The position numbers were made by a program, and so were the translations under genes. Below the pieces are notes generated by a model, which was not told the origin of the DNA, made no database searches, and was given only the letters and a program-made list of their open reading frames with translations. 64,000 nt of DNA, from positions 1-64,000 of the forward strand of contig JADQBQ010000014.1 of NCBI GenBank assembly GCA_016278505.1, given 5' to 3'. Positions 1-64,000 of this stretch are shown here, piece by piece (the first letter of the stretch is position 1; each line of letters starts with the position of its first letter). This DNA is from Clostridiales bacterium. GTDB taxonomy: Bacteria > Bacillota > Desulfotomaculia > Desulfotomaculales > VENG01.

Positions 1-391
1 GACAAAGACCTCCGCCAACGCCAGGGTAAAATGATCCGTTTAGAAGAACCATACCTTCTACATAACCTTTTCTTTTAGTTGGTTTGCCAACCAATCTCCA
101 AAATGAAAATGTTTCTCCTGGCTTGACAATTAAACCGTCAATTTTAGCTGTGGCCAATTTTAAGTTCTTGACTTTGTTGTGTTGTAGCCACATATCAACG
201 TCATGTAAGCGGCGCAATAGCGGGGTCTGGTGGTTAAAAACCGAAAACGGTAAGGATGTAGATTCTTTCACATTGGCATAATTTGTTCGGTAAAGGTACC
301 AAGAAATATAACGTAGAGTGGAGAAATAAAGTTGTCCCAACAACAATCGAGATTTGGAACGTTTCTTTGGTGCTAAATTCAGGATACTCAC
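1..391 (-). CDS. VanW-family protein, N-terminal part (cut by window edge)
   Basis: An open frame runs from the left edge to a GTG at 389-391, which has a GAAGG Shine-Dalgarno six bases upstream; an in-frame ATG at 395-397 is the alternative. About 130 residues are visible. The C-terminal half of what is visible reads like VanW, a protein of vanB-type glycopeptide clusters with unknown biochemical role: an MWLQHNKVKNLKLA stretch, then KPGETFSFWRLVGKPTKRKG and a GVGGGLC motif at the edge. The basic N-terminus lacks a clear signal peptide. VanW-domain proteins are common in Firmicutes outside resistance clusters, and no van genes are seen here, so resistance should not be inferred. The family call is fairly sure; the rest of the gene is outside the window. 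Confidence 0.8.
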   Translation of the reverse strand, partial: MSILNLAPKKRSKSRLLLGQLYFSTLRYISWYLYRTNYANVKESTSLPFSVFNHQTPLLRRLHDVDMWLQHNKVKNLKLATAKIDGLIVKPGETFSFWRLVGKPTKRKGYVEGMVLLNGSFYPGVGGGLC

Positions 392-477
392 TAACATCCT
401 TCTTTCTGCTTACGGCAAGAATTTCATCTAATCTATTCTTGTGATTATAACATGCACTACTACGAGGATCATAAGTT

Positions 478-642
478 ATGCGTAATGATTGGACCAGAAG
501 TGAAGAATCGGCAAAGGCCATAGTCAAGTATAGGACGTCAAGGAATGCTGCCCCGAAGCATCCCTGGGAGAGGAAAATTATAAAGTGGCTGTCAATATTT
601 CTTATTGTAACCGCGATTATTCACGTTGTCTGGCGACTTTGA
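478..642 (+). CDS. Possible small tail-anchored membrane protein (54 aa)
   Basis: A short frame starts at ATG 478 with GAGG ten bases upstream and ends at TGA 640. The first 35 residues are polar and basic (MRNDWTRSEE, then KHPWERKIIK) and the last 18 are hydrophobic (WLSIFLIVTAIIHVVW), as in a small single-pass protein with a C-terminal anchor. It is divergent from the vanW-like gene, about 85 bp away. I do not recognise a family. Composition and the ribosome site favour a real gene, but its length makes chance possible. Confidence 0.4.
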   Translation: MRNDWTRSEESAKAIVKYRTSRNAAPKHPWERKIIKWLSIFLIVTAIIHVVWRL

Positions 643-905
643 AAAGGGGTAATATAATCAGGTACTGGATGGAAGGTAAAGGCTTTTTTCAATAGCTTCG
701 TGAGGATCATGGCACATACATAAAGTGGATGATAATTTTCATTGTAATTTACGCAGGAGAGACTCCTTAAACCTGAGTTAAAGCAGGGTCAAGGAAAAAG
801 GGCTAAAGATGGATAGAAAAAGGGGAAATAATAAATGTGATATAGGGAGTGCACAAAGTTTTGTGTAAATGGTTTCTTGCCCCATAAAAAAAGCCCTGGC
901 AAATA
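643..905. other. Gene-poor stretch
   Basis: No convincing frame, RNA or repeat is seen on either strand. It ends at the IS21 remnant and looks like degraded intergenic DNA. Confidence 0.4.
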
Positions 906-1037
906 CTAGGCGCGTTCTAAGTTTTCCTCACTTAAGCACATTACGGATTGTGGCTGTAAGCACTGGCAGCCGGCAGCAATGCCACGCTGGCTTACACCTT
1001 GGCTGTAAAGCCGAAGGATTTCCTGGTACTTGATCAT
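906..1037 (-). pseudogene. istA transposase N-terminal fragment (IS21 family)
   Basis: ATG at 1035-1037 with AGGAGG upstream opens a 43-residue frame that begins MIKYQEILRLYSQGVSQRGI, the usual IstA N-terminal helix-turn-helix start, then runs into unrelated residues (CLQPQSVMCLSEENLERA) and stops at 906. Normal IstA is roughly 400-500 residues with an rve/DDE domain, so about 90 percent is missing. The recognition rests on the first 25 residues and on the IS21-type repeats upstream. Confidence 0.7.
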
Positions 1038-1190
1038 TTGATCAACCTCCTAAAGAGATTTACAGTGTATTTCCTCATTATATAGCATATAGCAGGTGGA
1101 TCTCTTCCATGACCAAGGTGGGCCTATTTGATGCACATGGTGGTCCTATTTGAGTGCACGAGTGGATCTATCTCGAAATATTACTCATTA
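906..1190 (-). mobile_element. Remnant of one end of an IS21-family insertion sequence
   Basis: On the minus strand this begins with TGAGTAAT near 1190, then carries three spaced copies of a motif like CACTCAAATAGGACCACC (copies vary, e.g. GCATCAAATAGGCCCACC and a shorter GATCCACC), then a Shine-Dalgarno AGGAGG and the start of istA. Tandem sub-terminal repeats just inside the tip followed by istA are typical of the IS21 family. The element stops 43 codons into istA; no istB or opposite end is seen, so it cannot move on its own. Confidence 0.7.
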
Positions 1191-1481
1191 GGGAAAATGA
1201 TAAAAGGGAATTAGCAGCAGGTCAATACTAAATAAGTGTTATCGGTTTGGTTAATTAGGGTTATGGGTATGGGCTGGGGTGGGTTTGGTCGCCGGGGGAG
1301 TGGTGGATCGGTGGGGTAATGGACAGACTGACGGACTGGGAGGGAGTATGCAAAAGGCTTGAACATGGCGGGAGCCGGGAGTTATGTGCCGGGTTTTGCG
1401 ACATTGTTTGGCCGAGTGGGTAGGTGCATATGTAATTTTAATTTGCCGGTTTTACATTGTGCCGGTGCCGGGTAAAAATAG
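1191..1481. other. Gene-poor, partly G-rich stretch
   Basis: The plus strand is strikingly G-rich around 1255-1420 (runs such as GGGCTGGGGTGGG) but has no convincing coding frame. It separates the two transposon remnants. Confidence 0.4.
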
Positions 1482-1933
1482 ATAGGCGTACTACAACATA
1501 GAGAAACGATTAGTCAAATTCTAATAGATTATGCAAATTATATGTCAATAACCAACAAAAGAGAACTAGGTTCCCTCCTCGGCTTTGCCCCGGAATACAT
1601 ATATTCTCTTACTTCTGGAAGACGCATCCTTAGTATAAATTATTTACTTCAAATTTGTTATTACCTTAACACTTCTCCATTAAATTTTTTACTAGTAAAC
1701 ATGACATGAAAACTTGTCAATACACACTTCCCCCCATTATAGCCATAGAGAAGAGACAGAATAAAAAATTTGATAAACATATAACGGGTAAAAGGCTTGA
1801 AAAAGTAATCTTAAGCAACGAGTATCCACCACCTTCTTTATCAGAAATCTGTAGACGATTAAATTGTTATGAAAGAATTCTTCGTAAGCATTTTCCTGTT
1901 TTATGCAACCAGATCACAACAAGCATGGAGTGA
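1482..1933 (+). pseudogene. TniQ/TnsD-like C-terminal remnant, frameshifted
   Basis: Two overlapping frames together resemble the C-terminal part of a TniQ/TnsD-type target-selection protein. Frame one (from about 1482 to the TGA at 1707) contains a Cro-like helix-turn-helix: NKRELGSLLGFAPEYIYSL, then LQICYYLNTSPLNFLL. Frame two (ATG 1706 to 1933) continues with DKHITGKRLEKVILS and a motif close to PPPSLSEICRRLNCYERIL followed by HFPVLCNQI, a signature I associate with TniQ tails. The N-terminal zinc-finger part is missing, a stop precedes the fragment and the halves are out of frame, so it is called a pseudogene. No tnsA/B/C gene is visible. The family call is moderate. Confidence 0.5.
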
Positions 1934-2124
1934 TACTCTTAAGGAACTTGAATTAAATTAAAAAACGACTGATAAATTCAGCCAATTGAATAAGCATGAT
2001 GTATAAGTATAATTTATACTTTTAGATTTTTAACACACATATTGTAAATTGAAAGCATAACTTGGCCAAAGTGGCCAAGTTATGCTTTAAGTTACACAAA
2101 CACTCGCTAAAAGAATTCTATGTA

Positions 2125-2485
2125 TGGTGGAGGCGGGGGGAGTCGAACCCACCGTCCGAAAGAAACGCCACAGGAGTCTCTCCGAGCGCAGGCTGTGCTT
2201 TAGATTTCGATCCATTGACGCCCACAACCGGGCTTCGCAGGAGCTATCCCGTTAAATGTCCCCTTGTGCTTACGGGAGTCGGCCTAAGGGTAAGCCCGCT
2301 AATTTGACACCCAGATTCCACCACGCAGGCTTAGATGGGCTGGATGGGATACCTTAACCTAAGTTAGGCAGCCATTGCATAGTTTTCGTCGGCAACTATA
2401 AGCCTTTTCACCGTTTAACGGGGTGGATGAAATCCCGGCTCGCTACTCCTGCCACTACTTCCTCCGTCGAAACCGTGTCGCCCCC
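2125..2485 (-). ncRNA. ssrA: Transfer-messenger RNA
   Basis: The 5' end (2485) reads GGGGGCGACACGGTTTCGAC, the hallmark tmRNA start, and the 3' end (2125) is a T-arm with GGTTCGACTC followed by CGCCTCCACCA. The seven acceptor pairs match (one G-U). Inside, the tag frame at 2393-2364 reads ADENYAMAA then TAA; with the charged alanine the tag is AADENYAMAA. The RNA rescues stalled ribosomes together with SmpB, whose gene lies 15 bp upstream on the same strand. The tag ends in AMAA instead of the usual ALAA. Confidence 0.97.
2364..2393 (-). other. tmRNA tag-peptide reading frame
   Basis: The resume codon GCC at 2393 follows the ATAGTT signal, and the frame ends in TAA at 2364. It encodes ADENYAMAA, a proteolysis tag for ClpXP-type proteases; the two terminal alanines that proteases need are kept. 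Confidence 0.9.
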
Positions 2486-2500
2486 ATATTTATTTAAAAA

Positions 2501-2950
2501 TTATCTAGCCTTCATGGCTCTTTCCATTTCACGCTTAGCATCACGTTCTTTGATGGTTTCGCGCTTGTCATGAACCTTTTTACCTTTAGCCAGGGCCAGT
2601 TCTATCTTTGCTTTGCCCCGGGTAAAATAGACTTTCAATGGTATCATCGTAAGGCCTTTTTCCTGAGTCTTACCGAGCAGGCGCATTATCTCCCGTTTGT
2701 GCACCAAGAGCTTACGCGGCCTTTTGGGCTCATGATTAAACTGGTTTCCCTGCTCATAATGGCTTATATGCATATTATACAGTATAAGTTCAGAATTTTC
2801 AACGCGGGCAAAACTATCCTGAAGGTTAGCCTTGTTGGCACGCAGGGACTTAACTTCGGTACCGGTCAGAGCAATTCCGGCCTCAAAACTTTCCAGAATA
2901 TGAAACTCATGCCGGGCTTTCCTGTTTACAGTTACTGTTTTGTCGGCCAT
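2501..2950 (-). CDS. smpB: SsrA-binding protein SmpB
   Basis: This small basic protein binds the tRNA-like part of tmRNA and delivers it to stalled ribosomes. The 149 residues have the family's usual length and features: an N-terminal NRKARHEFHILESFEAGIAL barrel start, TGTEVKSLRANKANLQDSFA, and a lysine/arginine-rich tail (KRETIKERDAKREMERAMKA) that reaches into the ribosomal decoding site. It lies directly upstream of ssrA on the same strand. In B. subtilis rnr precedes smpB; no rnr is present here. Confidence 0.97.
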   Translation of the reverse strand: MADKTVTVNRKARHEFHILESFEAGIALTGTEVKSLRANKANLQDSFARVENSELILYNMHISHYEQGNQFNHEPKRPRKLLVHKREIMRLLGKTQEKGLTMIPLKVYFTRGKAKIELALAKGKKVHDKRETIKERDAKREMERAMKAR

Positions 2951-2963
2951 TTTAGATCACCCC

Positions 2964-3000
2964 GAAAACAAAAGCCCTTAATCCGATCCGGGTTAAGGGC
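2964..3000 (-). terminator. Rho-independent terminator after the HD-domain gene
   Basis: The minus strand has an 8-bp stem GCCCTTAA/TTAAGGGC (3000-2974) followed by TTTTGTTTT. It separates the HD gene from smpB. Confidence 0.75.
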
Positions 3001-3076
3001 AGTACTTCCAACAATTGTGATTACATATGAACCCATTGGAATTATATTATACCACAGCGACACCTGCTGTTCAAGA

Positions 3077-3628
3077 TTAAAGTCCCATTTCAACTGCAAC
3101 ACCCTGCATGGCCTCTAAACCCATGTTGAGGAATTCCTCCAGGGACAGTCCTAATTCAGAACAACTTGATATCTGGTCGCGGTTTGCACCCTTGGCAAAG
3201 GATTTTTCGTTAAAACGTTTCAGCAGTGATTTAACCTTTACTGCTTCTAATTTCTTTTCCGGTCTTATCAGAGCACCCGCCACAATTAAGCCTGTGAGAG
3301 GATCGGTGGCATAAAGGGCCTTGTCTAGGAGACTCTCTCGCGGTAAGCCATGGATCTCATTATGTACTTTAACGGCATAAACCAACTCGTCTGAAAATCC
3401 CTGCTCAGCCAGCATCTCGGCTCCCATTAAACTATGTTTCTCCGGATCATCCTTGGTGTTATCATAATCGATGTCATGAAGCAGACCGGCCAAGCCCCAA
3501 AGTTCCTCATCCTCGTTAAAATGCCGTGCCAAGCGCCGCATAACTGCTTCCACTGCTAAGGAATGGTTGATTAAATTTTGGGTAGTCAAATGTTGTGTTA
3601 ATAGTTCATAGGCCTGTTCTCTATGCAA
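3077..3628 (-). CDS. HD-domain metal-dependent phosphohydrolase
   Basis: This is a 183-residue soluble protein with the HD superfamily metal site: His22 (NHSLAVE), His51-Asp52 in GLLHDIDYD, His65 (EKHSLMGAEML), His89 (KVHNEIHG) and Asp109. Such YedJ/HDIG-type proteins hydrolyse phosphate esters or nucleotides; the substrate here cannot be told. The start is TTG at 3626-3628 with GAAAGGAG upstream. The thioesterase gene lies 16 bp upstream on the same strand, so the two are probably co-transcribed. Confidence 0.85.
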   Translation of the reverse strand: MHREQAYELLTQHLTTQNLINHSLAVEAVMRRLARHFNEDEELWGLAGLLHDIDYDNTKDDPEKHSLMGAEMLAEQGFSDELVYAVKVHNEIHGLPRESLLDKALYATDPLTGLIVAGALIRPEKKLEAVKVKSLLKRFNEKSFAKGANRDQISSCSELGLSLEEFLNMGLEAMQGVAVEMGL

Positions 3629-3644
3629 AAAACCATCTCTCCTT

Positions 3645-4061
3645 TCATTTAATTTCGCTTAAATCTATTTTTAAGAACTTAGCCACTGAACGAACAGCCA
3701 CATTGCCACCGGGTAGTATTATTTTACCTTCAATTTCAAACAGACGGTCCCGTCTTTGATCCACACAGCGGGATTCCACTCGTAGCTCCCTGTCAATGGG
3801 AACTCCCTCACTATAACGCACAGTCATTTCGGCAGTCATGCAGGGAATGTTTCGTATCCACAGCCACTGGGCCATTGTTTCATCCAGCAAGGTGGATATG
3901 AGTCCCCCGTGCATGTAACCATTGTATCCCTGGTGTTCCACATCTGCTTTAAATGTAGTATAGACAATGTCACCATGCTGAAAGAACTTCATTTTAAGTC
4001 CTATAGGGTTATGGGGACTACAGCCAAAACACATGTGATCTGCTATGTCATTCGTATCCAA
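3645..4061 (-). CDS. PaaI-type hotdog-fold thioesterase
   Basis: The single-domain hotdog protein has the motif CFGCSPHNPIGLKMKF near residue 11, then the conserved GYMHGGLISTLLDETMA (about 49-65), where HGG and the acidic residue form the acyl-CoA hydrolysis site. I prefer the TTG at 4059-4061 (GGGAG nine bases upstream), giving 138 residues starting at DTNDIADHM; the frame stays open to another TTG at 4115, but those extra residues do not look like the family. Substrate unknown. It is probably co-transcribed with the HD gene. Confidence 0.8.
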   Translation of the reverse strand: MDTNDIADHMCFGCSPHNPIGLKMKFFQHGDIVYTTFKADVEHQGYNGYMHGGLISTLLDETMAQWLWIRNIPCMTAEMTVRYSEGVPIDRELRVESRCVDQRRDRLFEIEGKIILPGGNVAVRSVAKFLKIDLSEIK

Positions 4062-4211
4062 AACACACCACTCCCAATCACTCCTTATTTTACCAAAATA
4101 GCCACTGAAGGGCAAGCAAGTTAAACAGCAGTTTATCTTGCAAAATCCTTGGCACCATACCTTTTTTCAGCTAAGATATAGATAAACCTTGTATGCAGGA
4201 GGGGAAGTATT

Positions 4212-4391
4212 TTGAACGATTTCCTTTTGGCAGTTCTTATTGCCGCACTGGTCATGTCCATAACACTGATTCCTTTGGCCAGGAGAAGGAAGCAATCACG
4301 AAATGTTAATAACTGGCGCACCATTGTACTTGGGATTTTATTTCTTGCCGCTACCGCTGCTATGTTTTATCCTGCCTTTTCAGGCAAGTAA
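4212..4391 (+). CDS. Small two-helix membrane protein (59 aa)
   Basis: It starts at TTG 4212 with a strong AGGAGGGG seven bases upstream and ends at TAA 4389. The protein has two membrane helices (FLLAVLIAALVMSITLIPLA and WRTIVLGILFLAATAAMFYP) joined by a basic loop, RRRKQSRN. The stop touches a bidirectional terminator. It is divergent from the thioesterase gene. I do not recognise a family. The ribosome site, the alternation of hydrophobic and basic segments and the terminator argue that it is real; an ATG-only gene finder would miss it. Confidence 0.65.
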   Translation: MNDFLLAVLIAALVMSITLIPLARRRKQSRNVNNWRTIVLGILFLAATAAMFYPAFSGK

Positions 4392-4418
4392 AAAGGGCCG
4401 AGATTCGGCCCTTTTTAC
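4389..4418. terminator. Bidirectional terminator between two small convergent genes
   Basis: GGGCCGA (4395-4401) pairs with TCGGCCC (4405-4411); A-runs on the left and T-runs on the right make it work in both directions. It serves the plus-strand 59-aa gene and the minus-strand 47-aa candidate. Confidence 0.85.
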
Positions 4419-4558
4419 TTTTCAGCACCTTCTTCGTGTGGTGCTGGGTCATCACTGGAGTGCACCGGCATCCGCCTAAACCAAAGATAGCCAAAAGCCG
4501 CTGCAACAATAATCACACCCAAAATAACAAGTGTTGTTGTAGATATATGGCAACCCAC
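4415..4558 (-). CDS. Possible single-pass membrane protein (47 aa)
   Basis: The frame opens at GTG 4556-4558 and ends at TAA 4415, inside the shared terminator. It encodes a hydrophobic helix, TTTLVILGVIIVAAAFGYLW, then a basic stop-transfer RRMP and an acidic tail DDPAPHEEGAEK. The start is weak: AAAAGG lies directly against the GTG. Hydrophobic pattern, positive-inside flank and terminator placement support a gene; no family is recognised. Confidence 0.4.
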   Translation of the reverse strand: MGCHISTTTLVILGVIIVAAAFGYLWFRRMPVHSSDDPAPHEEGAEK

Positions 4559-4631
4559 CTTTTACTTTTTCTATAGTATGTCCACTAAATAGCTAATTCA
4601 TACATCAAAATAGATTAAAGGCGGGAAGCAC

Positions 4632-4686
4632 AAAAAAAGGGACCGGCACCTTTTCAAAAAGCGGAAAAGGAGCCGGTCCCTTTTTA
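4632..4686 (-). terminator. Rho-independent terminator of hppA
   Basis: Minus strand: GGGACCGGC pairs with GCCGGTCCC (9 bp), with a second inner stem of CCTTTTC/GAAAAGG, followed by TTTTTTT. It lies 12 bp after the hppA stop. Confidence 0.9.
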
Positions 4687-4697
4687 ACTTCTGTTTC

Positions 4698-6827
4698 TTA
4701 TAGTTTGGTGAGCAGGGGTCCAAGAATCAAGGAAATGGTACCTGCAACCTTAATCAGCGGGTTCATAGCAGGACCGGAAGTATCCTTACAGGGGTCACCT
4801 ACGGTGTCACCAACAACGGCAGCTTTATGCGGCTCACTCTTCTTACCGCCTAAATGACCGGCTTCAATATATTTTTTAGCATTGTCCCATGCACCACCAG
4901 CGTTGGACAGGAACAGGGCCATAAGAACACCAACAGTGGTCAGACCGCCGAGAAATCCGGCCAAAGCCTGTGCACCCAGGATGAAACCAACCAGTACCGG
5001 AGTTACAACAGCTACAATACCAGGAAACATCATCTTGGCGATAGCAGCCTTAGTAGCTATGTCAACGCACTTGTTATATTCAGGCTTGCCGGTACCTTCC
5101 ATGATGCCTGGGATCTCACGGAATTGGCGGCGTACTTCTGCAACCATATCAAAGGCAGCGTCACCCACAGCACGCATGGTGCGGGCAGCAACCAGGAACG
5201 GTATAGCACCACCGATAAAGACACCAACCAGAACAATAGGCTCAGTCAGGTTAACCACAAAGGCGCCTCCACCGAGGGCCTCGCTGAACTTGTGCTGAAC
5301 ACCTTCAACATACGCGCTGAACAGGGCCAGAGCAGTCAAGGCAGCGGAGCCAATGGCAAAGCCCTTGGCAATAGCGGCAGTAGTGTTACCAACTGCGTCG
5401 AGCTTGTCAGTCTTTTCACGAACATCCTCTGAGAGTTCAGCCATTTCCGCAATACCACCGGCGTTGTCAGCAACAGGACCAAAGGAATCCATTGCCACAA
5501 CCATACCTGAAGTGGAAAGCATGCCCATGGCAGCCATGGCAATACCGTAAATAGCCCACATACCACTCATACCTTCCGGAGCGTAAGTGGTAACCGTCCA
5601 GAAAGAGAAGAAAATGGCACCGGCAAAGAAAAGCATGGGGAAAAATACTGATTCCATACCTACAGCCAGACCGTTAATGATGTTGGTCGCGGCACCGGAC
5701 TTGGAGGCCTCAGCAATACCCAATACAGGGGCTTTTTTATCAGATGTATAATGCTCGGTTAAATAACCAATAGCAACGTTAACAATAAGACCTGCTACAA
5801 CAGCAAGGAAAATACCGAAGGATACATTACCGAAACTTTCAAATCCTTTATCAGCAGGAATATAGGTATCGGAAAAGATCGAATTAGCTAACAGATAAGC
5901 ACCAATAGCAGTCAAAATATTGGTAGTCCACAAACCTATGTTCAAAGCTGTCTGCGGGTTACCTTCTTCACTGGTACGAACAAAGAATGTACCGATAATA
6001 GCTGCGACAATACCAATAGCACCAAGTAGTAACGGGAATATAACGCCTGCAAAACCAAACAAGGAGTTACCAATTAACATGGCAGCAATGGTTGTTGCTG
6101 CATATGATTCAAACAGGTCGGCACCCATTCCGGCAGTATCACCAACGTTGTCACCAACGTTATCAGCAATGGTTGCCGGGTTACGAGGATCGTCCTCGGG
6201 AATACCTGCTTCAACTTTACCAACCAGGTCAGCACCTACGTCAGCGGCCTTGGTAAAGATACCGCCGCCCACCCTGGCGAAGAATGCAATGGCTGATGCA
6301 CCGAAGGCAAAGCTATTGATGACCAGCGGGCTCTGGAATAAAATATAAAGCACAGAAACACCCAACAGAGCTAAACCGGCAACAGACAGTCCCATAACGG
6401 CACCGGCCTTAAAGGATACATCAAGGGCCTTGGCCAAACCATGGCTGCGTGCGGCTTCAGCTGTACGGGCGTTAGCTTTGGTAGTACTGTTCATGCCAAT
6501 ATATCCAGCAATGGCCGAACAAATAGCACCCACCAAGAAGGATATAGCTGAAGGGGCACCTACAGGAAGGTGACTTCCTTCCGGTACTTCAATCAAGTAC
6601 TGCAATGCCCATAAAACAATAAAGATTACAACGGTAAACGGAATGAGTGTTTTATACTGGCGGTTCATGTAGGCCATGGCGCCTTCTTGAACAGCAAGGG
6701 AAATATCACGCATTTTATCAGTACCCATGCTGTTTTTTAGCACCGAACTCAATGTAACCAAAGCAAAAATCAGACCTAACGCACCTACAGCGGCGCCAAT
6801 ATATGCTAATGTCATACTCTGTTCCAC
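4698..6827 (-). CDS. hppA: Membrane-bound ion-pumping pyrophosphatase, K+-dependent type
   Basis: This 709-residue integral membrane enzyme hydrolyses pyrophosphate and pumps H+ or Na+ across the membrane, conserving energy from biosynthetic PPi. It has about 16 hydrophobic segments and the acidic site [11 protein letters not shown] near residue 195, followed by [18 protein letters not shown]. Ala484 in [10 protein letters not shown] is the residue typical of the K+-dependent class (lysine in the K+-independent class). Glu240 in [11 protein letters not shown] sits as in Na+-transporting members. The start is GTG at 6827 with GGAGGG upstream. It is a monocistronic unit with its own terminator. 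Confidence 0.96.
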
Positions 6828-7073
6828 TGCGTTACCCTCCTCTTCCCACAGAAAATGTGTTAATCTTCACTAACTAATACAAAAAACTACACACCACAAA
6901 ATATTGAAAAAAACCTTAATCTTCCTTGCCAAATTCACCTCCCTCAACCAACATTGTCCAATTGATTATAACATACGGCAAATTGTTTTACAATTGCCGT
7001 AGGTGAACCTAAAACAGTAACTACATTCCGGGTATTATATAAAGATTTCAAGAGATTTCTTTAAGATACTTAC

Positions 7074-7301
7074 TTACTTGAAGATTACTGAAAGGACCAG
7101 AGCCAGTATACCAAAAACTGCTCCAACTACGATGGTAATTTTACCCAAGAAATCATCCAGACCTTTTTTCTTGCCCAACAATGTTTCGGCCCCGCCGGCA
7201 ATTGAGCCTGACAGCCCGGCACTTTTTCCGGATTGCAATAAAATTACGGCTATTAATCCTATGGCAAGTAACGCATGTAATACTATAAGTGCTATTTCCA
7301 C
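7074..7301 (-). CDS. secG: Preprotein translocase subunit SecG
   Basis: The 75-residue protein has two membrane helices (IALIVLHALLAIGLIAVILL and ITIVVGAVFGILALVLSVIF) joined by the conserved GKSAGLSGSIAGGAETLLGK loop. SecG assists SecYE during export. The frame is open to 7376, but the GTG at 7301 has GAGGAGG eight bases upstream and gives the usual SecG length, so it is preferred. It follows eno in the same direction, as in many Firmicutes. Confidence 0.93.
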   Translation of the reverse strand: MEIALIVLHALLAIGLIAVILLQSGKSAGLSGSIAGGAETLLGKKKGLDDFLGKITIVVGAVFGILALVLSVIFK

Positions 7302-7429
7302 TAACTTTACCTCCTCGCAATGCTTCCGCGGCGAGCCGATAAGCCCGCCGCTCATTTTATTTTCTTTGTCCATCATTTTATAACATATTCTATATTATTG
7401 GCAAGATTTAAAACTATACATTACAAAAT

Positions 7430-10310
<2,881 letters not shown>

Positions 10311-10348
10311 GAGGAGTTACCTCCGTAAAAAATTTTTGACGGGCAAAA

Positions 10349-10647
10349 AGATACTTGGGTATTTCTTTGGGGTCTATTTTTCGACGGGATTAACGGGATG
10401 CATGGTAGTCCGCCACGGGGGGACGGTTCCATCGTCTCCCCTTCGGCCCTTCGCTACGCTTCGGGGACGCTCGAACCGTCCCCATGGCAAAACCTATCTT
10501 TTCAAAAATAATATTAATCTTTAGTCTTTTGGTTTACTCAAAAACCATATTTTATAAGTATTATATTGACCATAAAGCAAAATACTGTTTACCCTACATA
10601 AACCCTCATCCTGTAAATCCTGTTAATCCTGTCAAAAATTCTTTTAA
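10349..10647. repeat. Intergenic inverted-repeat element, copy 1 (tpiA-gpmI gap)
   Basis: The left part has the leader TTGGGTATTTCTTTGGGGTC (10355-10374) and then GACGGGATTAACGGGAT (10383-10399). The right arm (10608-10633) has three units ending AATCCTGTTAATCCTGTC. The arms pair as RNA with G-U wobbles. Between them are the large hairpin at 10419-10483 and AT-rich DNA without a coding frame. It accounts for most of the 400-bp gap between tpiA and gpmI. Confidence 0.75.
10419..10483. repeat. Strong hairpin inside the tpiA-gpmI gap
   Basis: GGGGACGGTTC (10419-10429) pairs exactly with GAACCGTCCCC (10473-10483), and an inner CGTCTCCCC pairs with GGGGACG. It has no T-run, so it looks like a repeat or mRNA-stabilising structure rather than a terminator. 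Similar GGGACGGTT words appear alone near 49282. Confidence 0.7.
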
Positions 10648-10714
10648 TCTTTCTTTATCCCCAAAGCCACGACCCAAATCCAACCTCCAACTTCCCACTT
10701 CTAACTTCCGCCCT

Positions 10715-11479
10715 TTAGCTTCCCAGCTTCTCTGTTGCCTGAATTATAGCCGCGAAGCTGGCGGCGTTGAGGCTGGCTCCTCCGATCAAAGCTCCGTCAA
10801 TGTCCTGCTGGGCCATTAATTTTTGAGCATTATCCGGCTTTACGCTACCGCCGTATTGGATACGCACTTCTTCAGCTGCCTCTGCGCCGAACATTTCTTT
10901 GAGCACACTGCGGATAAAAGCATTCACCTTTTGGGCATCCGCAGGCGACGCGGTAAGCCCTGTACCTATCGCCCACACCGGCTCGTAAGCCACAACAAGC
11001 TGTCGCGCCTGCTGAGCGGATATACCCGCTAAACCGGTTTCCGTCTGCCTGCGCACTACCTGCTCCGTGCTGCCGGATTCTTTTTCCTCCAGCACTTCAC
11101 CAACACAGACTATAGGAATTAGATTATGCCTGAAAGCAGTAAGCACCTTACTATTAACACTCTCGTCAGTTTCACCGAAATACTGGCGACGCTCAGAGTG
11201 ACCTAAAATAACGTACTTACAGCCAATTTGGGTAAGCATCCCCGGAGACACCTCCCCGGTATATGCCCCTTCATCTTCCCAATACATGTTTTGAGCACCC
11301 AAAGATATGTATTTCTCTTTAATCGTATCGGCCACGGGGGCTAACGCAGTAAAGGGCGGGCATAACAGCACTTCACATTCCGGTTCCTCCAACCTTTCTA
11401 AAAGGTCATCGACGAAACTTACAGCCTGGGTAACTGTCTTATACATTTTCCAGTTACCTGCTATGATGGGCTTTCGCAC
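10715..11479 (-). CDS. tpiA: Triosephosphate isomerase
   Basis: Interconverts dihydroxyacetone phosphate and glyceraldehyde 3-phosphate. The 254 residues carry substrate Lys11 in AGNWKMYK, the catalytic His motif ILGHSERRQYFGE, catalytic Glu in VVAYEPVWAIGTG with the mobile loop after it, and the phosphate-binding QYGGSVKPDN and GALIGGASL. It starts at GTG 11479, directly after the pgk stop, with GGAGGGG upstream. It belongs to the glycolytic operon. Confidence 0.98.
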   Translation of the reverse strand: MRKPIIAGNWKMYKTVTQAVSFVDDLLERLEEPECEVLLCPPFTALAPVADTIKEKYISLGAQNMYWEDEGAYTGEVSPGMLTQIGCKYVILGHSERRQYFGETDESVNSKVLTAFRHNLIPIVCVGEVLEEKESGSTEQVVRRQTETGLAGISAQQARQLVVAYEPVWAIGTGLTASPADAQKVNAFIRSVLKEMFGAEAAEEVRIQYGGSVKPDNAQKLMAQQDIDGALIGGASLNAASFAAIIQATEKLGS

Positions 11480-11480
11480 A

Positions 11481-12683
11481 TTACCCCTCCTCTTTATCCT
11501 GCAGGGAAGCTACCCCGGGCAGCGTCTTTCCTTCTAAAAATTCGAGAGACGCCCCTCCTCCGGTGGAAACATGGGTTATGCGGTCGGCCACACCGGCTTT
11601 TTTTACCGCGGAGGCAGAATCACCGCCGCCCACCACCGTAATGGCACTGCTTTCAGCCAGTGCCTGGGCTACTGCTATTGTCCCCTGGGCAAAAGGCTCC
11701 ATTTCAAAAACGCCCATGGGACCGTTCCAAACAACAGTGGAACAATCCTTCACATGGTTTCCAAATACTTGTGCCGTCTCAGGTCCAATATCCAAGGCCA
11801 TCCATTCTTCCGGTACCGCATCTGCAGGTACAACTTTTGATTCTGCACTGGGCTCCGCCCCGGGCGCAACTACCAGATCTACAGGAAGCAATAATTCTAT
11901 CCCTTTCTGCTCAGCTTTACCAATCAATTCCTTCGCGGCATCAACCTTATCTTCCTCCAAGAGGGATTTACCTAATTCATATCCCTTGGCCTTCAAAAAA
12001 GTATTGGCCATGCCTCCTCCGATAATTAAGGAGTCCACCTTACCAATAAGATTATCAAGCACTCCTATCTTGTCGGACACCTTGGCGCCGCCAATAATAG
12101 CAACGTAAGGACGTTCCGGGTTGTCGACAACCTTACTGAGCATGTTTATTTCCTTTTCCAGCAAAAAACCGGCTACCCCCGGCAAATATTCGGTAACACC
12201 CTGGGTGGAAGCATGGGCACGGTGAGCTGTTCCGAAGGCATCATTCACATAAACCTCACCGAGCTCAGCTAACTGCCGGGCAAAATTGTCATCATTCTTC
12301 TTTTCACCAGGGTGGAACCGCAGGTTTTCCAGCAGAACCACATCCCCGTCTCGCATACCGGCAACTGCGTCCCCGGCAATTTCACCAATACAGTCATCAA
12401 CTTTGGTAACCGGACGATCCAGCATATCTTCCAAACGCTTGGCCACAGGATCCATACGCAGCTTATCATCAGGTTCTCCCTTTGGCCTTCCCAGGTGAGA
12501 CATCAAAATTAACCGTGCCTCCAGGTCTAAAAGGTAACGTATAGTGGCTAGGGCAGCCCTAATCCTGTTGTCATCGGTTATTTGACCGTCATTATTCAAA
12601 GGGACATTAAAATCAACTCTTACTAAAACTCGTTTTCCCTTTACATCAATATCCTTAACGGTTTTCTTGGCCAATACAGACAC
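11481..12683 (-). CDS. pgk: Phosphoglycerate kinase
   Basis: Makes ATP from 1,3-bisphosphoglycerate. The 400-residue two-domain protein has the N-terminal signature [13 protein letters not shown], the substrate site [23 protein letters not shown], the hinge and nucleotide motifs [14 protein letters not shown] and WNGPMGVFE, and the C-terminal TVVGGGDSA with [13 protein letters not shown]. It overlaps or abuts tpiA downstream and follows gap by 25 bp. Confidence 0.98.
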
Positions 12684-12708
12684 CTCCCGCGAGTGTTACT
12701 GCAGGTTC

Positions 12709-13740
12709 CTATATACCCCTTTGGGCAATATACGAAACCAGATCCACCACCCGGCTGGAATATCCCCACTCATTGTCGTACCAAGCTACTACTTTAATCA
12801 TATTATCACCGATAACCATGGTCGAAGGAGCATCTACTATAGAAGAATGGGAATTCCCGTTAAAGTCCACGGAAACCAAGGGCAATTCACTATAGCCAAG
12901 TATACCCTTTAAGGGGCCCTGGGATGCATTTTTTAATGTATTATTTACTTCCTCTGCTGTAGCCGATTTTCCAATGTTAACCACCAGATCCACCACTGAG
13001 ACATTTGGTGTGGGTACCCGCATAGCCATACCGTTTAACTTACCCTCAAGTTCCGGTAATACCACGGAAACCGCCTTAGCTGCTCCCGTAGTGGTGGGAA
13101 TAATGGACATATTACCTGACCGGCCGCGTCTTAAATCCCGGTGAGGCATATCCAGCATCTGTTGGTCGTTGGTTACCGAATGTACTGTAGTCATCAATCC
13201 CTTTATAATTTCAAACTGCCCATGTATAACCTTAGCCACAGGGGCCAGACAGTTTGTGGTACACGATGCGTTGGATACAATATTATCACGGGCAGGCTCA
13301 TATTCTCCCTCATTCACCCCCATGACAACAGTAAAGCAGTCTCCTTTGGCGGGAGCACTGATAACCACTTTTTTTGCCCCGGCCTTTAGGTGCCCGGACG
13401 CACCCTCAACATTTCTAAATTTACCTGTTGATTCCACCACAATCTGTACACCCAATTCCTTCCACGGAAGAGCGGCAGGATCACCCTCCGCCAACACCTT
13501 AATTTCCCTGCCGTTTATCCAAAGGGAATTATTGTCGCCGTTTACTTCAGCATCAAGTGTTCCGTGCACAGAATCATATTTTAGAGTGTGGGCCAGAGTT
13601 TTGGCATAGTTTGCATCAGCCTGAAGTCTTCGGGATTTATGGTTTATAGCCACAATTTCCAGGTCGGGGTTTAAAAGCGCCGCTCGAAGCACCAACCGCC
13701 CAATACGACCAAAACCATTAATTCCCACCTTAACTGCCAT
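12709..13740 (-). CDS. gap: Glyceraldehyde-3-phosphate dehydrogenase
   Basis: Oxidises glyceraldehyde 3-phosphate to 1,3-bisphosphoglycerate. The 343 residues contain the Rossmann motif GINGFGRIGR, catalytic Cys160 in SNASCTTNCLAP and the GLMTTVHSVTNDQ and RRGRSGNMSIIPTTTGAAK blocks. After the second strand it reads AINHKSRRLQADANYAK where NAD-dependent enzymes have AIND: the Asp that binds the adenosine ribose is His34, followed by Arg37-Arg38, which could accept NADP phosphate. It is the first gene of the glycolytic operon. No cggR-type repressor lies upstream; rpoN does. Confidence 0.96.
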   Translation of the reverse strand: MAVKVGINGFGRIGRLVLRAALLNPDLEIVAINHKSRRLQADANYAKTLAHTLKYDSVHGTLDAEVNGDNNSLWINGREIKVLAEGDPAALPWKELGVQIVVESTGKFRNVEGASGHLKAGAKKVVISAPAKGDCFTVVMGVNEGEYEPARDNIVSNASCTTNCLAPVAKVIHGQFEIIKGLMTTVHSVTNDQQMLDMPHRDLRRGRSGNMSIIPTTTGAAKAVSVVLPELEGKLNGMAMRVPTPNVSVVDLVVNIGKSATAEEVNNTLKNASQGPLKGILGYSELPLVSVDFNGNSHSSIVDAPSTMVIGDNMIKVVAWYDNEWGYSSRVVDLVSYIAQRGI

Positions 13741-13890
13741 TATTACTCCCCACTCCTTTCAATAGTATGCCTCAGTGGGCTGTATTTTTTAAATTATGAT
13801 ATACTTATTCGTTACGCCCTCCAGAGTTCCTTCCTTTTTAGGTTTTTTTTATGTCAAAACCACTCGAATAAGGTAACGGGCTTTGGACAC

Positions 13891-13931
13891 AAGAAAAGCG
13901 CAACTAAATCGGTTCCCTTAGCGCGCGTTTT
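13891..13931 (-). terminator. Terminator-like hairpin after rpoN
   Basis: Minus strand: GCGCGCTAAGG, loop, TTTAGTTGCGC and then TTTTCTTG. It closely resembles the hairpin after the AraC gene at 56408-56452. Confidence 0.7.
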
Positions 13932-13990
13932 TCAGTACTTTTTTTTCGCAATAAAACAAAGGGAAGCAGGAGAAACGTCTCCTTGCTTCC

Positions 13991-15433
13991 TTAGTATCGT
14001 TTTCTTTTTCTGATGGGGGGAATGCCCAATTCATCCCGGTATTTGGCCACCGTACGGCGTGAGATTTTAGTTCCCTTGGCAGCAAAAATTTCTGATATTC
14101 GCTGGTCGTTAAGGGGTTTGGAGGAGTCTTCGGAATCAATAAGCTCCTGCAGCATTTTCTTAATGCTTTGAGCTGAAACCATACCCCCCGAAGCATTATC
14201 AAGTCCCGAGGAGAAAAAGAATTTCATTTCAAAAACTCCCTGGGGTGTTTGTATATACTTGTTGGAAGTTGCGCGGCTAACAGTAGACTCGTGTAAATCT
14301 ACAATTTCAGCCACTTTTCGTAAATTGAGAGGCTTGAGATGTTTAACACCATGTTCCAAAAATTCTTTCTGCAGATCAACTAAACAATTAGCTACTTTAT
14401 ATAAAGTTAATCGTCTTTGCTCTATACTGCGGATTAACCATGTTGCCGCATTCAACTTGGATTCTACAAAACGCTTTGTTTTTGAGTCGTGGCTGTTTCC
14501 CTCACCCAGCACCGCGCGATACGTAGAATTTATGGTCAGCCGGGGCGTATAAGAGGAATCATTGACTAAAACAATATATTCGTCATCCACCTTTTCCACC
14601 ACTACATCGGGGGTAATGTACCGGTTATCATTGGGGGAATAAAAGTTCCGCCCCGGCTTGGGATCAAGGGTCTTCAATACATCGGCAACCCTTTGTATTT
14701 CCTGCACCGCCACACCTAGTAGTTGAGCCATCTGGGTATATTTACCTTTAGCTATATCAATTAAGTGCCTGTTAATTACTTGCTCCAGGAGCTCATCTTT
14801 TAGTTCCATATGTTGTACCTGCAATATCAGACACTCCTGCAATGTGCAGGCCCCTACCCCGGGAGGATCGAAACTGTGAATCACCTCTAACACATCTAAG
14901 ACCTCTGAAACAGGCACCAGCAAGTGTTCAGCCATATCCTCGGGGGATACCTGCAAATAACCGTTGCGGTCTATATTTCCAATAACATATTCCCCGATAT
15001 CCATTCCTTTATCATCCACATCCGCCATCTGTAATTGAAAACTTAAATGATCACCCAGGGTAGGCGGCTGGCTGACAAAACTTTCAAAGGTGTAATTTTC
15101 CTTATCTCTATTTCTTTCCTGCCGCGGGATCCCTATATCACTGCTATCGTGGAAATACTCTTTCCAATCGATATCGTATTCCTCACCTTGCTCTTTATCC
15201 GCGGGTTCCTCGGTCTCTTTGGTCTCTTCGGTTTCTTTAGTTTCTGTGGACTCATTTTGTATTTCGGGCTGATCATCCCTTAATTCCAACAGCGGATTTT
15301 CCTCAAGCTGCTGATCGATATAGTTTTCCAGTTCCAGGGATGATAACTGCAAAATGGTTATGGCCTGGCGCAATTCGGGTGTCATTATTAATTTTTGGGT
15401 TTGTTCAACATTAAGGCCAAAACCCATGCGCAT
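13991..15433 (-). CDS. rpoN: RNA polymerase sigma-54 factor
   Basis: Directs RNA polymerase to -24/-12 promoters, which fire only with an enhancer-binding ATPase. The 480 residues have the Q/L-rich region I (LNVEQTQKLIMTPELRQAIT), an acidic region II rich in E/T repeats (about 60-85), the core-binding domain, the helix-turn-helix LHESTVSRATSNKYIQTPQG, and a C-terminal RpoN box ISRRTVAKYRDELGIP. No activator gene is nearby. It ends in a hairpin terminator before the glycolytic operon. Confidence 0.97.
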   Translation of the reverse strand: MRMGFGLNVEQTQKLIMTPELRQAITILQLSSLELENYIDQQLEENPLLELRDDQPEIQNESTETKETEETKETEEPADKEQGEEYDIDWKEYFHDSSDIGIPRQERNRDKENYTFESFVSQPPTLGDHLSFQLQMADVDDKGMDIGEYVIGNIDRNGYLQVSPEDMAEHLLVPVSEVLDVLEVIHSFDPPGVGACTLQECLILQVQHMELKDELLEQVINRHLIDIAKGKYTQMAQLLGVAVQEIQRVADVLKTLDPKPGRNFYSPNDNRYITPDVVVEKVDDEYIVLVNDSSYTPRLTINSTYRAVLGEGNSHDSKTKRFVESKLNAATWLIRSIEQRRLTLYKVANCLVDLQKEFLEHGVKHLKPLNLRKVAEIVDLHESTVSRATSNKYIQTPQGVFEMKFFFSSGLDNASGGMVSAQSIKKMLQELIDSEDSSKPLNDQRISEIFAAKGTKISRRTVAKYRDELGIPPIRKRKRY

Positions 15434-15548
15434 CCCAACTCACTCCTTCTTTCTGACTTTAATCGCCAGAAAATTCTCATGCAATAAAGGTTCTGCGGTT
15501 ACATGCAAAAATCCTGCTAAAAAAGTTCTACAAACAGCCCGTTGGAAT

Positions 15549-16151
15549 TTATTTCACACACTCACGCCTCGTTAGTGCCCTCTTGCTAATTAATACTCCC
15601 ACAGAGACCGTAATAAACACCGCTGCTCCCATGCCCAAACTAAATTGAGACGGTAAAAACAGGTAAGGGTGCAAGCCAAAAGCATAATCCACAAAATCAT
15701 TTAATCCCATCCAGGCCAACACACCCATCGCCGCCAAAAGTGTAACCTGTGCATTGCGCATAAAAATAAATGCTTCCAAAACCATGCCCAGGTGCCCCAG
15801 CCATAATCCTATCTCTATCAGCCCTACATCGTGAGTTGCCAACCAATAATGCGTCAAAACAACAAGGGCCCATAAACCGTATTTAAATGTGGTGGCCAGC
15901 CCTACAGCAGTCAAAAAAGGGATCCGCCTCCATACACAAGCTAACAAAAGCGCTATGGCAAAGACGGTGGTTGATAATGGACTGTCGGATATTAAAATCC
16001 ATAAGTACCATGGATTTTCCATGAGCTGGCCGCGGTACCACCAGTACCCCAAAGCCGAACCAACAATGTTGATAATAATTAAAGGCCACATATACTTGGG
16101 CTGCCACGGATTTTGCCACAAATCTTTCCACATCCACTTTAATGCATTCAT
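15549..16151 (-). CDS. DUF1405 (YpjA-like) membrane protein
   Basis: A 200-residue protein with about six membrane helices, starting MNALKWMWKDLWQNPWQPKY. The aromatic-rich loops, the SDSPLSTTVFAIALLL segment and LNDFVDYAFGLHPYL fit the DUF1405 family, of which B. subtilis YpjA is a member; the function is unknown. The start has AGAGG eight bases upstream. It lies between rpoN and an acyltransferase gene, on the same strand. Confidence 0.75.
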   Translation of the reverse strand: MNALKWMWKDLWQNPWQPKYMWPLIIINIVGSALGYWWYRGQLMENPWYLWILISDSPLSTTVFAIALLLACVWRRIPFLTAVGLATTFKYGLWALVVLTHYWLATHDVGLIEIGLWLGHLGMVLEAFIFMRNAQVTLLAAMGVLAWMGLNDFVDYAFGLHPYLFLPSQFSLGMGAAVFITVSVGVLISKRALTRRECVK

Positions 16152-16190
16152 TACTTGACCTCTCTATATGTTTCTTGTTTAACCCTTCTA

Positions 16191-16664
16191 CTATCGTACC
16201 TTGGCCGGCACCCCATAAGCCAGTGCACCGGGAGGTATATCTTTGTTTACCAAACTCCCGGCACCAATCTTTGCACCGTCACCAATCTTTACGCCGGGCA
16301 GTACCGTAGTATTCGCCCCAATTAAAACGTTGGCCCCAATCTCGATACTGCCCACACGAAATTCTTCAACCAAAAACTCGTGGGCTAACAAAGTACTATT
16401 ATATCCTATGACACTGTTAGCCCCAATGGAAACAAATTGAGGAAAAAAAATATCTACCATGGCCATAATGCCCATGGAAACGTTCCGTCCTACTTTCATG
16501 CCCAGACACCGGTATAAAAAGTTTTTTAACTTTAAGGAGGGCAAGTACCGGCAAAGAGTAATCACCACAAATTGAAAGGCCACCCTTAAAGGGTGAACCT
16601 TCTTGTGCCAGTCCCGCATGGAATTCCGCCCCGACTTACAGGGGTATTTTTCAACCCGTCTCAA
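16191..16664 (-). CDS. Left-handed beta-helix acyltransferase
   Basis: The 157-residue protein has an N-terminal helical part and then hexapeptide repeats (VGRNVSMG, VSIGANSVIGYNST, IEIGANVLIGANTTVLPGVK, IGDGAKIGAGSLV) ending DIPPGALAYGVPAKV, as in xenobiotic/maltose-type acetyltransferases. It likely transfers an acetyl or acyl group to a sugar or cell-surface acceptor; the acceptor is unknown. It begins at TTG 16664 overlapping the whiA stop by four bases, with GAGGTGGGA upstream, so translation is probably coupled to whiA. Confidence 0.85.
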   Translation of the reverse strand: MRRVEKYPCKSGRNSMRDWHKKVHPLRVAFQFVVITLCRYLPSLKLKNFLYRCLGMKVGRNVSMGIMAMVDIFFPQFVSIGANSVIGYNSTLLAHEFLVEEFRVGSIEIGANVLIGANTTVLPGVKIGDGAKIGAGSLVNKDIPPGALAYGVPAKVR

Positions 16665-17611
16665 AATCCCACCTCATCCCCGCCCCGCAGGCGCCCGGCT
16701 ATTTCGCTCAGTTTTCTCAGCCGGTGATTTACCCCTGATTTACCAACGGGGGGAACCATTACTTCCCCTAGTTCTCGCAAATTGGCATCAGGAAACTGCA
16801 GCCTGGCCTCGGCTGTCTGGCGCAACGAAACCGGCAACTTATCTAATCCTTTGACACGACTGATCAATTTTATATCTTCCACCTGGCGTACTGCAGCAGC
16901 AACTGTTTTATCCAGATTGGCCGTTTCACAATTAACAAGGCGGTTAACCTTGTTTCTTACATCTTTGTAGACCCTTTTACCCTCAAATTCCAGCAGGGCG
17001 TCGTGAGCTCCCATTATATTTAAGCACTCTGCAATCTGCTCACTTTCCTTCAGGTAAACTACATACCAATTTTTCCTGGCATTGATGCCCCCGGATAATT
17101 TAAATCTTTTCAAAATACGCAGTATGTCCTTGGCGTGCCTAAGGTTACTGGTTATTATCTCTAAGTGGTAAGCTCGTTCAGGACTGCTCACCGACCCGCC
17201 GCCCAGGAAAAGGCCCCTTAAATAGGCCCGCCGGCAGCAATCCCGCTTGAGCAGTGAACCGGGCACCCTCTCCTGCAGTAGTCCCGCATCATCCATAATG
17301 CCCAATGCAGACATTATTTCAGTCTTTTTTTCTGCAGCGGGCACCCGTACCAGGTAAATATTATTTTTGCGCAGACGCACTTTGCGCCGCACCATCACCT
17401 GGGCGCCAATGTTAAAAAGGTCTTTGACCAGGGAAAAGGCTTTCCTGGCTACCGCGGCATTAAAATTTTTGATGTCCAGGGACATTTGGCTGCCATTTTT
17501 GTGCAGGGTGCCGTCCATTTTAACCAGGGCAGCCAGTTCTGCCCTTTTGCAGCAGTCACCATTGCCCTGTATCCTGGCTAATTCATTTTTAGTAATGCTA
17601 GAAAAACTCAT
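16661..17611 (-). CDS. whiA: Sporulation/cell-division regulator WhiA
   Basis: The 316-residue protein combines a LAGLIDADG-like N-terminal domain (DCCKRAELAALVKMDGTLH, then DCCRRAYLRGLFLGGGSVS) with a C-terminal helix-turn-helix (LGEVMVPPVGKSGVNHRLRK). WhiA influences cell division and chromosome segregation in Firmicutes and is a transcription factor in actinomycetes. I use the ATG at 17611 (GGAGG ten bases upstream) rather than TTG 17620. In most Firmicutes it directly follows yvcK; here thiI, a cysteine desulfurase and repeats lie between them. Confidence 0.95.
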   Translation of the reverse strand: MSFSSITKNELARIQGNGDCCKRAELAALVKMDGTLHKNGSQMSLDIKNFNAAVARKAFSLVKDLFNIGAQVMVRRKVRLRKNNIYLVRVPAAEKKTEIMSALGIMDDAGLLQERVPGSLLKRDCCRRAYLRGLFLGGGSVSSPERAYHLEIITSNLRHAKDILRILKRFKLSGGINARKNWYVVYLKESEQIAECLNIMGAHDALLEFEGKRVYKDVRNKVNRLVNCETANLDKTVAAAVRQVEDIKLISRVKGLDKLPVSLRQTAEARLQFPDANLRELGEVMVPPVGKSGVNHRLRKLSEIAGRLRGGDEVGF

Positions 17612-17648
17612 ACCGGCCAAGCCTCCAACACACGAAAGAACACGGGCT

Positions 17649-17911
17649 TATTTTTGGGTATTTCTTTGGGGTCTTTCTTTTGACAGGATTAACAGGATTG
17701 ACAGGATTTTGGTTTTGCTCTTTATTCATACTCTCTTCTTTACGATCTAATTTTAGTTCTATGGCTTATCATTTGTGTTAAATTATTAAACCATCTCTTT
17801 CATAAAAAGAATAATGCTTTGTTACTTTAAACAGTTTCAATACTTATTCTCAATCCATTTCACTTACACAACTAAATTACATATCCTGCAATCCTGTAAT
17901 CCTGTCTAAAA
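17649..17911. repeat. Intergenic inverted-repeat element, copy 2 (thiI-whiA gap)
   Basis: Leader TTGGGTATTTCTTTGGGGTC at 17655-17674, left arm GACAGGATTAACAGGAT plus one more unit (17682-17710), about 170 bp of AT-rich DNA, then right arm 17883-17906 ending AATCCTGTAATCCTGTC. The arms are complementary over about 24 bases. No coding frame is seen in the 330-bp gap. Confidence 0.8.
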
Positions 17912-17940
17912 TGTTTTTAATGTTTTAACTGTCTTAATGT

Positions 17941-19179
17941 TTAAGCTTCATTCCTGTAAAAACTCAAAGTTTCCGTCTTTTCCAGGGCTGCTTCGATTAG
18001 GCCTTCTATGTCCAGGGACTCCTCCGCTGTATGTACTTTTTCCAGGTTGGGCTTGGTGCTGGGGTGCTTGGGCAAGAATAAAGTACAGCAGTCCTCGTAG
18101 GGCTGAATGGAAATATCATAGGTGCCTATTTGTTCCGCGATTTTAACTATTTGATATTTATCAAAGCCCACCACCGGCCGCAGCACCGGCATTAGTGTCA
18201 CTTCATTGATGGCCACCATGCTCTCCAGGGTTTGACTGGCCACCTGTCCTACACTTTCGCCCGTAATAAGGGCCAGAGCACCCGTGTGTTCCGCCAGCCG
18301 CTGTGCCATCCGGTACATAAAGCGCCGCATAATGGTAACCCTGAATTCTTCCGGGCACTTTTTCTGGATTTCCTTTTGAATATCGGTAAAATGAGCAACG
18401 TGCAAATTTATATTACCACCGTACCGCGTCAGCACCCGGCATAAATCAGCAACCTTTTCCTTGGACTTCTCGCCGGTAAAGGGAAAGCTATGGAAATGTA
18501 TGGCCTCCAGTTCAATCCCCCTTTTCATAGACATCCACCCGGCCACAGGACTGTCTATGCCCCCGGAAAGAAGCAGCATAGCTTTGCCGCTTACTCCCAC
18601 CGGCAGACCGCCAAGGCCCGGGATTGTTTGTGAAAAAACAAAGGCCTGCCCTTCCCTTATATCCACCGATACAATTAAATCAGGTTGGTGCAACTTCACT
18701 TTAAGCCCCGGAATGCCTGCAAGCAAATGTCCCCCCAGCTGCCGGGCAAGTTCCATTGATTGTATGGGAAAGGTTTTATCCGCCCTATTGACAGTAACCC
18801 TGAAAGTAACGGGTTCACTTGACTCTTCCGTCGAGTACCCTTCCCTCTCCATCCCCTGCTGCATTGAGGTCAGGGATGCTTCGAAAACAGCCTCCGGTGT
18901 AGCGTCCACCCGGAGTACCGGGCTGAAGGACACCAGGCCGAACACCCTGCCCAACCGTTCTATGACCTCAGATGTATCAACTTCATCCACTTTGACCATT
19001 AAGCGCCCCCGGATCTTGGATACATTGATACGCCCCAAATCACCTACCGCGCACCGTATGTTACCAACTAACCTTTTTTCAAATTTAGGCCGGTTTTTTC
19101 CTTTCAGACCTATTTCCCCGTATCGCACCAGTATGTATTCACAACTTGCATTGACATCAACACTACTGCATTTTTGCAA
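17941..19179 (-). CDS. thiI: tRNA 4-thiouridine / thiazole synthesis sulfurtransferase ThiI
   Basis: Adenylates U8 of tRNA and inserts sulfur; the same activity can feed thiazole synthesis. The 412 residues have a ferredoxin-like N-terminus (YILVRYGEIGLKGKNRPKFE), a THUMP domain (about 60-165) and a PP-loop SGGIDSPVAGW near residue 208. The rhodanese domain of E. coli ThiI is absent, as in Bacillus. The start is TTG 19179 with GAGGAG ten bases upstream, overlapping the end of the cysteine desulfurase gene, which is the likely sulfur donor, as for NifZ-ThiI in B. subtilis. Confidence 0.95.
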   Translation of the reverse strand: MQKCSSVDVNASCEYILVRYGEIGLKGKNRPKFEKRLVGNIRCAVGDLGRINVSKIRGRLMVKVDEVDTSEVIERLGRVFGLVSFSPVLRVDATPEAVFEASLTSMQQGMEREGYSTEESSEPVTFRVTVNRADKTFPIQSMELARQLGGHLLAGIPGLKVKLHQPDLIVSVDIREGQAFVFSQTIPGLGGLPVGVSGKAMLLLSGGIDSPVAGWMSMKRGIELEAIHFHSFPFTGEKSKEKVADLCRVLTRYGGNINLHVAHFTDIQKEIQKKCPEEFRVTIMRRFMYRMAQRLAEHTGALALITGESVGQVASQTLESMVAINEVTLMPVLRPVVGFDKYQIVKIAEQIGTYDISIQPYEDCCTLFLPKHPSTKPNLEKVHTAEESLDIEGLIEAALEKTETLSFYRNEA

Positions 19180-20344
19180 AACTTCGCAACTCCTCTACAC
19201 CTTCTTTAAGCTTTCTGACAACCACTTTAACTTCCTCCACAGTATTCTCCGGGCTAAAACTAAAGCGCAGCGCTCCCTCGGCTTCCCCTTCGCTCAGGCC
19301 CAGGGACTTAAGCACACTATGCTCAACCTGTTTGCGGGAAGAGCAGGCCGAGCCGGTAGAAGCATAGATACCTTCATTCTCCAGCCAGTGCACCAGCACC
19401 TCTCCCCTAACCCCGTTGAAGGATATATTGGCAATATGCGGGGCGGCTCCGATATTGCCTGGAGGCGGACCATTCAGACGGCAGCCGGTGATACCGTTCA
19501 ATACGCCTTCAACGAGCAGCTTGCGCAGCGAGGCCATATGTTCCGCTGCCGTACCTTCCCCCTTAACCAACCCCCGGACAGCAGCCCCAAAGCCCGCTAT
19601 GCCGGGTACATTCTCTGTACCGGAACGCAGGTCTCCCTCCTGCCCGCCACCGACAATTTGTGGCCGGAGAGACACCCCTGTGCCAACATATAAAGCACCT
19701 ATTCCTTTGGGGCCATGCACCTTATGGCCACTGAAGGAAACAAGGTCCATGCCCATTTTAGTTGGAAGTACCGGCAGCCGACCCAGCGCCTGCACCGCGT
19801 CCACATGCCATAATGGTAACTTCCCATCTTTTTTGGCCCGTTTAATCACACCTGCTATTTTATCCAGAGGCTGTACCGAACCTGTTTCATTATTCACATA
19901 CATGATAGAAACAAGGATAGTATCTTCACGCAAGGCCTCTGCCAACTCACTGACCTGGATAATGCCCATCTCATCAACCGTAAGATAGGTGATTTCGAAC
20001 CCGTCCTCTGCCAAATCACGGCACACATTCCGGACTGCCGGGTGTTCTATAGCAGTAGTGATTATATGTTTTCCCCGGTTGGAATAAGAGGATGCAGCTC
20101 CTTTAATGGCAAGGTTATTAGATTCGGTCCCACCTGAGGTAAAGGTCACTTTCTTGGCATCCACCTTTAATTGATCGGCAACCGCCTCCCGGGCCCGGTT
20201 GACCGCTCTTGCCGCCTCCAGGCCTTTGCGGTGGACAGAAGACGGGTTGCCGTATATTTCCTCCATGCATTCCACAACTGCCTGTACCGCTTCCGGCGAA
20301 GGCTTGGTTGTGGCACTGTTGTCCAGGTAGATATCCTGCTTCAT
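19163..20344 (-). CDS. Cysteine desulfurase (NifS/IscS class), likely ThiI partner
   Basis: A pyridoxal-phosphate enzyme that takes sulfur from cysteine as an enzyme persulfide. The 393 residues start MKQDIYLDNSATTKPSPEAV, with the GGTESNNLAIKG cofactor loop, the PLP lysine in SFSGHKVHGPKGIGALYVG, and the active cysteine near residue 334 in STGSACSSRKQ. The 17-bp overlap with thiI suggests coupled translation and a dedicated role in tRNA thiolation, as for B. subtilis NifZ. No iscU or iscR-like gene is adjacent. Confidence 0.93.
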   Translation of the reverse strand: MKQDIYLDNSATTKPSPEAVQAVVECMEEIYGNPSSVHRKGLEAARAVNRAREAVADQLKVDAKKVTFTSGGTESNNLAIKGAASSYSNRGKHIITTAIEHPAVRNVCRDLAEDGFEITYLTVDEMGIIQVSELAEALREDTILVSIMYVNNETGSVQPLDKIAGVIKRAKKDGKLPLWHVDAVQALGRLPVLPTKMGMDLVSFSGHKVHGPKGIGALYVGTGVSLRPQIVGGGQEGDLRSGTENVPGIAGFGAAVRGLVKGEGTAAEHMASLRKLLVEGVLNGITGCRLNGPPPGNIGAAPHIANISFNGVRGEVLVHWLENEGIYASTGSACSSRKQVEHSVLKSLGLSEGEAEGALRFSFSPENTVEEVKVVVRKLKEGVEELRSFAKMQ

Positions 20345-20410
20345 CCAATGTTCCCCCTTGACCCTATCAGCTACTTTTAGTATATCGCGAAAGGGATAAA
20401 TACTGTCAAG

Positions 20411-20697
20411 CTGGAGTTCTAAAGTCTCTCCAGCAAATATTTAAGGCCCGGCTTGAGCCGGGCCTCGGTCGATAACAAAGCAACTTTTCCTATCCTGCCT
20501 TTTGCGCCCGCTCATTCAATTCATCTCGCAGGCCAGGGCTAACGCTTAGTCTCACGCTCCAGCGGGATTCCCGCCCCATTCGCCGTCCTGGCTCAAGGGG
20601 CGGCCTCGCACGTCCTGTGCTCGGTCCCGCTTCCGCTTATCGACTTCGCTAAGCCTGGCAGCTGCTCGATTCAACTCATTCGCTATGCGCAAAAAGT
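20411..20697. repeat. Structured non-coding block between cysteine desulfurase and yvcK
   Basis: It holds CTGGAG/CTCCAG (20411-20433), a perfect 9-bp hairpin GGCCCGGCT/AGCCGGGCC (20445-20464), and a GC-rich block bounded by TTTTGCGC (20500-20507) and GCGCAAAA (20687-20694), with further matches just inside (CTCATTCAATTCATC against GATTCAACTCATTCG). No coding frame is convincing. The 20445 hairpin may terminate yvcK transcription; the rest looks like a large folded repeat or RNA. Confidence 0.6.
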
Positions 20698-20718
20698 CAG
20701 GTTTGTCACCAGTTACGC

Positions 20719-22056
20719 CTACTGTCCCGTTACGGCCTCTTTTTTTTCTCGCATCCCCGCCCTATCGTGATACATATTAAACGGTATCACGCGGTCGCCG
20801 CCGTCTTTATGGAGCATTACCAAATGCATTATATGCCGCGCCAGGCGGTCCGGGTGGTGCCTTACCATGTTACCCTCCTGCAGCAGGTCACCCCTTTGCA
20901 CCCGCACATTCATCTGAGCGGCTTCCTTTTCGTCTATTTCCACCGGCCCGGCCCCTTCCTTTTTATACCTGCTTAAGGTACGTCCATGGATGGCCTCCTG
21001 GTTAACCACCGCCCAATCCACTACCGGGCCGCCATGTTCTATAATGGCCCTAATGTGGTCAGATACAGTATAGCCGGTGGTCTCACCCGGTTGAGTCATT
21101 ACATTACATACATATATCTTGGAGGCCCAAGAATCGGCCAGCGCCTGGGAAATACCTTTTACCAACAGGTTAGGCAGTACACTTGTATAAAGGCTGCCGG
21201 GTCCTAAAACTACGGCATCAGCGCTTTTAATAGCCTCCAGCGATTCATCCAGTGGCGAACAAGTTTCAGGATTTAGAAAAACGCGGCGAATTTTTTTCCC
21301 GCTGCGGGGAATTTGCGACTCACCGCAGACAACTTCTCCATCTTCCATTTCGGCACAGAGACTAACATCTTCCAGTGTAACCGGCAGCACCTGCCCCCTG
21401 ATGGCCAGCACCCTGCTTAATCCCTTTATGGCACCGTCAAAACTGCCGCTTATATTATTCAAGGCGGCCAGCAAAAGATTACCCATACTGTGACCGGCCA
21501 ATTCACCGGAAGGGAACCTGTATTGCAGCAGCTGCTCCATAAAGGGCTCCTTGTCCGCTAAGGCTACCAGGCAATTCCTCACATCACCCGGAGGAAGCAT
21601 TCCCTGATCACCCCGCAGGCGGCCGGAACTGCCCCCGTCATCGGCCACCGTGACAATGGCGGTGAGGTTGGATGTATATTCTTTTAAGCCTCTCAGCAAC
21701 ATAGAAAGCCCAGTACCGCCGCCAATAACCACTATCTTAGGCCCCCGCTGCAGCTGGCGGCGGTTAAAAACCCTGTCCACCACCCTATCACCGGAATCAA
21801 GAGGCTCTACAACCGACCTGAAGGCACGGGACAATCCCAGGCAAATCAGTACCATCCCTACCACCACCCCGGCAATACCTGCAGGCAGCATTCCGCCGGG
21901 AAAAGCACGTGCCATATAAAAAAGCTCAGATATTCCCGGCCACTTATAACCTATTAAAAGGAGCATTCCCGTTATCAACAGAAGCAGCCCCGCCAAACCC
22001 AGGGACAGCCAACGTTTGACCTGCATACCCGGATACAGCCATTTTATTAACTTCAC
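20719..22056 (-). CDS. yvcK: YvcK/CofD-like protein (gluconeogenesis factor) with N-terminal membrane anchor
   Basis: YvcK proteins bind UDP-sugars and are needed for growth on gluconeogenic carbon and for cell-wall synthesis in Firmicutes. The conserved domain begins near residue 107 with KIVVIGGGTGLSMLLRGLK and includes VTVADDGGSSGRLR, LPPGDVRNCLVAL and VVLGPGSLYTSVLPNL. Unlike the roughly 320-residue B. subtilis protein it has about 100 extra N-terminal residues with two membrane helices (about 16-36 and 55-76). The start is GTG 22056. rapZ lies 27 bp upstream. Confidence 0.93.
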   Translation of the reverse strand: MKLIKWLYPGMQVKRWLSLGLAGLLLLITGMLLLIGYKWPGISELFYMARAFPGGMLPAGIAGVVVGMVLICLGLSRAFRSVVEPLDSGDRVVDRVFNRRQLQRGPKIVVIGGGTGLSMLLRGLKEYTSNLTAIVTVADDGGSSGRLRGDQGMLPPGDVRNCLVALADKEPFMEQLLQYRFPSGELAGHSMGNLLLAALNNISGSFDGAIKGLSRVLAIRGQVLPVTLEDVSLCAEMEDGEVVCGESQIPRSGKKIRRVFLNPETCSPLDESLEAIKSADAVVLGPGSLYTSVLPNLLVKGISQALADSWASKIYVCNVMTQPGETTGYTVSDHIRAIIEHGGPVVDWAVVNQEAIHGRTLSRYKKEGAGPVEIDEKEAAQMNVRVQRGDLLQEGNMVRHHPDRLARHIMHLVMLHKDGGDRVIPFNMYHDRAGMREKKEAVTGQ

Positions 22057-22083
22057 AAATTATCAACCCCTACCGGCAAAACA

Positions 22084-22947
22084 CTATTTCCTGTTTACAT
22101 CCCTGTGGCGCACCGTTACCCGGGACCCCTTGTTGACTAAAATATCTCCCAGCCGGTTGGCCAGTGTCACGGAACGGTGCATTCCTCCGGTGCACCCGAT
22201 GGCAATCATCAGCGTGGTTTTTCCTTCCAACACATACCTGGGTATCAAAAATTCTATTAAGTTACAAAACCTGGTCATGAACTCCTTAGTAACATCAGAA
22301 TCCATGACATAATCCTGCACTTTTAAATCATTTCCGCTCAATGGTCGTAATTCATCAATGTAATGCGGGTTGGGCAAAAAGCGCACGTCAATGACCAGGT
22401 CACTGTCCATGGGAATACCGTATTTATATCCGAAAGAAATGACGGTGATGAACAATTGAGAACCTTTGCCTGAATCATGTCCGAAGTGGCTGTTGATTTC
22501 TTTCTTCAGCTGTTGATTAGTAAGATCGGAAGTATCAATTATCTTGTTGGCTTTCCCCCTGAGATCTTCTAACTGTGACCTTTCCTCACGAATATTACGC
22601 AGTATTTCCCCGTGGTTACCCAGAGGGTGACGGCGACGGCTCTCTTTGTAACGCCGCACAAGGGTTTCATCGGATGCCTCCAGAAAAAGTATTTCAAACT
22701 CTACTCCCTGGTCATCCAATTCGGATAAAACTTCAAACAAGGCATTAAAAAATGAACCGCCTCTAATATCAACAACTAATGCTATGTTATTAATTGTTTG
22801 CGCCGATTGTGCACACATTTCGGCAAATTTTGGAATAAGGGTGGGAGGCAAGTTGTCCACACAAAAATACCCTAGGTCTTCCAGGCTTTGAACAGCCGTT
22901 GATTTTCCCGCCCCTGACATGCCTGTAACAATTACCAGCTTAGACAA
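22084..22947 (-). CDS. rapZ: RapZ/YvcJ nucleotide-binding protein
   Basis: A P-loop protein; E. coli RapZ is an RNA adaptor controlling glucosamine-6-phosphate synthase, while B. subtilis YvcJ binds nucleotides and affects competence. It starts at TTG 22947 (GAAAGGGG seven bases upstream), so the Walker A motif [11 protein letters not shown] lies at residues 8-17 as usual; an ATG at 22989 would add 14 unlikely residues. Other motifs are [30 protein letters not shown] and the C-terminal [19 protein letters not shown]. It lies between a PHP gene and yvcK on one strand. Confidence 0.94.
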
Positions 22948-22978
22948 CTCGTTACCCCTTTCTAAAAGGCAGGTTACT

Positions 22979-23770
22979 TTAGTGGACATTTCTTATTATA
23001 TCAGATGGGTGGACTTCCTGTCTTGCCGAAACCGGAACTGCATTTAACACCTGGTTCACAGGCACATCCCACTTCAACAGGAGCTCCACCCCCTTGTCCA
23101 CTTCTCCTACGGTATCAGGGTAGTGGGCATCACTGTTCACCGCCAGGGGTGCTGCCCAGCGAAGCGCTGCTTTGATGACTTCATCTTTATTATAGGCATG
23201 GCCGGTATTAATTTCCACGGCACAACCGGTAGCGGCCGAAGCCCCGGCGATTTCATCCAAATCCACGTCCATCATCAGGCCGGGATGAGTAACCACATTT
23301 ATCGGGTGATTGTACATAGCATTTAATAAAGCCTTTGTATTGGCATTGCGCATACGCTTTTTTAGGGTTTGATTCACACGCCCTAAGAAGTTTGGCAGCA
23401 TCCATCCCAAATTTTCACGCCAGGTTTCCGCAACCGCCTGAGGGTGTAGGCCAACCAGGAGTATGTCCATTTCCTTACTGATTTCGGGCGCAATATCTAT
23501 CTCCCCGTTAAGACCGGTAACATTGGCCTCGGCACCTAGTAAAACACGCACCGGATAACGTTCCTTTAGAGCTTCAATATCTTTCTTGATATCCAAATAA
23601 GTTTCGGCACTTTTCACACCGATAAAAATACCCTTGGGGCCGTGATCGGTAATGGCGATCTCTGTGAGCCCCTTTTCTGCCGCTGCACGCACATTATCTT
23701 CTACGGTACCCCTTCCGTCGCTGTAGCGAGTATGTGTATGCCAATCCGCAATTACTTTATACCCCGCCAT
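22979..23770 (-). CDS. PHP-domain phosphoesterase (YcdX-like)
   Basis: The 263-residue protein has the PHP metal-binding signature: [20 protein letters not shown] (His11, His13, Asp18), [36 protein letters not shown] and a final [12 protein letters not shown]. This class hydrolyses phosphate esters with a trinuclear metal centre; substrates range from histidinol phosphate to nucleotides and cannot be chosen here, since no his genes are near. It abuts the isomerase gene upstream (one base) and rapZ downstream, suggesting one operon. Confidence 0.85.
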
Positions 23771-23771
23771 C

Positions 23772-24836
23772 TCATTTCCCGGCCAGCTCGGATTTAAGGT
23801 AGTCTATTATTTTCACCGGACCGGGGTCTATACCATATAGGGCGGCCAAATATACACTGGTATAATCCCCCGTATAAATCAGAGAATATAGCCGCGCCAG
23901 TTTACCTTCCCCGGTGGACTTTATTTCTTCCACGCCGGAAACTGCTTTGGCCACAATACCCCTGGTTACGTCCATGCGAATGCTCACCCGGGGGTGATCA
24001 TCTTCATCCCTGAGCATCACTATGTGCAATTTCTCTAACAGCTCTTGGGGTACCTCAAAACCTACCAGCTCATTATGGTTTAGTTCCGGAAATACATTCC
24101 AGTAAGCCGGAGCCTTGGTATTTTCATTGATCTGTCCTTTAAAGCGTTGGGCTACCACTTCCGTGTTGCTGCCGACACCCCATATAACCGGAATGCGGTT
24201 ATGCAGCTTCCCGGCCAACTGTTTGGCAAGGTTAGTTTCCACAGGGCTTTCGGGCCTTAAACTTTCCCTTATCTCTTCCAGCAGGCGTACTAAACTTTTT
24301 ACCTCATTTTCCATACCGGTCAGTAATCCCATTCGCTGCAGCACGGCAAGCATGGGCAGAAAAAGGTAACCGGTAGCAGCGCGGGGGGAAATTCCTCCGG
24401 GGATAACAATGACCGGCACCCCGTCCTTTTGGGCTTGTTCCTTCAATTTACCTCCTGTGGTGAGGGCAAGTATAGAAGCGCCACGGCTGCGCGCTTCTGC
24501 ATAGGCACTTAAAGTCTCTTCGGTATTGCCCGAATAGCTGATGGCAAATACCAGGGTACTGCTATCTACGTATTCAGGCAACAGGTAGTCACGATTCACC
24601 GCCACGGGCACCGGCATTTTACCTGAAGTATATGTTCGTAAAAGATCCCCCCCAATGGCAGATCCCCCCAGTCCGGTAACCAAAATATTACTGACCGCCC
24701 CGGCTGAGGGAAGAGGTCCTTCCATGCCCAGACGCCAGGCATCCTCACACTGCTCCGGCAGCCCCCACAGGGCACCGAACATATTCATACTGTCAACTTT
24801 ATACATTGCTTGCGGATCATTCAGCATCGTTTCCAT
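23772..24836 (-). CDS. Bifunctional phosphoglucose/phosphomannose isomerase
   Basis: Interconverts fructose 6-phosphate with glucose 6-phosphate and mannose 6-phosphate. The 354-residue protein has two SIS domains: GLGGSAIGGDLLRTYTSG, FAISYSGNTEETLSAYAEA, LTTGGKLKEQA and PGGISPRAATGYLFLPML in the first, and WGVGSNTEVVAQRFKGQINE with NVFPELNHNELVGFE in the second, all typical of the archaeal/Firmicute PGI/PMI family. The ATG at 24836 (AGGAGG upstream) is preferred over the longer frame from 24875. It supplies the upper step missing from the glycolytic operon at 7-14 kb. Confidence 0.9.
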   Translation of the reverse strand: METMLNDPQAMYKVDSMNMFGALWGLPEQCEDAWRLGMEGPLPSAGAVSNILVTGLGGSAIGGDLLRTYTSGKMPVPVAVNRDYLLPEYVDSSTLVFAISYSGNTEETLSAYAEARSRGASILALTTGGKLKEQAQKDGVPVIVIPGGISPRAATGYLFLPMLAVLQRMGLLTGMENEVKSLVRLLEEIRESLRPESPVETNLAKQLAGKLHNRIPVIWGVGSNTEVVAQRFKGQINENTKAPAYWNVFPELNHNELVGFEVPQELLEKLHIVMLRDEDDHPRVSIRMDVTRGIVAKAVSGVEEIKSTGEGKLARLYSLIYTGDYTSVYLAALYGIDPGPVKIIDYLKSELAGK

Positions 24837-24920
24837 ATTACTACCTCCTATTTTCCATAAGGTATACATGAACAATGTTCATTATACGGTTGAGTCACCC
24901 ATTCCCGGTGTTCTTCTTTA

Positions 24921-25727
24921 CTATTCACTTATTACAAATTTTCGCATGGCGTATACCACACCGCCTTCATCGTGGGGCAGGGTAACGTAATCAGCCCGGT
25001 CCTTTATTTCTTTTCGGGCGTTGCCCATCACCACACCCAGCCCTGCCCAATCAATCATCTCCAGGTCATTATAACTGTCTCCCACTGCCATTACTTTTTC
25101 CCGGGGCACACCATAATAATCAGCAACAGCTTCTAAGGCATGGCCTTTATTGGCTAACGGGTGGGAAAACTCCAGAAAATGAGGTTTTGACTTGGTTATA
25201 TGCAGCTTATCGCTGTAAATAGGCTTTAACTCCGCCGCAAGTTCATCCAGGCGGGGTTCAGTGGAAACCACCAACACCTTGGTGGGATCCTGCTGCCGGG
25301 ATGTCAAAAAACGCCCCAAATCCCCCACAACTTCAAGGGGTATACGGGAAAGAGAGGCATAACGTCTCCCTGCTTCGGTATCTTGGGCTACGTACAGGTA
25401 ATCATCAAGGTAAATGTTGATGTGATACCCGTATTTTCCCACCCGGCTCACAATATCCAGAGCGTAATCCAGCGGCACCGGCCGGTGAAAAAGCACTTCA
25501 CCGGTGTCGGAATGCTTTACCAGCGCCCCCTGGTAAGTAATCAGCGGAGCCTTTATTTGAAGCTCCTTGGCCAAGGGCAGGCTGGAACGAAACATGCGCC
25601 CGGTAGCAAAAGTTACGTAAATTCCCCGGGCCATTACTTCGGACACTATTTGCTTATTACCCGCGGGAACCTCTAAATTCTTGTCCAATAAAGTATCATC
25701 CAGATCTAATGCCACTAATCTATACAT
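24921..25727 (-). CDS. Cof-type HAD phosphatase
   Basis: A HAD superfamily hydrolase of 268 residues with the nucleophile motif LVALDLDDTLLDKN (Asp8, Asp10), the type-2B cap, and C-terminal NKGHALEAVADYYGV and MAVGDSYNDLEMI motifs. Cof-like enzymes dephosphorylate sugar phosphates and cofactors such as FMN or PLP with broad specificity; no particular substrate is evident. The ATG at 25727 has GGAGGAAA eight bases upstream; an upstream in-frame ATG (25745) would add six residues. Confidence 0.88.
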   Translation of the reverse strand: MYRLVALDLDDTLLDKNLEVPAGNKQIVSEVMARGIYVTFATGRMFRSSLPLAKELQIKAPLITYQGALVKHSDTGEVLFHRPVPLDYALDIVSRVGKYGYHINIYLDDYLYVAQDTEAGRRYASLSRIPLEVVGDLGRFLTSRQQDPTKVLVVSTEPRLDELAAELKPIYSDKLHITKSKPHFLEFSHPLANKGHALEAVADYYGVPREKVMAVGDSYNDLEMIDWAGLGVVMGNARKEIKDRADYVTLPHDEGGVVYAMRKFVISE

Positions 25728-25860
25728 TGTAATATTTTCCTCCAACCTTTGTCCTCTTTACCTTATTCATATTATAGTATATATTTTACAGTATCGAGAA
25801 TTACGGGAAATTATTTTTTAAATTTTATGGTAACTTTTTTCTACTTTAAAGGTAGCTATT

Positions 25861-25887
25861 CCCCCTAATTTATATCTTTTTACCGAA
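25861..25887 (+). promoter_or_regulatory. Candidate SigI-dependent promoter of sigI-rsgI
   Basis: CCCCC (25861-25865) and CGAA (25884-25887) are 18 bp apart, 120 bp before sigI. SigI promoters are described as C-rich at -35 with CGAA at -10, and sigI is autoregulated in other Firmicutes. An inverted repeat CCCTAAT/ATTAGGG (25863-25869, 25894-25900) brackets the site. The match is by eye and the spacing should be compared with known SigI promoters. Confidence 0.45.
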
Positions 25888-26006
25888 TAATATATTAGGG
25901 ACTTTTTTATCACATAAGCTGCCTTTCATAGGATTGATTTGTACAACTTACTGCCAAGCCTTACGGTATAAGTACAATATAATTTTCAGGCAGGAAGTGA
26001 GGGCCT

Positions 26007-26714
26007 ATGAAAACCGAACAAGACAATACCCTTTTTCTTATCAAACGCCTGCAGCAGGGCGATGAGATGGCCCGGGAAACACTTATCACCAATTATAAGG
26101 GTTATATTATTAAATTAGCAAAAAGCTACAGCCAGGAAAAATGTAATGTTCTCAGCACTGACGCTTATAGCATAGCCTTAATTGCTTTCAACGAAGCGGC
26201 AGATAAATATAACCCCGATAAAGGAACCCATTTCCCCTCCTTTGCCAGTCAGGTAATTAAAAGACGATTGATAGACATGGTGAGATGTAACGTTAAATAT
26301 AAGCCGGAAATAAATAGCCAGGACATTCCTGACAGCCCGTCCGAGGATACTAACAATTCTGAGCTAAGAGAAGACTTGGCCGAGGATATTGAGTGGTTTG
26401 AAAAGGCATTACAGAAATTCAATATCTCCCTGGAGGATCTGGTGCAGGAAACACCGAAACACAAAGACACACGCTGTAAAGCGATAGCTATGGCCAAGCA
26501 CGTGGTAAATGACCCGGTGCTGCTGGCTCGTTTCAACGAACGCAGGTCCTTACCTTTTAAAAGCCTATTATTAAAGTTTCGCTGTAACCCTAAAACCATT
26601 CAACGTCACCGAAAATATATAATAGCAGTATGTATTGCTCTAAAAGGCTCCAGCATTTATTTGAAAGACTACATCCTCGGTGTGGTGAAAGGGTGCGATG
26701 ACCATGGCTCATAA
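26007..26714 (+). CDS. sigI: RNA polymerase sigma factor SigI
   Basis: The 235-residue sigma-70-like factor has region 2 (ETLITNYKGYIIKLAKSY, then ALIAFNEAADKYNPDKGTHF and FASQVIKRRLIDMVR) and the SigI C-terminal domain with DPVLLARFNERRSLPFKSLL and CNPKTIQRHRKYIIAVCIAL. SigI responds to heat in Bacillus and to extracellular polysaccharides in cellulolytic clostridia. The start ATG has AGGAAGTGAGG upstream. The end overlaps rsgI by 17 bp, the usual arrangement in which the partner anti-sigma factor is made together with it. Confidence 0.92.
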   Translation: MKTEQDNTLFLIKRLQQGDEMARETLITNYKGYIIKLAKSYSQEKCNVLSTDAYSIALIAFNEAADKYNPDKGTHFPSFASQVIKRRLIDMVRCNVKYKPEINSQDIPDSPSEDTNNSELREDLAEDIEWFEKALQKFNISLEDLVQETPKHKDTRCKAIAMAKHVVNDPVLLARFNERRSLPFKSLLLKFRCNPKTIQRHRKYIIAVCIALKGSSIYLKDYILGVVKGCDDHGS

Positions 26715-28035
26715 GGGTACGGTTTTTAAAGTTAAACCACAAAGCCTGATATTGATGACAGGAGATTTTGAATTTAAAGAAATTAAAAAACGGGCATCGG
26801 TAAAAATCGGCCAGGAAGTACTCTTCGACGACCACGACATAATAAGCCCGCATCAACATAACAGGAGATGGTTAGCGTTAGCCGCTTCGCTGTTAATCTT
26901 TGTACTTTTTTCCAGTGCATTACTGCAAGAAATTCTGGTACCGGACGTTTATGCCTATGTGGGGATGGATATAAACCCCAGTTTAGAACTGGCCCTGGAT
27001 AAAAAACTGGAGGTTATACAGGCTGAGGCAAGAAACGAAGATGCCCAAAAAGTTTTACAGGGCCTTTCCCTGCAAGGCCTTAACCTGAAGGCGGCGGTAG
27101 ATACCATCTTGGAATCATGCTCCAACCAGGGATATATAAACAATTCTACTTCCCATATCGTGATCAGTACAACAATAAATGCCACCAGTGTGGAGAATAA
27201 TGTAAAACCGGCCAATTTGGAAGCACAGGTACTATCATACACTAAGGGACAACTGGAGAAGAAACAGGCAGAAGTTAATGTTTACGTGGTAAAAGTAAAT
27301 GAAGAGGAAAGAGAAGAAGCCTTAAATAAAGGCGTGTCCGCAGGTAAATATCACCTCTGGAATAAAAGCAGGGAAAACGGCGTTGAACTTGACCTGGAAA
27401 AAATTAATGCGCAGAGCATGGGCAGTATTGTACAAAATAATGACCGGGTGCAGGACGTTCTCACAAAAAATGCCACTGTAAAATGGAAAAAGGCCGGCCA
27501 TAAACAAAAGGGTATTAATGATACTCCCCAAACACCTCCGGGCATTGAAAAGAAAGGTGATTCCAAAGCTTCACCCGGTACAGATGTAAAAGGGCAAGCA
27601 AAGAGCCACGGCAAAGCTATGCGGGTAAACCCCAACGCAAATAATTATGCAAAACAAGGCCAAAATAACGGCAGTACCGGTAAAAATGTAAAATCAGGAA
27701 AAAACATGCCTGCATTCAAAAACAATAAAAACGGCTGGGGCACAGAGTCACCCGGCCGTTTGAAAGACCCCGCGGGAAAATCGCCCCAAGGTTCTAACAA
27801 GGACAAAAAGAACGGTAACAGTTCAGCAAACAATAATAAGAAATCAAAAGACAATGCTAAAAACCAGGGCAAACCACAGAGAGGTCAAACATATCCCTCC
27901 GACAAAACAAAAGGCAGCCCTCAAAATAACTTTAAGGATTCGCCCAAAGATACCAGTAAAGATGTCAAAAATAATGATGGTAAAACTATCCAAGGTGTTA
28001 AACATAACTGGTTTCGCTTGGGCCTATACAAATAG
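26698..28035 (+). CDS. rsgI: Anti-sigma-I factor RsgI with disordered extracellular tail
   Basis: The 445-residue membrane protein has an N-terminal RsgI cytoplasmic domain (about 5-50: KGTVFKVKPQSLILMTGDFE) that should hold SigI, a single helix (58-79), then the RsgI extracellular domain with YAYVGMDINPSLELALDKK; its Asn93-Pro94 fits the self-cleavage site described for RsgI proteins. From about residue 265 the tail is low complexity, rich in Lys, Asn, Gly, Pro and Ser, with no carbohydrate-binding module. The start could be 26698 or the ATG six bases later. It is translationally coupled to sigI. Confidence 0.88.
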   Translation: MTMAHKGTVFKVKPQSLILMTGDFEFKEIKKRASVKIGQEVLFDDHDIISPHQHNRRWLALAASLLIFVLFSSALLQEILVPDVYAYVGMDINPSLELALDKKLEVIQAEARNEDAQKVLQGLSLQGLNLKAAVDTILESCSNQGYINNSTSHIVISTTINATSVENNVKPANLEAQVLSYTKGQLEKKQAEVNVYVVKVNEEEREEALNKGVSAGKYHLWNKSRENGVELDLEKINAQSMGSIVQNNDRVQDVLTKNATVKWKKAGHKQKGINDTPQTPPGIEKKGDSKASPGTDVKGQAKSHGKAMRVNPNANNYAKQGQNNGSTGKNVKSGKNMPAFKNNKNGWGTESPGRLKDPAGKSPQGSNKDKKNGNSSANNNKKSKDNAKNQGKPQRGQTYPSDKTKGSPQNNFKDSPKDTSKDVKNNDGKTIQGVKHNWFRLGLYK

Positions 28036-28069
28036 GACCACGGTCTTAATTATACCAACATTACCCCAG

Positions 28070-28126
28070 AAATCACCCCCCGTTACCGAATGTTAATATA
28101 AAGGTAAAAACGGGGGGTGATTTTTT
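28070..28126 (+). terminator. Rho-independent terminator of sigI-rsgI
   Basis: AATCACCCCCCGTT (28071-28084) pairs fully with AACGGGGGGTGATT (28109-28122), followed by T-runs. Confidence 0.9.
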
Positions 28127-28187
28127 CAGTTGTTGTCCCGTCACGAAATTTTTTAAGATACTAATTTTGTAAATGAGAGGTGTAACT

Positions 28188-29636
28188 ATGCAATTCAGAA
28201 AGCTTTTATATTTGTTTACTGCTTTTTGCTTTATGGTGGGAGGTTTATTTTTAATACCACAAACTGCAATGGCTAAAGGACACCCTGTATTCGGCGAAAA
28301 TTGGATGCCACCTGGGCATGCCAAAAAAGCACAAGCTATTGAAGTAGCCGAAGAAGTTGAAGAAGAGAATGAAAATGACCCTGAAGAGACACAAAACGAA
28401 AGTTCGTATGTAAAGCAAGAAGGTCCGGCCTGGGCCAGGGAACAACATCCCAGCGTCAAAGGTTTAATGAATGCTTACGATAATCTCTGCCGCAACGGGG
28501 CACCGGATTGGCAGAGGGCACAATTCCGGGCTAAGATAGAGGCTCGGGGAGGAATCTTTGAAGACATCAATAAAATTGAAGAAAAGGAATATACCATTAC
28601 TGTAGACGGCGATTCCGGCATTGAATTGATGTTTGACCAATCCAAGGATATCACCTTTTTAGTGGAAGATAACGAGGCAGAGGCAGCGGAATTGCCCCAA
28701 GGCTATGAAATAGAGCTTCAGGTCAGCGATGATGACAGCGTTTTGACCAGTCCGGAAGAAGAGAGTACTGTGGGCATGAGTGACACTGAGGGCGTCACTG
28801 AAGTAGTTACCGTCACCGCTGACGAAGAAAACGAAGGCACCGCAACCATCACGGTTACATTGTACAATGATGAAGAAGAGATAGTTGATAGCGAAACTAT
28901 TGAAGTCACCGTGGGAGAGGCTGTGGCAACCACCGGCAACCTCACCTCTGATGACAGTGACCTCACCTTTACGTCAGATGAAAATGAGGGAATTGCCTAC
29001 GCAACCATGGCCGGTGAGAGAATCGATTTTGATTACCAAATAGTAGACCAAAAGGACGATCCAATTGACGTAGCCGAAGACACCAATATTATTTGGACCG
29101 TGAAAAACACCGGTGAGAATGACATTACTGTTTACGGGGTTGAAGAATCCGGGGTTACCGTAGGCCCCAATGAAGAAAAAGATTTCACAGAAGAAATTTC
29201 CGACGACGATGACGTCGATGACAGCGATACTATTTCAATTCAAGCATATAACGTTACAGAAGCGGAAATAACCTCCCAGATTGAAGATAACGAAGACAGC
29301 CTTGAAAGCACCGGCATATTATTCTATGACGAAGATAATATGCCGGTCTCCGACAGCGACGTAACAATAGAAGGTACTGTTGAAGCCTTTGCAACCGATA
29401 AAGATAACGAAGACGGCATACAGCTCTTAATCTACGATGGCGATGAGTACTTCCACATCACGGCCACATTCGAAACCGTACTCATTGAAAACGATGATGA
29501 TAACATCCCTGATATTGGGGACGAAGCTGAACTGAAAGAATACCTTGAATACGATATGGAAGTAAACGTTGAACTGGATGAATACGAAGAAGATGACTCT
29601 TCGGACGAAGACATTATTAAACTATACCTGAACTAA
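28188..29636 (+). CDS. Secreted acidic protein of unknown function
   Basis: I choose ATG 28188 (GAGGTG upstream). The 482 residues start with a signal peptide (KLLYLFTAFCFMVGGLFLIP, cleavage likely after QTAMA), then a short segment HPVFGENWMPPGHAKKAQ. The mature protein is very rich in Asp and Glu, with beta-rich segments resembling bacterial Ig-like repeats (about 125-360), and a C-terminal domain (VTIEGTVEAFATDKDN to LEYDMEVNVELDEY) that loosely resembles the small-barrel DUF5666 fold. Two segments, GPAWAREQHPSVKGLMNAYD and CRNGAPDWQRAQFRAKIEAR, lie near residues 80-125. It follows sigI-rsgI after a terminator, so it may be a separately controlled member of the same response. No function is claimed. 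Confidence 0.75.
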   Translation: MQFRKLLYLFTAFCFMVGGLFLIPQTAMAKGHPVFGENWMPPGHAKKAQAIEVAEEVEEENENDPEETQNESSYVKQEGPAWAREQHPSVKGLMNAYDNLCRNGAPDWQRAQFRAKIEARGGIFEDINKIEEKEYTITVDGDSGIELMFDQSKDITFLVEDNEAEAAELPQGYEIELQVSDDDSVLTSPEEESTVGMSDTEGVTEVVTVTADEENEGTATITVTLYNDEEEIVDSETIEVTVGEAVATTGNLTSDDSDLTFTSDENEGIAYATMAGERIDFDYQIVDQKDDPIDVAEDTNIIWTVKNTGENDITVYGVEESGVTVGPNEEKDFTEEISDDDDVDDSDTISIQAYNVTEAEITSQIEDNEDSLESTGILFYDEDNMPVSDSDVTIEGTVEAFATDKDNEDGIQLLIYDGDEYFHITATFETVLIENDDDNIPDIGDEAELKEYLEYDMEVNVELDEYEEDDSSDEDIIKLYLN

Positions 29637-29661
29637 GACAACTGAAGCTACCTCCCTTTTA

Positions 29662-29706
29662 AATAACTCAAGTTTTTGGTGCCTGTCACCAAAAACTTGA
29701 GTTATT
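29662..29706. terminator. Perfect 20-bp hairpin, bidirectional terminator
   Basis: AATAACTCAAGTTTTTGGTG (29662-29681) pairs exactly with its complement at 29687-29706 around a CCTGT loop. It lies 26 bp after the stop of the secreted protein. Confidence 0.75.
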
Positions 29707-29764
29707 CATTTTATCCCGGAGGAAGGTCTTCCGGCACGACACGTTGTAATATATCCCATGGGAT

Positions 29765-30481
29765 GTGATAACAGTGACTGCCCCCAATATCAGCACTTTA
29801 ATGGAAGAATTTGCCCGGCGCCTGGTGCAAAACGGCTACCGGCCGGAGTCGGTGAAAAGAGCGGTGGCTAAACAGGCCAGGTTAATGGCCCACTCCTTAC
29901 TGATCGACTATATCACCAGGCCACAAGATTGTGAGGAATGCAGCGTTACCCCGGGCTGCAGCAGCTGTCCTATTCACAGCGAGGGCGCCACCCGGCGGGT
30001 TCCCGGACACGGCAACCCCAGCTCACCCATATTGTTTGTGGGAGAAGGCCCCGGGGAACATGAAGACATATTCGGCATTCCCTTCATTGGCATTGCCGGT
30101 ACGGCCCTCACCATGTGGCTGGAAAAGATGCCCTTAAAGCGGGAGCAGGTTTACATAGCCAATGTTTTAAAATGCCGCCCTAAGGGCAACCGCACCCCGC
30201 AGCCGGAAGAGTGCAGAACCTGTATTGAAACCAACCTTAACCGGGAAATTAAAATGATCGGCCCCAGGGTTATGGTGGCTGTAGGGGCCGTGGCCCTAAA
30301 GGCCCTGATACCGGACGCTCCGGGCATCACCGCCTCCCACGGCAAATGGTTTTCCTACCGTGACATTCCCTTAACGCCCATTTTTCACCCGGCCTATGTA
30401 CTTCGCCAGCAAGGTGCCCAGTTCACTAAAGTTAACCAGCAAGTCTACCGGGATCTGATGCAGGCTTACTCGCGGTTGTAA
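29765..30481 (+). CDS. Uracil-DNA glycosylase family 4, iron-sulfur type
   Basis: Removes uracil from DNA in base excision repair. The 238-residue protein has an N-terminal extension with clustered cysteines (CEECSVTPGCSSCPIH, residues about 59-74), the family 4 signature FVGEGPGEHEDIFGIPFIGI, a second cysteine group in VLKCRPKGNRTPQPEECRTC, and the FHPAYVLRQQ motif at the end. Four of the cysteines should hold a 4Fe-4S cluster. The GTG at 29765 is used but has no strong ribosome site; the second GTG (29774) or the ATG of LMEEFARRL are alternatives. Confidence 0.9.
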   Translation: MITVTAPNISTLMEEFARRLVQNGYRPESVKRAVAKQARLMAHSLLIDYITRPQDCEECSVTPGCSSCPIHSEGATRRVPGHGNPSSPILFVGEGPGEHEDIFGIPFIGIAGTALTMWLEKMPLKREQVYIANVLKCRPKGNRTPQPEECRTCIETNLNREIKMIGPRVMVAVGAVALKALIPDAPGITASHGKWFSYRDIPLTPIFHPAYVLRQQGAQFTKVNQQVYRDLMQAYSRL

Positions 30482-30520
30482 TGTAAATACTCATTATAAA
30501 TTTTTAAAAATGTAGCCTTA

Positions 30521-30547
30521 CTTTACTTTTGTGATAAAATAGTAAAG
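30521..30547 (+). promoter_or_regulatory. Inverted repeat over the -10 region of the Uma2 gene
   Basis: CTTTACT (30521-30527) and AGTAAAG (30541-30547) flank GATAAAAT, a plausible -10 element, and the second arm touches the AAAGGAGGG ribosome site. It may be an operator or a short mRNA hairpin. Confidence 0.35.
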
Positions 30548-30561
30548 GAGGGATAATCAAT

Positions 30562-31140
30562 ATGTCTTACCAGTTTGGAAATTCCGTGCAAAAAAAGTAC
30601 TGTTACCAGGATTACCTGCAATTACCGGCAGACAAAAAGTGTGAAATATTAGAAGGTACTGTTTACGATATGACACCATCCCCTTCAACGCAGCACCAAA
30701 GGATTTTACGAAGGTTATTGCTTCGAATGGGAAGTCACTTGGATGGCATTGCTTGCGAGGTTTTTAACGCACCCTATGATGTACTTTTAACGGAACAAAA
30801 TGAAGATGCAGAAGATATAAAGACCGTAGTACAGCCCGACATACTGGTGGTATGCGACCGGTCAAAACTTGCTGATAATTATTGCCTTGGAGCCCCCGAT
30901 TTTATTGTGGAAATAGTATCGCCCTCCTCACCTTCTATGGACTACGTAAAAAAGTTATACCTTTACGAAAAGCATAAAGTAAAAGAATACTGGATTGCAA
31001 ACTACGTCCGTAAAGAAATAATGGTTTTTAGATTGGAAGACAACGAAGATTACGGCGAGCCCGAGATATACTCAGGTGGTAATGTTACATCTAGCGTTCT
31101 TACCGGACTGAAAATATCTTTAGATAATTTGTTTATTTAA
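30562..31140 (+). CDS. Uma2-family (DUF820) nuclease-like protein
   Basis: The 192-residue protein has the Uma2 fold of PD-(D/E)XK type: a start YQDYLQLPADKKCEILEGTV, the catalytic-type Asp in VVQPDILVVCDRSKL, then PDFIVEIVSPSSPSMDYVKK and a lysine in YEKHKVKEYWIANYV. Uma2 proteins are very numerous in cyanobacteria and some Firmicutes and are annotated as putative endonucleases without a proven role. It has AAAGGAGGG upstream. A second Uma2 domain is found at 49.4 kb. Repeat elements fill the DNA after it. Confidence 0.85.
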   Translation: MSYQFGNSVQKKYCYQDYLQLPADKKCEILEGTVYDMTPSPSTQHQRILRRLLLRMGSHLDGIACEVFNAPYDVLLTEQNEDAEDIKTVVQPDILVVCDRSKLADNYCLGAPDFIVEIVSPSSPSMDYVKKLYLYEKHKVKEYWIANYVRKEIMVFRLEDNEDYGEPEIYSGGNVTSSVLTGLKISLDNLFI

Positions 31141-31165
31141 AGCTGCTTTTCTTTCTTTTGTTTTA

Positions 31166-31495
31166 CCCTATCCCGCGAATCCCGTTAATCCCGTCGAAAA
31201 TTGCCCTTTCTTTTTTGGGTCGACACTTTGGGGTCTCCTTTTGACAGGATTAACAGGATCAACATGATTTTTGGCTTTGGTTTTACATCCTTTATTGTTC
31301 CTTTGTATGCAATGCTTATTAGTCATTTAGTTATCTTTACAGTATTTGTTTCAATAATTCTCAAAAGAACCATTCCATAACATCCATCTTTAATCACTTA
31401 TCTTTATCCTGCAAATCCTGTAATCCTGTCTAAATGCCTTTTTCTTTTCTCTCTTGTTTTTATCTTAATCCCGCGAATCCCGTTAATCCCGTCGA
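31166..31495. repeat. Intergenic inverted-repeat element, copy 3 (after Uma2)
   Basis: Arms in order: C-type right arm 31170-31195 (ATCCCGCGAATCCCG then TTAATCCCGTC), leader TTTGGGGTCTCC and A-type left arm GACAGGATTAACAGGAT (31243-31268), T-type right arm 31406-31430, C-type right arm 31468-31493. The A-type left arm pairs with the T-type right arm. No coding frame. Confidence 0.8.
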
Positions 31496-31591
31496 AAAAT
31501 TGCCCTTTCTTTTTGGGTCTTTTTGATTTCTGTTAATCCAGGTTCTTCCAGGGTGTAAACAAAAAAATTCACCGAAATAAATGGTAAATTG

Positions 31592-31600
31592 TGGTATAAT
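31592..31600 (+). promoter_or_regulatory. Extended -10 promoter of the hydrophobic-peptide mRNA
   Basis: TGGTATAAT is a perfect TGn extended -10 element. A start near 31607 would make an mRNA with a 67-nt leader, opening with AGGAATACTGG and a GCAGG/CCTGC hairpin. There is no good -35. Confidence 0.7.
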
Positions 31601-31673
31601 TCAACTTAGGAATACTGGAATGCAGGCCTCACCTGCCGGGGTTAATACAACTCGGAAAGGGGGTGAGGTAATA

Positions 31674-31763
31674 ATGATCTCAGTTTCAGATACAATACAG
31701 ATCGTCATAGCAATAATACTTCTACTCACCCTCGTTGTCCTTATAACGGACCGGCGGAAGTAG
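31674..31763 (+). CDS. 29-residue hydrophobic peptide, candidate type I toxin
   Basis: ATG 31674 has a very strong GGGGGTGAGG site upstream. The peptide, MISVSDTIQIVIAIILLLTL followed by VVLITDRRK, is one membrane helix with a basic end, the form of holin-like type I toxins such as TxpA, BsrG and Fst. The stop is followed seven bases later by a 13-bp hairpin, and an oppositely directed promoter lies beyond it. A longer frame from 31581 starts upstream of the predicted mRNA start and is not used. Family membership rests on size, topology and locus layout, not on sequence identity. Confidence 0.7.
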   Translation: MISVSDTIQIVIAIILLLTLVVLITDRRK

Positions 31764-31768
31764 TCGAA

Positions 31769-31861
31769 AGCCCTTGAAGTTGCAGGAACAACTTCAAGGG
31801 CCCTAAATGAAACCCCGACAGACGAGGCACACACGCTGTATTTCCAGTATTCCTTTATTTA
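31769..31861 (-). ncRNA. Candidate antisense RNA antitoxin
   Basis: A sigma-A-type promoter at 31896-31868 would start an RNA near 31861, running towards the peptide gene and ending at the hairpin 31800-31771, about 90 nt. It would be complementary to the 3' end of the peptide mRNA. Transcription has not been shown. Confidence 0.55.
31770..31801. terminator. Bidirectional hairpin between the two convergent RNAs
   Basis: GCCCTTGAAGTTG (31770-31782) pairs with CAACTTCAAGGGC (31789-31801) around CAGGAA. T-runs after it are short on both strands. Confidence 0.7.
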
Positions 31862-31867
31862 AAATTG

Positions 31868-31896
31868 ATAATACCTTAGTATTTCTAGTTTGTCAA
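31868..31896 (-). promoter_or_regulatory. Sigma-A promoter of the candidate antisense RNA
   Basis: On the minus strand TTGACA (31896-31891), a 17-bp spacer and TATTAT (31873-31868). The -35 is consensus and the -10 differs at one position. Confidence 0.75.
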
Positions 31897-31964
31897 CTGC
31901 CTTAGTGCGAAATCAAAATGATCGTCCCCCGAGTCGTGGTAACCATCAATCTAAAATGTCTTTT

Positions 31965-32092
31965 CTTTTTGGGTCGACACTTTGGGGTCGTTTTTATCTT
32001 TATCCTGCAAATCCTGTAATCCTGTCTAAATGCCTTTTCTCTTTTCTCTTTTGTTTTTATCTGATCCCGCTAATCCCGTTAATCCCGTCGAA
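31965..32092. repeat. Intergenic repeat element, copy 4 (before uvrC stop)
   Basis: The leader TTTGGGTCGACACTTTGGGG is followed by a T-type right arm (32002-32026, ending AATCCTGTAATCCTGTC) and a C-type right arm (32064-32089, ending AATCCCGTTAATCCCGTC). No left arm is left here, so it looks like a partly deleted copy. It ends about 15 bp from the uvrC stop. Confidence 0.8.
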
Positions 32093-32103
32093 AATGCCGT
32101 CAA

Positions 32104-33966
32104 CTAACTTCCCTCTCGCCGGAAAAAATTATATACTGCTTCAGCGGCGGCACTGCTCATCCCGGGCACCGCTGCCAACTCTTCGATCTCAGCTTTTTTG
32201 ACAGCTTCTATATCCCCAAAGGCCTTTAACAATTCCCGGCGCCGCTTGGGTCCAATGCCCTGCACCTCGTCCAGCAATGACCTCAGGGTCTTTTTATCCC
32301 GTACCTGCCGGTGATAAGTGACGGCAAAGCGGTGGGCCTCATCCCGCAGGCGCTGCACCAGGTGCAAAGCCCGGGAATCCCGCGGCAGAAAATATGGGGC
32401 CGATCGCTCCGGGGCGAAGATTAACTCCTCCTCCTTGGCCAGGCCAAAAACAGGAATGTAATCGAAACCTGTTTCCTGCATGGCTGAAACGACAGTCGAA
32501 AGCTGCCCCTTGCCCCCGTCTATGAGCACCATCTGCGGCAGGCGGTAAAACTTAGCCTCTTTAGTGGATAATTGGCCGGAATTTATCAGTTCCAGCTCTT
32601 CCCTGGCCCGGATAAACCGCCGGCTGATAACCTCTCGCATGGAAGCAAAGTCATCGGGTCCTTCCACAGTTTTTATTTTAAATTTACGGTACTGATTCTT
32701 GGCCGGCTTACCATCTTCAAAAACTACCATGGAAGCCACAGTGCTGGTACCCTGGATGTTGGAAATGTCATAACACTCCAGCCGCTCCGGGAACTCTTCT
32801 AACCCCAAAGTCCCGGCCAACTCTTCCAGCGCCTTTTTAGTGTTATCCTGGCGGGATAGCCGCCCTGCCTCTTCTTCCTGCAGTACCAACAAAGCGTTTT
32901 TCCCGGCCATCTCCACCAGTTTCTTTTTTTCGCCCCGGTGTGGCACTCTTATGTACACCTTGCCTTTGCGGCCGGCGGAAAGCCAGCGGGAAAGCACATC
33001 CACTTCTTCCTCCAACAATTCCTCTACCAATACCTGCCTGGGGATAAACTCCGCCCGGTGATAATACTGTTTTAAAAACGAAGTGATTATTTCCGCCCGC
33101 TCCAGGTGTTCTGTTCCGTCCAGTATGAAGTGGTCCCTGCCCAAAAGTTTGCCCCCCCGGATAAAAAGGACCATTACGCATACTATGTTCACTCCCCGGG
33201 CCATGGCGATAACATCCTGGTCCTCCTGTCCCGAGGAAAGCACCTTTTGCTTCTCCACCACTTCTTCCACTGCCCGTATTTGATCCCTTATTCCAGCCGC
33301 CTTTTCAAATTCCAGGTTTTGAGCAGCCTTTTCCATACGGGCTTTAAGGTGTTTGACTACTTCCCCCTGCCGCCCTTCCAGGAATAGAACTACCTGGTCT
33401 GCCATTTCCCGGTACTCTTCTTCACTCACCAGGCCACAGCACGGCCCAAGACACCTTTTTATATGGTGGTTTAAGCAAGGGCGGCCCTTATTGACAGGCT
33501 CCTTTTGCCTGCACGAACGAAAGGGAAAAAGCTTTTTTAAAAGGCGCAGCGTTTCATCCACTGCGCCCACCCTGGTATACGGCCCAAAATAGCGGGCCCC
33601 GTCCTTTAACAGCCGCCTGGTTCTGAAAACCCGGGGAAATGATTCATTGAGGGTAACTTTGATAAAGGGATAGCTCTTGTCATCGCGCAGCAGCACATTA
33701 TACCGGGGGCGGTATTCCTTAATCAGGTTGGATTCCAGGATGAGGGCTTCCACTTCGGAGTCGGTGACCATGTAGTCCAGATCAGCCGCCCTCTTCATCA
33801 TGGCCGCTACCTTGGGCAGTTTTTCAGCGTCCTTACGAAAATAGCTGCGCACCCTGTTTTTAAGGGAAACCGCTTTCCCCACGTAAATAATGTCTTTTTT
33901 TTGGTCTTTAAACAGATACACCCCGGGCTTATCCGGTAAGTGTGCCAGTTTTTCTTTTAACGGCAT
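32104..33966 (-). CDS. uvrC: Excinuclease ABC subunit C
   Basis: Makes both incisions in nucleotide excision repair with UvrA and UvrB. The 620-residue protein has the N-terminal GIY-YIG domain (KPGVYLFKDQKKDIIYVGKA), a UVR motif that binds UvrB (EKAAGIRDQIRAVEEVVEK), the RNase H-like domain with ECYDISNIQGT and LIDGGKGQL, and tandem helix-hairpin-helix motifs at the end (GIGPKRRRELLKAFG, VPGMSSAAAEAVY). The true start is ATG 33966 with AAAGGGTG upstream; the open frame beyond it is repeat DNA. Confidence 0.96.
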   Translation of the reverse strand: MPLKEKLAHLPDKPGVYLFKDQKKDIIYVGKAVSLKNRVRSYFRKDAEKLPKVAAMMKRAADLDYMVTDSEVEALILESNLIKEYRPRYNVLLRDDKSYPFIKVTLNESFPRVFRTRRLLKDGARYFGPYTRVGAVDETLRLLKKLFPFRSCRQKEPVNKGRPCLNHHIKRCLGPCCGLVSEEEYREMADQVVLFLEGRQGEVVKHLKARMEKAAQNLEFEKAAGIRDQIRAVEEVVEKQKVLSSGQEDQDVIAMARGVNIVCVMVLFIRGGKLLGRDHFILDGTEHLERAEIITSFLKQYYHRAEFIPRQVLVEELLEEEVDVLSRWLSAGRKGKVYIRVPHRGEKKKLVEMAGKNALLVLQEEEAGRLSRQDNTKKALEELAGTLGLEEFPERLECYDISNIQGTSTVASMVVFEDGKPAKNQYRKFKIKTVEGPDDFASMREVISRRFIRAREELELINSGQLSTKEAKFYRLPQMVLIDGGKGQLSTVVSAMQETGFDYIPVFGLAKEEELIFAPERSAPYFLPRDSRALHLVQRLRDEAHRFAVTYHRQVRDKKTLRSLLDEVQGIGPKRRRELLKAFGDIEAVKKAEIEELAAVPGMSSAAAEAVYNFFRREGS

Positions 33967-33978
33967 AAATATCACCCT

Positions 33979-34593
33979 TTGGGTCTCGCTTTTGGGTCGC
34001 ATTTTTGACGGGATTAATGGGATCAAACGGGATTTTTTTATGTCTATGATCCATAGTATTGATGAGTGGGTTTTTAGCTGATATGTATAATAATATGTGT
34101 GGTTTTGTTTGGGTCAGGCTTTTGGGTCTTTTTTTGACAGGATTACAGGATAAACAGGATTTTTATTGTCTAATTACCCTAATATATTCGGTCAATTCTA
34201 AGTCTGTCAGTATAAAAAAGTTTTTACTTTTTCTTAAATTGCTTTAAATTCTTTATAAAACCTATCAATAAAATTCCTTACATAGAAAAGAACTTATAGT
34301 TATAGGAAAAATTAAATTACCTATCCTGCTAATCCTGTAATCCTGTCAAATGTTTTTTTCTTTTACCATGTTTTAATCCCGCTTATCCCGTTAATCCCGT
34401 CGAAAAAATGCTTTTTCATCTTTTTCCTTATTCTTTAAATTCTCTTTCAAATCATAAAATCCCTTACTTAGAAAGGCCCCTATAATTATAGGCATAATCT
34501 AATCACATATCCTGCAAAATCCTGTAATCCTGTCAAATGTTTTGTCTTTTTATCTTTTCTTTTACCATGCTTTTAATCCCGCTTATCCCGTCT
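33979..34593. repeat. Nested intergenic inverted repeats, copy 5 (uvrA-uvrC gap)
   Basis: Order of arms: G-type left 34007-34033 (GACGGGATTAATGGGAT start), A-type left 34136-34160 (GACAGGATTACAGGAT start), T-type right 34323-34347, C-type right 34376-34401, then a second T-type 34509-34534 and a short C-type 34576-34592. The first four form a concentric pair of pairs: G with C outside, A with T inside. The last short arm overlaps the uvrA stop. A shared inner segment CCCTTACTTAGAAA precedes the second T-type arm. No gene in 615 bp. Confidence 0.85.
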
Positions 34594-37438
34594 CCGAAGC
34601 TACATCCAACAACGGCTCACTCTTGCCCGCCGCCAGTACATCCTTCAAATACTGTCCAGTATACGAAGCAGGCGCAGCCGCCACCTCCTCCGGCGTCCCC
34701 GTAGCTATCACGGCTCCCCCCTTATAACCACCCTCCGGACCCAGATCCACAATATAATCCGCCGTCTTGATAATATCCAGATCATGCTCGATCACCAACA
34801 CCGTATCACCCGCATCCACCAAACGGTGCAGCACATTCAGCAGACGGTGTATATCCGCCATGTGCAGCCCGGTAGTAGGCTCGTCCAGAATATAAAAAGT
34901 ACGGCCATTGGAGCGCTTGGAGAGTTCCGTAGCCAGTTTAACCCGCTGCGCCTCACCACCGGAAAGTTCCGGGGCCGGCTGCCCCAGGCGTATATAGCCC
35001 AGGCCCACATCCCGCAGTGTTTTCAACTTACGGTAAATCTTCGGTATGTGCTTAAAAAACTCCACCGCCTGGTTAACTGTCATCTCCAGTACATTGGCTA
35101 TACTTTGGCCCTTATAGAGCACCTCCAGGGTTTCCCGGTTATAACGTTTTCCTTTACAGACTTCACAGGGCACATATACATCAGGCAAAAAATGCATCTC
35201 TATTTTAATGATACCGTCACCCCGGCAGGCCTCACAGCGCCCACCTTTAACATTGAAGCTGAAGCGGCCCGGCTTGTAACCCCGCACGCGGGACTCGGGA
35301 GTCTGCACAAACAAATCCCTGATGTCAGTAAAAACACCTGTATAAGTTGCCGGGTTCGACCGTGGGGTGCGGCCAATGGGAGACTGGTCTACTTCAATGA
35401 CCTTATCCAGGTTATCAAGGCCCTTTATTTCTTTGTAAGGGCCCGGTTTATTCTTGGCCCTGTGCAGCTTTTGCGCCAGTGTTTTATATAAGACTTCATT
35501 AATCAGCGTACTCTTGCCGGAGCCGGAAACCCCAGTTACACAAATAAATGTCCCCAGCGGAAAATGCACATCGATTTCCTTTAAATTATGGGCTTGAGCG
35601 CCGATAACTTCAACTCCCTGCCCATTACCTTTCCGGCGCATAGGAGGAAGCGGAACATACTTTTCCCCGCTTAAGTACTGGCCTGTTAACGATTCCGGCA
35701 CGTTTAAGATGTCTTCCACCGTCCCCTGGGCCACTACTTCCCCGCCCCGCAGCCCCGCGCCCGGGCCGATGTCAATAACATGGTCGGCGGTTCGTATGGT
35801 ATCTTCATCGTGTTCCACCACGATTAATGTATTGCCCACATTCTGCAGGTGACGCAGAGTTTCCAACAGACGATGGTTATCCCGCTGGTGCAGACCTATA
35901 CTGGGTTCGTCCAGAATATACAGCACTCCCATCAGCCCGCTTCCTATCTGGGTGGCCAGGCGAATACGCTGGGCCTCACCACCGGAAAGGGTTCCCGCGG
36001 CACGATCCATGGTCAGGTAATCCAGTCCTACATTGACCAGAAAACCCAGGCGCTCCTGTATCTCCTTAAGTACCTGGTGGCCGATAATTTTTTCCCGCTC
36101 GGTAAACTCCAAGCCAGCAAAGAATTCCCGGGCCTCAACAACCGACATGGAAGTCACTTGGTTTACGGCCTTCCCCCCTACTTTAACTGAAAGGGCCTCA
36201 GGCTTTAAGCGGGCCCCCTTACAGGCAGGGCAGGGGCGGGTGCTCATAAACTTTTCAATCTCTTCCCGCTGGTATTCAGAAGTTGTTTCGCGGTAACGCC
36301 GGTTAAGGTTATTGATCACACCTTCAAAGGATGTGCGGTACCTGTGCCTGCGCCCCAGGGAATTAAGAAGCTCCACGTCTATAGTTTCTTTGCCGGTTCC
36401 ATACAGTAATTTATCTAAATCCTCCTGGGCCATGTTCTGCACGGAAACATTAAGGTTGAAGTTATATTTATTGGCCACTGCCTCCAGGTAACGATAAGAG
36501 TTACTGCTCCTCATCCACCCCTCAATAGCCCCACCGGCCACAGATTTGCGCCGCTCAGGGATAATCAGTTCAGGATCAACTTCCTTCCTGATGCCCAACC
36601 CGGTACACTCGGGGCAGGCTCCGTAAGGACTGTTAAACGAAAACAGGCGGGGAGCAATTTCCGGTACACTGAAACCACAGTCGGCACAGGCAAAAAGCTC
36701 GCTAAACAATATTTCATCCCCGTCCACCACGGCGGCAATGGCTAAACCTTCACTGTGTTTTAAGGCTATTTCCAGGGAATCAGCCAGGCGGCGTGCGGAT
36801 TCGGGCTTTATTATCACCCTGTCCACCACAATTTCAATGGCGTGCTTTTTATTTTTTGCAAGCTCAATTTCTTCATTAACATCCATTACTTCACCGTTTA
36901 CGCGCACACGCACAAAACCATCCCGCCGGATGGATTCCAATACCTTGGCATGGGTCCCCTTTTTCCCCCTGACCACCGGGGCCAATATCTGCAGCTTGGT
37001 TCTTTCAGGTAGTTCCATTAAGCGGTCCACCATCTGCTGCACGGTCTGCCGTGCAATGGGTTTACCGCATCCCGGGCAGTGGGGACGGCCCACCCGCGCA
37101 AATAAAAGACGCAGGTAGTCATAAATTTCCGTAACGGTACCAACCGTGGAACGAGGGTTATGTGAAGTTGTTTTCTGGTCAATGGAAATGGCAGGGGAAA
37201 GCCCCTCAATATAATCAACGTCGGGCTTGTCCATTTGTCCCAAAAATTGCCGCGCGTAGGCGGAAAGTGATTCCACGTACCGTCTTTGCCCTTCGGCATA
37301 GATGGTATCAAAGGCCAGGGATGATTTACCGGAACCGGATAGCCCGGTGATGACTACAAACTGATCCCTGGGAATTTCCACGTCTATGTTTTTTAAGTTA
37401 TGCACCCTGGCGCCCTTAATTGTGATCTTGTCAAGCAT
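34583..37438 (-). CDS. uvrA: Excinuclease ABC subunit A
   Basis: The damage-sensing ATPase of nucleotide excision repair. 951 residues from ATG 37438 (GAGGAAGG upstream), with two ABC modules ([19 protein letters not shown] near residue 30 and [16 protein letters not shown] near 640), both LSGGEAQR signatures, and zinc-finger cysteines ([22 protein letters not shown] with [10 protein letters not shown]). The last codons and the TAA stop (GAGACGGGATAA) are made of the GACGGGAT repeat unit, so the C-terminal residues TG come from the intergenic element. uvrB lies 740 bp upstream instead of adjacent. Confidence 0.97.
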
Positions 37439-37467
37439 TACAAACCTTCCTCTATAGTTAATTTGAT

Positions 37468-38160
37468 TTTGGGTCTTTGCTTGGGTATTTCTCTGGGGTC
37501 TTTTTTTTTTGACAGGATTAACAGGATAAACAGGATTTTTAGCTTTTCTATATTTCATTATAATACTGGTAATTCTTAATCTTAATTTACATAGTGATTG
37601 TTTCTTACAATTTATAGGAACTAAATTAAGATATTAAACATATCCTTAATTGATTATATTCTTAGTCTTTTTTTACCTTCTATAATTCATACCAAGCTTA
37701 ATTATTCGAAATACAATATAACTATCTAAGAAAAATTGGTTCATTATCCTACTAATCCTGTAATCCTGTCTAATGTTTCTCTTTCATCATTATCATGCAC
37801 AATTTTTTCAAATGTTTTATCCCACTGATCCCGTTAATCCCGTCTAAAAAATGCTCTTTGTCTTTTGGTTACATCTTTGTCAACTCACTGCTTGGGTCGA
37901 TTCTTTGGGGTCTTCTTTGACGGGATCTACGGGATTTAACGGGATCTTTTTGCACCTATAATTCATAGTATGATAAAATCCCTTACTTAGAAAATTCCCC
38001 ATCATTATAGGAATAATCAAATTACATATCCTGCAAATCCTGTAATCCTGTCAAATGTTTTTTTCTTTACATTAATCCATTTCATAAGAACAATAAATAA
38101 ATCTGCTCAAATCTTCATTCACCATGTTTCAATCCCGCTCATCCCGTTAATCCCGTCTAA
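37468..38160. repeat. Tandem intergenic inverted repeats, copies 6 and 7 (uvrB-uvrA gap)
   Basis: Copy 6: leader TTGGGTATTTCTCTGGGGTC, A-type left arm 37511-37536 (GACAGGATTAACAGGAT start), T-type right arm 37746-37770, C-type right arm 37819-37844. Copy 7: leader TTGGGTCGATTCTTTGGGGT, G-type left arm 37919-37945 (GACGGGATCTACGGGAT start), T-type right arm 38028-38052, C-type right arm 38132-38157. Copy 7 repeats the inner CCCTTACTTAGAAA segment of copy 5. No gene is seen in the 740-bp gap. Confidence 0.85.
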
Positions 38161-38177
38161 AAATGCTTTTTCTTTTA

Positions 38178-40184
38178 CTATACAGAAGCCTCAATCTGCT
38201 TACTCTTTCCCTTAAGCTGCAGGCGTAGTTCTATGATCATATCCCGTAGCTGGGCCGCTTTTTCAAATTCCAGCTTGCGTGAAGCCTGCTGCATCTCCTT
38301 CTCCAAACCGGCTATACGCTGCCTTATTTCCTTCTTGGTCAACTTCTTCACCGGCTTGGCATCATAAAGAGTTTCAGGCTCGGCCACCCGAGTGGCCTCA
38401 ATCACCTCGCGCACCGCTTTCTTAATAGTCTGAGGAGTAATACCATGCTCCTTATTAAATGCAACCTGCTTGGTACGGCGGCGGTCGGTTTCACCTAGAG
38501 CCCTGGACATGGAATCAGTAACCTTATCAGCATACATAATAACCCGCCCATGCACATTTCGCGCCGCACGGCCAATGGTCTGAATTAAAGAGCGCTCCGA
38601 ACGCAGGAAGCCTTCCTTGTCGGCATCTAAAATGGCCACCAGGCTCACCTCGGGCAGGTCCAGTCCCTCCCGCAAAAGGTTAATGCCCACCAACACATCA
38701 AACTCACCCAGCCGCAAATCCCTTATTATCTCCATCCGTTCAATGGTATTGATATCCGAGTGCATGTAGCGCACCTTTACACCCATTTCGCGGCAATAGT
38801 CCGTAAGGTCCTCGGCCATTTTTTTGGTCAATGTAGTCACCAGGACCCGCTCTTTTTCTTTGACACGCTTGTTTATTTCTCCTAGTAAGTCATCAATTTG
38901 CCCCTTTGTTTTACGGACATCAATTTGGGGGTCCACCAGCCCGGTGGGCCGGATAATTTGTTCCACCACCTGTGTGCTCTGCTCCAGTTCATAATCTCCG
39001 GGAGTGGCCGAAACGTATACAATTTGATTAATTCGCTGTGAAAACTCATCAAAGGTAAGAGGACGGTTATCAAAAGCTGACGGCAACCTGAAGCCGTATT
39101 CCACCAATGACTGCTTGCGCGACCGGTCCCCTGCATACATGGCCCGTACCTGAGGAATGGCCACATGGGACTCATCACTGAAAATCATAAAATCATCCGG
39201 GAAATAATGCAAAAGAGTATAGGGCTGGTCTCCCGGATTACGGCCGGTAATGTGCCGTGAATAGTTTTCAATTCCCTGGCAAAAGCCCATTTCCCGCATC
39301 ATTTCCATATCATAGCGGGTACGCTGTTCCAAGCGCTGGGCCTCCAACAGTTTACCCTGCTCATTAAGCCGGGCCAGCTGTTCTTCCAGCTCCGCTTCAA
39401 TGGATACCAGGGCGGTTTCCAGCCGCTCACGGGAGGTGGCGTAATGGCTGGCCGGGAAGATAGAGACATGCTCACGGTCGCCAATAATCTCTCCGGTTAA
39501 AACGTCGAATTCCACCAGGCGGTCGACTTCATCACCGAAAAAGTCCACCCGTATGGCATGCTCTGCATTACCGGCAGGAAATACCTCCACCACGTCTCCC
39601 CGCACCCTAAATTTACCCCGGGTAAAATTAATATCGTTACGCTCATATTGAATATTAACCAATTTACGCAGTACTGCGTCTCGGTCGTAGGTCCCACCCT
39701 GGCGCAGCGACAATACCAGGGTGCTATAGTCTTCCGGGTCACCCAAACCATAAATACAAGATACGCTGGCCACGATAATGACGTCCCGGCGCTCAAACAA
39801 TGCACAGGTGGCGGAATGGCGCAGCTTGTCTATTTCATCGTTAATGGAGGCATCTTTCTCAATATAAGTATCCGAGTGCGGTACATAGGCTTCGGGTTGA
39901 TAGTAATCATAATAACTGACAAAGTATTCCACCGCATTTTCCGGAAAATATTCTTTAAATTCACTGCATAGCTGGGCCGCCAAGGTTTTATTCGGAGCCA
40001 GTACCAGGGTGGGCCGCTGCACGTGTTGAATTACCTGGGCCATGGTATAAGTCTTCCCGGTACCGGTGGCCCCCAGAAGCGTCTGGTGCCGGTTCCCTTT
40101 TTTGATGCCGTCAACTAATTGTTCTATAGCCCGGGGTTGGTCTCCCATAGGCTCATAAGTTGAATGCAGTTTAAATTCCATCAT
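38178..40184 (-). CDS. uvrB: Excinuclease ABC subunit B
   Basis: The helicase-like damage verifier of nucleotide excision repair. The 668 residues have Walker [18 protein letters not shown], the beta-hairpin region [20 protein letters not shown], the helicase motifs [14 protein letters not shown] and [39 protein letters not shown] and a C-terminal UVR motif ([20 protein letters not shown]) that binds UvrC. It should be the first gene of a uvrB-uvrA-uvrC transcript, but long repeat-filled gaps follow. Confidence 0.97.
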
Positions 40185-40323
40185 ACCACCTTCTAACTAA
40201 CAAATGGGGGACAATCCCCCTTTTTGATTACAGAAACTGACATCAATATTATAACACATTCGTAAAGGTTCAACCTTTCCATGATTTGCAGCTAAATCCT
40301 TCCGTTTTGCATTAAAAAATGAA

Positions 40324-40352
40324 GAAAAAAACTGTCCGCAGACAGTTTTTTT
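40324..40352 (-). terminator. Rho-independent terminator of the binding-lipoprotein gene
   Basis: ACTGTC (40331-40336) and GACAGT (40341-40346) with A/T runs on both sides, AAAAAAACTGTC to GACAGTTTTTTT; a 12-bp stem in total. Confidence 0.85.
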
Positions 40353-40394
40353 CCGGTGTTGATAAATTCACACTAGAATTTAGGTGGTTGCATT

Positions 40395-41888
40395 TTAACT
40401 TCCGCCTCCGCCACCCTGACCGCCTTGCTGCTTGCCTCCCTGCTGTTTACCGCCTTCCTGACTGCTTTCAATTTTTTTTATACTTCCGTCTATCTTTACT
40501 TCCATGGTTTTACCCTCTTCGGTGGTTATTTTTAGGGTAGTTCCCCCCTGGCCCTGTTGTCCTTGCTGACCCTGCTGCCCACCTTGCTGAGAACCCTGCT
40601 TTTGGCCCTGCTGACTACTGCCTTGCTGCTGTTGCTGTTGCTGTCCGCCACCTTGCTGTCCCTGTTGACCACCGCCTGCCTGCTGCTGCTGTTGTTTTTT
40701 CATCTGCTTCTCTATTTTCTTCCAGCGCTCCTGTAGAAGGTAAATATTATTCTTACCGATCAGGCGAACGGGGACAATTTTTGCCGGAATGTCATAATCA
40801 CCATTATAAACCTTGCGACTATATTCCCAGCTTCCTTTTTGGGCCAGATCACTTGCCGCGTCAAGGGCATAGTTCGCAAGCATTTCGGGCTCAGGATCAA
40901 TTTCAGCCTCATGCTCGCCTGCCACTATGGCCATGGAGGATTTCTCATCCGCCCCCACTCCCACGGTAATGATACGTTTATCCATTCCGGCCTGTTTGAA
41001 AAATTCTACCGCCGCCATTGCCAGGGCGCTGTCATTAGCCAGTACCACATCAGGCTGCTGCCCCGCAGCCTTAAGCTCAGAGAGAGTGGCCGTGGCTAAA
41101 GAAGGGTCCCAACGGGGGTGGTCCTGAACCTTTAATAGCTTTAAATTTGGATCGGCCTCAATTCCTTCTATATTCTGCGCGGTTATTTCCCGGGCCATTT
41201 GATCCCGTTTATCGCCTTGTAAAACCAACACATTCAAAGGTCGAGTCTGGGGCAATTGAAAGGCCACCGCGGGATCAACAGCCTGGGTAACTTGAAACGG
41301 CTGCTGTTGACTTTGCTGCCCCTGTTGTTGTCCTTGTTGGCCACCACCCTGCTGTTGCTGCTGACCGCCACCTTGCTGCCCCTGTTGCCCGCCCGCACCC
41401 ATAGCTGCCATTTTCATTGCCTCTTGTATAAAACGAACCTGCAGTTCCCCGCTGCGGCCGTGGTCAGAAGCTATAAACCCGTCCACCGGTGTATTTATCG
41501 GCAGATTCTCCAGACATACAACTTTTATATTTTCCTTTTTCAGCTTCTGCACCAGCCGTGGGGCCGCCAACGGGTCAATGAACTGTATCACCGCAGCCTT
41601 GACCTTTTCTTGAATCATCTTGTCAATATGTTTTTCCTGCTCCGCCGGGTCATTTTTGGCATCCATAAAAGTAATGTCCAGCTGCTCTTTTTTCTGGCGC
41701 TCTTTCATTACCTTTTGAATAGTCTTGTTACCGTCCCTGTTCAGGTCAGCCAGACTGACTGCAATTTTTGTCGGTGACGGCACAGGTTTCTTTTGCCCTC
41801 CCCCACCGCACCCCGACACGGCAAGGATACAGCATATACCCAAAAAGATTATCGCCCAACAGTACCGGCGCACTAAATACACCTCCAT
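40395..41888 (-). CDS. Substrate-binding lipoprotein (periplasmic-binding type I) with Q/G-rich inserts
   Basis: The 497-residue protein has a lipoprotein signal (CWAIIFLGICCILAVSGC, lipid Cys27) and a sugar-binding/LacI-like fold: KIAVSLADLNRDGNKTIQKV, MIQEKVKAAVIQFIDPLAA, VVCLENLPINTPVDGFIASD, NVLVLQGDKRDQMAREI, PDVVLANDSALAMAAVEFFK and ITVGVGADEKSSMAIVAG. It is odd in having two runs of almost only Gln and Gly (about residues 165-197 and 395-445), plus a Gly/Gln tail. No ABC transporter genes are adjacent, so the ligand and the partner are unknown. The terminator follows directly. Confidence 0.8.
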   Translation of the reverse strand: MEVYLVRRYCWAIIFLGICCILAVSGCGGGGQKKPVPSPTKIAVSLADLNRDGNKTIQKVMKERQKKEQLDITFMDAKNDPAEQEKHIDKMIQEKVKAAVIQFIDPLAAPRLVQKLKKENIKVVCLENLPINTPVDGFIASDHGRSGELQVRFIQEAMKMAAMGAGGQQGQQGGGQQQQQGGGQQGQQQGQQSQQQPFQVTQAVDPAVAFQLPQTRPLNVLVLQGDKRDQMAREITAQNIEGIEADPNLKLLKVQDHPRWDPSLATATLSELKAAGQQPDVVLANDSALAMAAVEFFKQAGMDKRIITVGVGADEKSSMAIVAGEHEAEIDPEPEMLANYALDAASDLAQKGSWEYSRKVYNGDYDIPAKIVPVRLIGKNNIYLLQERWKKIEKQMKKQQQQQAGGGQQGQQGGGQQQQQQQGSSQQGQKQGSQQGGQQGQQGQQGQGGTTLKITTEEGKTMEVKIDGSIKKIESSQEGGKQQGGKQQGGQGGGGGS

Positions 41889-41981
41889 AAGAAAAAACCT
41901 CTTTATTTCTTCATAGTATGGTATTTTTCCCTCTTCTTAATGCCTGTCCCCAGACATAAATATAATCACGGAGGTGGAATC

Positions 41982-42278
41982 ATGTGTAATAATTTTTTGC
42001 GTTTTCTAAACCGTCTTTTAAGTATTTTTTTGGACTGGCTTACCCCTTGCAGGCAGAAGCCCACAGGCATTGTGGGAGAGGCAGAGGAAGCGCTGAGGGA
42101 ATGGAAACAGGCTAGGATCGCCCTTGATTATGCCGACAAAGAAATGATTGATTATGCCGTCCACAACTTAAACGCCAAAGAAAAACGTTTTACCGGTCTG
42201 TTATTAAAAGCCCGGGAAGCCGGGCTTACGGCGTGGGAAATAGAAGGTTACACCAATAATGAGCAAGTCACCCCATAA
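41982..42278 (+). CDS. DUF2508-like small protein
   Basis: I use ATG 41982 (GGAGGTG upstream), giving 98 residues. It has an amphipathic start (MCNNFLRFLNRLLSIFLDWL) and a helical body AEEALREWKQARIALDYADK, then MIDYAVHNLNAKEKRFTGLL, as in DUF2508 (B. subtilis YaaL type), which is of unknown function. The last residues, ARE-GLTAWEIEGY, are less typical. It is divergent from the lipoprotein gene, sharing its upstream region. Confidence 0.65.
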   Translation: MCNNFLRFLNRLLSIFLDWLTPCRQKPTGIVGEAEEALREWKQARIALDYADKEMIDYAVHNLNAKEKRFTGLLLKAREAGLTAWEIEGYTNNEQVTP

Positions 42279-42485
42279 AATACAAGCGGCTAAAATATTA
42301 ACTTCCAATTCCTCAGTGACCGGCATTTTCCGTTCCTTTTTAAGACATTATTCGACGACATTTTTGCTAATTTTTCCATGGAAACAGCAGGAATTAGTAG
42401 AACAAACGTCAAATGTCAAATTATGATTTGGCTATATATCTAGACCTTAGCAGAGAGTAAGTGTCAGTTAGGAGGAATAAATAAG

Positions 42486-45400
42486 ATGCACTCGTTACGT
42501 AAAATGTCGGTTGTTTGGAGCATAATGCTAATTTACCTGTTATTTGTAGGCAGCGGCATTGGACAAGCATCGACGTTTCAAGACGTAAATTCCCAAGATC
42601 AAAATGCATTGTTCATCAATTATTTGTCTGATCGGTGCCTCATCGGCGGCTTTCCGGACGGTACTTTTCGCCCTTACGAAGGTCTTACCCGCGCCCAGGC
42701 AGCAGCGCTGCTGACCCGGATTGCTGACTTAGCTCCGGCTGAAACTACTGCCGGTTTCACCGACGTACCGGCCGGCCACTGGGCAGCGGATAATATTAAT
42801 GCTGCCACTAGTAACGGTTTTCTGAGCGGATATCCAGATGGGACCTTCCGGCCCAATGCTATACTTACGCGGGCGGAGGGTATTTCTTTGTTACTGCGGC
42901 TGTCAAAACAGCCTGACCCGGGAGTAACATTACCCAACCTGACAGATGTTAGTGCTGACCACTGGGCGGCCCGTAACATAGCTGTTGGTATAGCGTCCAA
43001 AATGGTGGGGGTTTCTGCCAATGGAAATCATTTTTACCCCGACTCATCTTTCACCCGGGGAGATTTGTCCAGAGCCCTGGGGATATTACTTACCAAGGAT
43101 CCTTCCCTGTACCAAACTCAGCTCACCGGGCAACTGGTGGTCATTGAAGGAAAGGTTAGTGTGACCCAAGCCGGAAGCACCTCTGTTGTCGGAAAAGGTG
43201 ATTCGATTGAAGTCGCCGCAGGCGATACCATTAAGACCGGTCCTAATACCGTCACAGAGCTGAGCTTTCCCGACGGTTCCGGCCTGCGTATTGAAGAAAA
43301 TACAGAGTTAACTGTCAAAGAAAGCCGGGGCAGGTCCTATATAAAGCCTGACGGCTCACCTGGCATTTCAGTCGATTGGTTAAATATAGATGTTAAAGAA
43401 GGTAAATTATTTGGCGCCCTTGCTTCCAAGTATGATAAGCAAGAAAAGGCGCAAGACGCCATGGCTAATACCAGTAACTTAACTAAATACCCCCTGGTGG
43501 CAGCCATAAACGGCCACGGATTAAAAGACATACTCGTCAATAAGCTAAAATACCACATCCTGGCAGCGGAAAACGCAGACGCTGGAACTGTCACCGGTAA
43601 GGGCAATGAAAGCCTTCCCTGGTGGGAAGTTACGGAAAATAAAAGGGTACGCGTTGAAGTGGACATGCCCTGGAGCGTGGCGGCTATTCGAGGAACTTTC
43701 TGGGGAAACATTGTGGAAAGCAGCGGTCAATCCAGCACATCTCTTTTGGTAGGTGAGGGAGAAGTAACCTCCGGCGGTGAAACAGTTCCCCTTGGTGCGG
43801 GTCAAAGGACAGCAACAACCGAACCGAATACCCCACCGGACGATCCGGCACCAATGACAGATCAGGACAGACAGGACTGGGCACAGGCGGGAGACTGGGC
43901 ACAACAGCGGGCACGGGATATTCAGACACAGCAAGAAACTTCAACCCCACCGCCCCCGCCTGCGGTTAAGGATCCGGCGGAACAGCCGAGTGAACCTCCG
44001 GCGCCGGGAGAGGAGCAACCGAAACCGGAGCAACCTATTAACGAACCAACGCCACCCGGTATAATTGATAGTGTTAGCAAAGCCATAGAAGACACAGAAC
44101 AAGATGCAGATGAGGATAACCCCGGCCAAGAAGGTTCAAACGGAACCGACGGTGATGATGACAGTGAAACTGAAGAAAATGTCAGCGCTATAAATACCCC
44201 CGGTACCTATAGTGGTACTTATACGATTACAGAAAACGGTACTTATGGGCCAGAATCCCATTCTGATTTGGGTGATAATACTGCAACAATAAACGGCGTC
44301 TTAAAAGTTAACCCGGGCGAGGACGGAGAGGTTACACTTCAAAATATTGTGGCAAAGAATATTAAGATACTTTCCGGGGATTCAAATTCCATTACCCTTG
44401 ATAATGTAAAAATACCTCAGGGAGTATTGATAGTAGAGGCTGTAAATCAAAACAACAGGGTTCATGTTATAACAAAAGGTAGTACTTCAATTGTCCAGAC
44501 AAACGTTAATTCCCAGGTCAATTTGGATACACAATCCGGTTCATTCGGGAAAATAATTGTAAATGCTGAAGGAGTAGCATTGGATATATCCGACGAAGCA
44601 GAAAAAATTGACAGGCTTATCCTGAATAAAAACATGGAACTAAAAGGCAATATCGATGCAATATATGAAGTAAATGCAGAGGATGAGATAATGATCACTT
44701 ATCATCATCCAGATATGGTAACACCTGAAACGATAACTCCTGCAGAACTTAAAAAAATGATTAAACCAAGAATAACCGCATTATATGCTGCCCTCAACCA
44801 AGTAATAACCTTAGAATTGTCCAAAAAACTGACAGAGGCAACAATAAATAAAAAAGGGAAAGCAGATGGACAACAGGTATGGATTCCTGAAATCACAATT
44901 GGACGAGAAACATATAGAATAGGTCTTTGGGCTTGGGATCCCGGCTCCAATGAATATATTTATGCTCAAGAACACTGCCTGCACGGAATTGACGATATAT
45001 CTTCTCCGGTAAATACAATAGGTTTTACGGCGGAAAGTGGCCAATACCCCCCGGGGCAGTATATTATACGGCTTTATAAAGGTACTGTTGGCAAACAAAA
45101 CTTTGATCTGGTAAATGAAAGTGATAGTTTTTCATTCCCGCAAAACAACACCTCACCTGCATTTGCCCCTGATTACCCTAAACCGGGAAACATTGCAGGT
45201 GATTCAGTTGAACTTCAGGTCAAAATAAACCGGACGGGATATATTTATTACTTGATGGTTCCTACACAATGGGTGGAAAGTTGGTCGCCTTCTGAGATTG
45301 TAGACTGGAATCCCGACAATTACCCGGACATCTATTCTTACTGGAGTGACTATTTGGAGCTGTCCGCTGACGAAGAGTGGTCTCAAACAATTGAAAATTT

Positions 45401-46856
45401 AGCGGCAAATACCGCCTATACCGCTTTCTTTGTCGCCACGGATAATTCCGGTAACCAACCTGTACTAAAGACTGTAGAATTCATAACACCGAAAGAAGTG
45501 AGCCTGTTTAATGCTGTGGATGATACCGTTGAATTCCAATTTCCGGGGGAAATATCTGATGTATATATAGATACTTCGGGAAATTACTTCCCGGTAGTGG
45601 AATTAGACAATGAAACAAAGTATAAAATTTGGATTGTAGATGGCAACGGAGATTACACAATGAGCCTGCATGATGCTGCACCTGTACCCGGAACAAGTAA
45701 CGTAAGGGTATTAACTGAGGGCTCTGATCCTCAACGAAATTATAGCGCTAAAGTTTATAAGGGAAGCGAGTTTAACGAACTGGTTATGGATCAGGACTTT
45801 ACTTACTCTTACAGCACCTTCATTCAAGCCGGAACAATGAATGAAGCACGTCAAGATCATACAGCAACGTTACTGAAAAACGGTAAAGTCCTCATCACCG
45901 GCGGCTGGAATAATGAAGATGATATCATGATTAACACTGCAGAAATTTATGACCCGCTGGAGCAAAATTCTACCACGGTTGGCGAAATGGTTTATGGGCA
46001 GGATGGTTCCACAACAACATTATTAGACAATGGTGATGTTCTTTTTACAGGTGGTTTGGATAATAATTATCAAGCTTCTGCTTACGCTGAGATTTTCAAT
46101 TCCGAGAACTTTACCCCGACTGTAACAGGAATGGTTTACGCCCGCTCTGATCATACCGCAACTCTTTTAGGTGAATATAACCAGATTCTTATTGCCGGGG
46201 GAGAAGGTAAAAATAGAGATGAACTATCAACTGCCGAGATATATACTTCAACAGGCAAATTTGAGGCCTTAGCGGATACCATGGATTGTGCGCGTGAAAA
46301 TCACGATGCAACATTATTAAAAGACGGCAGCGAAGTCCTTATCACAGGTGGTAATGAAAACTATGAGGACCATTCGGCTGAGATCTTTGATTTCAATACA
46401 AAAGAATTTACTCCCACTGTCAATGATATGGTCTACTCGCACTTTAACCATACAGCCACTTTATTAAACGATGGCCGTGTTCTTATCACCGGCGGTTCAT
46501 GGCAGAATGATTTAACCGCAGAAATTTTTTATCCTGAAACAGAAACTTTTAAGGCTACTGATAATATGCTTTATCCACGCAACGATCATTCTGCAACACT
46601 GCTAAACGATGGAAGAGTTCTTATCACCGGCGGCGGGACAACAATTGCAGAAATCTATGACCCTATTTTAGATACTTTCATTGAATTAAAAAATTCGTCT
46701 CTGTCGCGAAGATATCACACTGCCACATTGCTTAATGACGGAAACGTACTTATCACCGGTGGCATAGATGATGATGAACATAATACACTTGACAGCGCTG
46801 AGATTTTTCAACCAATAAAACTCGATGGTAGTGCCGGAGGTGGAGGTAGCCCCTAG
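42486..46856 (+). CDS. S-layer-homology surface protein with FecR-like and Kelch propeller domains
   Basis: The 1456-residue secreted protein starts at ATG 42486 (AGGAGG upstream) with a signal peptide. Three SLH motifs follow (about 35-205; GFPDGTFRPYEGLTRAQAAA, GYPDGTFRPNAILTRAEGIS, YPDSSFTRGDLSRAL), which should anchor it to the wall polymer. Then comes a FecR-like domain (about 210-440: VVIEGKVSVTQAG, AAGDTIKTGPNTVTELSFPD, SVAAIRGTFWG), a Pro/Glu linker (470-560), beta-rich repeats, and near 1110-1450 seven Kelch-type units of the form DHTATLLNDGRVLITGG...AEIYD, a likely seven-bladed propeller. The end SAGGGGSP is flexible. A ligand is not known. Confidence 0.85.
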   Translation: MHSLRKMSVVWSIMLIYLLFVGSGIGQASTFQDVNSQDQNALFINYLSDRCLIGGFPDGTFRPYEGLTRAQAAALLTRIADLAPAETTAGFTDVPAGHWAADNINAATSNGFLSGYPDGTFRPNAILTRAEGISLLLRLSKQPDPGVTLPNLTDVSADHWAARNIAVGIASKMVGVSANGNHFYPDSSFTRGDLSRALGILLTKDPSLYQTQLTGQLVVIEGKVSVTQAGSTSVVGKGDSIEVAAGDTIKTGPNTVTELSFPDGSGLRIEENTELTVKESRGRSYIKPDGSPGISVDWLNIDVKEGKLFGALASKYDKQEKAQDAMANTSNLTKYPLVAAINGHGLKDILVNKLKYHILAAENADAGTVTGKGNESLPWWEVTENKRVRVEVDMPWSVAAIRGTFWGNIVESSGQSSTSLLVGEGEVTSGGETVPLGAGQRTATTEPNTPPDDPAPMTDQDRQDWAQAGDWAQQRARDIQTQQETSTPPPPPAVKDPAEQPSEPPAPGEEQPKPEQPINEPTPPGIIDSVSKAIEDTEQDADEDNPGQEGSNGTDGDDDSETEENVSAINTPGTYSGTYTITENGTYGPESHSDLGDNTATINGVLKVNPGEDGEVTLQNIVAKNIKILSGDSNSITLDNVKIPQGVLIVEAVNQNNRVHVITKGSTSIVQTNVNSQVNLDTQSGSFGKIIVNAEGVALDISDEAEKIDRLILNKNMELKGNIDAIYEVNAEDEIMITYHHPDMVTPETITPAELKKMIKPRITALYAALNQVITLELSKKLTEATINKKGKADGQQVWIPEITIGRETYRIGLWAWDPGSNEYIYAQEHCLHGIDDISSPVNTIGFTAESGQYPPGQYIIRLYKGTVGKQNFDLVNESDSFSFPQNNTSPAFAPDYPKPGNIAGDSVELQVKINRTGYIYYLMVPTQWVESWSPSEIVDWNPDNYPDIYSYWSDYLELSADEEWSQTIENLAANTAYTAFFVATDNSGNQPVLKTVEFITPKEVSLFNAVDDTVEFQFPGEISDVYIDTSGNYFPVVELDNETKYKIWIVDGNGDYTMSLHDAAPVPGTSNVRVLTEGSDPQRNYSAKVYKGSEFNELVMDQDFTYSYSTFIQAGTMNEARQDHTATLLKNGKVLITGGWNNEDDIMINTAEIYDPLEQNSTTVGEMVYGQDGSTTTLLDNGDVLFTGGLDNNYQASAYAEIFNSENFTPTVTGMVYARSDHTATLLGEYNQILIAGGEGKNRDELSTAEIYTSTGKFEALADTMDCARENHDATLLKDGSEVLITGGNENYEDHSAEIFDFNTKEFTPTVNDMVYSHFNHTATLLNDGRVLITGGSWQNDLTAEIFYPETETFKATDNMLYPRNDHSATLLNDGRVLITGGGTTIAEIYDPILDTFIELKNSSLSRRYHTATLLNDGNVLITGGIDDDEHNTLDSAEIFQPIKLDGSAGGGGSP

Positions 46857-46898
46857 GGTTATTAAGGAAACTAAAATTGTGATCAATCGATTCATTTG

Positions 46899-46930
46899 GG
46901 TTGGAGTATATTACTCCAACCTTCTTTTTT
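46899..46930 (+). terminator. Rho-independent terminator of the SLH-Kelch gene
   Basis: GGTTGGAGTA (46899-46908) pairs with TACTCCAACC (46912-46921), followed by TTCTTTTTTT. Confidence 0.9.
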
Positions 46931-47060
46931 TACGCCTATCCTTAAACAATATAATGATGGGGTAAAGTAAGATAATTTAACACATTCAAAAGGACTTTGG
47001 CAATATATGGCGAAAAAGAGTTTGATTAAGTAAAATGACTTTTTTCTATGAGGGATAATC

Positions 47061-48935
47061 ATGACCGGAAATAATAGTTGCATATTAACAGGTAAGTATA
47101 GATCACTATTCCTCCCCCTGGCTCTCTTCCTCCTAATCCAACTAACCACCCTCACCAGCCTCTTTGACCGCGTGGAAATGGCCATGTATGACTCCTGGTT
47201 TCGGCTGCAGGGTGCGCAGGACCCGGGTGAGCAAGTTGTGGTTATCGGCATGGACGAGGCCTCTGTCCAGGAGCTGGGCCCGCCGGCATGGCCCCGATCC
47301 ACCCATGCCCGGCTGTTGGAAAAGCTGAAAGAGGCCCGGGTTGTGGGCTTCGACATGACCTTTGACGTGCCGTCGGAGCCGGCAGAGGACCAGACCCTGG
47401 GGAAAGCCGTGGCAGAGCACGGGCGGGTGGTGCTGGCCAGCCAGTTTTCCTTTGAAGAGGATGAATCAGGGGCGAAGGTACAGGTCTTTCAGCCGCCGCG
47501 ACCGGAAATAATGGCCGGGGCGGCGGGTTTGGGTTTCGTTAACACTCCCACTGACCCGGACGGGGTAGTACGCCACATGACCACCGTGGATACAAATACT
47601 TTCCAGATTCCTTTTCCGTCCCTGGGGCTGGCCGTGGCGCTGGCCGCACTGGACCTTAATCCCACCCAATTAGAATTGAAACCCGGTGCACTGAGCGCGG
47701 GTGACAAAGTAATTCCCTTAAATAAGAACAATCAATCTCTACCGGTTTTTTGGGGACCCCAGGGCACCTTTAAAACATACAGCTACGCCGCTGTATTAAA
47801 CGGGGAAGTGGCACCTGCCGCTTTTAAGGACAAAATAGTAATGATCGGGCCCACGGCCTCCATCGAAAAAGATAGTTACCCCACTCCTTACACCACTTCC
47901 AACCTGGTATTGAGCGGAGCATTACCTACACCCGGAGTGGAAATTCATGCCTCGGTGGTACAAAGTTTTCTGGACGGGCACTGGTATAAAAAAGTTCACC
48001 CGGCAGCTAATATAGCTTTCCTTTTGCTGTCAGGCCTTTTAACGGCCACAGTAATCTCCCGCCGCGGCCCGTGGCTGGGACTGGTGGGTGCTCTGGCCGT
48101 GGCCTTGCTTACCGCCGCAACGGCTTTCGGTCTGTGGGCTAAAGCACAGTTATGGTTAAATGTGGCCGCTCCCCTGGCTCTTGTTTTCCTGACCTATGCC
48201 TCCATAACCGCGGCGGAGTTTGTGCAGTCCGAGATAGGACGGCGCAAAATAAGAAACATGTTTGGCCGCTACGTATCCGACTCGGTAGTGGAAGAACTCA
48301 TGCGAGACCCGGATAATATAGCCCTGGGGGGACAGCGCCGCACGCTGACCATTATGTTCTGTGACATCCGGGGCTTCACAGCTTACAGCGAAAATAAGCC
48401 GCCGGAGGAAGTAGTCAGCCGTTTAAATGAATATTTAACCGCTATGACTGAAATAATCCTCCGTCACGGCGGGACGCTGGACAAATACCTGGGGGACGGG
48501 CTGATGGCTTTCTTTGGCGCTCCCGTGTATTTTTACGACCACATTCAACGGGCAGTTCAAACCGCCGTGGAAATGCAGGAAGCAATAGATAAACTAAACC
48601 TTGATTGGGCAGCCAAGGACGAACCGCCGCTAAAAGCCGGTGTGGGAATTAACTCCGGCAGCGCTCTGGTGGGTAACGTGGGCAGCCCCGACAGGATGGA
48701 TTATACCTTGATCGGTGAAGATGTTAACCTGGCCTCACGCGTAGAAGGTCTAACCAAGACTTACGGTTCCTATATTGTGATCAGCGAGAGGACAATCAAA
48801 ATGGCAGAAGAAGAAAAAATCAAACTGCCCTGGAAACTTAAATACCTGGGGCACGCAGAGGTAAAAGGATTTACAAACACAATCGGAGTTTATACTGTGG
48901 CTGAAAAATTAAACGCCGAAGAAGGGAATAATTGA
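47061..48935 (+). CDS. CHASE2-domain adenylate/guanylate cyclase
   Basis: The 624-residue protein has one N-terminal helix (SLFLPLALFLLIQLTTL), an extracellular CHASE2 sensor (about 35-310; DEASVQELGPPAWPRSTHAR, GFDMTFDVPS, AFKDKIVMIGPTA), three more helices (about 315-390) and a class III cyclase domain (about 430-600) with both metal aspartates in FCDIRGFTAYSE and LGDGLMAFFGAP, and the base/ribose region DYTLIGEDVNLASRVEGL. It should make a cyclic nucleotide in response to an external signal. No cyclic-nucleotide receptor is seen nearby. DUF3307 follows three bases later. Confidence 0.92.
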   Translation: MTGNNSCILTGKYRSLFLPLALFLLIQLTTLTSLFDRVEMAMYDSWFRLQGAQDPGEQVVVIGMDEASVQELGPPAWPRSTHARLLEKLKEARVVGFDMTFDVPSEPAEDQTLGKAVAEHGRVVLASQFSFEEDESGAKVQVFQPPRPEIMAGAAGLGFVNTPTDPDGVVRHMTTVDTNTFQIPFPSLGLAVALAALDLNPTQLELKPGALSAGDKVIPLNKNNQSLPVFWGPQGTFKTYSYAAVLNGEVAPAAFKDKIVMIGPTASIEKDSYPTPYTTSNLVLSGALPTPGVEIHASVVQSFLDGHWYKKVHPAANIAFLLLSGLLTATVISRRGPWLGLVGALAVALLTAATAFGLWAKAQLWLNVAAPLALVFLTYASITAAEFVQSEIGRRKIRNMFGRYVSDSVVEELMRDPDNIALGGQRRTLTIMFCDIRGFTAYSENKPPEEVVSRLNEYLTAMTEIILRHGGTLDKYLGDGLMAFFGAPVYFYDHIQRAVQTAVEMQEAIDKLNLDWAAKDEPPLKAGVGINSGSALVGNVGSPDRMDYTLIGEDVNLASRVEGLTKTYGSYIVISERTIKMAEEEKIKLPWKLKYLGHAEVKGFTNTIGVYTVAEKLNAEEGNN

Positions 48936-48938
48936 TGC

Positions 48939-49271
48939 ATGTCATTATTTGAATGGCTCCTGATTGGGCATTTAGTAGGAGATTTTTTGCTTCAAAACCG
49001 GTGGATGGCGGAGAACAAAGCGCGGTACTGGGGTCCGCTGCTGGTGCATTGCTTAGTCTACACCTCTGCTGTTTCGCTCCTGGCCCTCTGCGCCGGAGGA
49101 TTGTCTTGGCCAGGAATTATAATAGTATTTGCCGCGCACATTGTCCTGGACCGCCGCAAATTTACTGACTTCTGGGCCAACAAAATCACCAATGCCGATA
49201 TGCCGTGGTTAAAAATTATGATTGATCAGAGCTGGCACCTGGTGGTGCTGGCTGCTGCAACTTTAGTATAG
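48939..49271 (+). CDS. DUF3307 membrane protein
   Basis: 110 residues, three or four helices, with the DUF3307 pattern LLIGHLVGDFLLQNRWMAEN, LLVHCLVYTSAVSLL and FAAHIVLDRRKFTDFW. The function of the family is unknown. It begins three bases after the cyclase stop, so the two are probably translated from one message; whether it works with the cyclase is open. Confidence 0.8.
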   Translation: MSLFEWLLIGHLVGDFLLQNRWMAENKARYWGPLLVHCLVYTSAVSLLALCAGGLSWPGIIIVFAAHIVLDRRKFTDFWANKITNADMPWLKIMIDQSWHLVVLAAATLV

Positions 49272-49350
49272 CCTAGAACAGGGACGGTTGTATCCCGAAT
49301 AATGATTACGGTTTTCAGTTGGGTAATAAACCCCTCCCCATGTCCCAATT

Positions 49351-49409
49351 TCGTACGATTTATCTTAATATTGTACAATTTAGTTATGCATAGTATAATT
49401 GTCGTACGA
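49351..49409 (+). promoter_or_regulatory. Three-palindrome operator array
   Basis: TCGTACGA (49351-49358), TTGTACAA (49371-49378) and TCGTACGA (49402-49409) share the core GTAC. Their spacings, 20 and 31 bp, are about two and three helical turns, so all lie on one face. The second covers the -35 and the third the likely start point. Confidence 0.7.
49371..49399 (+). promoter_or_regulatory. Promoter of the Phd-Uma2 fusion gene
   Basis: TTGTAC at -35 (49371-49376), a 17-bp spacer and TATAAT at -10 (49394-49399). Transcription would start near 49406, inside the third palindrome. Confidence 0.75.
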
Positions 49410-49419
49410 GGTGATGGAT

Positions 49420-50169
49420 GTGAGCGGTACCATAAAAGTTATTACAGCTACAGATCTTAAGACAAATTTAGGCAAGTACATTGACTACGTGATTGAAGAC
49501 CACGAGGTTATCGTTACCAAAAACGGCAAAAAAGCAGTACGACTTACGCCTTATATTACAGAAATCGAACGATATTTTACGGTTAAGGAAAATGCGAAAG
49601 ATTATCTGTACGGCGGCAAAAAGGTCTCATATGAAGAGTTTATGGAGATATACGAGAAAAGCGAGCTAAGAATGGAGTATATCAACGGCGAAATATTTCT
49701 TTTGACTTCCCCCGACACCTTCCACCAGGGTATTTCCGGGAACCTGTACACCCATCTGAGAGCATACTTGCAAGACAAAAAATGCAAGGTTTTTTATGCG
49801 CCTTTTGATGTTCATTTTTATAAACAAGAGTTTGAAACACCTGATGTAATGCAGCCCGATTTACTCATCGCATGTGATTTAGAAGCTAATGTTAATGAAA
49901 AAGGGCGCTATATGGGTACACCCTCACTATGCATTGAAATTATATCCAAAAACACCCGCTCAAAGGATATGGTAGATAAGCTCAATACGTATATGTTGTC
50001 TGGTGTGAGGGAATTCTGGATCGTCGACCCTGGTAAGCGTTCAGTTCTGGTATATGGCTTTAAAGATTTTGAAATTGATGAATACACTGCCTATAAGATT
50101 GGAGATACATTAAACTCTTACTTTTTTGAAGGTTTAGAGATAGCGGCAGATGGAATATTTGAAGTTTAG
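49420..50169 (+). CDS. Phd/YefM antitoxin-like domain fused to a Uma2 nuclease-like domain
   Basis: The start is GTG 49420 with GAGGTG six bases upstream; a TTG at 49399 is inside the promoter. Residues 1-45 (IKVITATDLKTNLGKYIDYV, then EVIVTKNGKKAVRLTPY) match the DNA-binding half of Phd/YefM antitoxins. Residues about 70-249 are a Uma2 domain (MEYINGEIFLLTSPDTFHQG, VMQPDLLIACDLEANV, PSLCIEIISKNTRSKDMVDK, REFWIVDPGKRSVLVYGF) with the PD-(D/E)XK residues. Phd normally represses its own operon, and the promoter carries matching palindromes, so the fusion probably regulates itself. No separate toxin gene is present. Confidence 0.8.
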   Translation: MSGTIKVITATDLKTNLGKYIDYVIEDHEVIVTKNGKKAVRLTPYITEIERYFTVKENAKDYLYGGKKVSYEEFMEIYEKSELRMEYINGEIFLLTSPDTFHQGISGNLYTHLRAYLQDKKCKVFYAPFDVHFYKQEFETPDVMQPDLLIACDLEANVNEKGRYMGTPSLCIEIISKNTRSKDMVDKLNTYMLSGVREFWIVDPGKRSVLVYGFKDFEIDEYTAYKIGDTLNSYFFEGLEIAADGIFEV

Positions 50170-50207
50170 AGGCACAATCATGCATAATTAAAACAGAGTA
50201 ACTTTTA

Positions 50208-50257
50208 TAAAAAAGAAAAAAGCAAGGGATTCACCCTGCTATGGGTAAAATCCCTTG
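50208..50257 (-). terminator. Terminator of the giant secreted-protein gene
   Basis: CAAGGGATT (50223-50231) pairs with AATCCCTTG (50249-50257), with an inner ACCC/GGGT; minus-strand T-runs follow (A-rich 50208-50222 on plus). It lies between convergent genes. Confidence 0.85.
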
Positions 50258-50291
50258 TCCGTTAACAATTCTCTGATAATGATATCATACC

Positions 50292-53200
50292 CTACCGGGT
50301 GATGGTGATCTCCCGCGTAGCTGCGTTCCAGTCCACTTGTGCACCCAGGGTCTCGCTGATAAAGCGCAGGGGCACGAAGGTACGTCCGGGCGGGATAACT
50401 GCCGGGGCGCAATCGATAGCCTGTTTTTCGCCGTTCACCAGAACACCCGGTGACCCGATAGTCAGGACGATCTCTTTGCCCCCGTCCCCAATCACAATCT
50501 GGCGGGTATCAGTTTTCCAATCCACCGATGCTTCCAGGGCTTCACTGACAAAGCGAATGGGCACCAGGGTCCGGTCCGCCGCCGTATCAACATAGGGCGC
50601 GGCGTCCAGGGTGTAGGTTTCGCCGTCCAATGTAGCCGGCTTGTGCCCCGGAATGAGGGTGATGACGGTTTCCGGTTGTTCCTTTTCTTTCGCCAGCATA
50701 ACTGTGTACAAGCTGAACTTATCTGTACGGAAGGTAAAAGTCTTTGTTTCCGGGTCGTAGCTGCCCCCCAGTTGGACGGGGTTCACATTACCGTTTTCGT
50801 CCACTTCCAGCCGTACACCGGTAAGTTGACTGATTTGTTCTCCCGTTAGCTCGCCCAGGTCCGACAAATCTACAGTTACGATTACGGGCTCGCCGAATTC
50901 GGTGATTTCTTCGCTATCTTCATCATTTTCACCACCACCGCTGACCAGGGCCGTCAGCTCGAATACCTTGCCGCCAATTTCGAACAGGCCGGTGGTTTCC
51001 CCGGGCGGAGTACGGGCCAGTATGTCTTCCTTCTCTTCGACACCGGTTTCCCGGGCCCCGATTTCCATTATCGCATCTTCTCCCGCCTCTTCGATTTGTT
51101 CAGTGTCCAGTGCGCCGGGCGGGAAATCCACCCTGACCCCGGTGTTTTCCACGGTGAGAGGCTTTTCGTGTTCGGCCAGTTTCCTGATAACCTTGGAGGA
51201 GATTTCCGCGCTTTCGCTGCCGGAACCAGTTAAGGAAAGCGACGCATTCCCCTTTTCAACCAATACTTGGTCCAGCATATTATCAGCACTGGTTTCTACT
51301 ACATCACTGATTATAGATGTTTCTTGTTCACTGGAATCACTGCTGCTACCACCGGAATCCTTTCCGTTTACGGTCAAGCTAAAGTCTTTGCCGGTACTCC
51401 GGCCCCCGCTGTCCTTTACTACAATGTTTACGGTGAAAATACCTGCAGCCCCGGGATTTCCGCTGATTTCACCGGTGGAAACGTCTATTTTTAACCCTTC
51501 AGGCAATCCATCTACACTCCAGTTATAGGGGGCTACCCCGCCACTGGCAGCCAAGCTCACGGTGTATGACCTGCCCACCTTACCGGAAGGCAACCCGGTC
51601 GTATCAATAGCTAATTCCGCTACTAGGGGTTCTTCTTCCGTCACGTTAACCGTCCACTCTTTGGTGGAACCGTCTTCTGCGGTCACTACGTAGATCACCG
51701 GGTTTGTAAAGTCATTGGCACTTGTTCCGCTCACCTGGGCCGTACCCTCTATCGCCGCACCGGCTCCTTCAGACAGCTCAAAGGTCGCCACCAGGTTAGT
51801 TAAGTCAGTACCGCGGGCTACCTCTATGTCAATGATGCCCTCAGCGGAATTAATGGTCGCCCCGCCGGTCTGCTTTGCAAAGCTGAAGGCGGTTATCTCT
51901 GCTGCACTGTTTGCCGGTGGTTCCCCTGTTATCATGGTGACTTTTGCCGGCATGGCCTGAAGATTCAACTTGCTATCTTCGGCTGCCACGTAAATATCAT
52001 ATCCCGTTCCTGGAGCCAGCCCGGAAATCGCTGCCCTGCCTTCGATGCCGGCAGTCAGTGCCAGGGAACCTTTGCGCTTATCCGCCACAATTGTACCCGT
52101 GGACTCCTGCCCGTCTCTCACTTGCACCGCCGTTGGGACATCCGCCCCGCCGTTCAAGACTACGTAGTATGCACTGCCATTTTCGTTGGTTTGTACGAAC
52201 AGCGTAAATCCTGTTTCTGTAACAGCAGCAGCCTGCGGGTAATTATCTGCCCACTCCGGCGGTGTGGTATCAGATCCGGCAATAATAGTCAGGTTAAAGG
52301 CCCTGGTGTCGCTGGCCGTTCCCTTGCTTATGGTGGCCGTAAGGGTGACTGTTATGTCTCCCCGGGTACTGGTCGGTCTGGTAACCGCTCCGGTGGCCGT
52401 ATTGATCCAACCTTCATCCGGCGTTACGCTCCAGTTGATGGTTGTGCCGTTGGCACCGGCGGTTACCAGGCTCAAATCTTCTTTTATACTGTCTTGAGTG
52501 ATGTTATCGCCATTGATCACATCAAAGGTAAGCGCTGCCTTGTCTAGCGCTACCCCCTGTGCGTCTGTCTGTTCTAATGCGGTAAATGTATTAGATTGGA
52601 CAATCATCCCCCCGCTTCCCGCGAGCACGAAGGTGTCATTCCCGTAAGCCGCATCCCAATAGCCGGTAAATGAATGAGGTCCCGGTATGCTGTTCCAGTT
52701 TTCTCCGTCATCGGAAATAAGAATGGTGTCATTAAGCCCAACGGCCGTAAATAATCCACCACCATAAGCTACATTTTTTAAGAATGTGGAAACACCGGAA
52801 TTCCCTTCATTCCAGTTAACCCCATTCTGAGAGGTACGTATAATCCCGGAATCTCCAACAGCTATAAAGGCACCTTCTCCGAACCCGACTCCGGTAACCC
52901 TCGTGAATCCCGTAGGATCCACCATGCTCACCGGGTCACTCCAGGTCAACCCGTCAACGGAAGTTCGTGCCCGGCAGTTATTATATTCGGTGGCCACAAA
53001 AACTCCGTTGCCGAAGGTGACACCCCACTGGTTATAGGTATTCCCCGAGGATATTTCTGAACAGGTCCAGTCCGCCCCGTTTTCCGAAGTTAGAATGATA
53101 TCTTCACCCACTGCGACAAACCGGCCGTTACCGTAAACGACTCTCCGGAGTGAATTAGTGTAAGCGATTTCCGCCCTGGTCCAAGTTTCGCCGTGGTCTG

Positions 53201-56009
53201 TGGAGTAGATGATGTTCCCATACGGAGTGTCACCTACCCATTCAGTTTGTCCCACGGCGACGATAACGCCTCCGCCGGAGACAACCCCACGCAGCAGCCC
53301 ATAAGTCCCCGTAGAGGAAGAATCCTGCCTGGTCCAATTAATGCCGTCCGGCGAGGTTAATACGTTGCCGTAAGCTCCTACCACCACGAAATTGGTCCCG
53401 TCATAAGTGGCGCCAAAGAAATTGATCGTAGTGTCGATGTTCGACTCTGTCCATTGATAAATAGGCGTTGCCGCTACCGTTACCGTAACCATCCATTCTT
53501 TGGTGGTGGAACCGTCTTCTGCGGTCACGACATAGGTTACGGGATTTGAAAAGTCATTTGTGGTCGTACCGCTTACCTGTGGTGTACCGTTCACCGCTAC
53601 ACTTGCCCCTTCAGACAGCCCGAAGGTCGCTACCAGGCTTGTTAAATCGGTACCGTAGACAACTTCGATGGTAATGGTGCCCGAATTGGCATCAATGGTT
53701 GCCGGGCCGGTCTGCTCGGTAAAGCTGTAAGCGGTAATTTCGGCTTCATTGCTCGCCGATACCGTTGCACTTATTTCTGCGGGCAAACAATGGTTATCAG
53801 TTGTCCCGTCACCCAACTGGCCAATACCATTCATACCCCAGGACCATAAGCTGCCGTCAGATTTGATGGCAAAGCTGTCACGATTACCGGCGGAAATGCC
53901 GCACCAGTTGGTACCGCCAACTTCGGTAGGGGTATATCTTTCACTTTCTATGGGCAGAGTACCTAACTGACCACAAACGTTATTGCCCCAGGCCCATAAA
54001 GTACCGTTCTTTTTTATCGCCAAGATGTGGTCAATCCCTGCCTCTGCAGTGGCCCAGTCAGTATCTGCATTTATCTTAACAGGAGAATCAAACATAGTAT
54101 CTTCTGTGGGATCACTACCTAGTTGACCAAATTCATTGTAACCCCAACCCCACAGGGTGCCGTCGGACTTTATGGCCAGTGAAAAGTCCTTTCCCACAGA
54201 AGCATGTATCCAATCACTGCCCGTTCCTATTCTAATTGGGGCATTGGAATCGGAAGCACTACCATTACCCAACTGGCCCCAGCCGTCATAACCCCAAGCC
54301 CATAAAGTACCGTCATTTTTAATGGCTAAAGCATGAACTCCAAAACCGCCTCCTCCAAGGAAGACAGCATGCCAGTCGTTATCAGTTCCAACTTGAGTTG
54401 GAACATCCCTGTCAGCAGTATCACCCAGACCTAATTGGCCATATTTATTCCTGCCCCAGGTCCACAGGGTACCGTCGGATTTTACGGCAGCACTGCACTC
54501 GTAACCGGCGGCAATGTGCACCCAGTCATCATCAGTACCTAGCCGGATCGGTTCGTGCTGTGCATGCGGGTAGGTATCATCGGGCCCAATACCTAATTGA
54601 CCGAAAGTATTATTGCCCCAGGTCCAGAGGGTACCGTCGGATTTCAAGGCTAGACTGTGGTCATCGCCACAAACCAGGGAAAGCCACTGGCCACCGGCAT
54701 TTAAGGGAACGGGACTGCTGGTGCTGTGTGTGCTGCCGTCGCCTACCTGTCCAACGGAATTGTTACCCCAGCCCCACAAAGTGCCGTCACCGGCCAGGGC
54801 TTCGGTATTCCGGTTCCCGGCACAAACTTTTTCCCAGTTACCGTCAGGGAGGGTAATATCTATCGTGGCCGGGCCCGTAGAAGTCCAATTGCCCTCTCCG
54901 TCTCCGGCTTCCACCTTAAACATATACGGAGTGCCCGGGGACAAACCTGTCACGCTGTAGTTGTATACATTCCCGGCTACCGTATCCTCCACACTTCCGT
55001 CACAATATATCCTGTATAGCGTAACTTCTATATTATCATCAGCTTGTGACCAGTTTAGAGTCAGGCCGGTTTCTGCTACCTCCGATGCCCAAACACTGCT
55101 GCCCTGGGGCCAGATCGGGACCTCGGGCGGTGCTGTAGTCACGTTAACCGTCCATTCTTTAGTGGTGGTGCCGCCTTCTGCCGTTACTACGTAAGTCACC
55201 GGGGCGCCCTGCAGGTTCCCCTTGCTATCATTGGCCACTACATAAATGTCATAAACCGTCCCGGGATTCAATCCGAAAATATTGGCGCCGAATTCGCCGG
55301 AGCCGGTCAAAAGGGTGAAACCCCGGCGGTCACCGGCCACTGGGGCACCCGTGCTGTCCAGCCCATCCCTGACTTGCTCCGCACCGGGGGCACCCGCGCC
55401 TTCCTCCAGGACCACGTAGCTGGCTTTACAACCGGCCTCATTGGTATCTACCAACAGCGTTAACTCCGTAGCCTGGATGCCTGTGACTTTCGGGTAACCA
55501 CTGGCCCATTCCGGCGGGTCCGTATCCGGAGACAACAAGGTTGTGACGTCTTTTTTCACCGGGCCGGTCTGCAGATTGGCCTCGCTATCTTCAGCAACAA
55601 CATAAACATCATAGGCCGTCCCTTGAGTTAACTGGCCCACTCCGTATTCATATTCTGTGTTGGCAGTCAAATCCATGTAGCCTTTGCGCATGTACCCTAC
55701 AAACGCTCCAGTGCCGTCCTTGCCTGCCTTGACCTGTTGCGCGTCGGGAGCGGCTGTCCCGTCTTCCAGGACCACGTAGTAAGCGGTGCTGTCTTCATCC
55801 GCCTGGAGTGACAGCTGGAACGATGTGTAGCCCGGATTGTCCGCATAAACAGCCTCCCACACCGGCGGGTCCGTATCCTGGGCATTAGCTTCGCCGGGCA
55901 TGTAGGCAAACATGCCAAAAAGCATTACGACTAAGGTTATTAAAACTGTAAAATGCTGCTTCTTACATTTTGGAGCTTGTAGTCTTCCGCTTGAAGAGTA
56001 ATAAACCAT
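50292..56009 (-). CDS. Giant secreted protein: Fn3-like, RCC1 propeller, second propeller, Ig-like and copper-amine-oxidase-N-like domains
   Basis: The 1905-residue protein has a signal peptide (about 18-43), Fn3-like modules beginning DTDPPVWE and DTDPPEWA (45-385), seven RCC1 blades (about 388-746; SDGTLWTWGNNTFGQLG-type units), a DUF5018-like module (751-846), a second propeller of reporter-style repeats such as YGGGLFTAVGLNDTILISDD (850-1136), more Ig/Fn3-like modules (1150-1460), a putative Ig domain (PSGKVGRSYTVSLAASGG), a Ser-rich linker, and two copper-amine-oxidase-N-like stalk repeats at the end (LVPIRFVSEALEASVDW and [17 protein letters not shown]), which bind the cell surface in other Firmicutes. 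GGGAGGG lies before the ATG. Likely a surface adhesin or sensor. Confidence 0.85.
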   Translation of the reverse strand: MVYYSSSGRLQAPKCKKQHFTVLITLVVMLFGMFAYMPGEANAQDTDPPVWEAVYADNPGYTSFQLSLQADEDSTAYYVVLEDGTAAPDAQQVKAGKDGTGAFVGYMRKGYMDLTANTEYEYGVGQLTQGTAYDVYVVAEDSEANLQTGPVKKDVTTLLSPDTDPPEWASGYPKVTGIQATELTLLVDTNEAGCKASYVVLEEGAGAPGAEQVRDGLDSTGAPVAGDRRGFTLLTGSGEFGANIFGLNPGTVYDIYVVANDSKGNLQGAPVTYVVTAEGGTTTKEWTVNVTTAPPEVPIWPQGSSVWASEVAETGLTLNWSQADDNIEVTLYRIYCDGSVEDTVAGNVYNYSVTGLSPGTPYMFKVEAGDGEGNWTSTGPATIDITLPDGNWEKVCAGNRNTEALAGDGTLWGWGNNSVGQVGDGSTHSTSSPVPLNAGGQWLSLVCGDDHSLALKSDGTLWTWGNNTFGQLGIGPDDTYPHAQHEPIRLGTDDDWVHIAAGYECSAAVKSDGTLWTWGRNKYGQLGLGDTADRDVPTQVGTDNDWHAVFLGGGGFGVHALAIKNDGTLWAWGYDGWGQLGNGSASDSNAPIRIGTGSDWIHASVGKDFSLAIKSDGTLWGWGYNEFGQLGSDPTEDTMFDSPVKINADTDWATAEAGIDHILAIKKNGTLWAWGNNVCGQLGTLPIESERYTPTEVGGTNWCGISAGNRDSFAIKSDGSLWSWGMNGIGQLGDGTTDNHCLPAEISATVSASNEAEITAYSFTEQTGPATIDANSGTITIEVVYGTDLTSLVATFGLSEGASVAVNGTPQVSGTTTNDFSNPVTYVVTAEDGSTTKEWMVTVTVAATPIYQWTESNIDTTINFFGATYDGTNFVVVGAYGNVLTSPDGINWTRQDSSSTGTYGLLRGVVSGGGVIVAVGQTEWVGDTPYGNIIYSTDHGETWTRAEIAYTNSLRRVVYGNGRFVAVGEDIILTSENGADWTCSEISSGNTYNQWGVTFGNGVFVATEYNNCRARTSVDGLTWSDPVSMVDPTGFTRVTGVGFGEGAFIAVGDSGIIRTSQNGVNWNEGNSGVSTFLKNVAYGGGLFTAVGLNDTILISDDGENWNSIPGPHSFTGYWDAAYGNDTFVLAGSGGMIVQSNTFTALEQTDAQGVALDKAALTFDVINGDNITQDSIKEDLSLVTAGANGTTINWSVTPDEGWINTATGAVTRPTSTRGDITVTLTATISKGTASDTRAFNLTIIAGSDTTPPEWADNYPQAAAVTETGFTLFVQTNENGSAYYVVLNGGADVPTAVQVRDGQESTGTIVADKRKGSLALTAGIEGRAAISGLAPGTGYDIYVAAEDSKLNLQAMPAKVTMITGEPPANSAAEITAFSFAKQTGGATINSAEGIIDIEVARGTDLTNLVATFELSEGAGAAIEGTAQVSGTSANDFTNPVIYVVTAEDGSTKEWTVNVTEEEPLVAELAIDTTGLPSGKVGRSYTVSLAASGGVAPYNWSVDGLPEGLKIDVSTGEISGNPGAAGIFTVNIVVKDSGGRSTGKDFSLTVNGKDSGGSSSDSSEQETSIISDVVETSADNMLDQVLVEKGNASLSLTGSGSESAEISSKVIRKLAEHEKPLTVENTGVRVDFPPGALDTEQIEEAGEDAIMEIGARETGVEEKEDILARTPPGETTGLFEIGGKVFELTALVSGGGENDEDSEEITEFGEPVIVTVDLSDLGELTGEQISQLTGVRLEVDENGNVNPVQLGGSYDPETKTFTFRTDKFSLYTVMLAKEKEQPETVITLIPGHKPATLDGETYTLDAAPYVDTAADRTLVPIRFVSEALEASVDWKTDTRQIVIGDGGKEIVLTIGSPGVLVNGEKQAIDCAPAVIPPGRTFVPLRFISETLGAQVDWNAATREITITR

Positions 56010-56407
56010 TTTTCTCCCTCCCTTTTAACAATCAACCTTTTAAATTAATCAACCCGGGACTTTTTTCCCAGATCCCCCGGTGAACACACCTTATAGACTA
56101 AGACTTCAAACATGGAAAACCGTTAAATCGCTTATATAAATCTAGCAAAAACGGTCGTCTCAAGCTTGCTTCTCATTGCTATATTCTTGAGTGTCATTGC
56201 TGAATTATTATCCCTACCATAAAATCGGGAAGGCAAATCATGAGACAGAGAAAGAAGACTCGGTTCAGGGGGGGTTACCCCATCTAAACCCTAGTCGCCC
56301 TTATTTCGAGCTACAGCCTGTGCGAAGGTAATATGCACAAAAAAAGAACAAGCTCCGATTACAAAACCGGTGCCTGCCCACTTTTTGCGCTTATTATCCA
56401 AAATAAC
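56010..56407 (-). other. Long leader / upstream region of the giant gene
   Basis: About 400 bp without a coding frame. On the minus strand, near 56310-56262, GACTAGGGTT and GGGGT pair with AACCCC and AACCGAGTC to form a nested hairpin, and GGGATCTGGG/CCCGGG lies nearer the gene. A structured leader is possible. No known riboswitch consensus is recognised. Confidence 0.35.
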
Positions 56408-56452
56408 AAAAAAAGACACGCATTAAATCAGTTACCTTAATGCGCGCTTTTT
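56408..56452 (-). terminator. Terminator of the AraC-family gene
   Basis: Minus strand: GCGCGCATTAA, loop, TTAATGCGTGTC and TTTTTTT. Stem and loop share the pattern GCGCGC..TAAGG.AAC.GATTTA with the hairpin after rpoN. Confidence 0.85.
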
Positions 56453-56485
56453 AATTTTTCCAGCTTTTTAACTACTGCGTATTCC

Positions 56486-57385
56486 CTAACCGGATACGTC
56501 CTTGTCCGAAAATGTCCTGCAATACTCCGACGGGCACATACCTACCATCCTTCTAAACACACGGGAAAAATGGCTGGAAGAGCTGAACCCGCACCTATAG
56601 CCGGTTTCCGTCACTGTTGTTTTCCCACTCTCAAGTAGTTGTTTGGCTTTTTCAATTTTTATCTCGAGAAAATACCTGTACGGTGTTTTTCCGGTTTCCT
56701 TCTTAAAGATGCGGGCAAAGTGATAGAGGCTGAAACTGGAAACTTCGGCCAGATCGTTAAGGGAAAAATCCCGGTTATAATTCTCATGGAGAAAATCGAT
56801 GGCCTTATCGATGTCTTTTCTTGCATTCGGAACCGGTTGACCGGTTTTGACCACCGTGCTTTGGATGTCGTTCTTAATCGTTCTCAGAAGGTAAATGGTA
56901 ATCTGCTGGCTAAGATGATCTAGCACAAACCGGTATCCGGACTGTTTATTTTGGGCCTCGTTTACGAAAAGGCGAATCAACATTCGCAAATTAAAGTCTA
57001 TTTTTGTATTCTCGTTGTCAAAGAAGACCCTTTGTTTGCCGAATACCTGCTGAGTCACTTCATCCATAAGGCGGTTATCGACCGCCAGGGAAATAAAATG
57101 AACTCCGGGTTGAAGCCGGCTTGCACCGTGGAATTGCCCCGGATTTATAGGAACTATGCAATCCTTTGCACCAACAAAACCCTCGTTTTCAATAATACCA
57201 AAAGCCATGGTCATAGAAGGAATTAAGAACTCGTAACTTGCGTGGGCATGCTGACCGGAAGGTAAGTCAACATTGAAATGGGGAATGGCAACCAGCATCC
57301 GGGAATTTCCATACATGCCCACAATTCTATTGAAGTTTGGCAAAGGACCCTTGCCAACCAGCCGGTCAACTACCTCCTGCATCAC
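56486..57385 (-). CDS. AraC-family transcriptional regulator
   Basis: The 299-residue protein has an N-terminal cupin-like ligand domain (HFNVDLPSGQHAHASYEFLI, then FVGAKDCIVPINPGQFHGAS) and a C-terminal double helix-turn-helix (AIDFLHENYNRDFSLNDLAE, FSLYHFARIFKKETGKTPYR, VTETGYRCGFSSSSHFSRVF). The target and ligand are unknown; the gene for the giant secreted protein downstream, 477 bp away with a terminator between, is a candidate target by position only. The start is GTG 57385 with GGGAGG upstream. Confidence 0.9.
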   Translation of the reverse strand: MMQEVVDRLVGKGPLPNFNRIVGMYGNSRMLVAIPHFNVDLPSGQHAHASYEFLIPSMTMAFGIIENEGFVGAKDCIVPINPGQFHGASRLQPGVHFISLAVDNRLMDEVTQQVFGKQRVFFDNENTKIDFNLRMLIRLFVNEAQNKQSGYRFVLDHLSQQITIYLLRTIKNDIQSTVVKTGQPVPNARKDIDKAIDFLHENYNRDFSLNDLAEVSSFSLYHFARIFKKETGKTPYRYFLEIKIEKAKQLLESGKTTVTETGYRCGFSSSSHFSRVFRRMVGMCPSEYCRTFSDKDVSG

Positions 57386-57513
57386 GTAAGCCTCCCATCG
57401 CGATTAAATGCTTCCTGAAAATTTATTCAGGATGCTCTTCCCTTTCAAGTAAATACTCGTCAAACCCAGTTTATCATGCAATCTATCCCTATGCCGCGGG
57501 CGAAAGGCGATAA

Positions 57514-58620
57514 TCAAGATTCCACCTGTTGGACAAGATTATATTCCTTTAGCATAGCCCTTCTGAAAGCGTCTGCCACCGCCGGATCAAATTGTGTTCC
57601 CGCACAGCGCCGTATTTCCGCCAGGGCATCCGCAAAGCTGGCCCCTTTGCGATAAGGACGGTCTGTGGTTATGGCATCAAAGGTATCAGCGACAGCTATA
57701 ATGCGTCCCACCAGTGGAATATCTTCCCCTTTCACGCCCTGGGGATATCCACTGCCGTCATATTTTTCCTGGTGATATAAAGCCCCTTCAAAGAGTTTCC
57801 CTGCGAGATGGACAGGTTCCACACCTTCTAAGATCTTTGCCCCTTTTTGGGCATGGCTCTTCATATCCTCCCATTCATTCTTATCCAGTGGGCCTTCTTT
57901 GAGCAAAACGGTATCACGCACACCGATTTTCCCCACATCATGTAATAACGCCGCCCTTTCCAATGCCTCCAGATCTACTTTAGAAAAATTCAGCTCCGCA
58001 CCTGTTAAAACCGAATAACGGCAAACCCGTTCCGAATGGCCGGCAGTATAATGGTCGCGTGCATCCAGAGCGGAGGCCAGCACACGGAGCAAACTATGCA
58101 TTAGGCCCTTTTGCCAGGTATACATGCGGCTGTTCTCCAGGGAAATAGCTGCCTGACCGGCGAAATATTGGGCCACTTCCAGATCAGCCCGGCCAAAATA
58201 TCCTTGCCCTTGCTTATTAATTAATTGTAGACAGCCTATTACATCCTCCCTGCCTCTTAAAGGAATGCATAACAGGGACTTGGTTATAAAGCCGGTAGAA
58301 TCATCAAAACGCGAAGACCAATTAGGATCTTTACGCACATCTTCAACCAAACAGTGCTCATCATTGACAACGACTTGCCCGGCCAAACCTTCCCCGGGCT
58401 TCAAACGCAGCCCCTTTAAACCTTCAGATTTGGGCCCCCGGGCTACCAAAGGAGCCAAGTATCCTTCTTCTTCCAGCATCCAGAGCGTCCCCGCCTCAGC
58501 GGAAACAACATGCATAGCTTTATCTAACACCAACTCTAATAAATTATCTGCTTCAAACTGTGAGTTAAGCATTCTACTAATTTCCAGGAGCGACTGCAAG
58601 TGCTCGTGAGCGATTTGCAT
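57514..58620 (-). CDS. GAF-HD-GYP protein, likely cyclic-di-GMP phosphodiesterase
   Basis: The 368-residue protein (ATG 58620, GGAGGGAG upstream) has an N-terminal GAF domain (about 20-160; EAGTLWMLEEEGYLAPLVAR, VEDVRKDPNWSSRFDD, CIPLRGREDVIGCLQLINK) and an HD-GYP domain (about 185-345) with RDHYTAGHSERV, LLHDVGKIGVRD, YHQEKYDGSGYPQG and AVADTFDAITTDRPYR. HD-GYP enzymes break down cyclic-di-GMP; all usual metal ligands are visible. No GGDEF protein is in the window. Confidence 0.92.
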   Translation of the reverse strand: MQIAHEHLQSLLEISRMLNSQFEADNLLELVLDKAMHVVSAEAGTLWMLEEEGYLAPLVARGPKSEGLKGLRLKPGEGLAGQVVVNDEHCLVEDVRKDPNWSSRFDDSTGFITKSLLCIPLRGREDVIGCLQLINKQGQGYFGRADLEVAQYFAGQAAISLENSRMYTWQKGLMHSLLRVLASALDARDHYTAGHSERVCRYSVLTGAELNFSKVDLEALERAALLHDVGKIGVRDTVLLKEGPLDKNEWEDMKSHAQKGAKILEGVEPVHLAGKLFEGALYHQEKYDGSGYPQGVKGEDIPLVGRIIAVADTFDAITTDRPYRKGASFADALAEIRRCAGTQFDPAVADAFRRAMLKEYNLVQQVES

Positions 58621-58667
58621 AAAGTCTCCCTCCATAACAAGACTTAATTGGTTAATTTAGCTAATTC

Positions 58668-58710
58668 GTCAAAAAAATAAAAATACCTGCTCTTTTTGCC
58701 GGAGCAGGTA
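58668..58710 (-). terminator. Rho-independent terminator of cooT
   Basis: TACCTGCTC (58684-58692) pairs with GAGCAGGTA (58702-58710); minus-strand TTTTTATTTTTTT follows. Confidence 0.92.
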
Positions 58711-58726
58711 CATTGATCATACTGAT

Positions 58727-58918
58727 TTAATCTTCTGTCTCTAATACTATTCTGTGGTCCACCAGGGCTAATTCCGCGATCTTAGCCTTTACAATTTTAC
58801 GGCGCCCGAAAATGTCTTCCAGCATTATACCATCTTCATGCGGCATAACGCGGTCAACCATTTCTAAAAGGAGTTCCTCTTTTCCATCCTGACGGATATA
58901 TGCATTAGCTTCACACAT
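58727..58918 (-). CDS. CooT-family nickel-binding protein
   Basis: The 63-residue protein starts MCEANAYIRQDGKEELLLEM and continues DRVMPHEDGIMLEDIFG, as in CooT, a small dimeric nickel-binding protein that helps mature carbon monoxide dehydrogenase in Rhodospirillum; Cys2 is the key ligand. I therefore use the ATG at 58918 (GGAGGTG ten bases upstream), which puts the Cys second; the ATG at 58927 would add three residues. No CODH genes are in the window. It has its own terminator. Confidence 0.8.
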   Translation of the reverse strand: MCEANAYIRQDGKEELLLEMVDRVMPHEDGIMLEDIFGRRKIVKAKIAELALVDHRIVLETED

Positions 58919-58960
58919 ACCTTGCATTCACCTCCCGGTTAAAAAACAACCTTTTAAAGC

Positions 58961-59015
58961 AAAAAAAGCCCAGGGATGTACACGCCCTCACGGACGGACC
59001 TCCGTGGCCCCTTTT
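58961..59015 (-). promoter_or_regulatory. Structured leader or terminator upstream of cooT
   Basis: Minus strand: CACGGA/TCCGTG hairpin (59006-58989), then AGGG/CCCT hairpin and TTTTTTT (58967-58961), 43 bp before cooT. It may end the MinJ-like transcript, or control entry into cooT. Confidence 0.5.
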
Positions 59016-59097
59016 TAATGGTGAGATAATGGAACCTTCATGATTCCTTTATCTGATTATAGCCTTATCATTTCCCACCTGTCAACGGCAATTTTGC

Positions 59098-60351
59098 CTA
59101 TTTCTCTCCAGATATCCTTTGCCAAAACTCACCCCACCACCGGCCCAAGGGGCCTGCTGTTTCCAACGGCAGGTAGTTACTTTCATGCCCTTCCGGGATA
59201 GGCAGCAGGCCAAACGGCTGTCCCGGGGTAGGGGAAGGTACCAATTCTCTCTTATAGGCACCTTCTTGTTCACTTATATAGCCCAATTCCACCGTGCCCG
59301 TCCAAAAACTTAAAGCATATTCAAACTGGCTCCGGGTCTGCACCGGTATGTTGTTAACAGCCACCAATATATCACCGGACCGTATCCCTGCGTGCCAGGC
59401 CTTGGTACCGGGCACCACATCCAACACCCGCAGTCCATCCGGGTGGGGGGCATACAGGGGTTCCTGGGTAAATTCTAATTTGCGCCCCAGATAAATTACC
59501 GCTTCATGTCCCAGCGGAGAAAACAGTGCCGCCACCAGCGCCATAAATCCAGAATTATCTGCTGCCACCGCTAAAAACAGTAATATTATGCTGTACACAG
59601 CCAGAAAAACCGCAGAAAGCTTGCTCTTTTCCCGCGGGTTCCTGGCAATGGCCAGATCGCCGTACCCCAGCCCGGCCACAACAGCAATCATCGCATACAC
59701 AAGGGTGTCCGGGTCACCTTCCACCCCGGGCTTTAAAAGTGGCCACCACTCGGGCATCTGAATTCCTTGCCCGGCAGCGCCACTCGCCCCCATTATGGCC
59801 AGGGCGACAATGGGTATGGGCCAAAATTTTTGCAGAGTAAAACCGCCTACTACTTTCCCCCTACGATCTTTAAAATACGCAGGAACCGCACCCAGATGGC
59901 CGCTAAACAAAATAAGAAGGCTTTCCACCATGTGCAAAATGGCCACCAGCGCCAACACCTGGGAAATATTCACCGGTGGAAAACCAAATAGCAGCTTACC
60001 CAAAGCCAGTATTCCCCCGGCATAGGCAAAACACAAAAAGCGTGCGTTTATCAGCATTAGCAGTATGGCCACGGGCCACAGGTACATTAAACCGGATTCT
60101 GTAAGGGTGAGCCCTATGACCACCATCAGCACGCTGCCCAGGACACCCCCGGCCAGACCAAATATTGTGGCCACTGCTACATCACGCCAGACGCCTCCCC
60201 CGGCCTGGATACCGAACATATTCTCTTTTACGGCTGCCATACGCTTATATTGCAACCCCACCAAGCCCACCACCAACCAAAAAATGGGGTGAACAAACAT
60301 GGTCAACATTTTGAGTAGTATGACCGGCATTACCTGGCTAAAAGGAAACAC
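59098..60351 (-). CDS. Multi-pass membrane protein with C-terminal PDZ domain (MinJ-like)
   Basis: The 417-residue protein has about eight to ten membrane helices (residues 5-290) and one PDZ domain (about 305-390; VLDVVPGTKAWHAGIRSGDILVAV). Topology and position, next to ctp and ftsEX, match B. subtilis MinJ (YvjD), which links DivIVA to the division inhibitor MinCD. Sequence identity cannot be judged here. The start is GTG 60351 with AGGAGTG upstream. It lies 39 bp after the ctp stop on the same strand. Confidence 0.7.
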   Translation of the reverse strand: MFPFSQVMPVILLKMLTMFVHPIFWLVVGLVGLQYKRMAAVKENMFGIQAGGGVWRDVAVATIFGLAGGVLGSVLMVVIGLTLTESGLMYLWPVAILLMLINARFLCFAYAGGILALGKLLFGFPPVNISQVLALVAILHMVESLLILFSGHLGAVPAYFKDRRGKVVGGFTLQKFWPIPIVALAIMGASGAAGQGIQMPEWWPLLKPGVEGDPDTLVYAMIAVVAGLGYGDLAIARNPREKSKLSAVFLAVYSIILLFLAVAADNSGFMALVAALFSPLGHEAVIYLGRKLEFTQEPLYAPHPDGLRVLDVVPGTKAWHAGIRSGDILVAVNNIPVQTRSQFEYALSFWTGTVELGYISEQEGAYKRELVPSPTPGQPFGLLPIPEGHESNYLPLETAGPLGRWWGEFWQRISGEK

Positions 60352-60390
60352 TTTTTCACTCCTAAATAAATGGAAAGGGAATACGGTTTA

Positions 60391-61551
60391 CTATTTTTTG
60401 AGCAATTCCACTGCTTTTTGAAGTTGTATATCTTCCCTGTTTTTAGGCTCCTCAGGCACAGTTATATCCGGGGTAATCCCTTTTCCGTGAATGTTATGGC
60501 CATCCGGCGTAAGATAACGGGCCGTGGTAAGCTTTAAGGCCGCCCCATTATCCAGCGGAAATACCGTTTGCACAATTCCCTTACCAAAGGTAGTGGTGCC
60601 AAGGAGCTTACCCACCTCGGTATCTTTAACTGCCCCGGCTACTATTTCCGATGCACTGGCACTGTTTCCATTCACCAACACCACCAACGGTATATCCAGA
60701 TACCGGTCATCAGCTTTATAAGTATGATCTTCACCGGCCCGGTAGTCTACCGTAACCACCGGCCCCTCAGGAATTAATTTATCAGCCACTTCCTTGGCCG
60801 CAATCAATTCTCCGCCCGGGTTATTACGTAAATCCAAAATAAGCGCCCTCATTCCGTCTTTCTTTACTTTCTTAAGGGCAGATTCCAATTCCCCGGGAGT
60901 CTTTTCATTAAACTGGGCGATAGCCACATGGGCTACTTTTGTCCCCTCCACCATGCTTCCCACCACCGTGGGCACAATTATTTCCTCGCGGGTAAGAGTT
61001 ACATGCAAAGGCGATTCCCTGCCATCTCTAATCAGGGTAAGTTCAATCTTGGTCCCCACGGGACCACGCATAACCCCTACCGCCGTTTCCAGGTCCATTC
61101 CCCGGGCATTTTTACCGTCTATAGACTGTATTTTGTCACCGGGCTCTATTCCTTCCTCAGCAGCGGGTGTGCCCTCAAAGGATCGTACCACGGTAAGATA
61201 ATCCTCCGTCATGCCCACTAAGATGCCCAGCCCGCCAAAGGTACCTCGAATCTGCTCCTGTAAATGGGCATAAGTTTCCGCATCCAAATAAGCTGAATAA
61301 GGGTCATCGAGTGACTCCACCATACCCCCTATAGCTCCATCCACCAGTTTTGTTGTATTAACCTCTTTCAGGTATTGCGACTTAACCAGGGAATATACTT
61401 TGATCAAATTGCCCGCATGTTTGTAATTGCTGGCTATTACTCCCCCGGCAAAGAAAATACCGGCAAACAACAAAACGGCCAGTATAGAGATAGCTCCCTT
61501 TGCAAATCCACGCTGCCTTCCGTAAGGATTTCTCATTCTGTGTTTTAACAC
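60391..61551 (-). CDS. ctpA: Carboxy-terminal processing peptidase, S41 family
   Basis: The 386-residue protein has one N-terminal helix (GAISILAVLLFAGIFFAGGV), a PDZ domain (about 95-175; EGTPAAEEGIEPGDKIQSID) and the S41 catalytic core with serine in NGNSASASEIVAGAVKD and lysine in TTFGKGIVQTVF, plus LDLRNNPGGEL. In B. subtilis the neighbour CtpB cleaves SpoIVFA during sporulation; vegetative homologues act in the envelope. Start could be GTG 61551 or ATG 61536 (MRNPYGRQRG); neither has a strong ribosome site. Confidence 0.92.
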   Translation of the reverse strand: MLKHRMRNPYGRQRGFAKGAISILAVLLFAGIFFAGGVIASNYKHAGNLIKVYSLVKSQYLKEVNTTKLVDGAIGGMVESLDDPYSAYLDAETYAHLQEQIRGTFGGLGILVGMTEDYLTVVRSFEGTPAAEEGIEPGDKIQSIDGKNARGMDLETAVGVMRGPVGTKIELTLIRDGRESPLHVTLTREEIIVPTVVGSMVEGTKVAHVAIAQFNEKTPGELESALKKVKKDGMRALILDLRNNPGGELIAAKEVADKLIPEGPVVTVDYRAGEDHTYKADDRYLDIPLVVLVNGNSASASEIVAGAVKDTEVGKLLGTTTFGKGIVQTVFPLDNGAALKLTTARYLTPDGHNIHGKGITPDITVPEEPKNREDIQLQKAVELLKK

Positions 61552-61625
61552 CTGCCAATCTTCTGTTTAACCTGCATACGCTTATTATACTACTTTAATA
61601 TACCATAAATTACAATTAAAAAACG

Positions 61626-61657
61626 TAGAACAAAAAATCCCGCTCCCGGCGGGATTT
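61626..61657 (-). terminator. Terminator overlapping the EnvC-like stop codon
   Basis: AAATCCCGC (61636-61644) pairs with GCGGGATTT (61649-61657), with minus-strand TTTTTTGTT after it. The TAA stop of the upstream gene (61658-61656) lies at the foot of the stem. Confidence 0.85.
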
Positions 61658-62786
61658 AAATATAGTTACGAGGATTTACCGCATTTCCGTTCTCACGTAC
61701 TTCAAAGTGCAAGTGAGGCCCGGTTGACCATCCGGTACTTCCGATCTTGCCTATGGCCTGACCGGCTGTTACCCACTGATCATTGTTGACCAACTGCGAC
61801 GAAAGATGGGCATACAATGTAGTAAGATTATCACCGTGCTCAAGCATAACTACTTTTCCGTAGCCCGTCATAGTGGTAACACTGATCACCCTGCCGCTCT
61901 GGGCTGCAAGTACGTTCACTCCCCAGGGGACAGCAATATCCATTCCGGTATGTAATTTTCTTGTTTTTAAAATAGGGTGTATACGGTAGCCAAAGGGAGA
62001 AGTAATAGTGGCATACCCGGGGGTAGGCCATTGAAAGTCACCCGATACGCGGGGCATACTCCCGTCACTGTTTCTCCGGGCTATGGATTGCACGATTTGT
62101 TCTTCTTCTGCCTCTAAACGGCGCACTTCGGCCTGGTAGCGGGTAAGATTTTCCTCGGCCGAGGCTAAAAGGGTACGCTTGGCCGCGTTACGGTCAGCCA
62201 ATTCCTTTCTGGCCCGGTCCTGCCGCTCAATTAAAGAGGCTATGGCATCACGCTGCTCTTCCAATCCTTTCTTTTTTTGCTCCAATTCCTCTCTCTGTTC
62301 CTGGCATTCTTTGATGAGTTCAGAATCCTGGGCTACCACCCATTTGAGCATTTCATAGCGATTAACAAAATCACTGAAATCCTCGGAGGCCAGCAGTACT
62401 TCCAGATAACTTACCGGGCCACTCTCGTACATGGCCCGCACCCTCTCCCGCAGTATTTTATCCTTTTCATTAAGCTCGGTTATTGCTTCTTCCAGCTCGG
62501 TTTCCGTAGAGCGAAGGGCAACTAAGGCCGTGTCCATTCTGGAACTAAGTTCTTGTATTTGCTGCCTTTTTTGATTTATATTGGCATTAAGGGCCACTAC
62601 CTGGGATGTGTAACTAGTTACAGTTTGTTTTTGTTCCCGCAGGTCCTGCCTTTTTTGTTCCAGCTGTATACGTTTTTGCTGTAACAATTGATCCAGGTCG
62701 TCACCGTATGCAACCCCAAGGCCCCCACCAGCTAAACAAAGAGCAAGCGACAGTACAAAGACTCTTTTCGTCAAACCGGAACCCAC
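61656..62786 (-). CDS. EnvC-like coiled-coil murein hydrolase, M23 peptidase
   Basis: The 376-residue secreted protein has a signal peptide (RVFVLSLALCLAGGGLGVAYG), a long coiled coil (about 30-240, rich in QEQLKR) and a LytM/M23 domain (about 260-376). Zinc ligands are intact (KLHTGMDIAVPWG; HLHFEVRENG), so unlike E. coli EnvC it is probably itself a peptidase. In several bacteria FtsEX activates such coiled-coil hydrolases at the division site or side wall, and ftsEX lies directly upstream. GGGGGGA lies seven bases before the GTG start. Confidence 0.9.
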   Translation of the reverse strand: MGSGLTKRVFVLSLALCLAGGGLGVAYGDDLDQLLQQKRIQLEQKRQDLREQKQTVTSYTSQVVALNANINQKRQQIQELSSRMDTALVALRSTETELEEAITELNEKDKILRERVRAMYESGPVSYLEVLLASEDFSDFVNRYEMLKWVVAQDSELIKECQEQREELEQKKKGLEEQRDAIASLIERQDRARKELADRNAAKRTLLASAEENLTRYQAEVRRLEAEEEQIVQSIARRNSDGSMPRVSGDFQWPTPGYATITSPFGYRIHPILKTRKLHTGMDIAVPWGVNVLAAQSGRVISVTTMTGYGKVVMLEHGDNLTTLYAHLSSQLVNNDQWVTAGQAIGKIGSTGWSTGPHLHFEVRENGNAVNPRNYI

Positions 62787-62806
62787 CTACATATCCCCCC
62801 AAAACG

Positions 62807-63694
62807 TCAGATTTTAAGAAATTTCCTCACCGATATGGCGCTTCCCAAGATGCCCAGCAACAAACCCAGCGCCGTAATTCCCAGCAAGGTATAATTTATT
62901 ATTTGTGGTTGATTAATTAACTGTATAAACGATAAAGTTTCATTTACCCTCAGCACCAGTGTGCTATAGCCCAAATAAATGACACCTGAGGTAACCAGTC
63001 CTCCCAACAAACCTAACAACATCCCCTCCAACATAAAGGGCATACGTATAAACCAGTTGGTGGCCCCCAGTATCCTCATAATGCCTATTTCCTGTCGGCG
63101 GGCATACACTGACAACCGGATGGTAGTGGCAATAAGAAATACAGCGGCTACTCCCAGGAGAACCACGATGGCCAGACCCATGGTACGCACCCACTGAGAA
63201 AGAACCAAAAGTTTTTCCACCACTCCATGGCCATAGCGCACACCCTCCACACCGTGCAGGTCTTCGATCTTTTTAGCCACAGATGGCACCAAATCAGTGG
63301 AAAGGGCCTTTACACGGTATGAATCGGGGAGAGTATTTTCTTCTTCCAGGCCTGCCAGAGCATCTTGCCTTTCTCCGAAACTTTCTTTCATTTCTTCCAG
63401 AGCACGCTCACGGGATATAAAATTTACGCTCTCCACCCCGCCCAGAAATTTTATCTGCTCTCCAAGATCCACCAGTTCCTCCCCGGAAACACTTTCTTGC
63501 ACAAAAACACTTATTTCAACGCCGGACTCCACCCGGTCCGCCAAATGATTTACATTAAGCACCAGCAGCACTGAGCTACCCAAAATAAACAGTGAGATTA
63601 TAATAGTACCCACTGCAGCCAGGGAAAGCCAACTGTTCCGGTATAGGGATTTAAAGGCCTCTACCCAGTAATAGGAAATATTGTTGAGACTCAA
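62807..63694 (-). CDS. ftsX: Cell division protein FtsX
   Basis: The membrane subunit of the FtsEX complex. 295 residues with four helices: one near residue 20-45 ([20 protein letters not shown]), then an extracellular loop (about 50-165; [20 protein letters not shown]) and three C-terminal helices with [20 protein letters not shown] and [20 protein letters not shown], all typical. It overlaps ftsE by four bases and transmits ATP hydrolysis to the extracellular peptidoglycan hydrolase, probably the adjacent EnvC-like protein. Confidence 0.95.
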
Positions 63695-64000
63695 AGGGCC
63701 TTTGCCCCCCTTTCCCCTTGTTTCACCAAACGCCCTCCCGCAAGGGTAATTACCCGTCGTTTCATGGCATCCACAATATCCCAGGCATGGGTAGCCACCA
63801 ATACGGTAGTTCCCCTCCGGTTTATATCCGAAAAAAGTTTAACTATATCCCAGGAAGTATCCGGGTCAAGGTTACCCGTGGGCTCGTCCGCTATAATTAA
63901 AGAGGGCTTGTTAATAATGGCCCTGGCTATGCTGACCCTTTGCTGCTCACCGCCGGATAGTTTGGCCGGTATCATTTCTGTCTTGTTTTCCAGGCCTACC
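63691..64000 (-). CDS. ftsE: Cell division ATP-binding protein FtsE (C-terminal part)
   Basis: The frame enters from the right edge, so the Walker A half is outside the window. About 103 residues are visible: [20 protein letters not shown], then [20 protein letters not shown] with Walker [21 protein letters not shown] and the switch histidine in [12 protein letters not shown]. These match FtsE, the ATPase that pairs with FtsX. The ATG at 63975 is internal and not the true start. Confidence 0.93.

Follow-up and report, generated by a model that had tools for sequence, protein, structure and literature searches.

A sigI–rsgI locus with a long disordered RsgI tail and an adjoining candidate sigma-I target gene in a Clostridiales bacterium

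The sigI–rsgI locus and the domains of RsgI

The window analyzed here, a stretch of 64,000 nucleotides from a Clostridiales bacterium, contains a sigI–rsgI pair followed by a gene for a secreted surface protein. As read from the nucleotide sequence, the locus combines the domain order of an RsgI, an NP site, a predicted disordered tail, two promoter-like sites, a terminator-like hairpin and a conserved neighbor, arranged as follows.

25860..25887, + strand: sigma-I-type promoter-like site before sigI, TCCCCC..(A-tract-like)..CGAA, PWM rank 1
26007..26714, + strand: sigI, sigma-I factor, 235 aa, directly upstream of rsgI with a 17-nt overlap
26698..28035, + strand: rsgI, anti-sigma-I factor, 445 aa (Pfam RsgI_N and RsgI_M; relatives of RsgI2, RsgI9 and B. 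subtilis RsgI in the PDB)
26848..26937, + strand: membrane helix, RsgI residues 51–80 (AlphaFold2 helix; hydrophobic core by inspection)
26968..26982, + strand: DINPS, RsgI residues 91–95, predicted self-cleavage site Asn93-Pro94 of the SEAL (RsgI_M) domain
27502..28032, + strand: predicted disordered tail, RsgI residues 269–445, rich in K, N, G and S (from pLDDT and composition)
27535..27555, + strand: PPGIEKK, RsgI tail residues 280–286
28063..28090, + strand: sigma-I-type promoter-like site before ORF 28173, ACCCCAGAAA..CGAA, PWM rank 2
28068..28125, + strand: terminator-like hairpin of sigI–rsgI, ending in a T run
28173..29636, + strand: secreted, very acidic surface protein, 487 aa (signal-peptide-like start; later beta domains in a low-confidence model)
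28308..28328, + strand: PPGHAKK in the surface protein
29662..29706, + strand: terminator-like inverted repeat after the surface-protein gene

The first-pass annotation had recognized the frame at 26698–28035 as an RsgI with an NP motif, and the domain searches bear this out. RsgI_N occupies residues 5–44 (Pfam PF12791, 42.5 bits against a cut-off of 25) and RsgI_M/SEAL residues 85–223 (PF23750, E 4.4e-34), with a single predicted membrane helix between them. The conserved DINPS site lies where it had been placed, and its Asn93 and Pro94 are invariant in 23 aligned RsgIs, an alignment that excludes the own-genome paralogue L003, which is without an NP site. Three solved chains of RsgI2 and RsgI9 (8heq_B, 8hdj_B and 8u9o_B) start at the residue that phmmer aligns with Pro94, as expected for self-cut proteins. 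Within the membrane helix, an L-A-A (XAA) step is found at residues 61–63, of which A62 and A63 are nearly invariant among 11 aligned sequences; a passage of PMC12203970 assigns a role to the XAA step of the RsgI membrane helix. From its domains and NP site, RsgI is predicted to cleave itself and to inhibit sigma-I.

The AlphaFold2 model of RsgI, built from 23 aligned proteins, reaches block-mean pLDDT values of 81–97 over residues 1–260, except for 68 at residues 161–170. Its best match in the PDB is B. subtilis RsgI (8t9n_A, E 1.5e-11), behind which C. thermocellum RsgI2 and others rank. For the product of sigI, the matches to NCBIfam NF006176 (E 4.1e-63) and TIGR02895 (E 1.3e-52) fall short of the curated cut-offs, and that to Pfam Sigma70_r2 exceeds its own. 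In 61 of 62 RsgI loci compared, an ORF as large as sigI lies upstream of rsgI, L071 being the exception, and a plasmid search with the sigI–rsgI locus gave no match.

The disordered tail of RsgI and its relatives

Beyond the confidently modeled part, pLDDT is 68 at residues 261–270 and below 50, with no helix or strand, over residues 269–276, 283–424 and 429–445. The tail at residues 269–445 is 177 residues long, with 37 K+R and 13 D+E, in agreement with the approximately 180 charged low-complexity residues previously described after the NP site. The absence of a sugar-binding module, also claimed at first reading, holds as well: Pfam and NCBIfam searches with residues 245–445 alone returned no family match at E up to 1, and no carbohydrate-binding or hydrolase domain, the feature by which a cellulosome-type RsgI would be recognized, was found in the tail. 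A binding domain detectable by profile search, which the first-pass annotation had named as one of two results that would overturn its reading, was thus sought and not found with these two libraries. That the tail nevertheless hides a small unrecognized carbohydrate-binding module is highly improbable; nothing beyond the habit of C. thermocellum RsgIs speaks for it, and both the missing family match and the pLDDT below 50 over most of residues 269–445 disfavor it.

Relatives were collected from 60 genomes, including the own genome, with the first 245 residues of RsgI as a query, which returned 78 RsgI matches in 53 genomes with open frames of 274–511 aa. The comparison set comprises 62 distinct RsgI ORFs, the other 16 matches being left out. 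All 62 carry a C-terminal extension, which runs 54–242 aa past the conserved part (median 156) and is poor in hydrophobic residues (median fraction 0.22). Tail length and charge include everything past the conserved part, which in this RsgI ends at residue 239, approximately 30 residues before the predicted disorder, so that the shortest tails may be mostly folded or hold little disorder. The extensions measure 49–502 residues in 80 named loci, of which 13 hold an RsgI already among the 62. The comparison of homologue tails proposed in the first reading shows that close relatives do possess a C-terminal tail; its absence there, the other result that would have overturned that reading, did not occur, and what had been presented as an oddity is the rule.

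Tail sequence is a different matter. BLASTP with the tail produced two matches at E <0.01, L006 (68 columns, E 7e-4) and L005 (25 columns, E 0.005), both beginning at the second residue of the tail, and past this first stretch the sequence is hardly conserved. Such weak conservation, together with the wide range of lengths, would suit a tail that is a mere spacer or an unselected appendage, the signal being read instead by a protease or by the SEAL domain. We consider this unlikely, since every RsgI of the set has an extension, although the shortest may hold little disorder, and since the disordered regions are reportedly required for wall homeostasis in B. subtilis, as the title of Brunet et al. 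2022 has it.

Net tail charge spans −26 to +27 among the 62 RsgIs; the tail studied here, at +27 past residue 239, is the most basic of all, the tail of its nearest relative carries +22, and those of two own-genome paralogues carry −21 and −15. Basic charge is thus not conserved. The proposal that the tail uses its positive charge to sense polyanions, such as teichoic acids or other anionic polymers, can draw on the charge of this tail and of its nearest relative's, and on the strongly acidic surface protein encoded next door (net −109 without its first 25 residues). Against it stand the spread of charge among relatives and the lack of correlation between the charges of tail and neighbor (Spearman rho 0.18, p 0.48, n = 17 loci), and we regard it as quite improbable. 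Electrostatic pairing of a basic tail with an acidic neighbor was rejected for the same lack of correlation. Of the signals suggested in the first-pass annotation, a cell-wall or mechanical one is retained as the leading idea, whereas basic charge as the sensing principle is not supported. RsgIs without a recognizable C-terminal binding element were already noted in 2012 in C. cellulolyticum and C. cellulovorans, according to a passage of PMC3413522. With its long, predicted disordered extracytoplasmic tail and no sugar-binding domain found, the protein has the features of a B. subtilis-type RsgI.

Several other RsgIs and their surroundings are recorded here in their own right. The second RsgI of the genome (L056 5774–6886, on contig C48) has a Met/Asn/Asp-rich acidic tail of net charge −21, and its relative L040 1904–2989 (genome G017) has a Met-rich tail of net −5; genes for a DUF326 Cys-rich protein and for a two-component system lie within approximately 5 kb, and this could be a metal-sensing RsgI. 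The third (L057 9714–10862, on C3) is without an NP site, carrying DMTSS, and its tail has a C-SPDQHA-TG motif in common with L071 2292–3455. Further along L057 is a gene for an AcrB-type permease; the gene that follows L071 resembles, by eye, one for a metal P-type ATPase, and FeoB is nearby. In five clostridial loci (L168, L169, L170, L182 and L183), the next gene listed after rsgI encodes a second protein, lipoprotein-like and with an RsgI_M-like start, also judged by eye.

The adjoining surface-protein gene, its promoter-like site and the shared motif

ORF 28173 encodes PPGHAKK at residue 46 and HPSVKGL at residue 92. It shares its N-terminal part with relatives carrying PF07833, but its C-terminal half differs, as does that of the nearest relative's copy. 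Pfam detected no PF07833 in ORF 28173 at E up to 1, and the domain was likewise not found in the nearest relative's copy (genome G001). Its structure model has a mean pLDDT of 50.5 and was for this reason not used for fold search. A PDB profile search with the neighbor family gave engineered repeat proteins as best matches (E 4e-4 and weaker), and copper amine oxidases only at E 0.25.

Searches with ORF 28173 match 9 of the 60 genomes, the own one included, and the homologue is the gene directly 3' of rsgI in G001, G002, G007, G040 and G058. Across the 62 loci, the first gene after rsgI encodes PF07833 or the N-terminal part of ORF 28173 in 13 and an SLH protein in 3, as sorted by Pfam for most and by profiles built from these proteins for the rest. 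The arrangement also occurs in the named loci, including Pelotomaculum terephthalicicum (L137), Ca. Desulfopertinax cowenii, Desulforudis MAGs and Peptococcaceae MAGs, which points to a Peptococcaceae-like clostridium as the probable source of the window. PF07833 proteins are present in the surfaceome of Desulfotomaculum reducens, as reported in a passage of PMC4137172. They are so common in the genomes compared (3 to 34 matches per genome) that adjacency alone is weak; promoter and clade make the case stronger. Among the publications listed (10 of 215 for the genus names), none was seen to describe a surface gene coupled to sigI–rsgI in these clostridia.

Sigma-I promoters comprise a divergent specificity region, an A-tract and CGAA, according to a passage of PMC6056542. 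A PWM was built from the sites of 19 other genomes, with the own genome excluded, and all positions on both strands of the window were ranked. The site before sigI scores 19.7 bits, and its CGAA ends 119 nt before the gene; the 19 sites behind the PWM are the loose forms of the sigma-I promoter that precede sigI in 19 of 58 relatives' loci. The site before ORF 28173 scores 14.9 bits, which lies within the range of the top scores of six random Markov 64-kb sequences (13.7–18.3 bits, one strand), so that its weight rests on position and relatives. A promoter call by sequence rarity was rejected in any case: genome-wide, the strict promoter pattern occurs at 10 sites against 23 for a reversed control, and without enrichment most single sites are meaningless, position and relatives alone counting. 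Among the 10 sites are those of sigI and its paralogue on C48, of ORF 28173 and of a gene on C13 for a secreted CAP-domain protein. This last gene (L084 655–1434, − strand), whose product has a Pro/Glu/Gln-rich linker, lies 66 nt after a good sigma-I-type site and is a further candidate target.

The 28063 site overlaps the terminator-like hairpin of sigI–rsgI. The region 28060–28145 folds at −30.8 kcal/mol (z −4.3), and none of 200 shuffles is as stable; the absence of this hairpin from a simple terminator scan is probably due to that scan's 3–8 loop limit. Given the overlap, sigI–rsgI transcripts should stop where the promoter of the next gene starts. We rejected a common operon of the surface gene with sigI–rsgI, as the strong hairpin and T run stand between them. 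The overlap of promoter-like site and hairpin (28063–28130) could couple read-through and promoter use.

For the 62 loci, a cut of 10 bits was chosen after the scores were seen. The best site after rsgI reaches it in 11 of 13 loci in which the next gene is PF07833-type or homologous, versus 2 of 48 in which it is not (Mann-Whitney p 1.7e-6); L014, with only 44 nt downstream, was left out. Addition of 64 further named loci gives 11 of 17 surface-gene loci versus 2 of 108 others (Fisher 4.7e-10, related loci not being independent). For this set, 13 of the 80 named loci were omitted, an identical RsgI being already among the 62, and L145, L179 and L196 were too short. In an antisense control, 1.7% of 3200 190-nt windows from named loci reach 10 bits, and none of the 60 further named loci without a surface gene does.

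The positives and the exceptions both call for qualification. One of the 11 positives, L011, is doubtful, as its site overlaps the ribosome-binding site and start of the gene. The four surface-gene loci contributed by the named set all fall below 10 bits (L138, −4.7; L139, −3.5; L160, 7.5; L167, 0.7). The surface gene may be simply co-transcribed with rsgI in L010, L015 and L138, where the gap is 15–23 nt, but the gaps are wide in L139 and L160 and 74 nt in L167, for which co-transcription is no excuse. Gaps below 30 nt without a convincing own promoter characterize L010, L015, L028, L036 and L038, and L011, with its doubtful site, has a gap of 28 nt. Within the own subclade, sigI is often preceded by only a weak site; in L007, L008, L013 and L034 this site scores lower than that of the surface gene, which may be the main sigma-I target there. 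When the 62 RsgI cores were placed in a maximum-likelihood tree, 12 of the 13 surface-gene cases fell together in a 14-member group, whose branch is weakly supported (87/50). Of its two remaining members, L014 sits on a contig that stops after rsgI and L009 has a different gene; the thirteenth case (L049) is placed elsewhere.

The RsgI tail and the surface protein also share a PPGxxKK motif. Its general form, PG..[KR][KR], occurs in 15 of the 62 tails, compared with 2.06 on average and 7 at most when the tails were shuffled 200 times, and in 11 of the 80 named-locus tails, a set overlapping the 62. It is found in 6 of 7 tails whose neighbor has the shared N-terminal part versus 9 of 55 others (Fisher 5e-4, uncorrected for ancestry). 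A PPGxxKK DNA pattern that requires lysine codons without mismatch, and hence misses arginine variants, matches the own genome 11 times. RsgI and ORF 28173 match in frame and are the only evident secreted proteins; another match lies in a 207-residue frame of a different kind and the remaining eight in frames of at most 61 residues. Forward-strand ORFs longer than 150 aa in the 80 named loci were scanned for P[PA]G.[AGE]KK within the first 90 residues, which yielded five ORFs, all directly after rsgI and one of them an SLH protein (L176). Ten relatives scanned for the motif had been chosen by an existing motif in the RsgI tail or neighbor, or by a related neighbor. Among the papers searched, none contains any of six spellings of PPGxAKK-like strings as a named motif.

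These counts are what would favor PPGxxKK as the active part of the tail, such that tail and sigma-I-induced surface protein bind the same envelope partner and the surface protein competes with its own sensor, or shields it, in a feedback. This reading is fairly unlikely: the motif is absent from 47 of the 62 tails and from 69 of the 80 named-locus tails (13 of which repeat the 62), and the ancestry in the Fisher test, the preselection of the ten relatives and the bias of the DNA pattern towards lysine all count against it. That the RsgI tail and the surface protein have a common partner is our hypothesis, and its extension, a three-gene homeostatic circuit in a subclade of Peptococcaceae-like Clostridia in which the surface protein occupies the PPGxxKK partner and silences its own sensor, appears rather unlikely.

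A candidate envelope-stress circuit and its known counterparts

The RsgI/SigI pair of B. subtilis is said to be a cell-wall stress system, in work attributed to Brunet et al. 2022 and Brogan et al. 2023. We favor, with moderate confidence, the reading that the locus encodes a B. subtilis-type RsgI within an envelope-stress sigma-I circuit that controls a dedicated surface protein. The cytoplasmic N-domain of RsgI would hold sigma-I, the SEAL domain would cut itself at Asn93-Pro94 with both halves remaining together, and the disordered tail would extend into the cell wall. If the envelope were damaged, thin or strained, the tail would be pulled or exposed and the halves would part; an intramembrane protease would then cut RsgI near L-A-A, and the fragment would be degraded, setting sigma-I free. 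Sigma-I would transcribe its own operon from the promoter at 25860 and 28173–29636 from the separate promoter at 28063, and the secreted surface protein would reinforce or decorate the envelope.

The cleavage cascade and wall sensing are modeled on relatives. Passages of PMC12203970 and PMC7478892 describe, for C. thermocellum and B. subtilis, a self-cut followed by a RasP/RseP cut and then ClpXP, and passages of PMC13059805 and PMC10128001, citing Brunet et al. 2022, carry the proposal that a disordered region of B. subtilis RsgI reaches into the wall and there senses defects in the peptidoglycan. By homology, the tail studied here may read the state of the wall. ORF 28173 is a predicted sigma-I target on the basis of its promoter-like site, its position and its relatives; that the surface protein is a main target and strengthens the envelope is a step we infer for this locus alone. 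The likely output adjoins its sensor, has a motif in common with it and possesses its own sigma-I-type promoter, so that a single small locus would allow sensor, signal and target to be examined jointly. Furthermore, the comparison moves away from the sensing of sugars by cellulolytic clostridia and towards the maintenance of the envelope in Peptococcaceae-like ones.

Among known systems, surface proteins with PF07833 (copper amine oxidase N-terminal) or SLH domains are represented by the neighbor's relatives or by genes in its place, whereas the window's neighbor and the nearest relative's copy are without PF07833 and have different C-terminal halves. RsgI1–RsgI9 of C. thermocellum, which act in cellulosome regulation, possess the same signaling core and the same promoter logic (specificity region, A-tract and CGWA, as given in passages of PMC6056542 and PMC10575876), but the tail here differs in having no carbohydrate-binding or hydrolase domain. 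RsgI8 is closer, as it has no distinct binding domain, but is without the self-cleavage motif that the RsgI here has, according to a passage of PMC12203970. B. subtilis RsgI/SigI has the same N-domain, membrane helix, self-cutting SEAL domain and disordered tail (the tail as described in passages of PMC13059805 and PMC10128001), and its RsgI (8t9n) is the closest solved fold. The sigma-I targets in B. subtilis include mreBH and lytE among others, according to a passage of PMC7478892, whereas the candidate target here is an adjoining, dedicated surface-protein gene. An RsgI with a disordered tail is itself already known; the adjoining gene is what is new at this locus.

Follow-up and report, generated by a model that had tools for sequence, protein, structure and literature searches.

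The gene at positions 49420-50169 of the window, by which we mean the whole 64,000 nucleotide stretch of DNA that was analysed, encodes a Phd/YefM DNA-binding domain and then a Uma2 PD-(D/E)XK domain in a single chain, and it is likely to be a one-gene self-repressing nuclease in which the Phd domain, sitting on a phased TCGNNCGA array, limits expression of its own Uma2. The N-terminal Phd/YefM-type domain would dimerise, and the dimer would bind the helically phased TCGNNCGA array at the -35, at the start point and immediately before its own promoter; occupancy of this operator would block RNA polymerase and the fused Uma2 PD-(D/E)XK nuclease would thereby be kept at a low set level. The presence of several sites on one helical face suggests that repression is cooperative. 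Comparison of sequences supports autorepression via a clade-specific operator well, and we further infer dimerisation, repression and catalytic activity. Uma2 nucleases occur in large numbers, have expanded in some genomes and have no established role; the fusion gives them a testable regulatory logic. The two related clades described below, each with a clean operator that differs from the other's, are a natural data set for asking which Phd residues read which DNA.

The promoter and its palindromes

An earlier note on this DNA had claimed three palindromes spaced by 20 and 31 bp, one over the -35 and one over the start point, and this arrangement was recovered. The distal palindrome TCGTACGA (49351-49358) is a putative operator that precedes the proximal one by 51 bp, the middle palindrome TTGTACAA (49371-49378) covers the -35 hexamer, and the proximal palindrome, again TCGTACGA (49402-49409), is a putative operator that lies over the predicted start point and extends into the Shine-Dalgarno sequence. 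The -10 hexamer TATAAT (49394-49399, + strand) was identified from the sequence and by a promoter scan and is TATAAT-like in most aligned relatives. Within TTGTACAA the -35 can be read as TTGTAC at 49371 with a 17-nt spacer, the scan instead giving TGTACA at 49372 with a 16-nt spacer, and transcription would start at about 49405-49407.

In most close relatives 21 bp separate the middle site from the proximal one and place it within the spacer between the -35 and the -10, so the 31 bp of the window is atypical; here the slot at 21 bp reads TTATGCAT and the palindrome is 10 bp further upstream, one helical turn away from the middle site of most relatives.

The perfect TCGTACGA occurs at seven sites in the 3.92 Mb of its own genome, of which two are those of this promoter, 51 bp apart, and these form the only close pair genome-wide. 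A wider regulon of perfect TCGTACGA was considered and rejected, the other five sites being single and unpaired, with several inside ORFs. By itself TTGTACAA is common in the genome (74 sites against 71 for a control), and from its density we estimate that about 0.001 chance occurrences would be expected between the two TCGTACGA sites. As a separate observation TCGTACGA is scarce in this genome, with 7 sites against 44 for a reversed control pattern whose dinucleotide make-up differs.

The fusion gene and its domains

The fusion of Phd/YefM and Uma2 reported in the earlier note is real, both Pfam domains scoring above cut-off in one ORF on the + strand. Translation probably starts at the GTG at 49420 rather than at the in-frame ATG at 49414, because the Shine-Dalgarno sequence GAGGTGA (49408-49414, + strand), which is kept in relatives, would overlap the ATG and because relatives begin at the position aligned to 49420; residues are nevertheless numbered here from the ATG.

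The Phd/YefM DNA-binding domain (49435-49554, + strand; residues 8-47) belongs to its family both by profile and by fold. It matches PF02604 (PhdYeFM_antitox) of Pfam at 38.2 bits against a cut-off of 29.8 and the prevent-host-death family TIGR01552 of NCBIfam at 34.4 against 20.8, the Phd/YefM profile match stopping at position 42 of 74 and leaving the C-terminal part of the profile unmatched. Foldseek matches to Phd, Phd-operator and YefM structures have high probability (1.00 for 3hs2 and 4zm0, with E-values of 0.015-0.03, and 0.99-1.00 for 2a6q), and the weak E-values are expected because the domain is small. Nine stand-alone Phd/YefM genes are also found in the same genome.

The Uma2 PD-(D/E)XK nuclease domain (49633-50145, + strand; residues 74-244) is similarly assigned by profile, fold and acidic and lysine residues, with 96 bits to PF05685 (Uma2) of Pfam against a cut-off of 27, strong Foldseek matches to the Uma2 structures 9y1l, 6okh, 3ot2 and 1wdj, and a match over residues 69-250 to the PADLOC defence candidate PDC-S03 (6.1e-53), for which an anti-phage function is putative. 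D149, E175, S178, D185 and K189 are 100% conserved in both clades of the fusion, and position 144 is D in one and N in the other. D149, E175 and K189 are the proposed catalytic residues, by reference to the family; neither clade varies at any of the three, so the nuclease is probably active.

The two domains are joined by a linker (49555-49617, + strand; residues 48-68) that is strongly conserved within clade A, the clade of the window's fusion; E59 and Y64 are conserved in clade B too, but most of the linker differs between clades. In an AlphaFold2 model built from 40 relatives (mean pLDDT 86, pTM 0.69) the linker is the least confident part outside the N-terminus, with a pLDDT of about 61-68.

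Conservation of the operator

More than 100 relatives were compared overall, including 80 full-length fusion loci from genome contigs, mostly of Bacillota. Upstream of these 80 fusions there are 57 occurrences of TCGTACGA against 0.28 in dinucleotide shuffles, a comparison in which the loci share ancestry, so that the 57 are not independent events, and the shuffles control for composition only; no TCGTACGA was found in the downstream and far-upstream control DNA of the same fusions. It is the top palindromic 8-mer of clade A, being present at 41 of 79 loci where 0.33 would be expected.

The constrained core is TCGNNCGA (TCG-N2-CGA), found upstream of 58/79 clade A loci; the 21 without a match fall mostly in the more distant half (L049-L080), which has degenerate sites. 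Previously unseen clade A genes that were newly fetched carry TCGNNCGA in 8/8 cases. The motif had earlier been described as a GTAC palindrome, and whilst the palindromes hold, GTAC as such does not, the core being TCGNNCGA with a middle position that varies. TGTACA was also tried as the motif and is not enriched (3 against 3.3 expected).

A proximal anchor of the CGNNCGRGGTG type is present in 47/81 sequences, with the consensus TCGTACGAGGTGAT, and relatives have a TCGTACGA-like site that precedes the proximal site by about 50 bp. In a subset of 46 loci, chosen so that any two promoters share less than 62% identity, the distances between clade A sites cluster at 20-23, 29-32, 42-45 and 50-53 bp; they are phased at 10.5 bp (R 0.73, n = 37, mean phase -1.4 degrees), a value reached by none of 20,000 uniform draws. 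The claim that the palindromes lie on one helical face holds approximately in the window, where 20 bp is 1.90 turns and 31 bp is 2.95, and is significant for clade A.

A second clade with a different operator

The second fusion clade, clade B, is ~40% identical to clade A and has palindromes of its own. TAGCTA occurs upstream of 25/25 clade B fusions against 0/79 of clade A, and held-out clade B promoters that were newly fetched contain it in 20/20 cases, 45/45 in total; conversely TCGNNCGA is found in 0/25 of the clade B upstream regions. The downstream controls of the newly fetched genes contain neither TCGNNCGA nor TAGCTA. The top palindromic 8-mer of clade B is TTAGCTAA (14/25, 0.35 expected), and its spacings of 9, 17, 22 and 30 bp follow no single helical rule. 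Within the Phd domain residues A12/S, K16/Q and L19/F differ between clade A and clade B. The genome analysed here itself holds a second Phd-Uma2 fusion, at C25:54456-55208 (L082 / L119), which is of clade B and has TAGCTA palindromes.

Among 40 Uma2 genes matched over the nuclease domain alone, a set defined by where the match begins and not by a scan for an N-terminal Phd domain, TCGNNCGA is found upstream of none and TAGCTA upstream of two; three Uma2 matches in the genome of the window start at query residue 61-69. As the type of palindrome differs by clade and is near-absent at these nuclease-only Uma2 genes the operator follows the Phd domain, which in turn strongly supports autorepression. 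The antitoxin-type autoregulation by the Phd domain that had been proposed is supported by the clade-specific palindromes, and a search for homologous fusions lacking palindromes, which would have spoken against it, showed TCGNNCGA kept at 58 of the 79 clade A loci and clade B with its own TAGCTA throughout.

The window also contains a second Uma2 gene (30562-31140, + strand), whose nuclease domain is 32% identical and which has neither TCGNNCGA nor TAGCTA upstream. Three fusions of a GC-rich genome (L144, L145 and L146 of G010), inspected by eye, likewise lack both upstream; CGTACG is found in two of these three regions and is possibly a third type of operator.

Comparison with known systems

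The Phd protein of phage P1 has a C-terminal tail that neutralises Doc, which is the product of a separate toxin gene. The fusion shares the DNA-binding fold of this Phd-Doc system, the predicted model matching Phd with operator DNA (4zm0), but here it is a Uma2 domain that comes after the Phd domain. A close parallel in regulation is with YefM-YoeB and Axe-Txe, the operons of which are repressed by YefM and Axe themselves via two palindromes with TGTACA cores 12 bp apart (PMC7730913). There too GTAC-centred palindromes lie over the promoter of the gene concerned and an N-terminal Phd/YefM-type domain is the repressor, as predicted here from the comparison of upstream DNA. The fusion differs in having a TCGNNCGA core and usually three sites 20-31 bp apart, TGTACA being unenriched, and in having its effector fused in the same chain rather than encoded in a two-gene operon. 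It also departs from type II toxin-antitoxin systems, with their separate adjacent genes, in being one ORF with no recurrent partner, paralogues aside, among 133 immediate neighbours.

With the Uma2 / DUF820 / COG4636 nucleases (9y1l, 6okh, 3ot2, 1wdj) the fusion shares both fold and family, but most genes found match the nuclease domain alone and have no recurrent upstream palindrome. The similarity to PADLOC PDC-S03 is confined to the Uma2 domain, as the profile leaves out the Phd domain, and the function of PDC-S03 is a proposed one. A search of the literature, in a collection that lacks most subscription journals, gave no paper describing a Phd-Uma2 fusion.

Distribution and possible roles

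The fusion is patchily distributed, with matches at E <= 1e-40 in 57/398 sampled genomes of the phylum and none in the only genome found from the same family. The plasmid records (72,556) and phage records (50,697) that were searched contain no full-length relative, and a scan of viral contigs gave no relative. The 133 immediate neighbours at 72 loci match 154 Pfam families, and nothing but fusion paralogues recurs more than three times; paralogues aside no recurrent partner gene was found amongst them. Eight of the 133 match PDC-S03, these being paralogues; no other listed defence family recurs in more than two and no defence island was seen among these immediate neighbours. At one locus (L001:2053-2896) a tandem fusion paralogue lies directly upstream of the main fusion, and its gene and proximal promoter have 89% nucleotide identity to those of L058 from another organism, which suggests horizontal transfer between the two.

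The likeliest role would be that of an anti-phage or stress nuclease. The specific proposal of a single-gene anti-phage nuclease, autorepressed to a standing low level until infection raises that level or unleashes cleavage, is compatible with self-repression and we regard it as a tentative possibility: the PDC-S03 match, the patchy distribution and the one apparent horizontal transfer speak for it, but PDC-S03 is a mere candidate in the PADLOC library, no paper under that name was found in the literature searched, and the neighbours that match it are paralogues. A single-chain toxin-antitoxin, in which the Phd domain and linker neutralise a fused Uma2 toxin in cis until proteolysis or release from DNA frees the toxic nuclease, seems to us somewhat doubtful. 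Phd is an antitoxin DNA-binding domain, Uma2 has been called a likely solo toxin, rarely found with antitoxins (Makarova et al. 2009, PMC2701414), and the linker is conserved as described; against this, the two clades have little of the linker in common, and the absence of full-length relatives from the plasmid and phage records gives no sign there of addiction to mobile DNA. We consider it unlikely that operator-bound Phd also holds Uma2 inactive, so that release from DNA would both derepress the gene and switch on cleavage, with operator specificity having split by clade into two or more orthogonal codes, among them TCGNNCGA and TAGCTA.

The remaining readings concern the palindromes themselves. 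A nuclease guided by its Phd domain to TCGTACGA-like DNA for cutting would agree with the rarity of this sequence in the genome, but the control pattern differs in dinucleotide make-up and so gives no firm sign of avoidance. The promoter of the gene has two perfect sites, and most relatives keep such sites, so the enzyme would cut its own gene; this we think very improbable. The control-level frequency of TTGTACAA on its own would suit palindromes that are there by chance, as sites of another regulator or as a generic promoter feature, an explanation to which we give hardly any credence, given how enriched, phased and clade-specific they are and how rarely they occur at nuclease-only Uma2 genes. 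Self-repression by the Phd domain remains the preferred reading, with the 21 clade A loci that lack TCGNNCGA, the three fusions of G010, the irregular clade B spacings and the low model confidence of the linker weighing against it.

Elsewhere in the window two adjoining genes (26007-28035, + strand) resemble in sequence those for a sigma factor of the SigI type and an anti-sigma factor of the RsgI type, and a gene for a protein with CHASE2 and adenylate/guanylate cyclase domains (47061-48935, + strand) lies directly upstream of a DUF3307 gene.
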